Below are positions 1 through 46,353 of a DNA stretch of 46,353 bases, piece by piece. The DNA is from Candidatus Geothermincola secundus (GTDB taxonomy: Bacteria > Actinomycetota > Geothermincolia > Geothermincolales > Geothermincolaceae), in assembly GCA_015711755.1 (NCBI GenBank), contig JACVIY010000006.1, positions 1 to 46,353 on the forward strand. The letters are read 5' to 3'. The notes beneath the pieces are model-generated. The model ran no database searches, was not told where the DNA came from, and saw nothing but the letters and a program-made list of their open reading frames with translations. The position numbers were made by a program, and so were the translations under genes. Positions within the stretch are counted from its first letter, which is position 1. Each line of letters opens with the position of its first letter.

Positions 1-838
1 ATTCCCCGTAGACCCTAGTGGGCATGGAGCCCTGCACCCCCATCCACTTCACCTCATACTCGCGCATCAGCGCGAAGATGGTCGAGGCCACCTGGGTGAA
101 CATGGACCCCAGGTCGCTCCCGGGGTCCTTGACGTTGTGGATCTTGACCCCCATGGAAGACTGGCAGACTCGGAACCCCTCGGCCAAGGCGGTGGTGGTC
201 ATCCAGATATCGATGCCGAACTTGGCGATCTCGGTGTTGAACACGTCCATGTTGGCGTAAGTCAGAGCCAGGGCGCCGGAGAAGCCGAAGTCCCCCCCGA
301 TGGGCTGGCGGATACGCCTTCCGTAGAGGGCCTGGGTCATTGGGTAGGCCAGGTTGTTGGTTATGGTGCCGTCGTATTTATGGCGGATATAGGAAGGGGC
401 CACGAAGCCGTAGGAATGCTTCCAGACCGGATCTCCCAGCAGCCGGATCCACTCGGGGGTGATGGATCGCAGATCCGAGTCGACGACCACGCAGACCTTG
501 GCCCGCAGCAGCGAGGCGATCTCGAATATGGCCAAAAAAGCGCTTCCCTTGCCGCGGAGCCCCCGGTAAGGGGTCACCACCTTTTCCACCTGAGGGGGTA
601 CCGGCGTATCCAGCACCACCTCGCGCGTGCGGTCGGTGGAGCCGCCGTCCGAGTTCACCAGCACCGGTTTGAGGTCGGGGAAATAGCGAACCATCCCCTC
701 AGCCGCCGCCTCCACCACTCGGGCGATGGTATCGGCGTTGCGGAAGGAAGGGATGCCCACCAGGATGTCGGCCTCCCCTATCTCCTTGATGCGGTCCACC
801 ACCTCGTCTTCCAGGGCCCGGCACTCCATCAGGGGCAT
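1..838 (-). CDS. GT-A glycosyltransferase, glucosylglycerate synthase-like (partial, runs off left edge)
   Basis: Reverse-strand reading from ATG at 838: MPLMECRALEDEVVDRIKEIGEADILVGIPSFRNADTIARVVEAAAEG...VNSDGGSTDRTREVV...GKGSAF...VVVDSDLRSITPEW...APSYIRHKYDGTITNNLAYPMTQALYGRRIRQPIGGDFGFSG. DxD motif and IRQPIGGDFGFSG resemble the glucosylglycerate/mannosylglycerate synthase group. Confidence 0.75.
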   Translation of the reverse strand, partial: MPLMECRALEDEVVDRIKEIGEADILVGIPSFRNADTIARVVEAAAEGMVRYFPDLKPVLVNSDGGSTDRTREVVLDTPVPPQVEKVVTPYRGLRGKGSAFLAIFEIASLLRAKVCVVVDSDLRSITPEWIRLLGDPVWKHSYGFVAPSYIRHKYDGTITNNLAYPMTQALYGRRIRQPIGGDFGFSGALALTYANMDVFNTEIAKFGIDIWMTTTALAEGFRVCQSSMGVKIHNVKDPGSDLGSMFTQVASTIFALMREYEVKWMGVQGSMPTRVYGE

Positions 839-969
839 CTATCTCGCCTCTCCTTTCTTGCCTCTTCTGCCTCGCCGCCGCGCTTTCCTGTCTTTCGCCT
901 CTCTTTGGCCGGATCCTCTCTCTCACCCGTATCGATTTCTCCCTTCTCCCGCGAACGGGTGAGGTGCCG

Positions 970-2193
970 TCATCCTTCCAACAGCCCCGAGACGTATTCG
1001 GCCAAACGCTCGCTGGATGTGAACCACCGCATGGCCTCTTCCCATCTCTCCCGGAAAGCGCGGTACCAACGCCAGGGGTCGAAGCGGGGCGGTGCGTCGT
1101 AGCGCGCCAGCCACGCGTTCCGCATGCACTCCTGGAAAGACTGCATATCCCCGCGCGACAGGCAGTCCAGCCCCATGAGCACGGAGGTGCGGAATATGAG
1201 TTCCTCCAGATCCTCTTTGAGGAATCGCCCCGGGTAGGGATCGAGGTCCTCCGCCCGCAGCGGTTCGCCCTCCGCCTCGCCGCCGGCCGCGCGGGCTTCC
1301 AGCTTGGCCCGGGAGTAGACGAAGCGGTAGAGGTCCTCCCGGAACCGCCGCCAAGGCGGGGAGGTCTTGGGGGGGGCGAGATGGCGGATGCTCAGCTGAT
1401 TGTCCAGGAACCAGCGGTAACCGAACAGGCGGCAGTTCACCAGGTAGTCGATGTCTTCCCCCCGCCGCACGTGAGGGTCGAAGGGGAACCGCGTATAGAG
1501 CTCGCGGTGAACCACCATGTTGCCCCCGAAGACCCAGTTGGTGGGCTTGAGCCGCTCTCCTCCCTCTATTATCTCGAAGGCGCGGTTCATCTCCCGGGCC
1601 GCCGGCCATTCCGACCATATCCACTCCTCCGGCTCCTTCACCAAATAGCCCCCGTCGGGGTTGATGTAGTAGCCGGCCAACCCGCCAACGAAGCTGCCCC
1701 GGTATTCGCGGCCGATGCTCTCTTCCACCTTCTCGAGGTAGAGGGGGTCCTCGTATACCTCATCGTCGTCGAAGAGCACCGCCGCCTCCGCGCCGGTGAC
1801 GGCGGCGGCCATGAGGCAGGCGTTGCGTATGTTGGAATAGCCGGTGAAGTCGACAAGATCAGTGAGATGGCCCATCCCTTCCTCATCCATCACTCTGCGG
1901 ATGAAGCGTTCGTCAGAATGGGTGAGAAAGGCCACGGGGAAGTGCTGTCGGAAAGGAGAGACGATGCCGGCGACCTTGCTCTCCACCGCGTCCTCGAGGT
2001 GGGGATGGGTGGCCACTCCGATGACCACCACCCTGAAATCGGAATGGCGAAGGATGCGCACGCTCTCCAGAGCTCGCCCCAGGGTCCCCTCACCGTCCAG
2101 CGGCGTGGGGTGGTCGTAGACCGCGTCCTCCGGGTCGAGCGGCTCCCCCGAGCGCCGCCCCCAGTACGACGGGATCACGATGGTCAGCTTCAT
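970..2193 (-). CDS. Glycosyltransferase (GT2-like)
   Basis: 407-aa ORF MKLTIVIPSYWGRR...AAVLFDDDEVYEDPLYLEKV...TNWVFGGNMVVHRELYTRFPFDPHVRRGEDIDYLVN; DDDE metal-binding motif and acceptor-side RGEDIDY motif. Confidence 0.7.
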   Translation of the reverse strand: MKLTIVIPSYWGRRSGEPLDPEDAVYDHPTPLDGEGTLGRALESVRILRHSDFRVVVIGVATHPHLEDAVESKVAGIVSPFRQHFPVAFLTHSDERFIRRVMDEEGMGHLTDLVDFTGYSNIRNACLMAAAVTGAEAAVLFDDDEVYEDPLYLEKVEESIGREYRGSFVGGLAGYYINPDGGYLVKEPEEWIWSEWPAAREMNRAFEIIEGGERLKPTNWVFGGNMVVHRELYTRFPFDPHVRRGEDIDYLVNCRLFGYRWFLDNQLSIRHLAPPKTSPPWRRFREDLYRFVYSRAKLEARAAGGEAEGEPLRAEDLDPYPGRFLKEDLEELIFRTSVLMGLDCLSRGDMQSFQECMRNAWLARYDAPPRFDPWRWYRAFRERWEEAMRWFTSSERLAEYVSGLLEG

Positions 2194-2242
2194 CCGGCTC
2201 CTCCTCTTGTCTCACTTCCGCGAAACGCTCTGATCCTATCCT

Positions 2243-3286
2243 CTATCCCGGCCCGTCCCGCACCCCGAAACGTGCGTTCTCCAGGTATTCGGGGTTGACG
2301 ATATTGCGCGGCTCCCCCCGATAGAACGAGACCACATTCTCGACGGCGATGGCGGTCATGCGGTCCTTGGCCTCCCTGGTGTTGAAGGCGAGGTGCGGGG
2401 TGAGCACCACGTTCTCCAGGCCCGTCAGCTCGCCCAGATCGGGCATAGGCTCGCCGGGGAAGTTGTCCAGCCCCGCCCCCCGCAGCTTCCCCCGCCGCAG
2501 GGCCCGGGCCAGAGCTTCCATGTCCAGCACCTCTCCCCTGCTGGTGTTGATCAAGATGGAGCCGTCCTTCATCATCTCCAGCTGCTCCTTCCCGAAGAAA
2601 GAGCGGGTGCGCGGGGTCAGCGCCACGTGCAGACTCACCACGTCGCAGGCGGAGAGGAGATCGGGCAGGTCCAGGTAAGAAGCGATGCCCTCCTCCATCT
2701 CCGGCTTCCTCTCCACATCGTAATACGACACCTCCATGCCGATGGAGCGGCACAAACGGGCCATCTCGCTCCCCACTTTTCCCAGGCCCACCAGGCCGAT
2801 GCGCCTTCCCTTAAGCTGTATGCCCTCGCGCGCGAACTGGGTCCAGCGACCCTTTCGCAGGTCGCCGTCGCCGCTGACGATATTGCGGGCCACCGCCAGC
2901 AGCAGGCCCAGGGCATGCTCGGCCACCGAGCGGTTGCCGTAATCGGGGGTGTTGGAGACGGCGATGCCCAGCCGCGACGCTTCCTCCAGGTCCACGAAGT
3001 TGGCCGCGCCCACCCCGATGTAGGCCACCTTCTCCAGCTTCGGGCAGCCGCGCAGGACCTCGGCGGTAAGGTTGGACCAGTCCAGGAATACGGCGTGGGC
3101 TTCTCCGATGCGCTCCAGCAGGAGACCCGCCTCCTCCAGCCGGTTCTTATAGAAGCGCCAGGACCCGTGAGGAAGGAGGGGGCGCATGACCTCCCGCACC
3201 GGCCCACTGCCCTCCACGAACTCCAGACCGTCCAGGAAGACGAAGAGGCGCGGGGTCTCTCCCATCTCCTCGGCTATCAGAGGCAT
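2243..3286 (-). CDS. D-isomer-specific 2-hydroxyacid dehydrogenase (glycerate/phosphoglycerate dehydrogenase-like)
   Basis: 347-aa ORF with Rossmann motif GLVGLGKVGSEMARL, NTSRGEVLDMEALARAL and TPHLAFNTREA, typical of the family. Confidence 0.85.
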   Translation of the reverse strand: MPLIAEEMGETPRLFVFLDGLEFVEGSGPVREVMRPLLPHGSWRFYKNRLEEAGLLLERIGEAHAVFLDWSNLTAEVLRGCPKLEKVAYIGVGAANFVDLEEASRLGIAVSNTPDYGNRSVAEHALGLLLAVARNIVSGDGDLRKGRWTQFAREGIQLKGRRIGLVGLGKVGSEMARLCRSIGMEVSYYDVERKPEMEEGIASYLDLPDLLSACDVVSLHVALTPRTRSFFGKEQLEMMKDGSILINTSRGEVLDMEALARALRRGKLRGAGLDNFPGEPMPDLGELTGLENVVLTPHLAFNTREAKDRMTAIAVENVVSFYRGEPRNIVNPEYLENARFGVRDGPG

Positions 3287-3438
3287 CGCTCTACCCCCTT
3301 AAAGGGATTTCTCGTATCTCCACCTTTCACGCCGGACTCATCGAGCCCTTACCCGTGACGCCGGGGCCGCGGCCGCGCCGCCTTCACCCATCTGCCGCTC
3401 GCATAGATGCGCTCGTGCGCGCCGCTTCCCGCCTCCGG

Positions 3439-4548
3439 TCAATCCCCGTCCGAGACGATCTCGCGCAGGGCCCGCTCCAGGCGGTCGTTCTGGCCTTCGT
3501 CCCCCACAGTGATGCGCACGTGCCCGGGCAGACCCAGCGCCTCGCCCGCCCTCACGATGATGCCACGGCGCAGCAGCCGCTCCCCCAGGTCGGGGAAGCT
3601 GCCGTTTCGGACGAGGATGAAGTTGGCCTGGGTGGGCACGTAGTCGAAGCCGCATTCCTCGAGGACGCGGTATAGCCTTTCCTTACCCCGGCGGTTTACC
3701 TCCCGCGTGCGCTCGAGGTGTTCGCGGTCGTCCAAAGCGGCCAGGGCGGCAGCCTGGCCCACCCTGTTCACATTGAAGGGGAGCTTGACCTTCTCCAGGA
3801 GCTCCCGCACCTGGGGCGAGCAGACGGCGTATCCCACCCGCAGGCCGGCCAGCCCGTGGGCCTTGGAAAATGTCCGCGTGACCACCAACCAGGGGCGACC
3901 CTCAAAGTAAGCCAGACTCTCCCACCTCTCCTCATCGTCCATGAAATCCACGTAGGCCTCGTCCAGCACCAGCAGGGCATCGCCCGGGAAGCGCCTCAGA
4001 AAGCGCTCCCATTCCTCCATCCCCAAAGCGGTCCCGGTGGGGTTGAGCGGGGAACAGAGGAAGACCGCCTTGGTGCGGGGGCCTACCGCTCCCAGCATGG
4101 CCTCAAGATCCTGCCGGTAGTCCTTCAGTGGCACCTTGTCGATGACCGCCCCCATGGTCAGGGCGGCCAGCTCGTATGACGAGAAAGTGGGGTCGGCGAC
4201 CACCACCCGGTCCCCGGGTTCCAGGAAGGCATAGGCGATGAGGTCCAGGGCCTCATCCGCCCCATGCGTCACCAGGAGGCATTCCCGGTCCAGTCCCAGG
4301 CGTTCGGCCAGGGCGTCCCTCAGCTCCCCGCTTTCGGGGTCGGGATAAACGTTGGCCTTCTTAAGCTCCTCCGCGGCGGCTCGCAGGGCCAGAGGCGAGG
4401 GCCCTAAGGGATTCTCGTTAGAGGCCATCTTCAGGCAGTCGGAGATGCCGAGATCCCGGGCCGCCTCCTCGGGTGAGCGGCCCGGGCTGTATACCGGCAG
4501 GTCCACCACCTCACGCCGCGCCAGGCGCCGCGCATCGAATCCATCCAT
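3439..4548 (-). CDS. hisC: Histidinol-phosphate aminotransferase
   Basis: 369-aa ORF: MASNENPLGPSP..., VTHGADEALDLIAYAF, LCSPLNPTGTALG, LDEAYVDF, TRTFSKAHGLAGLRVGY (PLP-lysine motif). Confidence 0.88.
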   Translation of the reverse strand: MDGFDARRLARREVVDLPVYSPGRSPEEAARDLGISDCLKMASNENPLGPSPLALRAAAEELKKANVYPDPESGELRDALAERLGLDRECLLVTHGADEALDLIAYAFLEPGDRVVVADPTFSSYELAALTMGAVIDKVPLKDYRQDLEAMLGAVGPRTKAVFLCSPLNPTGTALGMEEWERFLRRFPGDALLVLDEAYVDFMDDEERWESLAYFEGRPWLVVTRTFSKAHGLAGLRVGYAVCSPQVRELLEKVKLPFNVNRVGQAAALAALDDREHLERTREVNRRGKERLYRVLEECGFDYVPTQANFILVRNGSFPDLGERLLRRGIIVRAGEALGLPGHVRITVGDEGQNDRLERALREIVSDGD

Positions 4549-4684
4549 GTTTCGCTTCCTCTCTGTTCATCCACCGAACGGAGCCGCTCGATCGCGGGAC
4601 CTCCGCGCGAGCGGGTGCCGATGCGGTAAACCTTTCCCCAACCGGCACGCTCCCCATCCATGCGCGGGGCCCGCGCATCTTCTC

Positions 4685-5467
4685 TTACCCCCGGGATCGG
4701 CCCGAACGGTGAAGGTGCGCGTAGCCCTCCCGCTTGAAATAGGCCACATTCACCACGCGGGTCCCCTCCACCTCCAGGGACTTCTGCGCCGGCTGATGCA
4801 CGTGCCCGTGATATACCACGGACGGCCTCATCTCGCGGATATAGCGGAGCAAGGCCTCGCTGCCCCGCTGATGCCGTCCAGCCACCACGTCAAAGGTGGC
4901 CTCCTCCAGCGCCGGGGGGATGTGGGCGCAAAGCACCTCCACCTCGCCCATCGCCTCAAGGCGCTCCGCGAAGAAGTCGTCCTCGGCCTCCGCGGGCATC
5001 TCGAAGGGGGACTTGAGGGATCCGGGCAAGAAGCCGAACGACTCCCCCTCCACCTCCATCCGGCCCTCGACCATCCTGACCGCGGAGGACCCCTCGAAAA
5101 CCTCCTGCATGGCCTCCGGGAGGTCGGAATTCCCGTAAATCACCAGGGCTCGGCAGCCGCTCTCCTCCACCGCCCGCCGGAACTCCCGGTAATCCCCCAG
5201 CACCCGCCGGCGGAGCAGCTCGTAATATTCGCCCTGCGGGGAGAGAAGCTCCTCTTTCATGCGGCGCGCCGCCTCCGCGCCCGCCGCGAAGGCCCGGAAG
5301 AGCATCTCCCGCAGGTTCTCCCTTCCCAGGACCTCGGGGAGTATGCCGCTGAAATCCGCCCAGTCGATGAGCCCCAGGACATCACCCAGCACCACAAGGG
5401 TGTCTCCCCGCCCCGCAATGTCCCCTATTCGTCGTGGGGAAGAGTGAACGTCGGCTATGAGCTTTAC
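4685..5467 (-). CDS. Metallophosphoesterase family protein
   Basis: VKLIADVHSS...VVLGDVLG...VIYGNSD...CAHIPP...VYHGHVHQP motifs; GTG start at 5467 preferred over ORF-track M at 5518 because that extension overlaps the upstream gene. Confidence 0.75.
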   Translation of the reverse strand, partial: VKLIADVHSSPRRIGDIAGRGDTLVVLGDVLGLIDWADFSGILPEVLGRENLREMLFRAFAAGAEAARRMKEELLSPQGEYYELLRRRVLGDYREFRRAVEESGCRALVIYGNSDLPEAMQEVFEGSSAVRMVEGRMEVEGESFGFLPGSLKSPFEMPAEAEDDFFAERLEAMGEVEVLCAHIPPALEEATFDVVAGRHQRGSEALLRYIREMRPSVVYHGHVHQPAQKSLEVEGTRVVNVAYFKREGYAHLHRSGRSRG

Positions 5468-5474
5468 GGCCAAG

Positions 5475-6422
5475 CTATCCTCCGGAGCTCCCCGCGGAGC
5501 GGTATACGGCCACCTCATCAGGAGCTTCGAAACGCGCGGCGATCAGGGCCTCGCGAGCGCAGTCGAAGATCTTCTCCGGCACCCTCACCTCATCGGGATA
5601 GGAGGCCAAGCCCCAGCGCAGAACCGGCGCCGTCCCGCCGGCGGTCAGGGAGGGCAGCTCTCGCAGCAAGAAGCGGGACAGCCGCTCCGCGACTATCTTT
5701 CCCCCGCGTAGACCCGTCTCCGGCAGCAGGACTGCGAACCCGCCGTCGGAGAAGCGGGCGATCACGTCGCAATCCCGGCACATACGGGAGAGGTGGTCGG
5801 CGATGAAGCGCACCATCTCCTTGACCCGTTCCCCTCCCTCGCGGTCCAGAAGCTGATGGTAATCCTCGATCTCGAAGATGATCAGGGAGAGCGCGTGCTG
5901 ATAGCGCAGGGAGCGCCGCACTTCCTCCACCATCCGGCCTTGTAAATACTCGGCGTTGTAGAGCCCGCTCAAGGGATCGCGCAGGGGGTTCTCCCTTATC
6001 TCCCGGGAGAACTCCGATTGATACGCCCTCGCCGAGGCCTGGAGCAGGAAGTCGAAACAGCGGTTTATCTCCTTTTCCAGCTGGTAGTCGGCCACCTGCT
6101 TCAAGGCCACCGTCTCCCTGAAATGGTCCCAGAACTCGGCGCGGAAGATGAGGTGCTCCTGCACGACTTCCTGCATGCTGAAACATCCGCGCTTGCGCAG
6201 CCTGCCCAAATCCTCCCCGAAGCGGTAGAACCTGCCGTATTCCTCGAACTCCGACCGCAGCGACTCGTCCTCCACGCTGCGCAGCAGGGCCACAGTCAGA
6301 TTGCGGACTATCTCCACCACCTGCTCGTCAAGCACTTGATAGTGGGCGGGAAAGGGGAGGCGGGAGATCTCCCTCTTCCAGCGCTCCACAACCTCTTCGG
6401 CGTACCTTTCCAGACCGTCCAC
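5475..6422 (-). CDS. GGDEF-domain protein with degenerate active site; N-terminal RsbRD-like sensory region (tentative)
   Basis: 315 aa; DPLSGLYNAEYLQGRMVEEVRRSLRYQHALSLIIFEIEDYHQLLDREGGERVKEMVRFIADHLSRMCRDCDVIARFSDGGFAVLLPET. GGDEF position reads SDGGF. Confidence 0.8.
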   Translation of the reverse strand: MDGLERYAEEVVERWKREISRLPFPAHYQVLDEQVVEIVRNLTVALLRSVEDESLRSEFEEYGRFYRFGEDLGRLRKRGCFSMQEVVQEHLIFRAEFWDHFRETVALKQVADYQLEKEINRCFDFLLQASARAYQSEFSREIRENPLRDPLSGLYNAEYLQGRMVEEVRRSLRYQHALSLIIFEIEDYHQLLDREGGERVKEMVRFIADHLSRMCRDCDVIARFSDGGFAVLLPETGLRGGKIVAERLSRFLLRELPSLTAGGTAPVLRWGLASYPDEVRVPEKIFDCAREALIAARFEAPDEVAVYRSAGSSGG

Positions 6423-6480
6423 GGAAGTCCCTCCTTTTCGAGGCTCTCCCCCAAAGGGTCCGTTCCGTGCCGGCGGACCC

Positions 6481-7356
6481 TCAGACTATCTTGGAGATGG
6501 GTATCTCCAGGATGTCCTCGGCGCCCCGTTCCACCAGACGGGGTATGAGCAGGTTTATGCCCGCCTTCTCCACCACGCTCTCCACCGCGTAGTAATCGGA
6601 GTCGTACAGCTTGGACACGGTGGGCGATTTCAGGCTGGGCAGCTCCATCACCGCGGCTTCCAGGCTGTCCCCTCTAACATTGAACTTTATGAGCACTTTG
6701 CCGCGCGCCCGCAAGGCTCCCAGGATGAGGGTCCTCAATTCCTCCATGGCCTTGCGCTTCCCCTCGTCCGACCACGCCTCCCGGTTGGTGATCAGGCGGG
6801 TGGTAGACTCCAGCACCACGTCGATGATGCGCAGGCCGTGCTTACGAAGGGTGCCGCCGGTCTCGGTGAGCTCCACGATGGCCTCGGCTATCTCCGGTAT
6901 CTTGGCCTCGGTCGCGCCGTAGGATAGATAGACCCGGACCTTCTTGCCCTTGCCCCTAAAATATTCCGTCACCAGGTTGGGGTACTCGGTGGAGACGCGC
7001 GCTCCATCGGGCAGATCCTCGGGCCTCTCCCAGCCGGAACCGCCCGACACCGCCAGCACCAGCTTGACGGTGGTCCCCACGTCCATCTTGCTGTAGGGGA
7101 GCTCGGCCACCTCCACAACGTCGGCGCCCTGTTCGCGTATCCAATCATAGCCGGTGATGCCCAGGTCGAAGAGGCCCTCCTCCACGTACTTGGGTATCTC
7201 CTGCGGCCTCAGAATGCTCACCTGGTCCACGCGGGGATCGTCGATCCAGGCGTGGTATTCACGCTCTCCCCCTCTTCTCACTTTGAGGTCGGCCGCCTCC
7301 AGCAGCTCGAGGGTGGTGCCCTCCAGGCTTCCTTTGGGTATGACCAGCTTGAGCAT
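6481..7356 (-). CDS. hisG: ATP phosphoribosyltransferase (long form)
   Basis: 291 aa; LKLVIPKGSLEGTTLELLEAADL, GLFDLGITGYDWI, IVELTETGGTLRKHGLRIIDVVLESTTRLI; length and C-terminal region fit the long, HisZ-independent form. Confidence 0.9.
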   Translation of the reverse strand: MLKLVIPKGSLEGTTLELLEAADLKVRRGGEREYHAWIDDPRVDQVSILRPQEIPKYVEEGLFDLGITGYDWIREQGADVVEVAELPYSKMDVGTTVKLVLAVSGGSGWERPEDLPDGARVSTEYPNLVTEYFRGKGKKVRVYLSYGATEAKIPEIAEAIVELTETGGTLRKHGLRIIDVVLESTTRLITNREAWSDEGKRKAMEELRTLILGALRARGKVLIKFNVRGDSLEAAVMELPSLKSPTVSKLYDSDYYAVESVVEKAGINLLIPRLVERGAEDILEIPISKIV

Positions 7357-7458
7357 CCTTCGATCACTCCTTATGTCCTATGTGTGATGCGCATGAAGAC
7401 ATTCTAAACTAAAGAGTTCCGCCGCGGGAAGAAACGGCTCCCGTCGCCGAAAGCGGTT

Positions 7459-7944
7459 TCAGAAGTCCAGGTCGTCCTCGAGGTCCCGCCCGTAGCGATC
7501 GGCCAGGCGGTGGGTATCGTCCTCGCTGGTGAAGCCGAAGTCTATCTCCAGGACCTTCCCCCTGCTCCCCAGGGATCTTATCTGGTGGCTCTGTTCGGCC
7601 GGTATGACGAACTCATCCCCCGCCCGGGGCCTGTACACACGGTCGCCTATGCGGACCTCAAGGCCGTCATCGAGGATGACCCACATGTCGTCGCGCAGCT
7701 GATGATAGTGGATGCTGGTTTCCTGATGGGGCTCCAGGGTGATGAGCTTGACCGTTGAGGTCTGGTTCATGGTGTAGACCCGCACCTCCCCCCAGGGCTT
7801 TTCCAGCTTCACTCCGCCACCTCCTCGGGACATGTCCCCTTTTCCCGCCGGCCGCGGGAGGTCCATCGCTTTTCGCTTCATTCTATCGCCTGAGCGAGGT
7901 GCCCGCCAATATGCGTGCGTCGGGATCAGCCTCTCGGGTCTCAT
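7459..7944 (-). CDS. Cupin-domain protein (mannose-6-phosphate isomerase type II C-terminal-like)
   Basis: EKPWGEVRVYTMNQTSTVKLITLEPHQETSIHYHQLRDDMWVILDDGLEVRIGDRVYRPRAGDEFVIPAEQSHQIRSLG; cupin motifs 1 and 2. Start may be downstream of 7944. Confidence 0.8.
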   Translation of the reverse strand: MRPERLIPTHAYWRAPRSGDRMKRKAMDLPRPAGKGDMSRGGGGVKLEKPWGEVRVYTMNQTSTVKLITLEPHQETSIHYHQLRDDMWVILDDGLEVRIGDRVYRPRAGDEFVIPAEQSHQIRSLGSRGKVLEIDFGFTSEDDTHRLADRYGRDLEDDLDF

Positions 7945-7965
7945 GCTTTCGGCCTCACGCGATCT

Positions 7966-8049
7966 GTGATAATGGCTTAAGACACCGGAGGGAGCTTGTT
8001 ATGATATTTCGTGATAATTTGTGATAACGGTGTCTGACACCGGGAGTGA
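7966..8049 (+). repeat. Pair of imperfect 29-nt direct repeats; second copy holds palindrome CGGTGTC-T-GACACCG (8028-8042)
   Basis: 7966-7994 GTGATAATGGCTTAAGACACCGGAGGGAG versus 8021-8049 GTGATAACGGTGTCTGACACCGGGAGTGA. Confidence 0.55.
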
Positions 8050-8077
8050 CAACGGGAGCAACGGGAGAGGAGCGTGT

Positions 8078-9178
8078 ATGGTCAGGAGATCGGCATGCTT
8101 GGCGGCTGCGCTGCTGTCGCTATTGTTTGCGTCCCCCGCGGGCATCAGCGGAACTGCCGTTGATGCGGATGCCTCGCCGGGCAGCCGTCACGCCGTGGGA
8201 TTGCTCAGCCACGACTTCACCGCCGATTTCTACCGCCTCGTCCCCCCCGAGGAACGGGCCTTCATGCGCCACCCCAAGATGGAGGTGCGCTGGGAGAAGG
8301 TCGAGCCGAGGCCCGGCATTTTTGACTGGAGCGGCATCGATAAACAGCTTGAAACCCTGCGCTCGAACGGCTTCGACGACCTTCTGATGCTGGTCAACCT
8401 GCCGGTGCCGCCCTGGGCGCGCGACGCCTCCCGCGGAAGGATGGCCCGCAAGGGCCCTCCCGCCGACCTCGGTCACTGGCGGCGCTACGTGCGGGAGCTG
8501 GCCACGAGATACGCGAAGGAGGCGGATTTCTACGAGATAATCAATGAGCCGGGATGGGACGCGGACTCGGCGGCCATGCAGGCATACGGGTCCTTTCACT
8601 TCGGGGGGCAGGTGGAGACGGAATACCTGGAGATGCTGAGGACGGCCTACGAAGAGATAAAGGTGGCGGACCCGACGGCCAGGGTCATCTGCGGAGCCCT
8701 GGTCTGCGATACCAGCGGGACACCTGAGAACGGCACGTGGCTGCTGGACCTCCTGACCGACCCTGAGCACAGGGCCCAGGACTGGTGCGACGCCTTCAGC
8801 CTGCATCCCTACTACCGGCCCGAAAAATGGGGCCATGCCTACCGCCTGGCCAGACAGCTGCTGGACCGCAAGGGGGTCAAAAAGGAGATATACGTGACCG
8901 AGGTGGGATGGCCGCATCATTCCGATAAAGAGGTCATGCCCCAGGGGATGGAAGAGCAGAGGCGGGCCATCGGCGCCGAGGGCATCGGCTCGCTCCTATC
9001 CGAAGGCTGCCTGAGGGTCTGGGTGTACCAGGACCTCGATGACCCGCCGTCCACCGATTACGAGGGGCTCTACTACGGTCTTTTCGATTTTCAGGGCAAC
9101 CCCCTGCCGGCATGGTCGGAGTTCAAGGGGTGGACCCGCTTCTGCGAGGTCATCAACGCGCTCGCAGAGTTTTTCTGA
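8078..9178 (+). CDS. Secreted clan GH-A glycoside hydrolase (GH39/GH5-like)
   Basis: Signal peptide-like MVRRSACLAAALLSLLFASPAGISG; VEPRPGIFDWSGIDKQLE; FYEIINEPGWD (acid/base); IYVTEVGWPHHS (nucleophile). Start 8078 chosen over 8021 because the signal peptide begins there. Confidence 0.75.
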   Translation: MVRRSACLAAALLSLLFASPAGISGTAVDADASPGSRHAVGLLSHDFTADFYRLVPPEERAFMRHPKMEVRWEKVEPRPGIFDWSGIDKQLETLRSNGFDDLLMLVNLPVPPWARDASRGRMARKGPPADLGHWRRYVRELATRYAKEADFYEIINEPGWDADSAAMQAYGSFHFGGQVETEYLEMLRTAYEEIKVADPTARVICGALVCDTSGTPENGTWLLDLLTDPEHRAQDWCDAFSLHPYYRPEKWGHAYRLARQLLDRKGVKKEIYVTEVGWPHHSDKEVMPQGMEEQRRAIGAEGIGSLLSEGCLRVWVYQDLDDPPSTDYEGLYYGLFDFQGNPLPAWSEFKGWTRFCEVINALAEFF

Positions 9179-9244
9179 CCTTCTCCCGGGTATCCTGCAT
9201 GCGGTACTCAAAACCACATCGCCAGCGCCGCGATGTCTTATCCA

Positions 9245-9980
9245 TCACCCTGAAGCGGCGGCGGCTCGGCCTTCCGCCGCTCCCGAAAGGCAATCCTCCA
9301 CCTCCCGCAAGCCGCCGGCCAGCTCGGCATGCCCCGCCTCCGGCAGCAGCAGCATCCTCTTGGGATGACGCGTCCTCTCCTCCATCAGCAGGAAATCACG
9401 GCGGGGATAGGTGAAATCCCGCTCCCCGCGCACGAGCAGAAGGGGGGTGGGTGCCGCATGAGGCGCCGCCTCAAGCGGCGTGACCACTGGAGACGCAACG
9501 AACTCGAAGCGGGCGCCCAGGGCCGAAAGCAGGCAACCCGCCGCCCGGGGATGCCGCACGAGGAGGCGGAGATCGGGCAAGCGGGGAGGCGCGCCCACGG
9601 TCACCACCGCGTCGAGGCAATTTCCAGCGGGCCTCCGTCACCAACGCCGCCATACCTCCCAGGGAGAAGCCCACGGCGGCGATCCATCCGTAGCCCATGG
9701 AGCGGAACCTCCGCGCACCACCGCGCGAAGATCGGCGGCGGGGCCCAGGGGGTCAAGAGCGCAGCGCCCGCCGCTCCCGCCGTGCCCCCTGGAGATCGAA
9801 GGCGGCCACGTCAAAGCGGGGATACAGCGTCTCCGCCAGCTCTAAGAGCGGGGGATAGTCCATTCCCGTCGCCGCGGGGTGGGCCATGACCACCAGACGG
9901 GAGCGGCCTTTCCCCGCGTGGATGCCGCCAAGGAGCTCGCCCCCCGGGCATCGCCACCCTGAAACCGCGGCAGGCAAACG
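9245..9980 (-). pseudogene. Alpha/beta hydrolase, coding sequence split across frames
   Basis: Fragments in different frames reassemble one hydrolase: RLVVMAHPAATGMDYPPLLELAETLYPRFDVAAFDLQG / GYGWIAAVGFSLGGMAALVTEARWK / VTVGAPPRLPDLR...PTPLLLVRGERDFTYPRRDFLLMEERTRHPKRMLLLPEAGHAELA. GFSLGG nucleophile elbow; HAEL catalytic His. Confidence 0.65.
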
Positions 9981-10064
9981 CCGGTCGGGGAGACCGCGAG
10001 CTGAAAACGCAGAGGCGCCGCACCGCTTCTTCCTCCGCCGATGACCCCCGCAGCGGGCATGGGG

Positions 10065-12569
10065 TCAATCCGCCGCTTTTTCCATGCTCTTTCTCCCGCG
10101 AGCCCTCTCCACCCCGTAGGCCCTCCAGGCCAGTATCGACGGCAGCACCAGCAGCGAAGCGAGCAGGGCGACCGTCAGGGAGAGGGCGGTGATCCCCCCG
10201 AAGCGGCGCATGAAGACGATGCGGGAGGTGGCTATGATGGCGAAAGCCCCCGCGGTGGTCACCGCCGCGGCCAGCAGGGCCTTGCCCACCTGGGCCACGG
10301 TGCGGCGGATGGCCTCGTCCACCTCCTCCCCCCCGTGATGCCACTCTTCGCGGAAGCGGTGGGTTACGTGGATTCCGAAATCGATGCCCGCGCCGATGAC
10401 CAGCGAGGAGATCATAACCGTCATAAAGTCCAGCGGCCAGCCCAGGATGACCAGCGCCCCGATCTCCACGGCTATGCTGATGAAGACCACGCTGGTCGCG
10501 GCCAGCCCGAAGAGGAAGGACTTGAAGACGATGATGACTATGAGGGCGCAGAGGATCAGGGCAAGGGATGATGTCTTCAGCTGGGTGGGCACCAACGAGC
10601 CCATGATGTCGGTCATCAATACCGGCAGGCCCGTGTGGGTCATGGCCATGTCGGGGTTGGAGGTGGTGACCTTGCGCCCTTTATCCCGCATGATCTCGGT
10701 GATGCGCTTCATGTCCGACTGGGAGCCCCGGCTGATCATCATGTTGATCATGGCCGTCCTCCCGTCCTCGCTGAGCAAGCGGTTTCCGCCGCCCGAGGAC
10801 CCCCGCGACAGCTCCATCAGGCGTGCCTGCACCTCCAACTTGCTCGAGGGTATCTCCCCCCCGTTGAGCTGGGCCACCAGGTCGGCGATGCTGAAGGCCT
10901 TTCTCCTTTCTATGAGGGGCTCGCCCTTCTCGTTGGACTCGCCAGTTGAGGACACCGAGTCCTCGAACTCCAGCATGGACCTCAGGACCGCCGGGTCCAG
11001 GATGTCCCCTTTCACCAGGGTCACCGCCTGATCCTGCCCGCCGAAATAGCGGGCTATCTCCTTCTGGGCCGCCGCGGTGGGGGTGTCCTGGGGCATCATC
11101 TTCTCGAAATCCGTCTCCGTCTGGATGCGGAACCCCAGCGCCACGCACCCGGCGATGATGAGCAGAGTGACCAGCCCCACGATCATTCGGTGGTGCTCCG
11201 ACAGGACCGCCAGCTTCGCCAGTGTGCGGTCCAGCCACCCGAAACCAGCCCTCTCCTGCCGTCTGCGGTTCTTCCGCTCCCATCTGCGCTGAGCTTTCTC
11301 GCCACGGTCCCGCAAGACCACGCAGGCGGGGAGAAGGGTCACCGAGAGGACGAAGCTGAAGATGACCCCGGCCACGCAGAGAGCGCCGAACTGCTGGATG
11401 GGCGGCAGGTTGGAGATGCCGAAGGAGGCGAAGCCGAAGGCGGTGGTGGCGGCGGTGAGGAAAACCGCCACCCCCACCGTGGTGACCGCGGTGATGGTGG
11501 CCGCTCGCGGGTCCCGGCCGCCCTTCCTCTCCTCGTAGTAGCGGGACATGACGTGGATGGCGTAGGCGATGTCGATGCCCAAGAGCAGCGGCATTATCCC
11601 CGAGGAGGAATAGGTGATGGGGAAGCCCAGCCAGCCGGAGAGTCCCATGACCCAGATGATGGTGACCATGATGACCAACAAGGTCAGCAGAACGTCGGAG
11701 AGGCGGCGGAAGGTGATGTAGAGGACGATGATGATGAAGATCAGGGCCAGGCCGAAAAGGTTGCGCATATCCCGCATCATGGTGCGGTTGGAATCCCGGT
11801 TCATGGTGGCGATGCCGTTGATGTAGACCTCAAGGCCGGGGGGCTGCCGGAAATAATCCTCGGTCGCCTCGCGGAAAGGATCGGCCAGTCTTATCTGTTC
11901 GTTGACTTCAAGCGACGGGTTTATCCTCGCGGTGATGAGCAGGGCGCTCCTGCGGTCCGCCGACAGGTATTCCCTGAAGCCTCCCTCCATACCCATGCTC
12001 CGGGCCTGCTGCGCGTTTCGCTCTATGTTGGCATGGACCTGGGCCGTGAGTTCCTCGTCGCTCAGGGATCCGATACGGGAGACCAGCGGCTCGAGGGGCT
12101 GACCTTGAGGCTGTTGCGCCTGCTGCGATGCCCCCTCGCCGCCCGTGGGCCCGTTCGCCGCCTGCCCGTCGGGCTGCATCATCTCAGGGGAGAGGTAATA
12201 CATCTGGTCCAGCAGGGTTATCACCTCGCTGACCATGTTCCCCCAGACGAAGGGCCTGCCCTCCCGACCGTCCAGCTCCCGCAGCGCGTCGGCATACCCG
12301 GCCACGCGGCGCAGCACCTCCGGCCTCAAGACGTCGTCTCCCACCAGAAGAACGCTCTCCTTGGTCAGCCCCCCGAAGTCCCTCTCTATCTCGTCGATGG
12401 CCTGAACCGACTCGATGCCCTTGGGAAGCATGGTCTTGTAGCCGTATTCCTGATGCAGGCGGGAGGCGCCCCAGAGGGCCAGGGCGGTGATCACCGCCAC
12501 CGCTATGAGGGTGATCACCGGATGCTTCTCGCTGGCGCCCGCCATCCACCTGAATATCCTCTCCATCAA
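10065..12569 (-). CDS. RND/MMPL superfamily transporter (HAE3-type)
   Basis: 834 aa with two internally repeated membrane halves (e.g. FGLALIFIIIVLYITFRRLSDVLLTLLVIMVTIIWVMGLSGW...GIMPLLLGIDIAYAIHVMSRYYEE and ALILCALIVIIVFKSFLFGL...ISSLVIGAGIDFGIHVTHRFREEW). Confidence 0.9.
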   Translation of the reverse strand: MMERIFRWMAGASEKHPVITLIAVAVITALALWGASRLHQEYGYKTMLPKGIESVQAIDEIERDFGGLTKESVLLVGDDVLRPEVLRRVAGYADALRELDGREGRPFVWGNMVSEVITLLDQMYYLSPEMMQPDGQAANGPTGGEGASQQAQQPQGQPLEPLVSRIGSLSDEELTAQVHANIERNAQQARSMGMEGGFREYLSADRRSALLITARINPSLEVNEQIRLADPFREATEDYFRQPPGLEVYINGIATMNRDSNRTMMRDMRNLFGLALIFIIIVLYITFRRLSDVLLTLLVIMVTIIWVMGLSGWLGFPITYSSSGIMPLLLGIDIAYAIHVMSRYYEERKGGRDPRAATITAVTTVGVAVFLTAATTAFGFASFGISNLPPIQQFGALCVAGVIFSFVLSVTLLPACVVLRDRGEKAQRRWERKNRRRQERAGFGWLDRTLAKLAVLSEHHRMIVGLVTLLIIAGCVALGFRIQTETDFEKMMPQDTPTAAAQKEIARYFGGQDQAVTLVKGDILDPAVLRSMLEFEDSVSSTGESNEKGEPLIERRKAFSIADLVAQLNGGEIPSSKLEVQARLMELSRGSSGGGNRLLSEDGRTAMINMMISRGSQSDMKRITEIMRDKGRKVTTSNPDMAMTHTGLPVLMTDIMGSLVPTQLKTSSLALILCALIVIIVFKSFLFGLAATSVVFISIAVEIGALVILGWPLDFMTVMISSLVIGAGIDFGIHVTHRFREEWHHGGEEVDEAIRRTVAQVGKALLAAAVTTAGAFAIIATSRIVFMRRFGGITALSLTVALLASLLVLPSILAWRAYGVERARGRKSMEKAAD

Positions 12570-12608
12570 TTTCGAGCTCCTTTCCGCGCCGTCGGGATCT
12601 TTTTGCCT

Positions 12609-13214
12609 TTATCGTCCGGGCTCCAAGCGCCCTTTATGGCCGCGTTCTTCATCGGCCTTTTTCACCGCCCCGTCCCCACCCCACCGCATGACCAGTTTCT
12701 CCAATAGGGAAGCGAAGGTCATGACCTCCTCGTAATCCTCTTCCTGGAGCGTCTCCAGGATCATGGACACCTGCCTTTCGTTGACCTTCCTCAAAACCGC
12801 TCGACCCTGCGGCGTAAGGCCGATGCGGGTCAGCCTGAGATCGGAGGGGTCTCCGCTCCGCTCCAACAGGCCCTTCTTGCAAAGCCCGTTGATCATGCGG
12901 CTGGCGGTGGGCGGCGCCACCAGCATCAACCGCGATGCCTCGGTAACGGTGATGGGGCCGAAAAGGCCCACCATCTTCAGCAGGTGGAACTGCGGAAACG
13001 TCACCCCGTGTTTTTCCAATTCCTCCCGGAAGAACATCCCCCGGATGCGCATGATCTGCTCAACGCCTTCGATTATGCTCTCCGCCAGTCTCCTGCGGTC
13101 ATCGCGGTTCAGGCGCCCTTCCTCCCCGCGGATCCCGGCGCGGGGGCTTCCCGGATCACCGCGCCGCTCTCCCGGATCGTTCCTCTTTCCGCGGTGCGAA
13201 CGTTTATTAGCCAT
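12609..13214 (-). CDS. MarR family transcriptional regulator
   Basis: MANKRSHRGKRN...FREELEKHGVTFPQFHLLKMVGLFGPITVTEASRLMLVAPPTASRMINGLCKKGLLERSGDPSDLRLTRIGLTPQGRAVL; wHTH plus DPSDLR wing. ATG at 13214 preferred over ORF-track start 13292 because promoter elements lie inside the longer version. Confidence 0.85.
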   Translation of the reverse strand: MANKRSHRGKRNDPGERRGDPGSPRAGIRGEEGRLNRDDRRRLAESIIEGVEQIMRIRGMFFREELEKHGVTFPQFHLLKMVGLFGPITVTEASRLMLVAPPTASRMINGLCKKGLLERSGDPSDLRLTRIGLTPQGRAVLRKVNERQVSMILETLQEEDYEEVMTFASLLEKLVMRWGGDGAVKKADEERGHKGRLEPGR

Positions 13215-13249
13215 GCTAAATATCTTAACGGCGTCCTCGGGGTTGTCAA
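13206..13249 (-). promoter_or_regulatory. Predicted promoter and palindromic operator of marR-RND operon
   Basis: Minus strand TTGACA (13249-13244), 16-nt spacer, TAAGAT (13227-13222), then atttagcATGGCTAATAAA; TTAGC-ATG-GCTAA inverted repeat over the start codon. Confidence 0.55.
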
Positions 13250-13364
13250 GTGTTGAAAACGGCACCGCCTCGGCGCCTGCCATATCGGGCATAACGGACC
13301 CTTGAGCAGGGAGCTTCCCAAGGGCGGTTCGCCGAAGGCGCGGAAAGGGCTGGCGTACGGCTTT

Positions 13365-13847
13365 TCAGGCGCGGAACCTCAGTTCCTCCAACCATAGGTC
13401 CGTCAAATATCCCTCCCTGCTCAGACCGGCGAGAAGCCGCCTGCCGACCCGAACAGTCAGCGCGGAACCCTCTCCCAACTGAATGCGAAGACTGCAGCTA
13501 TCCCCGTGGAAGTGATAGCGAGGCAGGAGGTCGAAGAACAGGAAGTCTTCCGCTCCGAAATCCGCGGTGAAAAAGAGGGAACCCGGGGCATCGGGCGGGG
13601 GTGGAGGCTGAGCGCCTCCCGTCCGCCACCTTCCGGAGGGGCACAAGGCCAGCAGTCCCAGCAGGCGCTGGGAACGGAAGCTCAAGGTCAGGGCCAGCTT
13701 GCCCAGGGCGAGGGTCTTGACCCGCTCCTCCGCCGGCGATATCGGCGGCTGCAATTCCAGTGAACGGCCGGTTGAGCGGTATAGAGGGCTTCCGGGCAGC
13801 AGCTCTCCCCCTACCTCCACCCTCACCCTCAAAGGAGACCCTCTCAT
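13365..13847 (-). CDS. Hypothetical protein
   Basis: 160-aa ORF MRGSPLRVRVEVGGELLPGSPLYRSTGRSLELQPPISPAEERVKTLALGKLALTLSFRSQRL...; beta-rich pattern, no family recognised. Confidence 0.5.
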   Translation of the reverse strand: MRGSPLRVRVEVGGELLPGSPLYRSTGRSLELQPPISPAEERVKTLALGKLALTLSFRSQRLLGLLALCPSGRWRTGGAQPPPPPDAPGSLFFTADFGAEDFLFFDLLPRYHFHGDSCSLRIQLGEGSALTVRVGRRLLAGLSREGYLTDLWLEELRFRA

Positions 13848-14186
13848 ATCACCTTGACCTTTCCTCGGGCACGCGCCTGCCGCAAGCTATGGAAAAAATC
13901 CTTTGGCCCCGCCTTTTCCAATGATTCCGGCTAACCAAAGACCATCTTTTCAACAGCCGCCATCAAGAACTCTCCGCAGACGGTTTCGCCTCGGGGCCAA
14001 AGAGCCCTTCAACGCCTTTCCGATGGATACCCTCGTTCACCATGTCAATATACGATATCCGAAGGGCGTCCGTCCTGCCTCGCAGCAGGCCTTCCCGCCC
14101 AGCCGAGAACGACCTACCCGTCGCTGCGCGACCTCCCTTCTTTTAAGGCCCGACGACCGGACCCCATGCGGGAACGGGCCTCGATG

Positions 14187-14192
14187 TATAAT
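14187..14192 (+). promoter_or_regulatory. Putative -10 element upstream of GT4 gene
   Basis: gatgTATAATgccgcaaggagaaaggaggccgcATG; no convincing -35. Confidence 0.35.
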
Positions 14193-14215
14193 GCCGCAAG
14201 GAGAAAGGAGGCCGC

Positions 14216-15418
14216 ATGGACATACTGTTCGTATGCAAGACCCTGCCGCATGAGAAGGTCATCGGGGGGCCAATCATCATCTATCAGAGGGTGCGCCTGC
14301 TCTCGCAGCGGCATGACGTCTCCCTGCTCTCGTTCTGCTCCGATGAGGAAAGGGAGTTCGTGCCCACCGTGGCCCGCTTCTGCCGGGAATGCGTCACCGT
14401 GCCCTTCCCTCCCCCCCGCACCGCCCTGCAGAAGCTCCGCGGCTTCATCAGCTCATCCGTCCCCAACTACTTCCTCAACAACTTCTCCCCGGCCATGTAC
14501 GACCGTCTGCGGGAGATGGTGGGGCGCCGCCATTACGACGTGGTCATATCGGAGTACTCCATGGCCGCACAGTACCTCTTCCGCAACCCCGATCTGGCCG
14601 GGATCAAGAGGGTGATGAGCGTGCACGAGTGCTACTACCTGGCGCGGCGCAAGGCCTGGCAGGTGCAGCGCTTCAGCCGGGAAGGCCTCAGCGCGCTCTT
14701 TTACCTGCGAGGCCTGAGGCGCTTCGAATTCGAGATGTACGGCGACGCGGACCGCGTGCTGGTGCTGACCCCGGAAGGCCGCGACGAACTGCTGCGGTTC
14801 GCGCCGGACCTGAGGGTCACCGTGGTCCCCCACGGCGTGGACGTCGAGCACTTCTGCAGCAGCGGCACCTGCGAGCGGGAAGACGCCCTGATGTTCCTGG
14901 GCAACTATCCCCACGACCCCAATCGGGACGCGGTTATCTGGTTCTCGGAGGAGATGTGGCCGCTGATCAAGCGGGAAGTGCCGGGGGTGAGGTTCTACGT
15001 GGTGGGCAAGGACCCCACGCCCGACCTGCTGGAACTGGCGCGGCGCGACCCCGCGGTGGTGGTGACCGGCACGGTCGATGACGTCCGCCCCTACTTCGAG
15101 CGGAGCAAGGTCTTCGTCTGCCCGGTGCGCATAGGCGGCGGCTTCCGGGGGAAGATACTCGAGGCCATGTCCATGGGCCTCCCCATTGTGACCACCTCGC
15201 TCGGCGCCGAGGGGGTCCCGGCGAAGAGCGGCGGCCAGATGTTCATCGAGGACGACCCGGAGTCCTTCGCCCATCGGGTGGTGGAACTGCTGCGGGACGA
15301 GGACCTCTGCCGCCGCCTGGGAGAAGAGGCGAGGAGCATGGCGGTGGAACGCTTCTCCTGGGAGAAGGGGGTGGAGCTTCTGGAGCGGGTCCTCGAGGAA
15401 GTGGTGGCGGAAGGGTGA
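14216..15418 (+). CDS. Glycosyltransferase family 4-like (GT-B)
   Basis: 400 aa; MDILFVCKTLPHEKVIGGPIIIYQRVRLLSQRHDVSLLSF...VVPHGVDVEHF...GNYPHDPNRDAVIWF...PVRIGGGFRGKILEAMSMGLPIVTTSLGAEGV. Confidence 0.88.
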   Translation: MDILFVCKTLPHEKVIGGPIIIYQRVRLLSQRHDVSLLSFCSDEEREFVPTVARFCRECVTVPFPPPRTALQKLRGFISSSVPNYFLNNFSPAMYDRLREMVGRRHYDVVISEYSMAAQYLFRNPDLAGIKRVMSVHECYYLARRKAWQVQRFSREGLSALFYLRGLRRFEFEMYGDADRVLVLTPEGRDELLRFAPDLRVTVVPHGVDVEHFCSSGTCEREDALMFLGNYPHDPNRDAVIWFSEEMWPLIKREVPGVRFYVVGKDPTPDLLELARRDPAVVVTGTVDDVRPYFERSKVFVCPVRIGGGFRGKILEAMSMGLPIVTTSLGAEGVPAKSGGQMFIEDDPESFAHRVVELLRDEDLCRRLGEEARSMAVERFSWEKGVELLERVLEEVVAEG

Positions 15419-15470
15419 TGCCGAAAGGCCCTCGAAACTCCGCGCCTGAACTCTCGAAGAAAGGAGGAGG

Positions 15471-15493
15471 GGGCGGCTATGGCATCGCCGCCC
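15471..15493 (-). terminator. Hairpin terminator candidate downstream of tRNA-Leu(GAG)
   Basis: GGGCGGC-(9 nt)-GCCGCCC stem 10 nt past the encoded CCA, followed on minus strand by cctcctcctttctt. Confidence 0.45.
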
Positions 15494-15503
15494 CTGCGCC
15501 CAC

Positions 15504-15591
15504 TGGTGTCGGAGGGGGGACTTGAACCCCCATGAGGATTGCCCTCACTAGGCCCTCAACCTAGCGCGTCTACCGATTCCGCCACTCCGAC
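15504..15591 (-). tRNA. tRNA-Leu (anticodon GAG), CCA encoded
   Basis: Minus strand GTCGGAGTGGCGGAATCGGTAGACGCGCTAGGTTGAGGGCCTAGTGAGGGCAATCCTCATGGGGGTTCAAGTCCCCCCTCCGACACCA; acceptor pairing GTCGGAG/CTCCGAC, anticodon stem CTAGG/CCTAG, loop TTGAGGG, long variable arm. Confidence 0.95.
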
Positions 15592-15616
15592 CCGCCGAAC
15601 TCGCCCGAGCCCGCTC

Positions 15617-16009
15617 TCAAGTTTCTCCCTTGTTCGGTAAAACCCGTCCGTCGGGCCCGATGCGTTTATTGCGAAAACCAGTATAAATCCTGCCTCTTTT
15701 CCTGTCCACGATCCTTGAGGCGAAGAAGATGTTTTTGGAGATGAGTCCGAACATCTGGCCGAATCGCCCGGATATCTCCACACGGTCCCCATCCTTCAAG
15801 GGTGGAGGCAGGCGGAAGCCGCGATAGAACCAGACGCGGTAGCGCTCCCCGTTGTCATCGTAGAACTCGAAGTTTATATCGAAGGTCAACGCTTTGCTGT
15901 TGCGATCCGCATGACGGGGACGGAAAGTGGGAAGCGGGTAGGTGGAAACATCATGGATCACCCCATGCCGCGTCATCTTCGCCAATCCCGCTCCTCCCAA
16001 CACCTTCAC
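15617..16009 (-). CDS. Hypothetical protein (possible OB-fold-like)
   Basis: 130-aa ORF ...ALTFDINFEFYDDNGERYRVWFYRGFRLPPPLKDGDRVEISGRFGQMFGLISKNIFFASRIVDRKRGRIYTGFRNK; DGDRVEISGRF strand pattern is OB-like by eye only. Confidence 0.55.
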   Translation of the reverse strand: MKVLGGAGLAKMTRHGVIHDVSTYPLPTFRPRHADRNSKALTFDINFEFYDDNGERYRVWFYRGFRLPPPLKDGDRVEISGRFGQMFGLISKNIFFASRIVDRKRGRIYTGFRNKRIGPDGRVLPNKGET

Positions 16010-16086
16010 CCTGAAAGCCGCCGATCTGCCTTTTATCCCGGCAAGATCCCGCGCATGACCGATTCGCCTTTCCTTCGTATTCTATC

Positions 16087-16426
16087 GTCATCCCGGCCGG
16101 TTCGCTTGAAGGAGGTGCGCTGCCTTACTCGCGCCTTCCCAACATCCCGACCACCCTGTCCATTATCCCTTGTCATCCCGGCCGGTTCGCTTGAAGGAGG
16201 TGCGCTGCCTTACTCGCGCCTTCCCAACATCCCGACCACCCTGTCCATTATCCCTTGTCATCCCGGCCGGTTCGCTTGAAGGAGGTGCGCTGCCTTACTC
16301 GCGCCTTCCCAACATCCCGACCACCCTGTCCATTATCTCTTGTCATCCCGGCCGGTTCGCTTGAAGGAGGTGCGCTGCCTTACTCGCGCCTTCCCAACAT
16401 CCCGACCACCCTGTCCATTATCTCTT
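16087..16426. repeat. Four tandem copies of an 85-bp unit; last copy overlaps the 3' end of coaBC
   Basis: GTCATCCCGGCCGGTTCGCTTGAAGGAGGTGCGCTGCCTTACTCGCGCCTTCCCAACATCCCGACCACCCTGTCCATTATC[C/T]CTT starting at 16087, 16172, 16257 and 16342; copies differ only at one visible position (C in 1-2, T in 3-4). Confidence 0.95.
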
Positions 16427-17579
16427 CCGCGAGTCTCTTTTTACTCATACGAGGCAGCTCCTCACAGGTGCCGTCGGGGAAGAGAAGGGTGGCGCGGTTA
16501 TCGTCGGACGCGAAACCGCATCCCTCCGCGGAGACGTCGTTAGCCACCACCATGTCCAGGTTCTTGCGCCGCATCTTCTCCCGCGCGTTTTCCAGGAGTT
16601 CCTCCGTCTCCGCGGCGAATCCCACCAAGACCTGCCCGGGGCGTTTGCGCCCGCCCAGCTCGGCCAGGATATCGGGGGTGCGCTCCAACTCCAGCAGCAG
16701 TTCCGCTCGCTCCTTCTTGATCTTCCCCTCGCGCACCCTTACCGGCGCGAAGTCGGCGACCGCTGCCGCTTTAATGACTGCCTCCGCCTTGTCCGCCTCG
16801 CTAAGGACCGCCTCCATCATCTCGCGGGCGGTCTCCACCGGGATGAAGGTGACGCCCGGCGGCGGATCCAGCCAGGTCGGACCGCTCACCAGTACAACCT
16901 CCGCTCCCCGCCGGGATGCCGCCTCGGCCAGGGCGAAGCCCATCTTCCCGGTGGAGCGGTTGCCCAGGAAGCGCACCGCATCCAGGGGCTCGCGCGTGCC
17001 TCCCGCCGTAACCAGCACCCTGACCCCCGCCATGTCCATCCTTATCGCCAGCCGGCGTTTCACCGCCTCCAGCAGCTCCTCCGCCTCGAGCATGCGGCCC
17101 TCTCCCTCTTCTCCGCATGCCAGGGGACCGGAAGCGGGGCCCAGCACTTCCACACCCCTCTTCTTAAGGACCTCCAGATTGTGCCGCGTGGCCGGATGCC
17201 GGAACATCGCCGCGTTCATGGCCGGGGCCACCATCACCGGGCACTCGGCCGCCAGCAGAGTGGTGGACAGCAGGTCGTCGGCTATCCCGCTTGCCATCTT
17301 GGCGATGAGATTGGCGGTCGCCGGCGCCACCAGGATGAGCTCCGCCTCCCGGGCCAGGGATATGTGATGCATCGGCTTTCCCGGTTCCTTCCACAGTGAA
17401 ACGGAGACTTCCTGGCCGGTGACGCTCTCGAAGGTGAGGGGGGCGACCAGGCGGGTGGCGTGCTCGGTCATCACCGTCTTCACCCGGTACCCCTCGCGGG
17501 TAAGCCGCCGGGCCAGCTCCACCGCTTTATAGGCGGCGATGCCCCCGCTAACTCCCAGGACTATGCATCTTTCGCTCAT
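16380..17579 (-). CDS. coaBC: Phosphopantothenoylcysteine decarboxylase / phosphopantothenate-cysteine ligase
   Basis: 399 aa; VLGVSGGIAAYKAVELARRL, PAMNAAMFRHPATRHNLEVLKKRG, VLVTAGGTREPLDAVRFLGNRSTGKMGFALAEAASRRGAEVVLVSGPT, VVANDVSAEGCGFASDDN. Confidence 0.95.
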   Translation of the reverse strand: MSERCIVLGVSGGIAAYKAVELARRLTREGYRVKTVMTEHATRLVAPLTFESVTGQEVSVSLWKEPGKPMHHISLAREAELILVAPATANLIAKMASGIADDLLSTTLLAAECPVMVAPAMNAAMFRHPATRHNLEVLKKRGVEVLGPASGPLACGEEGEGRMLEAEELLEAVKRRLAIRMDMAGVRVLVTAGGTREPLDAVRFLGNRSTGKMGFALAEAASRRGAEVVLVSGPTWLDPPPGVTFIPVETAREMMEAVLSEADKAEAVIKAAAVADFAPVRVREGKIKKERAELLLELERTPDILAELGGRKRPGQVLVGFAAETEELLENAREKMRRKNLDMVVANDVSAEGCGFASDDNRATLLFPDGTCEELPRMSKKRLAEEIMDRVVGMLGRRE

Positions 17580-17617
17580 GCTTCCGTTCCATCGAGCTTG
17601 CGAACGGGTAGTGGGGC

Positions 17618-17863
17618 TTATTTGATGCCTTCCGCGGTGCGCTCGTACTCGAGTTTGTCCTGCGCCAGCTCTTCCAGGGCGATGGTCAAGGGCTTGTTGG
17701 ACGCCGACTGCACCTGGGGAGGCGCTTCCTGTCCCAGTCCTTCCCCGAGATGACGGTAGTAGTTGTTTATCTGCCGGGCTCTTTTGGCCGCGGCGATGGC
17801 CAGGGTGAAACGAGAATACTCGGTCCGCTCCACCAGGTCGTCGATTTTCGGCTTCATCAGCAT
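17618..17863 (-). CDS. rpoZ: RNA polymerase omega subunit
   Basis: 81 aa MLMKPKIDDLVERTEYSRFTLAIAAAKRARQINNYYRHLGEG...PLTIALEELAQDKLEYE; located between gmk and coaBC. Confidence 0.9.
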   Translation of the reverse strand: MLMKPKIDDLVERTEYSRFTLAIAAAKRARQINNYYRHLGEGLGQEAPPQVQSASNKPLTIALEELAQDKLEYERTAEGIK

Positions 17864-17901
17864 CCTCTCTCGCTCCTCCCTTTTATTCGACCGTTTATTG
17901 G

Positions 17902-17910
17902 ATTATAGCA
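17902..17910 (-). promoter_or_regulatory. Extended -10 promoter element for rpoZ
   Basis: Minus strand TGCTATAAT about 40 nt upstream of the rpoZ start. Confidence 0.45.
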
Positions 17911-17974
17911 GACGCGGACACCCGACCGGCATAGCCATCGTCATCCAGAAGCGGTGAGCTGCCTCCGCCGCCCC

Positions 17975-18592
17975 TCACCCGGACAGGGCGCTCTCTCTCT
18001 CATAGATCTCGCAGATGCTCTTTATCGCATCTTCCAGGCAGTCGTTAATCACTTGATGGCGGAAGAGCCGTCCCTCGCTCATCTCCCATTCCGCTTTCTC
18101 CAAGCGGCGCTTCAACTGCTCCTCACTCTCCGTTCCCCGCTTGCGCAGACGTTCCTCCAACTGTCCGAGGGAAACCGGGCTGACGAAGATGCTCACGGCC
18201 TCGGGCATGGCCCGCATGACCTGTCGCGCTCCCTGCACGTCTATCTCCAACACCACATCCCGACCTTCCTTGAGAGCGCGGCGAACCGGACCGGACAGGG
18301 TGCCGTACCTGTGACCGTATACCTCCGCCCATTCGAGGAAATCGCCGCGGTCCAGGCGCTCCTGGAATTCTTCCTCTTTAAGGAAATGGTAATCGACCCC
18401 GTCCACCTCACCCTCGCGAGGGGACCGGGTGGTGGCGGAAATGGAGAGCTCCAGCCGGGGATAGCGCGAAAGCATCTCCCGAATCAGCGTCCCCTTTCCG
18501 ACCCCGGAGGGTCCGCTGACCACGAAAAGACGCCCTTTCCCCGATGTCGCCTCCAAGCGATCCTCCATCCGCTCGATTATTCCCGTCCGCAC
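17975..18592 (-). CDS. gmk: Guanylate kinase
   Basis: 205 aa; GRLFVVSGPSGVGKGTLIREML, ISATTRSPREGEVDGVDYHFL, FLEWAEVYGHRYGT. Confidence 0.95.
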   Translation of the reverse strand: MRTGIIERMEDRLEATSGKGRLFVVSGPSGVGKGTLIREMLSRYPRLELSISATTRSPREGEVDGVDYHFLKEEEFQERLDRGDFLEWAEVYGHRYGTLSGPVRRALKEGRDVVLEIDVQGARQVMRAMPEAVSIFVSPVSLGQLEERLRKRGTESEEQLKRRLEKAEWEMSEGRLFRHQVINDCLEDAIKSICEIYERESALSG

Positions 18593-18638
18593 CCATCATC
18601 CATCCCCCCATGCCTCTTCGGGGGGAAGTACCGAAAAC

Positions 18639-18735
18639 GCGGGCCTGTTATGCGAGGGCTTTGCTTTTATAATGCGGGCGCTCCGCCCCCCCTGACTGCG
18701 AGGCATAACCGAGGAGCCATGTGACAAAGGCCCGC
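18639..18735. other. Nested inverted repeats; candidate structured RNA between mihF and gmk
   Basis: GCGGGCCT (18639-18646)/AGGCCCGC (18728-18735) and GTTATGC (18647-18653)/GCATAAC (18703-18709), enclosing an inner GGGCG-CTC-CGCCC hairpin. Confidence 0.4.
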
Positions 18736-18882
18736 CACCGCCCATCCCGCACGTGCCCTAAATACGGCGGAGAAAGACCTTGTGCCCGCGGTCACGTCGT
18801 TCGTGCCGCACGCCGCAAGGCCGCTCGCCGGCGTGAGACCCTTTTTGTATGAAGCTTGAGGAAAGCCTCGCTGCGACCCAGA

Positions 18883-19191
18883 TTATTTGAATCTCTCCAG
18901 CAAAGCCTTCCTCTGATTGGCTCCCAGCCCTTTTATCTTGCGGGATTCGCTTATCCCCAACTCCTCCATGATCTTGGCGGCACGCAGCTTCCCGATGCCG
19001 GGGATGGACTCTATCACCGATTTCACGCTCATCTTGCCCACCACTTCATCGCCTGCCCTGTCGAGGAGGTCTTTGACCTTGAGCTGACCCATCTTCAGCT
19101 TCTTTTTGATCTCGGCCCTTTCCTTCCTTATCTTGGCCGCTTTCTCCAGGGCGACCTTTCTCTGCTCCTCCGTAAGTTTGGGCAAGGCCAT
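18883..19191 (-). CDS. mihF: Integration host factor, actinobacterial type (mIHF)
   Basis: 102 aa; KLKMGQLKVKDLLDRAGDEVVGKMSVKSVIESIPGIGKLRAAKIMEELGISESRKIKGLGANQRKALLE; HhH motif and conserved location beside gmk. Confidence 0.93.
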   Translation of the reverse strand: MALPKLTEEQRKVALEKAAKIRKERAEIKKKLKMGQLKVKDLLDRAGDEVVGKMSVKSVIESIPGIGKLRAAKIMEELGISESRKIKGLGANQRKALLERFK

Positions 19192-19330
19192 CTTAACCCT
19201 CCTTATTCGATTGCCGCCTACAGGACCATTAAGAGTATAAGCGCTCCCTTTTCAAGCGGCAAGGCGTGTCGGCGCAACGATCATCACACGAAATCCCCCA
19301 GAGGACATGGGCGCCTCCTCTAGGGCGGCA

Positions 19331-19897
19331 TCACCCGTAACGGCTACCCGGCGCATCGAGCTTCTCGCCGCGCAGGCACAGTGGGCATTCACGGGGATCC
19401 CACGCGGACAGGGGCAGTTCCAAGAGCGCAGTGGTCCGCATGCCTGCCGCCTCTCCCCGCGCTATCAACGCCGCCCTCCCCACCGGCAGGGCGCCCGCTT
19501 TAACCGCGAGTTCCTCCAGCTCATCCAGCGAGCCTCCGGTGGTCACCACATCCTCGACCAGAAGGACCTTCTCACCCGCACGGAGCTCCTGCCCTCTGCG
19601 CAAGACCATCCTGCCCTCCTTCCTCTCGGCGAATACGAAACGGCACCCCATCGCCCGCGCGACCATGAAGCCGATGATGATACCGCCGAGGGCCGGAGAG
19701 AACACCACCTCCGCCCCCAAACCTTTAAGAAGGCCCGCCAAGCGCTCCGCCAGCTCCTCGGCAAGGCGAGGGTGCTGCAGGACCACGGCGCACTGCACGT
19801 AGGTATCGCTGTGCTTCCCGGAGGAGAGGCGAAAATGACCTCGTCGGACGGCAGAATACCGCTCGAATATCTCCAGCAGTCCGTCTCTCGCTTCCAT
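19331..19897 (-). CDS. pyrE: Orotate phosphoribosyltransferase
   Basis: 188 aa; RRGHFRLSSGKHSDTYVQCAVVLQHP, VFSPALGGIIIGFMVAR, VLLVEDVVTTGGSLDEL. Confidence 0.93.
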   Translation of the reverse strand: MEARDGLLEIFERYSAVRRGHFRLSSGKHSDTYVQCAVVLQHPRLAEELAERLAGLLKGLGAEVVFSPALGGIIIGFMVARAMGCRFVFAERKEGRMVLRRGQELRAGEKVLLVEDVVTTGGSLDELEELAVKAGALPVGRAALIARGEAAGMRTTALLELPLSAWDPRECPLCLRGEKLDAPGSRYG

Positions 19898-19972
19898 ACA
19901 CCTCCCCCCTTCATCCTCTCGGATTGTTGAGAGCCGATGACCCGCCCCTTCTATGCCCGGGCCGCTTCCGCT

Positions 19973-20713
19973 TCAGAGCGACCCCATCTCTTCGAGGATC
20001 TCCCTGGCCCGGAGGGCGGGGTCTTCCGCCGTTATGACCGGCCTTCCCACCACGAGGTAATCGGCCCCCGCCTTCACGGCCTCCGCCGGGGTCCCCACCC
20101 TGGCTTGATCGTTTCTCTCGCTGCCGGCGGGCCTTATGCCCGGGACTACCAATACCGCCTTCCTTCCCAGCTCGCGACGCAGCTCCTTCAGTTCGAGCGC
20201 CGAAGCGACCACTCCCTCCAGCCCGGCTCGCCCGGCCAGGCGGGCCAGGCGCATCACCTGCTCCCGGGGTTCTCCCCGCAGGCCCACTTCCTCGAGGTCA
20301 TCCCCATCCATGCTGGTGAGCACGGTGACCCCGAGGAGCAGGGGGGCGCGACCTCCGCCCCTGAGCGCCCGGTCTCGGGCCTCCCTCGCCGCCTCCAGCA
20401 TCTTCAGCCCTCCCGAGCAGTGCAAGGTGGCCATGTCCACCCCCATCTCCGCCATGGCTTCCACCGCCCGCGCGGCGGTTCGGGGGATGTCATGCACCTT
20501 GAGGTCCAGGAAAACCCTGAATCCCCGCTCTTTGAGCATCTCCACCGCCTTGGGCCCGAAAACCGTAAAGGCCTCCAGGCCCACCTTCACCGTCTTCACT
20601 ATCCCCCGCAACCTTCCGGCCATGCCCGTCAGCTCATCCCAATCGCCCAGGTCCAAGGCGACGATGAGAGGGCTGTGGGGAAGGTCCCATCGTCCCCCGT
20701 TCGTCTTATCCAC
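19973..20713 (-). CDS. pyrF: Orotidine 5'-phosphate decarboxylase
   Basis: 246 aa; LIVALDLGDWDE, VFLDLKVHDIPRTAARAVEAMAEMGVDMATLH, VPGIRPAGSERNDQARVGTPAEAVKAGADYLVVGRPV. Confidence 0.95.
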   Translation of the reverse strand: MDKTNGGRWDLPHSPLIVALDLGDWDELTGMAGRLRGIVKTVKVGLEAFTVFGPKAVEMLKERGFRVFLDLKVHDIPRTAARAVEAMAEMGVDMATLHCSGGLKMLEAAREARDRALRGGGRAPLLLGVTVLTSMDGDDLEEVGLRGEPREQVMRLARLAGRAGLEGVVASALELKELRRELGRKAVLVVPGIRPAGSERNDQARVGTPAEAVKAGADYLVVGRPVITAEDPALRAREILEEMGSL

Positions 20714-20857
20714 TTCGCCATCACCGCTCTTCGCCCGAATAACTATACAAGGCCGCTCCCAAAAGGCACGTGAGAACCGCCCAGCCCGACGAGGTGCCCC
20801 ATGCCCTCACCCTCCATCGCGGAGGAAGGCCCGCGTCTTTTCGCCGCATCCGCACCC

Positions 20858-21781
20858 TCATGCGAGCACCTTTCCCACCAGCTGCCCGACGTTCGCGAGA
20901 CCCTTGCTGAGGAGATACTCCTTAAGTCCCTGAGCGATCATCAAAGGAGTCCGCGGCTCCCTGAAAAGTGCGGTCCCCACCGCCACGGCCCTTGCTCCCA
21001 CCAGGAGCATCTCCACCGCGTCCTCCCAACTGCTGACACCCCCGCAGGCGAGGATGGGCAGATCCACCGCCTTGTACGCCTCCCATACGGCCCGCACCGC
21101 CAGGGGACGCAACGCCGGACCGGAGAGGCCCCCGGTCACCGCTCCCAGCCGCGGCCTCCAGGTCCGTATATCCACCGCCATGGCCGGAAAAGTGTTAACC
21201 AGGCTGAGGCCGTCTGCCCCCGCCTCGGCCACAGCCGCGGCCATCTCTCCCAGAGCGGGGACATTGGGGCTCAGTTTGACCAGCAGAGGCAGGTCGATTA
21301 CCTCTCTCACCGCCGCCACCAGTCCCGCCGCCACTCTCGGCTCCGCGCCGAACTGAAGGCCGCCCCTCTTGACATTGGGGCAGGAGATGTTCAGCTCGAT
21401 GCCGCTCAGACCCTCAGCCCTCCTCAGGACGCGCGCTGTCTCCAGGTAATCCTCTCTGCTGAAGCCGGCCAGGTTGACGATGACCGGCACTCCCCAAGAT
21501 AGGAGCTCGGGCAGGTCCTCCCGAAGGAAGGCCTCGACGCCGCGGTTCTGCAGCCCCACGGAGTTGAGCAAACCGCATGGCGTCTCCCACAGGCGGGGAG
21601 GAGGGTTGCCGGCGCAGGGCCGCAGGGTTACGGCTTTGCTGATTATCCCTCCCAGCCCCTCGACATCCGTTAAGCCCGCATATTCCGTTCCCCTGCCGAA
21701 GGTGCCCGATGCCGCGAGAACGGGGGTGGGCAGCCGTATGCCCGCCAGGTCGGTGGCCAGCGTCATTCTATCCTCTCCCAA
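20858..21781 (-). CDS. pyrD: Dihydroorotate dehydrogenase (class 1B catalytic subunit)
   Basis: 307 aa; NPPPRLWETPCGLLNSVGLQNRGVEAF, ELNISCPNVKRGGLQFG, LVNTFPAMAVDI, LSGPALRPLAVRAVWE, CGGVSSWEDAVEMLLVGARAVAVGTAL; paired with pyrK. Confidence 0.95.
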   Translation of the reverse strand: MGEDRMTLATDLAGIRLPTPVLAASGTFGRGTEYAGLTDVEGLGGIISKAVTLRPCAGNPPPRLWETPCGLLNSVGLQNRGVEAFLREDLPELLSWGVPVIVNLAGFSREDYLETARVLRRAEGLSGIELNISCPNVKRGGLQFGAEPRVAAGLVAAVREVIDLPLLVKLSPNVPALGEMAAAVAEAGADGLSLVNTFPAMAVDIRTWRPRLGAVTGGLSGPALRPLAVRAVWEAYKAVDLPILACGGVSSWEDAVEMLLVGARAVAVGTALFREPRTPLMIAQGLKEYLLSKGLANVGQLVGKVLA

Positions 21782-22545
21782 TCGAGCTCAACGGAGGGGA
21801 AGACGGGGCCGTCCCGGCAAGCCATCCGGTAGCCGGGCGGGTCATCGACCACCGGAACCGCGCACCCCTGGCAGGCTCCGACCCCGCAGGCCATCCTCTC
21901 CTCCACGCTCACCTGCAAGGGTATGCCGGCTTCCTCGCACAAACGGTGGAGCGGTTTGAGCATGGCCGACGGGCCGCAAGCATATGCGCGGGCGACCCCA
22001 TCAAGCCCGCTGTCCCCGAGGAGGTCGAGCACGGTTCCCGCCGCTCCCAGAGTGCCGTCCATGGTGGCGAGACGGGTATCCGCGAGGTCCCCCAGCCGGT
22101 GCGGCAGATGCCCGAAATCGGAGGCGGATTCCATGCCCCAGAAAAGGCGGCAACCCACGCCCTCGCGCCGCAGCTCCACCGCGAGGAAGTGGAGGGGGGC
22201 GATGCCGGTGCCCCCCGCTACCAGCGCCACTTCTTCCCCGGCCGCTGCCGATGCGTAACCCCTGCCCAGCGGGCCCAAGATGTCCAACGGATCTCCGGGC
22301 CGGCGGCACGCCAACCAACGCGAGCCCGCCCCGGTGACCTTCAGGAGGATGCCGAGCGTGCCCCCCTCCACCGAGAACACGCTGTAAGGGCGGCGCAGCA
22401 CCCGCGGCGAATCTTCGCCGCAGATGATATGGACGAACTGCCCGGGGGCCGCGGAGGCGGCTATCTCCGGCGCTCCGACACGCAGGAGAGCGGCATCACC
22501 GCAACCGCGCACCTCCTCCACCACGGCCCGCAGGCGCACCCTCAC
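21763..22545 (-). CDS. pyrK: Dihydroorotate dehydrogenase electron transfer subunit
   Basis: 260 aa; FAD motif RRPYSVFSV, ALVAGGTGIAPLHFLA, CACGPSAMLK, 2Fe-2S ligands ERMACGVGACQGCAVPV...C. Confidence 0.93.
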   Translation of the reverse strand: MRVRLRAVVEEVRGCGDAALLRVGAPEIAASAAPGQFVHIICGEDSPRVLRRPYSVFSVEGGTLGILLKVTGAGSRWLACRRPGDPLDILGPLGRGYASAAAGEEVALVAGGTGIAPLHFLAVELRREGVGCRLFWGMESASDFGHLPHRLGDLADTRLATMDGTLGAAGTVLDLLGDSGLDGVARAYACGPSAMLKPLHRLCEEAGIPLQVSVEERMACGVGACQGCAVPVVDDPPGYRMACRDGPVFPSVELDWERIE

Positions 22546-25487
22546 CTCTGGTCCCCTTCCCGCGTGTCTCCGCGAGGCAGCGGGTTGCCGAAGACGACCC
22601 GGCCTTCCCTGCGGGCATTAAGGGCCTCCACCAGAAGCGTCGCGGCACGCATGTCGGTTATGCAGGGGATGCCGTAGCGGGCGGCGGCCGAACGGATGTA
22701 AAAGCCGTCGGAGCGGGGGCCTTTTCCTCGGGGGGTGTTCACGATGAGGTCCACTTCGCCGTTCTTGATGTAATCGAGGATGCTGGGGCGCCCCTCGCGC
22801 AGTTTTCTCACCTCGACCACTTCCATACCCCCGCGCCGCAGGGCCTCCGCGGTCCCTTCCGTGGCCAGGACGGTGAACCCCAGAGAGGCCATCTCCTTCA
22901 CCATCATCACAGCCGCCCGCTTGTCCCGGTTGGCCACGCTTATGAAGATGTTCCGCTTGCCCTGAAGAGCGTCCAGTTCGCTCGTGAACACCTTGGCGAA
23001 GGCTACCCCTAAGTCAGGCCCGGTCCCCGCCAGGGAGCCCAGGGATCGGCGTTCCGATACCGGCAGCAAGTCCTCCTCTCCCGCCCTCCGCGGCGAGAGG
23101 ACCGTCCTGCGTACGCCCATCAATCCTTCCGGCAGGCGCGGTTCCCGCCCCGGATCCACGAGCATCCCGCAGGCCGCCTTGATCCCCCACTCCTGCGCCG
23201 GCCATCCGCCCAGGAGGGCGATGAGGGGAAGGGTGGCCGAGGCGCCCAGATAGATCTCCTCCAGCCGGAGATCCCCTTCGCTGATGGCTATGCGCATCCT
23301 CAGGTTTCCGAGGATCCCCAGCTCCTCCGCCGTCCGCAGCGCGAATCCCTCGACCGCATCGACCTGTTCGGGAGTGAGGCCCAAGGGGGGTACCGAAATC
23401 ATGCAGTCGTCCGCGGCTATACCCGCGTCTTCCAGGTTCTGGGCCAAGCCCAAAAGCAAAGCCCCGCCGGGCAAGGCGACCACCTCCGCCAGTACCACCA
23501 CGGCATCCTCGTAGAGGGGCCGCATGGTCATCCTTCCCCCGTAAGGTTCCACTTTCTCGAGATAGAACGACCGCAGGTCCTCAGGGCCGTAGAGGATGGA
23601 GGTGCGCAACGCCTCTCGAGGGCCTCTGGTATAAGCCACGTGCGGGTAACCCACCTGCTGCGCCCATTCCAGCGCCCTCTCCAGGCTCTCCACCTCCTCC
23701 TCGGCGACTATCTGGGGGGCGCCCTCGATAAAGAGCCGCTGCTCCCTGAGGAAGGACGAGCGGAAGGAGAGTGGTCCCGGCGACAGTCCGGGCACCACGC
23801 ATCCCCGACCGCTGAGCTCGGATGTCAGCGAAAGGGAGGCCTCGCCTCCGTACTGGGTGAGGACCTCGCCTACTCCCCGCTCGTCTGCGAACTCCGTGAG
23901 TGCTTCGGCATCCAGAGCCCCCATAAACACCTCGAAGCCCAGGGAGCAGGACAACAGGGCCAGGAGCGGGTTCTCCCCGTAGAGCAGGGGCTCCTTGCCT
24001 GATCCGCGCAGCGCCAGCAGGGCGTTGACGGCGTTGATATCCGCCTCCGCACCCCGCCCGGGGTGATGCGGCTCCCCTCCCAGGAGCAGGACCCCGCCCT
24101 CTCTCGCTTCATCGGCCTTTTCCCCGCCGAAAGGCAGAGGGAAGACGCGGGGGGAACCGCTCTTCCCGCCGCCCCCCGACAGAATCGAGAACCATTCCGG
24201 CAGGCGGCGGGCGCAGCGGCCCAAACCTACCGTTGATCTCCACGCCCGACGCAGCTTGACCTCGGGTGGGAGCATGGTGAAGGCATCCCCCTCATCCGCG
24301 GGGAAGGGCCCTCCGCTTACATCGGCATCCGCGAGCAGGCCCCGCAACCGCTTGGAGGCCTCCTCCAGGTCCTTTCCCCAGGCCATCCACTCGCCGACCG
24401 ATGATCTCTCCATGTCCAGCAGGGAGTCCTCTTCGACTTCGGCCCCACCATGGAAGGGGAGGCGGACGGCCACATGCCCCACGCTTCCCCGAGAGATGGC
24501 GAGATCCTCTACCCCACGCCCCAGGGCGAGTAAAAGATCCGCCTCCGCTGCGTCGCAACCGCAGGCGAAAAGAACGAAAAGGGAGGATTGTCCGGGACCC
24601 GGATGGGCCTCGCTAACATAGATCTCCTCCAGGCGCGGGTGCACCAGGATCTCCAGTTCCAGCACGCCCCTGATGTCCAGGATGTCTGCCGTCTTCCCGG
24701 CCATCTCCTTTAAAAAGTACTCCAATTCCCCTCCCATGCTTCGGGGCGGGCTTATCCATAACGAATCGCCTCCGTGCATCCCCGCCGGCTCCAGCTGTTC
24801 GATTATCCCCAGCACCGCTTTCTCGCCCCGCTGGTCCCGCGCAACCAGGCAGGAGAACTCGCGCCAGCCACTCAGGTCCTCCTCCACCGTCACCTCGTGC
24901 ACCGGGCTGCGGCGCAGAGCGGCCATCAGCTTGCCCAGGTACTCCTCCCGGTTGCAGGCACGGGATGAGCCAAGGCCTCCCGCCGTATAATGCGGTCTGA
25001 TCACCAGGGGGAACCCGACCTTGCGCATCGCCTTGATGCCGTCCTCCAGGGACAGCGCCGAAGCGAAACGGGGGACGAAGAGATCGGCGTCCATGAGCAC
25101 TTCCTTGAACAGGGCGCGGTCCTGGGTGCGGTGGACGGCCTGTACGGACGGCCCCAACATGCGGCAACCGCATCGCTTGAGGATTCCGCTCTTGAAGAGC
25201 TCGGTGCTGAGCAGCATGCCCCGCAAGCCGGCCGAGTATCCGGCGATGCACGCGGGGCCCTCCCTTTCCAGCACCGCCTCCACGCTCTCAGCGGTCATCG
25301 GTTCCAGGAAGAAACGTGAGCAGGTGCCGGGGATGGTCAAAAGCGAGGTCTCGCTGGAATCCAGGCCGAGGATCGTAAACCCTTCTCGCGAGAGCACGTC
25401 GGCGGTACGCCAAGCGGAATAGGCGGCACCGGTGCCGCACTCCGGCGTGAGAGGCCCCGCTCCCAGGACCAGGACTTTGTCGCTCAA
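22542..25487 (-). CDS. carB: Divergent carbamoyl-phosphate synthase large subunit-like protein with degenerate ATP-grasp sites
   Basis: 981 aa. CarB-like colinear landmarks: VLVLGAGPL, TQDRALFKEVL, VIRPHYTAGGLGSS, EQLEPAGMHGGDSLWISPP, GEWMAWGKDLEEASKRLRGL, QYGGEASL, AQNLEDAGIAADDCMISVPPLGLT and a C-terminal MGS-like domain (RNIFISVANRDKRAAVMMVKEMASLGFTVLATEGTAEALRRGG...NTPRGKGPRSDGFYIRSAAARYGIPCITDM). EVNPR motifs absent in both halves. Confidence 0.85.
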   Translation of the reverse strand: MSDKVLVLGAGPLTPECGTGAAYSAWRTADVLSREGFTILGLDSSETSLLTIPGTCSRFFLEPMTAESVEAVLEREGPACIAGYSAGLRGMLLSTELFKSGILKRCGCRMLGPSVQAVHRTQDRALFKEVLMDADLFVPRFASALSLEDGIKAMRKVGFPLVIRPHYTAGGLGSSRACNREEYLGKLMAALRRSPVHEVTVEEDLSGWREFSCLVARDQRGEKAVLGIIEQLEPAGMHGGDSLWISPPRSMGGELEYFLKEMAGKTADILDIRGVLELEILVHPRLEEIYVSEAHPGPGQSSLFVLFACGCDAAEADLLLALGRGVEDLAISRGSVGHVAVRLPFHGGAEVEEDSLLDMERSSVGEWMAWGKDLEEASKRLRGLLADADVSGGPFPADEGDAFTMLPPEVKLRRAWRSTVGLGRCARRLPEWFSILSGGGGKSGSPRVFPLPFGGEKADEAREGGVLLLGGEPHHPGRGAEADINAVNALLALRGSGKEPLLYGENPLLALLSCSLGFEVFMGALDAEALTEFADERGVGEVLTQYGGEASLSLTSELSGRGCVVPGLSPGPLSFRSSFLREQRLFIEGAPQIVAEEEVESLERALEWAQQVGYPHVAYTRGPREALRTSILYGPEDLRSFYLEKVEPYGGRMTMRPLYEDAVVVLAEVVALPGGALLLGLAQNLEDAGIAADDCMISVPPLGLTPEQVDAVEGFALRTAEELGILGNLRMRIAISEGDLRLEEIYLGASATLPLIALLGGWPAQEWGIKAACGMLVDPGREPRLPEGLMGVRRTVLSPRRAGEEDLLPVSERRSLGSLAGTGPDLGVAFAKVFTSELDALQGKRNIFISVANRDKRAAVMMVKEMASLGFTVLATEGTAEALRRGGMEVVEVRKLREGRPSILDYIKNGEVDLIVNTPRGKGPRSDGFYIRSAAARYGIPCITDMRAATLLVEALNARREGRVVFGNPLPRGDTREGDQR

Positions 25488-25529
25488 TTGACATCCTCCC
25501 TTACCGGCCCGGGCACCGCCGCCCGGGTC

Positions 25530-26948
25530 TCAGACATCATCCGCGTCGGCGCCGGGGGCGCCGCATCCAATATCGGCCACCGACCCGCACGCCCGACCGC
25601 GACCCATACGCGCTTCTCCGATACTGCCGGACAACCTGGAGCCGGGCGGGAAGAAGAGTTTGCCGTCCTTCACCGTCAGCTCCACCTTCCCCTTCAATCT
25701 CATCCCGTCAAAAGGGCAGTTGCGGCTGAAGGAAAGGAAATCGTCAGCGTCCACCACCCTCTCCGCCTCGGGGTCGAAGGCCACCAGATCGGCCCGAGCT
25801 CCCTTCTTTATCCCCTCTCCGTAGAGACGGGGGTCCAGCCCGAGGGCCCGTGCCGGCCCGGCGGTCAGCCGTTCCACCAAGGCGAAAACGTCCAACGACC
25901 CGCTTTCCAGCAGAGCCGTGCAGCAAGCGGAAAAAGCCGACTCCAACCCGATCATCCCGAAGGGCGCCCTCTCGAACTCCACCTCCTTCTCCTCGAGGGA
26001 ATGGGGGGCATGATCGGTGGCTACCGCGTCGATAACGCCGTCGGCCAAGGCGCGGCGCAGGGCCTCGCGGTCCTCCCGGCTCCCCAGGGGCGGGTTGACC
26101 TTGAAGCGGGGGTCGAGCCCATCCACATCCTCATCGGTGAAGAAGAGGTGGTGGGGCGTCACCTCGGCGGTCACCCGCACGCCGCGCTCCCTGGCCGCCC
26201 GCAGCATCTCCACGGAGCGGGCGCTGGACAGATGGGCTAAGTGGATGCGGCTCCCGGTGTGTTCGGCCAGCAGAAGGTCCCGCGCCACCATCACCTCTTC
26301 CGCCATGGAGGGATAGCCGCGCAGGCCCAGGCGGAAACTGCAGGGCCCCTCCCGAACCTGGCCACCCGAGGAGAGCGCGTGGTCCTCGCAGTGATCGATG
26401 ATCAGGCCGTCGAACCGCCTGGCGTACTCCAGGGCGCGCCGCATGACCCCCGCGTCCTGAACGCAGCAGCCGTCATCGGAGAAGGCCACCACCCTTCCGG
26501 CTGAGGAACGCATGCGGTCCATCTCCACCATCCTTCCGCCTTTCCTGCCCACGGTGATGGCCCCCACGCAGAAGACATCGGCCCCCGTCCCCTCGGACGC
26601 CCTGGCGGCGATCTCCTCCGCCACGGCGGCGCAGTCCACGGGCGGATCGGTGTTGGGCATGCAGCAAACGGCGGTGAAGCCGCCGGACAGTGCCGCCAGC
26701 CTTCCCGATGCCAGGGTCTCCTCATCCTCCCTTCCCGGCTCCCTCAAGTGCACGTGCATGTCCAGCCAACCGGGGGAGAGATAGAGCCCCGACAAGTCCA
26801 GGGCGAAAACTTCCGCGCACTCTATCCCCTCCCCTATCTCCGCTATGCGCTTTCCTGATATAAGGATGTCCAGGGTCTCTCCCCTCAGACCGCTGAAGGG
26901 ACAGATGAGTTTGGCCCCCCTCAGGAGGATCCTATCCCGATTCGGCAT
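25530..26948 (-). CDS. pyrC: Dihydroorotase
   Basis: 472 aa; GWLDMHVHLREPGREDEETLASG, MPNTDPPVD, IDHCEDHAL, HLAHLSSARSVEML, ATDHAPHSLEEKE; metal ligands present, so probably active; about 30-aa C-terminal tail. Confidence 0.95.
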   Translation of the reverse strand: MPNRDRILLRGAKLICPFSGLRGETLDILISGKRIAEIGEGIECAEVFALDLSGLYLSPGWLDMHVHLREPGREDEETLASGRLAALSGGFTAVCCMPNTDPPVDCAAVAEEIAARASEGTGADVFCVGAITVGRKGGRMVEMDRMRSSAGRVVAFSDDGCCVQDAGVMRRALEYARRFDGLIIDHCEDHALSSGGQVREGPCSFRLGLRGYPSMAEEVMVARDLLLAEHTGSRIHLAHLSSARSVEMLRAARERGVRVTAEVTPHHLFFTDEDVDGLDPRFKVNPPLGSREDREALRRALADGVIDAVATDHAPHSLEEKEVEFERAPFGMIGLESAFSACCTALLESGSLDVFALVERLTAGPARALGLDPRLYGEGIKKGARADLVAFDPEAERVVDADDFLSFSRNCPFDGMRLKGKVELTVKDGKLFFPPGSRLSGSIGEARMGRGRACGSVADIGCGAPGADADDV

Positions 26949-27885
26949 CTCCGCCCTCCTTTCCCCCCAGGGCCATGAAGAGCACGGCCATGCGCACCGC
27001 CAGGCCGCTGGTCACCTGATCCAGCATGACTGCACGCGGGCCGTCGGCCACCTCCGCCGATATCTCCACGCCCCGGTTGATGGGCCCGGGGTGCATCACC
27101 AAGGCATGCGGCCGAGCCCTCCCCAGCCTGCGCGCGTCCATCTGGTAAGCAGCGGCATATTCCCTGAGGGAGGGTATGAGCCCCTCTTCCTGCCTCTCCG
27201 TCTGCAGTCTAAGCAGATAGAAGACATCGCAGTCCTCCAGCACGTCCTCCAGCACGTAAGAAAAACGCGTCTCCGGGGGCAATCCCGCGGGCATCAGGGT
27301 GGGGGGTGCCACCAAGACCACTTCGGCCCCCAACATGGTGAAGGCCTTGATGCAGGAGCGGGCCACCCTCGAGTGCATGATGTCCCCTACGATCGCGATC
27401 CTCTTGTCCTGGAGGCAGCCGATCCTGCGGATGAGCGCGTAACAGTCCAGCAGGGCCTGAGTGGGATGGGCGTGCATGCCGTCGCCGGCGTTTATCACCG
27501 CCGCGTCGGTCCAGCCATCGATGACCCCGGGGGCGCCGGAGCAGGGATGCCGCACCACCAAGGCGTCCACTCCCATGGCCTGCAGAGTGAGGACGGTGTC
27601 CTTGAGGGCCTCCCCCTTGACCACGCTGGAAGCGGCCGCCGCGAAGTTGACGACATCCGCGGAAAGGCGTTTGGCGGCGAGCTCGAAGGATATGCGGGTT
27701 CGGGTGGACGGCTCGAAGAAGAGATTGACCACGGTTCGGCCTCGCAGGGCCGGGACCTTTTTCACCGCTCGGCGCGAGACCTCCTCGAAGGAGCGGGCGG
27801 TGTCCAGGAGCCAATGGACTTCAGCCGGAGTGAGCTGATCCACGTCGATGAGACTGCGCCCCCTGCGTGCCGCTGCCGCATCCAA
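26932..27885 (-). CDS. pyrB: Aspartate carbamoyltransferase catalytic subunit
   Basis: 317 aa; LFFEPSTRTRISFELAAKRL, VVRHPCSGAP, GDGMHAHPTQALLDCYAL, HPGPINRGVEI. Confidence 0.96.
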   Translation of the reverse strand: MDAAAARRGRSLIDVDQLTPAEVHWLLDTARSFEEVSRRAVKKVPALRGRTVVNLFFEPSTRTRISFELAAKRLSADVVNFAAAASSVVKGEALKDTVLTLQAMGVDALVVRHPCSGAPGVIDGWTDAAVINAGDGMHAHPTQALLDCYALIRRIGCLQDKRIAIVGDIMHSRVARSCIKAFTMLGAEVVLVAPPTLMPAGLPPETRFSYVLEDVLEDCDVFYLLRLQTERQEEGLIPSLREYAAAYQMDARRLGRARPHALVMHPGPINRGVEISAEVADGPRAVMLDQVTSGLAVRMAVLFMALGGKEGGDAESG

Positions 27886-27886
27886 C

Positions 27887-28453
<567 letters not shown>

Positions 28454-28545
28454 TTAAACATCCCGCCACGGACAAAAGTTCGGCGCCCTGGATCGCCGCT
28501 TTTTCCTTGACGCCGCACCCCATGGCCCCGCGGCCCCCGCCGCGC

Positions 28546-28578
28546 ATAAAGAAATGCCCGCCGCTCAGCGGCAGGCAT
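28546..28578 (-). terminator. Rho-independent terminator in pyr leader (attenuator)
   Basis: Minus strand ATGCCTGCCGCTGAGCGGCGGGCAT followed by TTCTTTAT; lies between PyrR binding loop and pyrR start. Confidence 0.7.
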
Positions 28579-28602
28579 CAGGACCCTCATGATCACCATC
28601 AA

Positions 28603-28633
28603 CCTTCCCAGCCTCACCGGACTGCTTTAAAGG
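28603..28633 (-). promoter_or_regulatory. PyrR binding loop (anti-antiterminator) in pyr leader
   Basis: Minus strand CCTTTAAAGCAGTCCGGTGAGGCTGGGAAGG: lower stem CCUUU/GAAGG, upper stem AGC/GCU, loop AGUCCGGUGAG, matching the known PyrR RNA motif. Confidence 0.8.
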
Positions 28634-28645
28634 CCTTACGTATTG

Positions 28646-28675
28646 ATTATAACGATAACCCTCGAGGCGGCGCAA
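28646..28675 (-). promoter_or_regulatory. Predicted pyr operon promoter
   Basis: Minus strand TATAAT (28651-28646) with weak -35 (TTGCGC, 18-nt spacer) just upstream of PyrR loop. Confidence 0.5.
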
Positions 28676-28907
28676 GCGACCGCATGCCCTCCGCTACGGA
28701 ACGGCGGATCCCGGAGCGAGACCGCCTTTTGCGATGAAGACCCAGATCCCAGATCAAGGCCCGGGCCGCCTGAGCGGATCCGACGCGGCAGCCATAGAGG
28801 TCCTCGGCTAAACCACCGCCAGAAGGCCTTTTACCGCTTGCCTGAAAAGGTTATAATCATGCCCGGCGCGTTGGAAAGTCCTTTGAGAAAAGGGAGGAGG
28901 GGCCGCC

Positions 28908-29237
28908 TTGACCTTTAAATGGGGACTGATGCTCATCGCCGCGGGAGGCGTCTGCCTGTGGTTCCTCGCGTTCGTCTTCATGCTCAGGAGCGGTTATCAC
29001 ATATACCGCACCGGACGCTACGCCTGGAAGGATCTGTCGCCCTGGATAAACCGCTTCCGCGAGATGGCGGAGAAGGCACGTTCCCTGGCGGAGAGCATCG
29101 GCAGGCGCGGCGAGAGCATCGCCGCGGAGGGCGAGGAGATCAAGGCCGCCCTGGCGGAGATGGCCGACGTGGCCGAGGAGATACGCAGCCATCCCTATGT
29201 GAGAGCGGCCCGCATAGCCGGAAAGATAGCGGGCTGA
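28908..29237 (+). CDS. Small membrane protein of unknown function (one TM helix plus helical/coiled-coil tail)
   Basis: 109 aa MTFKWGLMLIAAGGVCLWFLAFVFMLRSGYHIYRTGRYAWKDLSPWINRFREMAEKARSLAES...; N-terminal hydrophobic segment, charged heptad-like remainder, upstream gggaggaggg SD. Start near 28908. Confidence 0.65.
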   Translation: MTFKWGLMLIAAGGVCLWFLAFVFMLRSGYHIYRTGRYAWKDLSPWINRFREMAEKARSLAESIGRRGESIAAEGEEIKAALAEMADVAEEIRSHPYVRAARIAGKIAG

Positions 29238-29285
29238 CCCGATTTCCTTCAGTTTCGCGGCTCATCTCCCGAAAGATGATGTGAT

Positions 29286-29795
29286 ATGGATATCGTGGAA
29301 GACGCAGCAAGAGAAGACAGTTCGAGGAAGGCAAGGCCGCGCAGCTTCTTCACCCGTAAGATCGAGGGCAAGCTGCGGGAAAAGGGGCTGGAGATGCCCC
29401 AACAGATACTTTCCTTCATGGACCGGCCCTTCGATACCTTCAGCGAGGAAGACAAGCTATTTTATGAGGAGAAGGTCAAGACGCTTTTCGACCAGTTCAG
29501 CGAGCTGCTCTTGGAGGTGTTCGATCAGATAGGGAGGCCGGAAGAAGGGTGGGAAGAGTCCACCAAGCTGATGCCGGACTGCCCCGCCAAAGTGGTGGCC
29601 ATGCTGGCCCTTTACCGCTTCCGCCGTCAGGCGGGGGTTCCGGATGATCCCCTGAACGTGCTGGACCAGCCCCCGGATGTGCCTCCTCCACCCCGCAGCC
29701 AGCCCGCACCTGGGCCTCAGGCGGCGAGGAAGGTCATCAAACCCACGACGGGACCGCAGCCCAAGAGCAAATGGTGGGAGAAGAAGATATTCTGA
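29286..29795 (+). CDS. Hypothetical protein with proline-rich C-terminus
   Basis: 169 aa MDIVEDAAREDSSRKARPRSFFTRKIEGKLREKGLEMPQQILSFMDRPFDTFSEEDKLFYEEKVKTLF...PPDVPPPPRSQPAPGPQAARKVIKPTTGPQPKSKWWEKKIF; same strand just after 28908-29237. Confidence 0.65.
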   Translation: MDIVEDAAREDSSRKARPRSFFTRKIEGKLREKGLEMPQQILSFMDRPFDTFSEEDKLFYEEKVKTLFDQFSELLLEVFDQIGRPEEGWEESTKLMPDCPAKVVAMLALYRFRRQAGVPDDPLNVLDQPPDVPPPPRSQPAPGPQAARKVIKPTTGPQPKSKWWEKKIF

Positions 29796-29984
29796 GGGCT
29801 TCTGGCCCAGAGCACAGAATGTGACATAGCGGCTTCTCGCGCCGACGCTGGCGGTACTCCGCTGAGACGGCGAAAACGTGGGTGGTTGAGGGGGTTTTAC
29901 TCCGCCTCGATGATTCCCCCGCCCAGACTTGCCCGGCGACTGTGCCGAGGCGAAAAAAGTGAGGAGTGAAGGTTTGACCCCGCA

Positions 29985-31253
29985 TCAGGCGGACTCCTCA
30001 CCTTCCTCGGAGCGGGGGCCGTGGGAGGTGATCAGGGTGGGCTCGGCTCCCTTCTCCACGGTGTCCTTGGTCACCACGCACTTCACGATATCGGAGCGCG
30101 AGGGGAGCTCGTACATCACCTCCAGCAGCGCTTCCTCCATGATGGCCCGCAGGCCCCTCGCCCCGGTCGCCCGCTTCATCGCCTGCCGGGCGATGGCGCG
30201 CAGGGCCCCGTCGGTGAACTTCAGCTCCACCCCATCGAACTCGAAGAATTTCTTGTACTGCTTTACCAGGGCGTTCTTGGGCTCGGTGAGAATCCTCACC
30301 AGGTCAGCCTCGCTGAGGCCGTGGAAAGCCGCTATGACCGGGAGCCGACCGACGAACTCGGGGATGAGCCCGTATTTGAGGAGATCCTCCGGCATGACCT
30401 GCTCCAGGATCTCCCCGATCTCCCGCTCCTCCGCCTTGCGGATATCCGCCCCGAACCCCACGCCCTTGCGCCCGATGCGGTTCTCCACGATCTTCTCCAG
30501 TCCGGCGAAGGCGCCTCCGCAGATGAAGAGGATGTTGGTCGTGTTTATCTGGATGAACTCCTGATGGGGATGCTTGCGCCCGCCCTGAGGCGGGACGCTG
30601 GCCACCGTGCCCTCCAGTATCTTCAGCAGGGCCTGCTGCACCCCCTCGCCGGAGACATCCCGGGTTATGGAAGGGTTCTCCGACTTGCGGGCGATCTTAT
30701 CCACCTCGTCTATGTAGATGATGCCGGTCTCCGCCTTCTTCACATCGTAGTCGGCGGCCTGGATTATCTTCAGCAGGATGTTCTCCACATCCTCGCCCAC
30801 GTAGCCGGCTTCGGTGAGGGTGGTGGCGTCGGCGATGCAGAAAGGCACGTTGAGCAGGCGAGCCAGGGTCTGGGCCAGAAGCGTCTTTCCGCTCCCCGTG
30901 GGCCCGATGAGGATTATGTTGCTCTTCTGCAGCTCCACGTCGCTGCTGGCGTACGATCCCACCTGGATGCGCTTGTAGTGGTTGTAGACGGCCACCGACA
31001 GTATCTTCTTGGCCCTCTCCTGGCCGATGACGTAATCGTTGAGGAACTCGTAGATCTCTTGGGGTTTGGGGAGGTCCTCCAGCTTGAGGTCCGAGGCCTC
31101 GGTGAGCTCCTCGTCGATTATCTCGTTGCAGAGGTCTATGCACTCATCGCATATGTAGACCCCAGGCCCGGCTATTAGCTTCTTCACCTGCCGCTGGCTC
31201 TTTCCGCAGAAAGAACACTTGAGCAGGTCGCTTCCCTCGCTGAACTTCGCCAA
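29985..31253 (-). CDS. clpX: ATP-dependent Clp protease ATP-binding subunit ClpX
   Basis: 422 aa; Zn finger [26 protein letters not shown], Walker [16 protein letters not shown], Walker [21 protein letters not shown]. Confidence 0.97.
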
Positions 31254-31349
31254 TCTTCACGCACTCCTCTCCGGGGATTTCCCCGCCCCCTACGTTATCC
31301 AATCATATCTTATCGGCCGCGGAGGCCCCAGACTACACTTGAGCCCCGC

Positions 31350-31958
31350 TCACTTGTTCTCTTTTAGCTTCTTGGAGGTTATCACCCCATCGATCACCCC
31401 GTATTCAACCGCCTCATCGGCCGTCATGATGAAATCGCGGTCGGTGTCGGCCTTGATCTTATCCAGCGGCTGCCCCGTATGCTTGGCCAGTATCTCGTCG
31501 AGCAGCTGGCGCAGCCTGAGTATCTCCTGGGCGTGGATGCTGATATCCGCCGCCTGGCCGCTGGCGCCGCCCGAGGGCTGATGCAGGAGAACGCGGGCGT
31601 GAGGCAGAGCCAGGCGCTTCCCCTTGGCGCCCCCGGCCAGCAGCAGCGCCGCTCCAGAAGCAGCCTGGCCGATGCAGGTGGTGGACACGTCGCACTTGAT
31701 GTACTGCATGGTGTCGTATATGGCCAGGGTGGAGGTGACGATGCCGCCCGGGCTGTTTATATAGAGATTGATGTCTTTGTCGGGATCCTCCGATTCCAGG
31801 TGCAGCAGCTGGGCCATCACCAGGTTGGCCACATGATCGTCTATCTCCGTCCCCAGGAAGATGATGCGGTCCTTGAGCAGCCGCGAGTAGATGTCGAAGG
31901 AGCGCTCTCCCCTGCTGGTCTGTTCGATAACTATGGGTATCAGCTGGCTTCTTATCAT
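31350..31958 (-). CDS. clpP: ATP-dependent Clp protease proteolytic subunit
   Basis: 202 aa; [75 protein letters not shown] (catalytic Ser/His). Confidence 0.97.
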
Positions 31959-31989
31959 GGCCTTCTCCTTTAGCCGTCACATATCCATC

Positions 31990-32017
31990 ATTATATTACA
32001 ATAATTTAATATTTCAA
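31990..32017 (-). promoter_or_regulatory. clpP promoter
   Basis: Minus strand TTGAAA (32017-32012), 16-nt spacer, TATAAT (31995-31990) in an AT-rich stretch between tig and clpP. Confidence 0.65.
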
Positions 32018-32040
32018 CTGTTTTTTACTAACATAACAGA

Positions 32041-33354
32041 TCATCCCGCGGACGGCGGCTTGAGCACCGCGTGCTCCCGCAGGAAGTCGAGGGCCTTGCG
32101 CAGCAGAACGCTGTGCTTCATCCCCTCCCTCGCGTCCTCGTCCTCCTCCAGAAGAGCCCGCAGCCGTTCCTCGCTTATGCCGGAGTAGGCCGCCTGCTCT
32201 TTTAGCGCGGCGTCCATGTCCTCCTCGCTCACCTCCAGGCCCTCCCTGCGGGCAACTTCCTCCAAGACGAGTTCGCTCTTGACCCTCTCCACGACCTCCC
32301 CGGTCAATTCCTCCTCTATGCTCTCCTCGCTCCTGCCGCTGAGGTCCAGGTACCTCTCCATGTTGAGGCCGACTCCCCTCAAACTCTCCTCCAGACGGTG
32401 CCGGCGCCGCTCCACCATGGCCCTGACCATCTTCTCGGAGAGGTCCACATCCAACCCCTCCACCAGGGCGCGCATGATCCGGGCGCGGATGAGCTCCTCG
32501 GCGCGTTCTTGCTTCGCTTGCCCCAATCTTTTACGCACGTCCTCTCGGAGCTCCTCGATGGTATCGAACGGGCTGGCCTCGCGGGCGAAATCGTCGTCGG
32601 CCTCAGGCAGCTTCTTCACCTTCACGTCCTTGACGATGACCTTGAAGGAGGCGATGAGGCCTGCCTGCCCCTCTCCCGCCGCCTCCTCGGGCACCTTCAC
32701 CTTGACGTCGAGGATGTCTCCCACCCTCTTTCCCTCCAGCTCCTCATCGAACTCCGGCCAGAGCATGCCCTTACCCAGCTCGAACATCATGTCATCGGCG
32801 GAGCCGCCTTCCAGGGGCACCCCGTTGACGGTGCCGCTGAAATCGATGAGGGCGAAATCCCCTTTCTCCAGCTTTTTCCCCGGAACGGACTCCAGGCGGG
32901 CGAAGCGCTCGCGCAGGCGGTCCAACTCCTCCTGGACTTCCTCCTCGCTGACGGTGCGGTCCGGCTCCTCCACCTCGATCCCCCGGTAATCGCCCAGCTC
33001 TATGGGGGGCTTGACGTCCACCTTGGCCACGAAGACCAGTGGCTTCCCCTCTTCCAGCTCCACATCCTCTATGTCCGGCTCGGCCACCGGCTCTATTCCC
33101 GCCTGCTCCACCGCCAGACGGTAATATTCCGGCAGCCGGGTCTCCATGACCTGCTCGTATACCGGCTCCATGCCCAATCGGGCTTGCAGGACGCGGCGGG
33201 GCGCCTTCCCTTTGCGAAAACCAGGGACGAAGACCTCGCGGGCGAATCGGCGGAAGGCCCTGTCTATGTCCTGTTTCACCTGTTCCGCATCGACCTCCAC
33301 CCTCAGTAGGACCTGATTGTTCTCCTTCTCCTCGATCTCCGTGCTTATGGACAC
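32041..33354 (-). CDS. tig: Trigger factor
   Basis: VSISTEIEEKENNQVLLRVEVDAEQVKQDIDRAFRRFAREVFVPGFRKGKAPRRVLQARLG...KGDFALIDFSGTVNGVPLEGGSADD; GTG start at 33354 after aggagaggcag; longer ORF-track start would overlap the tRNA. Confidence 0.95.
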   Translation of the reverse strand: MSISTEIEEKENNQVLLRVEVDAEQVKQDIDRAFRRFAREVFVPGFRKGKAPRRVLQARLGMEPVYEQVMETRLPEYYRLAVEQAGIEPVAEPDIEDVELEEGKPLVFVAKVDVKPPIELGDYRGIEVEEPDRTVSEEEVQEELDRLRERFARLESVPGKKLEKGDFALIDFSGTVNGVPLEGGSADDMMFELGKGMLWPEFDEELEGKRVGDILDVKVKVPEEAAGEGQAGLIASFKVIVKDVKVKKLPEADDDFAREASPFDTIEELREDVRKRLGQAKQERAEELIRARIMRALVEGLDVDLSEKMVRAMVERRRHRLEESLRGVGLNMERYLDLSGRSEESIEEELTGEVVERVKSELVLEEVARREGLEVSEEDMDAALKEQAAYSGISEERLRALLEEDEDAREGMKHSVLLRKALDFLREHAVLKPPSAG

Positions 33355-33410
33355 CTGCCTCTCCTTCCCATGCCTTATCCTGCTACTCGATACGGAGCAA
33401 CCGCCGGGGC

Positions 33411-33495
33411 TGGTGCGAGAGGGGGGATTCGAACCCCCACGGGCAAGCCCACTGGATCCTAAGTCCAGCGCGTCTACCGGTTCCGCCACTCTCGC
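33411..33495 (-). tRNA. tRNA-Leu (anticodon UAG), CCA encoded
   Basis: Minus strand GCGAGAGTGGCGGAACCGGTAGACGCGCTGGACTTAGGATCCAGTGGGCTTGCCCGTGGGGGTTCGAATCCCCCCTCTCGCACCA; stem CTGGA/TCCAG, loop CTTAGGA. Confidence 0.95.
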
Positions 33496-33762
33496 TCGGC
33501 GTCGTGCGGCCGCTCCGCCCGGCCTTACTAAACAACGGCCCCGCGCGGTCCCGCCGGGATCCCGATCACCGGCTATCACCCCGACCGCCTTATTCTATTA
33601 TATAAATAATGCCGGTGGCCCGCCCCATAGCGCCTATGGCCAAAACGCACCCTTAAGCCCCGCTGACCTCCTCACCGCGACCAGCGCGCTTCCCCGCCGT
33701 TATGGATGGAGGATGCCTGCTTCAGGTCGGTCCCGGAGACGCCGGTCCCCGCTCTCCCCTCC

Positions 33763-34764
33763 TCAGCCGCGGATCTCCAGGTCCATTAGGCGCTCGCGAA
33801 GGCGGGAGGCGAAGCGCAGGTTGTCGAACACCTCATCTATGCGCTTTTGGTAATCCCGCACCCTCTCGTCCTCCTCCCCTCCCCGGAAGAGGTGCCGGAA
33901 GCGACCCTGCGCCTTGAGATACTCGGACACCGGCAGCAGCTCGGACTGCCCCTCGATGATGCGCTTGGTCCCCGCGGTGTAAGCGGTCCGGCCGTTCTCA
34001 TGCTCATACAGCAGCCAGACACCCGTCTGCACGGCCAGCCGGCTGACCCTGACCGTCGAATCCGAGGGGAACTTCCATCCTGGAGGACAGGGCGCCAGCA
34101 TCTCGATGTATTTGGTGCCGCGGATGGAAGCGGCCTTACGCATCTTGTTGAAGAAGTCGGTGGGATAGGCCAGCGAAGCGGTGGCCACATAAGGGAGGTC
34201 GTGCGCCACCATTATCTGGGCGACGTCCTTGCGCCATTCCCTCTTGCCGCTGATGGTGTTGCTGGTCCAAGCGGCGTAAGGAGTGGCCCCACTGCGCTGG
34301 GTCCCGGTATTGGAATACGCCTCGTTGTTGTAGCACACGTATATGAAGTCCTCTCCCCGCTCCGCCGCCCCCGAGAGGGCCTGTATGCCGATATCGTAAG
34401 TGCCGCCGTCGCCCGCCCATACCAGCACGTTGGGCCTTTCCCGCAGGATGCCTTTCTTCAACAGGTGTTCGACGGCCGCCGCCACGCCAGAACCGGTGGC
34501 GCCTCCCGTGGCGAAGGCCATGTTCAGCACGGGGACCCCCAACGCGCTGTAGGGGAAGGGGCTCTGTAAGACCGAGGTGCAGGAGGCTATGACCACCAGC
34601 AGCGTGTTCCTTCCCAGCGCCTTGAAGGCCACACGCAGGGCCATGCTTCCCGGGCATCCCGCACAGGCGGCGCTGCCCTTGAGGAAGAGCTCCTCCTCGG
34701 GGAAGTCCTTCAGCCGCACCTGCTCATCCCCTCCCTGCTCGCCAGGTGATGGTCGTTGAGGCAC
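33763..34764 (-). CDS. porB: Pyruvate:ferredoxin oxidoreductase beta subunit (TPP-binding)
   Basis: CAGCPGSMALRVAFKALG, FATGGATGSGVAAAV, WAGDGGTYDIGIQALSGAAERGEDFIYVCYNNEAYSNTGTQRSGATPYAAWT. Start may be slightly internal. Confidence 0.9.
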   Translation of the reverse strand: MPQRPSPGEQGGDEQVRLKDFPEEELFLKGSAACAGCPGSMALRVAFKALGRNTLLVVIASCTSVLQSPFPYSALGVPVLNMAFATGGATGSGVAAAVEHLLKKGILRERPNVLVWAGDGGTYDIGIQALSGAAERGEDFIYVCYNNEAYSNTGTQRSGATPYAAWTSNTISGKREWRKDVAQIMVAHDLPYVATASLAYPTDFFNKMRKAASIRGTKYIEMLAPCPPGWKFPSDSTVRVSRLAVQTGVWLLYEHENGRTAYTAGTKRIIEGQSELLPVSEYLKAQGRFRHLFRGGEEDERVRDYQKRIDEVFDNLRFASRLRERLMDLEIRG

Positions 34765-35915
34765 ACCGTGGGCCAGCTCACCGCCTCGCGGCGTTCTCCC
34801 CGGACTATGCTCCTCATCTCATCCATGATCGTCGTATAGGGGACATCCCGCCCTCCCAGACCGGCGACTGCGTTGAAGATGGGGACCTCGGCCCTGCCGT
34901 AGAGCGCCGCCTTGCAGTCAGAGTAAAGAGCGCCCTCCATCCCGAAGGATATGTCCCGGTCGATGACCAGCACGCCCTTGAGCCCGCCCAACAGCTCCAC
35001 CATCTCCTCCCGGGGGAAGGGGCGGTAGGAACGCACCCTCACCAGGCCCGCGGCCAGCCCCTCCTCCCTGAGGGCGTCAACGGCAACCCTGCACTCGGAG
35101 GCCAGGGAACCCATGGCCACCAGGGCGAATTCCGCGCCTTCGATGTGGTACGCCTCCACCAGCGCCCCGTGATGGCGCCCGGTCAGTCCGCGGTATTCCT
35201 CCGCGGCCTCGGCGATGACCGACCTGGCGGCGTCGTGCGCCTGCTGCATGGACAGGCGCACTTCCTCGTAATCGCCGGGGTAGATCACCGACCCGTGGGT
35301 CAGAGGGTTTTCGACATCCAGTCTCCAGGCGGAGCGGAAAGGGGGGAGGAAGCGGTCCACCTCCTCCTGCTCGGGGAGGTCGGCCTGCATATAGGAGTGA
35401 GAGAGGACGAAAGCGTCGTAGTTGACCATGACCGGAAGTATCACCCGCGGGTCCTCGGATATGCGGAATGCCTGGATCACGGTGTCCGCGATCTCCTGGT
35501 GTGAGGCGCAGTACAGCTGGATCCAGCCGGTGTCCCGCTGGGAGACGGTGTCCTGATGGTCGCACCATATGTTCCATCCCGGTCCCATGGCCCTGTTGAC
35601 GTTGGCCATGACCATGGGCAGGCGTACGCCCGCCGCCCAGTGCAGAAGCTCGTGCATGTAGGCAAGGCCGTGGGCGGAAGTGGCGGAGAAAGCGCGCACC
35701 CCCACCGCCGCCGCTCCGATTAGGGCGGCCATGGCGCTGTGCTCGCTCTCCACCGGTATGTACTCGCAGTCCATCTCCCCTGACTCGATGAGGCGGCTTA
35801 TCTCCTCGATCACCTGGGTCTGCGGGGTGATGGGATAGGCCGAGACCACCCCCACCCTGGCCAGCTTCACGGCATGGGCCACGATGTGGTTGGCGATGTC
35901 CACCATCCTGCTCAT
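34710..35915 (-). CDS. porA: Pyruvate:ferredoxin oxidoreductase alpha subunit
   Basis: MSRMVDIANHIVAHAVKLARVGVVSAYPITPQTQVIEEISRLIESGEMDCEYIPVESEHSAMAALIGAAAVGVRAFSATSAHGLAYMHELLHWAAG; start moved from ORF-track 36071 to ATG at 35915. Confidence 0.92.
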   Translation of the reverse strand: MSRMVDIANHIVAHAVKLARVGVVSAYPITPQTQVIEEISRLIESGEMDCEYIPVESEHSAMAALIGAAAVGVRAFSATSAHGLAYMHELLHWAAGVRLPMVMANVNRAMGPGWNIWCDHQDTVSQRDTGWIQLYCASHQEIADTVIQAFRISEDPRVILPVMVNYDAFVLSHSYMQADLPEQEEVDRFLPPFRSAWRLDVENPLTHGSVIYPGDYEEVRLSMQQAHDAARSVIAEAAEEYRGLTGRHHGALVEAYHIEGAEFALVAMGSLASECRVAVDALREEGLAAGLVRVRSYRPFPREEMVELLGGLKGVLVIDRDISFGMEGALYSDCKAALYGRAEVPIFNAVAGLGGRDVPYTTIMDEMRSIVRGERREAVSWPTVCLNDHHLASREGMSRCG

Positions 35916-36247
35916 CGGCTGCTTTTGCCTCCCTTTTCCTCCTTGACCATGACGATGGCCCGGCGCGGGCACTCCACCGCGCAGATGCCGCAGCCCTTGC
36001 AGTAATCGTAGTCGATGCGGATGTCTTTGCTTATGCACGCCTCCGGGCAATATATCCAGCAGAGCAGGCAATTATTGCAGCGCGCCTCGTCCTTCACCGG
36101 TTTGAAGACGCGCCAGGAGCCGGTCTTGCCCACGCTTCCCACCACGGGCACCGACAGAGTGGTGATGACTCCCGGCTCCGCCGCCCTTTCCGGGGCCTTA
36201 TGTTTCCTCTCCTTTTTCGCCATGCTCTTTCCGGCCTTCCGCCTCAC
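35912..36247 (-). CDS. porD: Pyruvate:ferredoxin oxidoreductase delta subunit (2[4Fe-4S] ferredoxin)
   Basis: CNNCLLCWIYCPEACI and CKGCGICAVECPRRAI cluster motifs; start could be 36223. Confidence 0.92.
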   Translation of the reverse strand: MRRKAGKSMAKKERKHKAPERAAEPGVITTLSVPVVGSVGKTGSWRVFKPVKDEARCNNCLLCWIYCPEACISKDIRIDYDYCKGCGICAVECPRRAIVMVKEEKGGKSSR

Positions 36248-36298
36248 TTATCGCTCATCCGTCCCAAACCTACGCGACAGACATCGATCCCGCAATGA

Positions 36299-36874
36299 TC
36301 AGGAGCGGACGGCCTTGCCCTTTTTTCTCACCTCGCGCACCGAGGTGAAGCCGCGGCGGGCCGCTTCCATGCTCTTCTCCAGACGGGGCCCGCTTATGTT
36401 CTCCCGGATGACCTCGGTTATCACCTCCAGGGAAACCAGGTTGGACACATAGGAGATAGCCCCGTAAACGGGTATGTTGACCGCCGGCATCCCCTCCACC
36501 TCCAAGCCCAGGTCCATGGCTATGGAAGTGGCATCCACCAGGTGCGCCCTGAAAGGCAGTCCGGCATAGCGAGACTCCGAATCCATCGCATCGTTGACCA
36601 GCAACACCGTGTCCTCCCTCACGCCATCAGAAAGGGCCAGATCGAGGAGGGAATCGCTCATCACCACCAGCATGTCCGGACGGTATATCTGGCTGACCCG
36701 GTATATGGGGCTTTCGCTGAAGCGGAGGAAGGTCTTCACCGGGGCCCCTCTCCTCTCCGCACCGAAGAAAGGAGCGGCCTGCACGTACCATCCGGCCTTG
36801 TCGCCGGCTAGGGCCAGCAACCTCACCAGGGTCACCGCTCCCTGTCCGCCCAGTCCGTGAAAACGTATCTCCAC
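36299..36874 (-). CDS. porG: Pyruvate:ferredoxin oxidoreductase gamma subunit
   Basis: VEIRFHGLGGQGAVTLVRLLALAGDKAGWYVQAAPFFGAERRGAPVKTFLRFSESPI; GTG start at 36874 preferred. Confidence 0.9.
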   Translation of the reverse strand: MEIRFHGLGGQGAVTLVRLLALAGDKAGWYVQAAPFFGAERRGAPVKTFLRFSESPIYRVSQIYRPDMLVVMSDSLLDLALSDGVREDTVLLVNDAMDSESRYAGLPFRAHLVDATSIAMDLGLEVEGMPAVNIPVYGAISYVSNLVSLEVITEVIRENISGPRLEKSMEAARRGFTSVREVRKKGKAVRS

Positions 36875-37054
36875 CAACGCCGTTTCTCCGCTTCGCTTCG
36901 ATGCGGGCACAGAGCCTCATGCGGCCCCGCCGCGCCTCCGGCGACTCGGCTCATAATGTTAGCAAAAAATCGGCCCGCAAGTCGATGTTGATGGTCGCTT
37001 CGCGCCGCTACGGGGGAAATGGCGCGCAATGGGCCGCGGGCCCGCGAGGTTCCG

Positions 37055-37933
37055 TCAATCCAGCTCCTGAAGCTCGGGCTCGCTGATCTCCTCGCCCTCG
37101 TCCAGGACCTCTTCCTCGTCCGGCAGATCCTCTTCGGCGGTGAGCCCCAGCTCCTGCAGGCCCACCCGTACGCGATCACCGAGCTCGCTCTGCAGGATCA
37201 CCTTCTCGTGCAGCGCGTCCAGCGCCACCACCCGATAAGATTCCCCATCGAGGTTTATCTCGCTCCCCAACGCCGGCGCTCTCCGGTTGAAGCGGCGGTA
37301 TGCGTCGTTCTCATAGCGCAGGCAGCACATCAATCTCCCGCAGGAACCGGATATCTTGTTGGGGTTCAGCGGAAGCCCCTGTTCCTTGGCCATGCGTATG
37401 GACACGGGATCGAACTGCCGCAGGAACAGGTTGCAGCACAGCACTCTGCCGCAGGGTCCGACCCCCCCGATGATCCTGGCTTCGTCTCTCACCCCGATCT
37501 GCCGCAACTCGATGCGGGTCCGCAGGGCGGACGCCAGATCCCTGACCAGCTCCCGAAAATCGACCCTCCCCTCGGAGGTGAAATAGAAGACGATGGAGCT
37601 CCCGTCAAAGGCGTAATCCACCTCCACCAGCTTCATGGACAGACCGTGCTTGGCGATGAGCTCCTGACATCTGCGAAAGGCCTCGTCCCTGCGGGCTCGG
37701 TTCCTCTCGTGCTGCTGGCGGTCTCGATCCGTGGCCCTCCTCACCACCTTCTTGAGCCCATCCGGTCTCCGCTCGTCGGGAAGGTCGCGGGGCGCTTCCA
37801 CCACTCGGCCGAACTGCATGCCCTTTTCGGTGGGCACGATGACCTCATCCCCCAGGCGCAGAGATAGGCGGTCGGTGTCGTAATAGGCGACTTTACCGCC
37901 TTCTTTAAGACTGATCCCTACCACAGTGACCAT
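37055..37933 (-). CDS. ricT: PSP1-domain regulatory iron-sulfur protein RicT (YaaT-like)
   Basis: 292 aa; VGISLKEGGKVAYYDTD..., IGGVGPCGRVLCCNLFLRQFDPVSIRMAKEQGLPLNPNKISGSCGRLMCCLRYE with conserved cysteines. Confidence 0.92.
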   Translation of the reverse strand: MVTVVGISLKEGGKVAYYDTDRLSLRLGDEVIVPTEKGMQFGRVVEAPRDLPDERRPDGLKKVVRRATDRDRQQHERNRARRDEAFRRCQELIAKHGLSMKLVEVDYAFDGSSIVFYFTSEGRVDFRELVRDLASALRTRIELRQIGVRDEARIIGGVGPCGRVLCCNLFLRQFDPVSIRMAKEQGLPLNPNKISGSCGRLMCCLRYENDAYRRFNRRAPALGSEINLDGESYRVVALDALHEKVILQSELGDRVRVGLQELGLTAEEDLPDEEEVLDEGEEISEPELQELD

Positions 37934-38029
37934 GCTCGAACTCTCCGTTCCACACGCGCCGCGCTGCGGGAACCTCCGAAGGGCTCCCTTGGCTCCATCA
38001 AAGCTTCCGATACAATTCTAATCCATATC

Positions 38030-39217
38030 TCATGACCCTATCAGCCCGGCGTCTCGGGGGCGCCCCGGGCTTGAGGCGATGGCGTGCAACCGCAGCAGCA
38101 CGTTCTCCATGAGCAGTTGGGGATTGACGTTGCCGGAGAGCAGGCGCGCCGCCTTCTCGCAGATCCTTACCGCTTCCACCGCCAACTCGGGATAGAGGTG
38201 ATGGGAGGCCTGATGCACGGCCTCGGCATACTCGGGGTTCTCCAGGGCCGGCGCCTTCTCCGCTCCCACCTCCTCGACGAGATGGGAATATACGACCACG
38301 TCGCGGAACCATGATCCGAAGCCCTCCAGGTAATCCCTCAGCGCCTGGTCCCGCCGCCGCCTGGCTTCCCTTTCCCGCCGGTCCCTGTCCGTTTTCTCCA
38401 GGCGCTGCAGGGTCCTGCCGTCCAGCGCTTCCCTGACTTTTCCCAGCTCCCCGCCCTCTCCGCGGACCCTTCCCCCGGCCTCCTCCGCCCCTTGCACCGC
38501 GCGCCGGGCCATGTCCAGCACCTGATGCACCGCGCAATCGCGCAACGAGGATGCCATCTCCAGCGCCTCCCTGCGCCTGGCCGCTCGGGTCTCATCTTCC
38601 AGGAAAGAGATCGCGCGGGAGAGGATCCCTCCGGATATGCGCGTCAGTCGCTCCGCTTCCTCTGCATCCACCCCCCTTTTTTCCATCAGGAAGGCCTTCA
38701 CCTCCCGGGGCTTAAGAGGGCGGAACCTGATCCGGCGGCAGCGCGAGACCACCGTAGGGAGCAGGCGCTCGGGGAAAGAAGAGACCAGGATGATAACCGA
38801 TCCGCCCGGAGGCTCTTCCAGGGTCTTCAGAAGGGTGTTGGCCGCATCCTCGTTCATGGTCTCGGCCTCCTCTACCACCGCCACCGTGCGCCCCGCCTCC
38901 AGCGGTTTGAGGCTCAAAGAGCGCTGCATCTCCTGCACCTGAGAGATGCGGATGTGGACGCCCTCAGGCTCCACCAGCAGAAGGTCGGGGTGGGTGCCTT
39001 GCAGGGATTGCCGCAGGATGTCGTCCTCCAGCTCTCCCCGCGGGGAGAGCAGCGCCGCCGCGAACACGCGGGCCGCTTCGGATTTCCCCACGCCGCGCGG
39101 CCCGTGGAACAGGTAGGCATGATGCGGGCTTCCCCGCTGCAGGCAAGACCTCAGCTCCCGCAGCACCTCGGGCTGGCCGTAGAGGCGCTCCCAGCCGCCG
39201 CCGGGTTCGTCCCGCAT
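38030..39217 (-). CDS. holB: DNA polymerase III delta' subunit
   Basis: 395 aa; HHAYLFHGPRGVGKSEAARVFAAALL, NTLLKTLEEPPGGSVIILVSSFPERLLPTVVSRCRRIRF; downstream of tmk. Confidence 0.92.
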   Translation of the reverse strand: MRDEPGGGWERLYGQPEVLRELRSCLQRGSPHHAYLFHGPRGVGKSEAARVFAAALLSPRGELEDDILRQSLQGTHPDLLLVEPEGVHIRISQVQEMQRSLSLKPLEAGRTVAVVEEAETMNEDAANTLLKTLEEPPGGSVIILVSSFPERLLPTVVSRCRRIRFRPLKPREVKAFLMEKRGVDAEEAERLTRISGGILSRAISFLEDETRAARRREALEMASSLRDCAVHQVLDMARRAVQGAEEAGGRVRGEGGELGKVREALDGRTLQRLEKTDRDRREREARRRRDQALRDYLEGFGSWFRDVVVYSHLVEEVGAEKAPALENPEYAEAVHQASHHLYPELAVEAVRICEKAARLLSGNVNPQLLMENVLLRLHAIASSPGRPRDAGLIGS

Positions 39218-39218
39218 C

Positions 39219-39869
39219 TCAGGAGAGATGCTTATCCACCTCCCTCATCACCTGATGGTGCACTTCCTCCGGTTTTTGCGTTCCGTCCAGCACCACCATG
39301 CGGTGGGAAAAGAACTTGGCCAAGGTGAGATATGCCTCCTGCACCTCTCGAAAGAAATCCTCGCTCTGCCGCTCCATGCGGTCCCGCTGCCCCTGGACCA
39401 CACGCCGCATTCCCACCTCATAGGGCACTTTGAGCAGGAAGGTAAGGTCGGGATACAGCTCGCCGGTTGCCCATTCGTTGAGGTTGCGGACCCCCTCCAG
39501 GCCCAGGCCGCGGGCCACCCCCTGGTAGGCCAGGGAGGAGTCGATGAAGCGGTCGGAGATCACTATGGTCCCCCTGAGCAGCGCCGGGCGGATGACCTCA
39601 GCCGCATGCTGCGCCCGGTCGGCCGCATACAGCAGGGTCTCGGTCATGGCGGTCATCTCCCGCAGCCGGCGGTCCAGCAAGATCTCGCGGATGCGCTCCC
39701 CCACACGGGTGCCTCCCGGTTCCCGGGTGCTCATTACCTCCAGCCCCCTCTGCAGGAGATGGGAGCAGAGCATGTTCGCCTGGGTGGTCTTCCCGGATCC
39801 GTCGACTCCCTCGAAGGTTATGAACAATCCCTGGCGGTGCCTTTCCTTTTCGATGTTCAAATCGAGCAA
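39219..39869 (-). CDS. tmk: Thymidylate kinase
   Basis: 216 aa; GLFITFEGVDGSGKTTQANML, STREPGGTRVGERIREILLD, LLYAADRAQHAAEVI, SDRFIDSSLAYQG. Confidence 0.95.
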   Translation of the reverse strand: MLDLNIEKERHRQGLFITFEGVDGSGKTTQANMLCSHLLQRGLEVMSTREPGGTRVGERIREILLDRRLREMTAMTETLLYAADRAQHAAEVIRPALLRGTIVISDRFIDSSLAYQGVARGLGLEGVRNLNEWATGELYPDLTFLLKVPYEVGMRRVVQGQRDRMERQSEDFFREVQEAYLTLAKFFSHRMVVLDGTQKPEEVHHQVMREVDKHLS

Positions 39870-40045
39870 CTCCTCTTTCTCCGCCGACCCGCCTGCCGCA
39901 AAGTCGCATTATATTCCATCCGCCGAGGTGATGTGGATGACCCTCATCCGCCGCAGACGGTTCCGCCGTTCTTCTGCCGCCCCCAGCCCCGCTTCGCGAG
40001 GAGCGTTCCCGGAGGCTGACCGGATAGCGGCGCCTCCGTCCGGTT

Positions 40046-40600
40046 TCAGACATCGCCCCCGTCCGCGTAGATGTCGCCCCCTCGTAGATCGTAGGCCATC
40101 ACCACCGGGAAATCCTCAATAAACAGCCGATATACCGCTTCCGCCCCCAGATCGGGATAGGCCACCATCTCCATGCTCCTGACCCGCGACCCCAGCAGGG
40201 CCGCCGCGCCTCCCACGGCGACCAGATAGACGGCCCCGCACTGGAGAAAAGAACGCCTCACCTCAAGCGACCTGGGGCCCTTGCCGATTACCGCGGCAAC
40301 GCCTCTCTTGAGGAGTGCCGGCGTGAACGGGTCCATCCGGGAGGAGGTGGTGGGCCCCAGGGAGCCGGCCGGCTTCCCGGGAGGAGCCGGCGTGGGACCC
40401 GCGTAATAGATCACGCAGTCCCTGAGCTCAAAGGGCAGCCCGCCCCCTTCCTCCAGGGCCCTGACCATGCGCAGGTGGGCCTGGTCGCGGGCGGTGAACA
40501 CCGTCCCCGTTATCAGCAGAGGCGTGCCCGCCTCCAGTGAGCGAAGCTCTTCCAGGCCCCGAGGAAGATCTATCCTCGCCGTCCTCTCCTTCTCGTTCAT
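40046..40600 (-). CDS. Fumarate hydratase, beta (C-terminal) subunit, Fe-S class I
   Basis: 184 aa; LLITGTVFTARDQAHLRMVRALEEGG, IYYAGPTPAPPGKPAGSLGPTTSSRMDPFTPALLKRGVAAVIGKG. Confidence 0.92.
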   Translation of the reverse strand: MNEKERTARIDLPRGLEELRSLEAGTPLLITGTVFTARDQAHLRMVRALEEGGGLPFELRDCVIYYAGPTPAPPGKPAGSLGPTTSSRMDPFTPALLKRGVAAVIGKGPRSLEVRRSFLQCGAVYLVAVGGAAALLGSRVRSMEMVAYPDLGAEAVYRLFIEDFPVVMAYDLRGGDIYADGGDV

Positions 40601-42213
40601 GCGCCCTCCGAAGGATCAGCCCGTTCTTCAGAGTGAAGCGGCTCGTGCGCGGCTGTACCCTCATCCACGGCCGCCGGATCTCCCCCGCGATCATTCAGGG
40701 TGATCCTGTCGATACCGCAGGCCCCGCTGCGGGAACGCTCCCCCGCGCCTCCCGGCAGGGAGAAATAATCGCGCAGCCGCAGGCGGGCCACCAGGCCCGC
40801 AATGGTGATGAGCAGTCCCCCCAGCAGCAGTATCACCTGCGGCCCGTTGAGCAGGTATCGGAAATCTACCATCCGGTCATCCACCGGACCCGTATAGGAG
40901 CCGCCTATGCGGATGACATGCCAATCCTGCGCCCCCACGCCCCACTTCCTCCCCAACCAGTTTATGAAGTCGGCCAGGGGCCCGGCGAGGATGATGGAGA
41001 GGAAGATGGAGGTGCGCATGAGCATGTTGATGGTGGCGAACACCCGTCCGCGGAAGTCCTCCTCCAGCGTCTCGTGCAGAAGCGTTATCATCCCCACCAC
41101 CCCATAACCCATGAACATGCCCCCGACGAAGGCCAGCATGTAAGTAAGCCACCACCAAGCCGCCAGGGAGAAGACGGACACGCAGAATCCGAAGGCGGCG
41201 ATGGCCCATCCCAGCCATCTCTCTTTGGACAGGAAACCTTTGAGCAGTCCGGCCAGGAGCGAGCCGGCCATCAGCCCGAAGAGCAGGGTGGTGAGCACGG
41301 CCATGAAGGAGGCGTTGCCCCCGCCCAGCACGTACTTGACGAACCCCACGGTGAGCACGTAGATGGTACCGCCCCCCAGGAAGCAAACGGTCGTGAGGAA
41401 GAGGACGATACGGGTGAGCGGATGGTTCCACATATAGTCGATGCCCTCTTTTATGTCGCTCCTCAGCTGTCGGGAGGAGAACCTCACCACCTTTTCGGGG
41501 CCGCGCCGCTTGAAGCTTATTCGCCAAAGAAGATAAGCGGAGGTGATGAAAGTCAGCGAGTCCAGGAAAAAGGCGGAGCGGTTGGGGTCGAAATGCCTGC
41601 CGACGAAGCCGGGGTTCATCCTTCCCAGCCAGGCGATGACCCCGACCACGATCCCGGCCACCGCCGCTCCGAAAGCCATGGAGGCGAACAGGGTCAGCGA
41701 GTTGAGCGAATTGGCGTAGGTGAGCTGCTCGGCGCCGACCAAGTCCGGTATGCTCGAGTCCTTGGCCGGTCCGTAGATGGTGGTGAAGGTCTCCATGAGA
41801 AAGACCAAGATGCATATCATCAACAGGGAGTTGGAGAAAGGGAGGATGATGACCAGGACGGCCCGTGCCAGATCGCAGGAGATGATGGTGGCCTTGCGGT
41901 CGAATCGGTCGATGATGACGCCGGCCAGAAAACCCAGGAGTATGGCGGGGAGGAAGCGCGCCACCATCATGAGGCTGATGGCGGAACTCTTGCCTCCGGA
42001 AAGCGTATCGACGTAGGCGAAGAGAGCGGCGACCACCACCCAGTCGCCGATGGCCGATATCATCTGGCTCAGCCAGAGCCGACGGAAGTCGCGGTTGCCC
42101 AGCAGGCGCAGGTATTCCGCGGGACGGATCTGGAAGGTCTCCTCGGTGCGCTCCTCCTTGTGCCGGAAAAGCCTGTACCCGCTTTCCCTCGCCTCCCTTT
42201 CTTCTCTGGTCAA
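40597..42213 (-). CDS. Major facilitator superfamily transporter
   Basis: 538 aa; YLRLLGNRDFRRLWLSQMISAIGDWVVVAALFAYV...ARFLPAILLGFLAGVIIDRFDRKATII; EntS/MFS_3-like. TTG start overlaps the alpha fumarase stop (TTGA); stop overlaps the beta start (ATGA). Confidence 0.9.
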   Translation of the reverse strand: MTREEREARESGYRLFRHKEERTEETFQIRPAEYLRLLGNRDFRRLWLSQMISAIGDWVVVAALFAYVDTLSGGKSSAISLMMVARFLPAILLGFLAGVIIDRFDRKATIISCDLARAVLVIILPFSNSLLMICILVFLMETFTTIYGPAKDSSIPDLVGAEQLTYANSLNSLTLFASMAFGAAVAGIVVGVIAWLGRMNPGFVGRHFDPNRSAFFLDSLTFITSAYLLWRISFKRRGPEKVVRFSSRQLRSDIKEGIDYMWNHPLTRIVLFLTTVCFLGGGTIYVLTVGFVKYVLGGGNASFMAVLTTLLFGLMAGSLLAGLLKGFLSKERWLGWAIAAFGFCVSVFSLAAWWWLTYMLAFVGGMFMGYGVVGMITLLHETLEEDFRGRVFATINMLMRTSIFLSIILAGPLADFINWLGRKWGVGAQDWHVIRIGGSYTGPVDDRMVDFRYLLNGPQVILLLGGLLITIAGLVARLRLRDYFSLPGGAGERSRSGACGIDRITLNDRGGDPAAVDEGTAAHEPLHSEERADPSEGA

Positions 42214-43055
42214 AGTCCCGCCGCCCTTCTTCTCAAGGCGTGGCAGGAGATGGCCACCGCCAGCGGCAGGTTGGCTATGTGGGTCGGCAGCGGTATCAGG
42301 TGCACGGCCAAAGCCGTATGGGCCCCTCCCATTCCCGCGGCACCTATGCCCGACCGGTTGATGGCCTCGAGCATCTCGGACTCAAGGGAGCCGTAACCCG
42401 GATACGGGCAGGGGGTGCCCACGGGGCGCAGCAGGGCGCGCTTCGCCGCCAACACGCAGGTATCGGCGGAACCGCCCAGGCCCACTCCCACCACCACGGG
42501 GGGGCAGGCGGAGGGGGCCTTGGCCAGCACGTGTTCGACCACCTGTTCCACGACCTCCCCGGGGGGCGCGGTGGGCAGGAGCATGCGCAGCATGCCGGCA
42601 TTTTCGCTCCCGCCCCCTTTGGGCATGACCGTGAGGCGCAGGGCGCCCTCTTCCCCAGTCTGCTCCAAGTGAAGCTGGGCGGGGATGTTGGTCCCGGTGT
42701 TGCGGCGTCTCAGCAGGGGGTCCGACACCACCGACGCGCGCAGAAAGGCCTCCCGGGTGGCGGCCGCCACGCCGCGGTCGACCGCTTCCTGCGCCTTTTC
42801 GGGCAGCAGCACATCGGGGCCGAATTCCAGGAAGACGTTGAAGTAACCGGTATCCTGACAGACGGGCAGGCGCTCTCTCCTGGCCACCTCCAGGTTCTCC
42901 ACGATCTGCTCGAGCGCGTATTTCCCCAACCGGTGCTCCTCCGCCCGCAGGGCATCCCTCAGCGCCGCTTCCACGTCCGCGGGAAGATCCACGCTGGCTT
43001 CCACGGTAAGCTGCCTTACCGCCTCTTCCAGGTCAGCGGCGGAGATCCGCCTCAA
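42210..43055 (-). CDS. Fumarate hydratase, alpha (N-terminal) subunit, Fe-S class I
   Basis: LRRISAADLEEAVRQLTVEASVDL...LPVCQDTGYFNVFLEFG...RRRNTGTNIPAQLHLE...MPKGGGSENAGMLRML...VGLGGSADTC; TTG start at 43055 after AGGGGG; ORF-track extension overlaps mdh and is spurious. Confidence 0.9.
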   Translation of the reverse strand: MRRISAADLEEAVRQLTVEASVDLPADVEAALRDALRAEEHRLGKYALEQIVENLEVARRERLPVCQDTGYFNVFLEFGPDVLLPEKAQEAVDRGVAAATREAFLRASVVSDPLLRRRNTGTNIPAQLHLEQTGEEGALRLTVMPKGGGSENAGMLRMLLPTAPPGEVVEQVVEHVLAKAPSACPPVVVGVGLGGSADTCVLAAKRALLRPVGTPCPYPGYGSLESEMLEAINRSGIGAAGMGGAHTALAVHLIPLPTHIANLPLAVAISCHALRRRAAGL

Positions 43056-43078
43056 GCGCTCCCCCTTTCTCTCGGGGA

Positions 43079-44014
43079 TCAGAACCGCAGGTTTTCTTTC
43101 AACCGCTCGATCTGGCCGCGGATGTGTTCGGCCGACCTCGTCAGCGCCTCCCTTTCCTCCGGGTCCAGATCCAGCTCGACAACCCGTTTCCATCCTCCCT
43201 CGCCCAAGACCACCGGAACCCCCATGAAGATGCCTTCTATGCCCATCTCTCCCTCCAGCAGGACGCTTGCCGGGAGGATGCTGTCCTCGTCTTCCATCAT
43301 GGCTTTCAGCAACCTGAACACCGCGGCGGAGGGGGCGTAGAAGGCGCTCCCGCTGCCCAACAGGGAAACGATCTCCGCTCCCCCGTCCCGCGCGCGTGCC
43401 GCCAGCTCGTCCAACTCTTCCCTGGGGAGCAGGCGCTGCAGAGGTATCCCGCCCGCCTGAGAATACCCGGGGAGGACCACCATGCTGTCGCCGTGGCTGC
43501 CCATGATCATGCAGCGGATCTCGCTGGGGGGCACGCCCAGCGCCCGCCCCGCGTAATATTGGAATCGGGCGCAGTCCAGGGTCCCGGCCATACCCAGGAC
43601 CCGGTGGCGCTCGAAGCCGCTCACGCGCCATGCCAGCCAGCTCATGGCGTCCAGAGGGTTGGTGACCATCACCAGCACCGCCCGGGGAGCCGCATCGCAG
43701 GCCCTCTTCACCACATCCCTGACCACTTCGGCGTTCCTGGCGATGAGGTCATCACGGGACATCCCCGGCTTCCGGGGGAATCCGGCGGTAACGACCACGA
43801 CTGAGCTCCCTTCCAGGAGGGAATAATCACCACCGCCTTCCACCTCCGCCGGTGAAGACAGAAAAGCGAGTGACTGCGCGATGTCCAAGGCCTTGCCCCT
43901 GGCCATGCCCTCCTGCACGTCCACCAGAGCCACATGAGCCAGGGCGGATTCGGCCACCCTCTGGGCCAGGGTCGCACCCACCTGCCCCGCTCCCACGATG
44001 CCCACCTTGCGCAT
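43079..44014 (-). CDS. mdh: Malate dehydrogenase (LDH-like MDH)
   Basis: MRKVGIVGAGQVGATLAQRVAESALAHVALVDVQEGMARGKALDIAQS, GFPRKPGMSRDDLIARNAEVV, VTNPLDAMSWLAW, MGSHGDSMV; ATG at 44014 after gaaaggggtgccg. Confidence 0.92.
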   Translation of the reverse strand: MRKVGIVGAGQVGATLAQRVAESALAHVALVDVQEGMARGKALDIAQSLAFLSSPAEVEGGGDYSLLEGSSVVVVTAGFPRKPGMSRDDLIARNAEVVRDVVKRACDAAPRAVLVMVTNPLDAMSWLAWRVSGFERHRVLGMAGTLDCARFQYYAGRALGVPPSEIRCMIMGSHGDSMVVLPGYSQAGGIPLQRLLPREELDELAARARDGGAEIVSLLGSGSAFYAPSAAVFRLLKAMMEDEDSILPASVLLEGEMGIEGIFMGVPVVLGEGGWKRVVELDLDPEEREALTRSAEHIRGQIERLKENLRF

Positions 44015-44030
44015 CGGCACCCCTTTCTTT

Positions 44031-44043
44031 TTACAATATGTAA
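44031..44043. promoter_or_regulatory. Palindromic operator candidate upstream of mdh
   Basis: TTACA-ATA-TGTAA, 5-bp perfect arms, 17-29 nt before the mdh ATG. Confidence 0.35.
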
Positions 44044-44220
44044 TTATTAGACACTCGCTCACGAATATTTTAATGCCGTTACGCCCCGCGGTGAAGGGCC
44101 GCTCCCTCGGACTATGCGGCTATGCGGCGGTGGATACCGGTCTTTCTGGGATCTCAGAGGGGGCTTTCGCGTTTGCGGGAAGCGGGGATACCGTGGGTGC
44201 GGAGATGAGCCCCTGCCGCC

Positions 44221-46266
44221 TCAACCCTGGGCTTCCTGCTTCTGCCTCTGTTTGCTCGGGCAGGACGGGTCGAGGCAGAGCTGCCAGGCCCGACGCCTGC
44301 CGCTGCTTATCTTTACCTTGGGGGATCCGCATTCCGGGCAGACCTCGCCGGTGGCCATGACGCTGCCGCTCTGGGGAAGTGGATAGGTGGTGGTGCACTG
44401 AGGATAACCGGAGCACCCCACGAAACGCTTGCCCGATTTTCTCGCTTTGAGTATGCGCAGGTTCCCCCCGCATGTGGGGCAGTCCCCCAGTATCCTGTCC
44501 TCGCGGATGCCGTTGCGTATCTCCGCCGCCAGGTCCTCTCGGCTGCTCTCCAGCATGGCCATGACCCCATCGAGCAGATCCCGCGACTTCTCAACCACCT
44601 CGCGCCGCTCCACCTTGCCCTCGGCGATGCGGTCCATGTCCTCCTCCAGGCGGGCGGTCATCTCCGGGGTGGAGATGGGCGAGGCGTATTTGCGCAGAGC
44701 CTCGGTCACGGCGATCCCCGTTTCCGTCGGCACGATGGGGTCGCCGTGGATATATCCCCTCTCGTAGAGGCTCTCTATTATGGTGTGGCGGGTGGACTTG
44801 GTCCCCAGGCCCAGCTCCTCCATCTTCTCGATGAGCCGCCCCTGGCTGTAGCGGGCGGGCGGCTGAGTCTCGCCCTCATCGAGGCTGCGGTCCACGACAA
44901 TGACATCCTCACCTTCGGAAAGCTCCGGCAACAGCACGTCTTTCTTGCGCCCGTAGGGGTAGAACCTGAGCCAGCCCTCCTCGATCACCCGGGAGCCTCG
45001 GGCTACGAAGGGCTCGCCCCCGCTCTCCAGCTCCACCTTGAGCGAGCTGTAGCGGGCCTCCGGGGACAAGGTGGCCAGAAAGCGCCGAAAGACCAGTTCA
45101 TACACTTTCCAGTCCTGCGCCGAGAGGTCGGAACGCCCAGCCGGCGCAGTGGGATGGATGGGCGGGTGGTCGGTGGTCTGCTTCTTTCCGCGGGTAGGCC
45201 TTATGGACTTGAAGGCCAGTATCTCCCGGCAGTATCCGCCCAGCTCCTCGCATCCTGAAAGCGTCTCCAGCAGTCCCCGTATGTCCAGGGAAGGCGGGTA
45301 CACGGTGTTGTCCACCCGCGGATAGCTGATGTAGCCGTTCATGTAAAGGTTCTCGGCGATGCTCATGGCCTTGGCCGCGGCTATCCCCAGGGAGGCAGCG
45401 GCACTGAGCAGGCCGGTGGTGTTGAAGGGGATGGGTGGGGCGGTGGCGCGCTCTTTCTCCTCCACCGAGGTGACCGTAGCCGTGTCGGTTACGCGGGCGA
45501 AGGCGGCTTCCGCCTCTTTTTTCTCCCCGAAACGTTCCTTGCGGTGGATGGCGGCGAACTCGCCGTCGCCTCCCTCGCGCTTGCGGCATCGTATCTTTAC
45601 CGTCCAGAAGGCGACCGGGACGAATTCCTTGCGCTCCTTCTCGCGATCCACTATGAGGGCCAGAGTGGGGCTCTGCACCCTGCCCACCGAGAGGAACTGC
45701 TTGCCCAATCGAGTGGAGGCCAGGGATATGAAGCGGGTGAGGCTCGCCCCCCAGACCAGGTCGATGTCCTGGCGGGCCTCCCCCGCCTGGGCCAGGTCGT
45801 AATAGATGCTCTCCAGATTGGCGAAGGCATGCTCGATCTCGGCGGGGGTCAATGCGGAGAATCGGGCCCGCCTTACCGCGATGTCCGGCCTCACCTCCCT
45901 GACTTTGCTGACCACATCAGCGCCGATGAGTTCTCCCTCGCGGTCGAAGTCGGTGGCCACGATCAGTTCGTCGGCCTCCCGCGCATGCTTCTGGATGGTG
46001 CGGAGCAGGGTCTTGTTGTTGGGTATCTTGACTATCTCCGCCCGCACCAGTTCACGCGGGTCCACGCCCTGCCACTGCTGATAGCTCTCGGGAAAATCGA
46101 CCTTCAGGATATGCCCTTTGAGGCCTATGCATCGGTATTCCTCACCGTCCCTGTTGAAAACATAGGCGGAACCCCCCTCCTTCCCCAGGGGCTTGGCCTT
46201 GTCGCCGGAGAGGATCTGGGCGATACGCCGCGCCGTGGTGTTCTTCTCGGTTATGATCAGCTTCAT
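44221..46266 (-). CDS. topA: DNA topoisomerase I (type IA), euryarchaeal-like sequence type
   Basis: MKLIITEKNTTARRIAQILSG..., CIGLKGHILKVDFPESYQQWQGVDPRELVRAEIVK, IVATDFDREGELIGADVV, RARFSALTPAEIEHAFANLESIYYDLAQAGEARQDIDLVWGASLTRFISL, IPFNTTGLLSAAASLGIAAAKAMSIAENLYMNGYISYPRVDNTVYP, GTKSTRHTIIESLYERGYI, C-terminal Zn fingers. Start 46266. Confidence 0.95.
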   Translation of the reverse strand: MKLIITEKNTTARRIAQILSGDKAKPLGKEGGSAYVFNRDGEEYRCIGLKGHILKVDFPESYQQWQGVDPRELVRAEIVKIPNNKTLLRTIQKHAREADELIVATDFDREGELIGADVVSKVREVRPDIAVRRARFSALTPAEIEHAFANLESIYYDLAQAGEARQDIDLVWGASLTRFISLASTRLGKQFLSVGRVQSPTLALIVDREKERKEFVPVAFWTVKIRCRKREGGDGEFAAIHRKERFGEKKEAEAAFARVTDTATVTSVEEKERATAPPIPFNTTGLLSAAASLGIAAAKAMSIAENLYMNGYISYPRVDNTVYPPSLDIRGLLETLSGCEELGGYCREILAFKSIRPTRGKKQTTDHPPIHPTAPAGRSDLSAQDWKVYELVFRRFLATLSPEARYSSLKVELESGGEPFVARGSRVIEEGWLRFYPYGRKKDVLLPELSEGEDVIVVDRSLDEGETQPPARYSQGRLIEKMEELGLGTKSTRHTIIESLYERGYIHGDPIVPTETGIAVTEALRKYASPISTPEMTARLEEDMDRIAEGKVERREVVEKSRDLLDGVMAMLESSREDLAAEIRNGIREDRILGDCPTCGGNLRILKARKSGKRFVGCSGYPQCTTTYPLPQSGSVMATGEVCPECGSPKVKISSGRRRAWQLCLDPSCPSKQRQKQEAQG

Positions 46267-46353
46267 GCCGCCTTCCTCGCCGTATGGTGACCAGCCTCCA
46301 CCGGAAAGCACACGGGCTTTATGCTAAACAGAACGATTTCGCCTTGTCAACAC

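Follow-up and report, generated by a model that had tools for sequence, protein, structure and literature searches.

The pyrimidine (pyr) operon of Candidatus Geothermincola secundus contains a homologue of the carbamoyl phosphate synthase (CPS) large subunit, CarB, in which catalytic residues are replaced, and the locus raises the question of what such a protein does there. The gene, here called CarB2, was analyzed in a stretch of 46,353 nucleotides (contig JACVIY010000006.1, hereafter the window) and in its relatives.

The locus and the domains of CarB2

The genes were arranged in the order pyrR-pyrB-pyrC-CarB2-pyrK-pyrD-pyrF-pyrE, followed by gmk and coaBC. The following operon features were identified:

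27887..28441, minus strand: pyrR
26932..27885, minus strand: pyrB (aspartate carbamoyltransferase)
25530..26948, minus strand: pyrC (dihydroorotase), the neighbour upstream of CarB2
22542..25487, minus strand: CarB2, a 981-aa CarB-derived pseudo-CPSase with a TTG start (ORF, Pfam, TIGR01369, relatives)
21763..22545, minus strand: pyrK, overlapping CarB2 by 4 bp
20858..21781, minus strand: pyrD
19973..20713, minus strand: pyrF
19331..19897, minus strand: pyrE

A first-pass annotation of the window had reported a 981-aa CarB homologue in the pyr operon with a 4-bp overlap to pyrK; its coordinates were exact, and the strand is minus. The frame was uninterrupted across all 981 codons, without an internal stop (ORF check). 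No carA was found in the operon or beside CarB2. Directly upstream of pyrR, a 12-pair hairpin with a T-rich tail was observed (28553..28579, minus strand), which may be an operon attenuator; no Rfam match to a PyrR-type leader was obtained.

CarB2 was colinear with CarB (Pfam), with the CPS domain order and fold present. Its domains were delimited as follows:

25131..25481, minus strand: first pre-ATP-grasp domain, CPSase_L_D1, residues 3–119 (Pfam PF25596)
24516..25121, minus strand: first ATP-grasp domain, CPSase_L_D2, residues 123–324 (Pfam PF02786; residue tables)
24123..24512, minus strand: integrating/oligomerisation region, shrunken and fast-evolving, residues 326–455 (identity, omega, length; low pLDDT at 418–461)
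22983..24122, minus strand: second half, residues 456–835, with the CPS fold present and the site 2 catalytic residues gone
22602..22982, minus strand: MGS-like allosteric domain, residues 836–962 (Pfam PF02142; residue tables)

The Pfam match to MGS spanned residues 860–944, and no Pfam match was obtained for the second CPSase_L_D2 stretch of the window's CarB2. The TIGR01369 model matched CarB2 in two pieces (178.9 and 153.1 bits), below its cut-off of 1027, and scored 1544 bits on the canonical CarB of the same genome. A CarB2 profile matched CarB structures at 580 bits. The AlphaFold2 model, built with 13 sequences, had a pLDDT of 77.5 and a pTM of 0.84, and the closest solved structure was E. 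coli CarB (1c30, TM 0.82, Foldseek); the CPS fold is predicted to be retained. Model quality was poor over much of the shrunken middle region. The oligomerisation stretch, already noted as much shortened, measured 79 residues in the window's protein versus 171 in the canonical one, and 49–123 residues in the 13 full-length members versus 171–174.

Catalytic sites and effector domain

Residue calls were made on the 13 full-length CarB2 sequences, two from the window's family and 11 from another family (f3). E. coli CarB numbers were assigned by motif and are presumed, save for those taken from PMC6245113.

At the aligned positions of site 2, R675, R715, H788, Q829, N843 and R845 were lost in 13/13 CarB2 sequences and R848 in 12 of the 13, the window's protein included; the motif readings made earlier for this half of the latter stood. 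Its E744 aligns with E841, and N843 and R845 are gone. Restoration by alignment of the E/N/R metal-site residues in both halves, which the first-pass annotation had proposed as a check, was looked for and not found. On these residues, the carbamate-phosphorylating site (site 2) is judged to be lost. With this site apparently gone and no dedicated glutaminase gene, CarB2 is predicted to be unable to form carbamoyl phosphate through the known reaction sequence. The two competent ATP-grasp sites of a functional CarB were not found in it. The ornithine-site residues of CPS were taken to be E783, D791, E892 and T1042, the position of E892 being assigned by motif. T1042 was retained in 13/13, the D791 position held Asp or Glu, the E783 position was mixed, and the position taken as E892 was retained only in the window's CarB2; the full set was thus not present.

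Site 1 presented another picture. In the window's CarB2, R124, R164, the Gly-loop, E202, H238 and D241 were present, E277/E279 stood in place of N283/Q285, E293 was present, and N301/R303 were lost. In E. coli numbering, the equivalents of R129, R169, H243 and E299 were retained, and Q285 was changed to E, N301 to H and R303 to G; the residue table agreed with the motif readings made earlier at each of these positions. Across all 13 sequences, R129, R169, the last Gly of the loop, E208, H243 and the GDS Asp were retained, E215 was lost, N236 was changed to Gln and N283 to Glu, and E277 and Q231 were new invariant polar residues. At the Q285 position, both sequences of the window's family had Glu and 11/11 f3 members had Lys; at the E299 position, the residues were Glu and Asp, respectively. 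The N301 and R303 positions varied. In f3 members (e.g. L039, L044), the Lys at the metal-ligand position (279 equivalent) was invariant, as was the Glu two residues before it (E277).

Glu is the usual ligand at the Q285 position in related ATP-grasp enzymes, e.g. biotin carboxylase and PurK, and its occurrence there is therefore not by itself a dismantling of site 1. The first half of CarB2 matched PurK at 1.4e-12 and Pfam ATP-grasp at 1.4e-11. With Glu ordinary at this position, the PurK match makes ATP binding at site 1 of the window's CarB2 plausible. Site 1 appears to have been remodelled around invariant nucleotide-binding residues, not dismantled; the earlier wording, which had both catalytic sites dismantled, holds for site 2 (lost in 13/13) and was too strong for site 1.

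The C-terminal MGS-like domain, which had been called recognisable, was so by its Pfam match and by UMP-site residues present in 13/13 sequences. Thr977, Lys993 and Ser948 are important to the control of E. coli CarB by UMP (PMC6245113). S850, K856, T876, T879, K895, R900, N917 and T944 of the window's MGS domain were conserved in 13/13, the equivalents of E. coli S948, K954, T974, T977, K993, N1015 and T1042 were conserved in every full-length CarB2, and the S1018 position held a new Arg in all of them. The phosphate/UMP pocket residues used to recognise an MGS effector domain (S948, T974, T977, K993, N1015) were accordingly found. The canonical CarB of the order also retains its effector-site residues.

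Distribution, constraint and origin

Order-wide counts were made on 18 genomes of an order of uncultured actinobacteria. CarB2 was present in 15/18 genomes (13 full length, two clipped by contig ends), lay between pyrC and pyrK in every genome with readable flanks, and had no adjoining carA of its own in any member. All 13 full-length copies were open (945–1029 codons), and the others were 30–46% identical to that of the window. Since the same gene with the same site 2 losses occurs in all 13, CarB2 is not a chance product. It was truly absent from G002, where pyrC overlaps pyrK directly and the operon otherwise continues; in the other two genomes lacking it, G017 (contig stops at pyrK) and G014 (78% complete), absence cannot be judged. 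A pyrF match between pyrD and pyrE was not found in operons L043, L048, L049 and L069 (three g8 genomes and G002).

The slot between pyrC and pyrK holds canonical carA-carB in other families of the class and phylum. Six further single-piece matches in a 397-genome phylum sample were considered as CarB2 beyond the order and rejected, all being canonical CarB beside carA in a pyr operon. Among 80 loci of named genomes, CarB2 occurred only in SURF_21 (QZKE01000065.1, 'Actinobacteria bacterium isolate SURF_21').

Among f3 members, CarB2 identity was 71% in MGS, 54% in the first ATP-grasp domain, 41% in the second and 29% in the middle region; in the order's canonical CarB it was 86–90% in the ATP-grasp domains and 81% in MGS. 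Constraint is thus inverted in CarB2, where MGS is the most conserved part, as opposed to the catalytic domains in canonical CarB. Within the window's own family pair, MGS identity was 71% for CarB2 and 72% for canonical CarB. Mean identity was 54–80% for the adjoining operon proteins and 47% for whole CarB2. NG86 omega was 0.15–0.32 overall and 0.02–0.20 in MGS, values that are approximate, with dS often near 1; dN/dS was below 1 in every region. CarB2 therefore combines the marks of a pseudoenzyme under selection, namely an open frame, omega < 1 and conservation in relatives, and a pseudogene was rejected, given the open frames and omega. The first-pass view that the gene is maintained, not decaying, stood: decay across relatives was looked for and not found.

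A search of the genome for canonical carA and carB, suggested earlier, yielded one pair, on another contig (genome 82.9% complete). Canonical CarA was present once in 17/18 genomes, the carA-carB pair lay away from the pyr operon, and the only CarA of a genome pairs with the canonical CarB. Near the stand-alone carA-carB of several genomes of the order, a conserved protein was noticed that resembles, by eye, GAF plus an ANTAR-type C-terminus (L001 377..1066; L053, L054, L176, L177).

In the CarB tree, the CarB2 sequences formed one clade, and the order's canonical CarB was placed near deltaproteobacterial sequences, apart from the in-operon CarB of the class. The topology tests left out phyl_L075, a badly cut row present in the first tree. 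Sisterhood of the order's canonical CarB and the class's in-operon CarB was rejected (123 log units, AU p 3.7e-7). The CarA tree had a similar shape, yet sisterhood was not rejected there (AU p 0.44), and this tree was dropped as independent support for a foreign carAB. Placing CarB2 with the CarB of the class or of the order was rejected in neither case (AU p 0.07, 0.23), the branches being long. It is likely, though not proved, that a foreign carAB displaced the native enzyme. That CarB2 descends from the carB native to the operon is suggested mainly by its position there.

Possible roles and known systems

CarB2 is interpreted as a maintained CPS-large-subunit pseudoenzyme, most likely a nucleotide-sensing regulator beside the canonical enzyme, with a probability of roughly 0.55. 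It is best read as a regulator because of its constrained effector pocket, the loss of site 2 and the glutaminase, its slot in the pyr operon and the functional enzyme encoded elsewhere. The MGS domain would sense UMP or a related nucleotide, and the ATP state of the remodelled site 1 might be a second input. The signal could be passed on by binding PyrB, PyrC or PyrK-PyrD, or canonical CarA-CarB, with the target turned either up or down. Historically, catalysis may have passed to a second carAB that the lineage acquired; the native carA would then have been lost, and the native carB would have retained its operon slot and effector domain as its catalytic regions diverged, the steps perhaps following this sequence. 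The fuller version, with CarB2 as a stand-alone pyrimidine-nucleotide sensor made from a whole CPS large subunit, a foreign carAB having displaced the native enzyme and site 1 having been rebuilt as an ATP-reading module, is held tentatively, at somewhat less than even odds. PyrI was absent from all genomes of the order, which leaves their ATCase without a PyrI-type regulator. Against regulation, CarB2 is dispensable in G002, with its otherwise continuing operon; PyrR, already present in the operon, was also counted on this side, and canonical CarB, whose own effector-site residues are retained, leaves no strict need for a second sensor.

Three roles had been offered in the first-pass annotation. 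A non-catalytic regulator acting through MGS is the best supported of them (MGS most constrained, UMP-site residues retained), with ligand and target presumptive. For a partner of canonical CarAB, the precondition was found, one canonical pair in this genome and across the order. The third, a one-site ATP-grasp enzyme that would turn ATP (perhaps with bicarbonate) into carboxyphosphate or perform a new ligation under MGS control, is unlikely. It draws on R129, R169, E208, H243 and the GDS Asp in 13/13, most of the Gly-loop, the new invariant E277 and Q231, Glu at both main metal positions of the window's CarB2 (E279, E293), and the matches of the first half to Pfam ATP-grasp and to PurK, a carboxyphosphate-forming enzyme. 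It is thus compatible with the window's family, but f3 fits it poorly: Lys replaces Q285 (11/11) and Asp replaces E299, E215 is lost in 13/13 and N301 and R303 vary, whereas a conserved reaction would be expected to keep a single set of metal ligands, not Glu/Glu in one family and Lys/Asp in the other.

If CarB2 instead paired with canonical CarA as a second, unusual carbamoyl-phosphate synthase, the sole CarA of each genome could serve two large subunits, but every key site 2 arginine and the metal-site Asn are lost, and we give this hardly any credence; we know of no single-site CPS by this chemistry. A functionless, decaying relic of native CarB would account for the rapid evolution outside MGS, the carA loss and the absence from G002, and is nevertheless very improbable given 13/13 open full-length copies (945–1029 codons), omega < 1 in every domain and the same residues invariant between copies down to 30% identity. 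CarB2 might instead serve the pyrimidine enzymes in a purely structural way, as an assembly factor or channelling scaffold with MGS as a binding surface; this is rather unlikely. The fixed position between pyrC and pyrK speaks for it, as does the inactive pDHO chain required for P. aeruginosa ATCase activity (PMC7053772), but a scaffold alone leaves the invariance of effector-pocket residues, beyond the surface, unexplained.

The inverted constraint makes CarB2 a natural experiment that asks if allostery in CPS is separable from catalysis, and a clear case in which to study how displaced enzymes are reused. Dead partners of pathway enzymes are known in pyrimidine synthesis; none was found described for its first, tightly regulated step, and no description of a pseudo-CarB was found in the literature searched. 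With E. coli CarB (TIGR01369; PDB 1c30, 1bxr), CarB2 shares domain order, fold (TM 0.82), MGS pocket residues and a place in the pyr operon, and differs in the lost site 2, the replaced metal ligands of site 1 and the shrunken oligomerisation domain; unlike functional CarB, it has no adjoining carA and scores far under the TIGR01369 cut-off. PyrI, the regulatory chain of class B ATCase, is a possible analogue only, as a nucleotide-sensing, non-catalytic pyrimidine protein of an unrelated family, absent from this order. The inactive DHOase domain of fungal CPS II-ATCase fusion proteins is likewise a retained dead pathway domain, but is fused and derives from another enzyme. The nearest precedent is the pseudo-dihydroorotase (pDHO, PyrC') of Pseudomonas, a class A ATCase partner with partner and role shown (PMC7053772): like CarB2, it is a catalytically dead homologue retained in the pyrimidine pathway, but it belongs to another enzyme step, whereas CarB2 is known from sequence and retains an effector domain.
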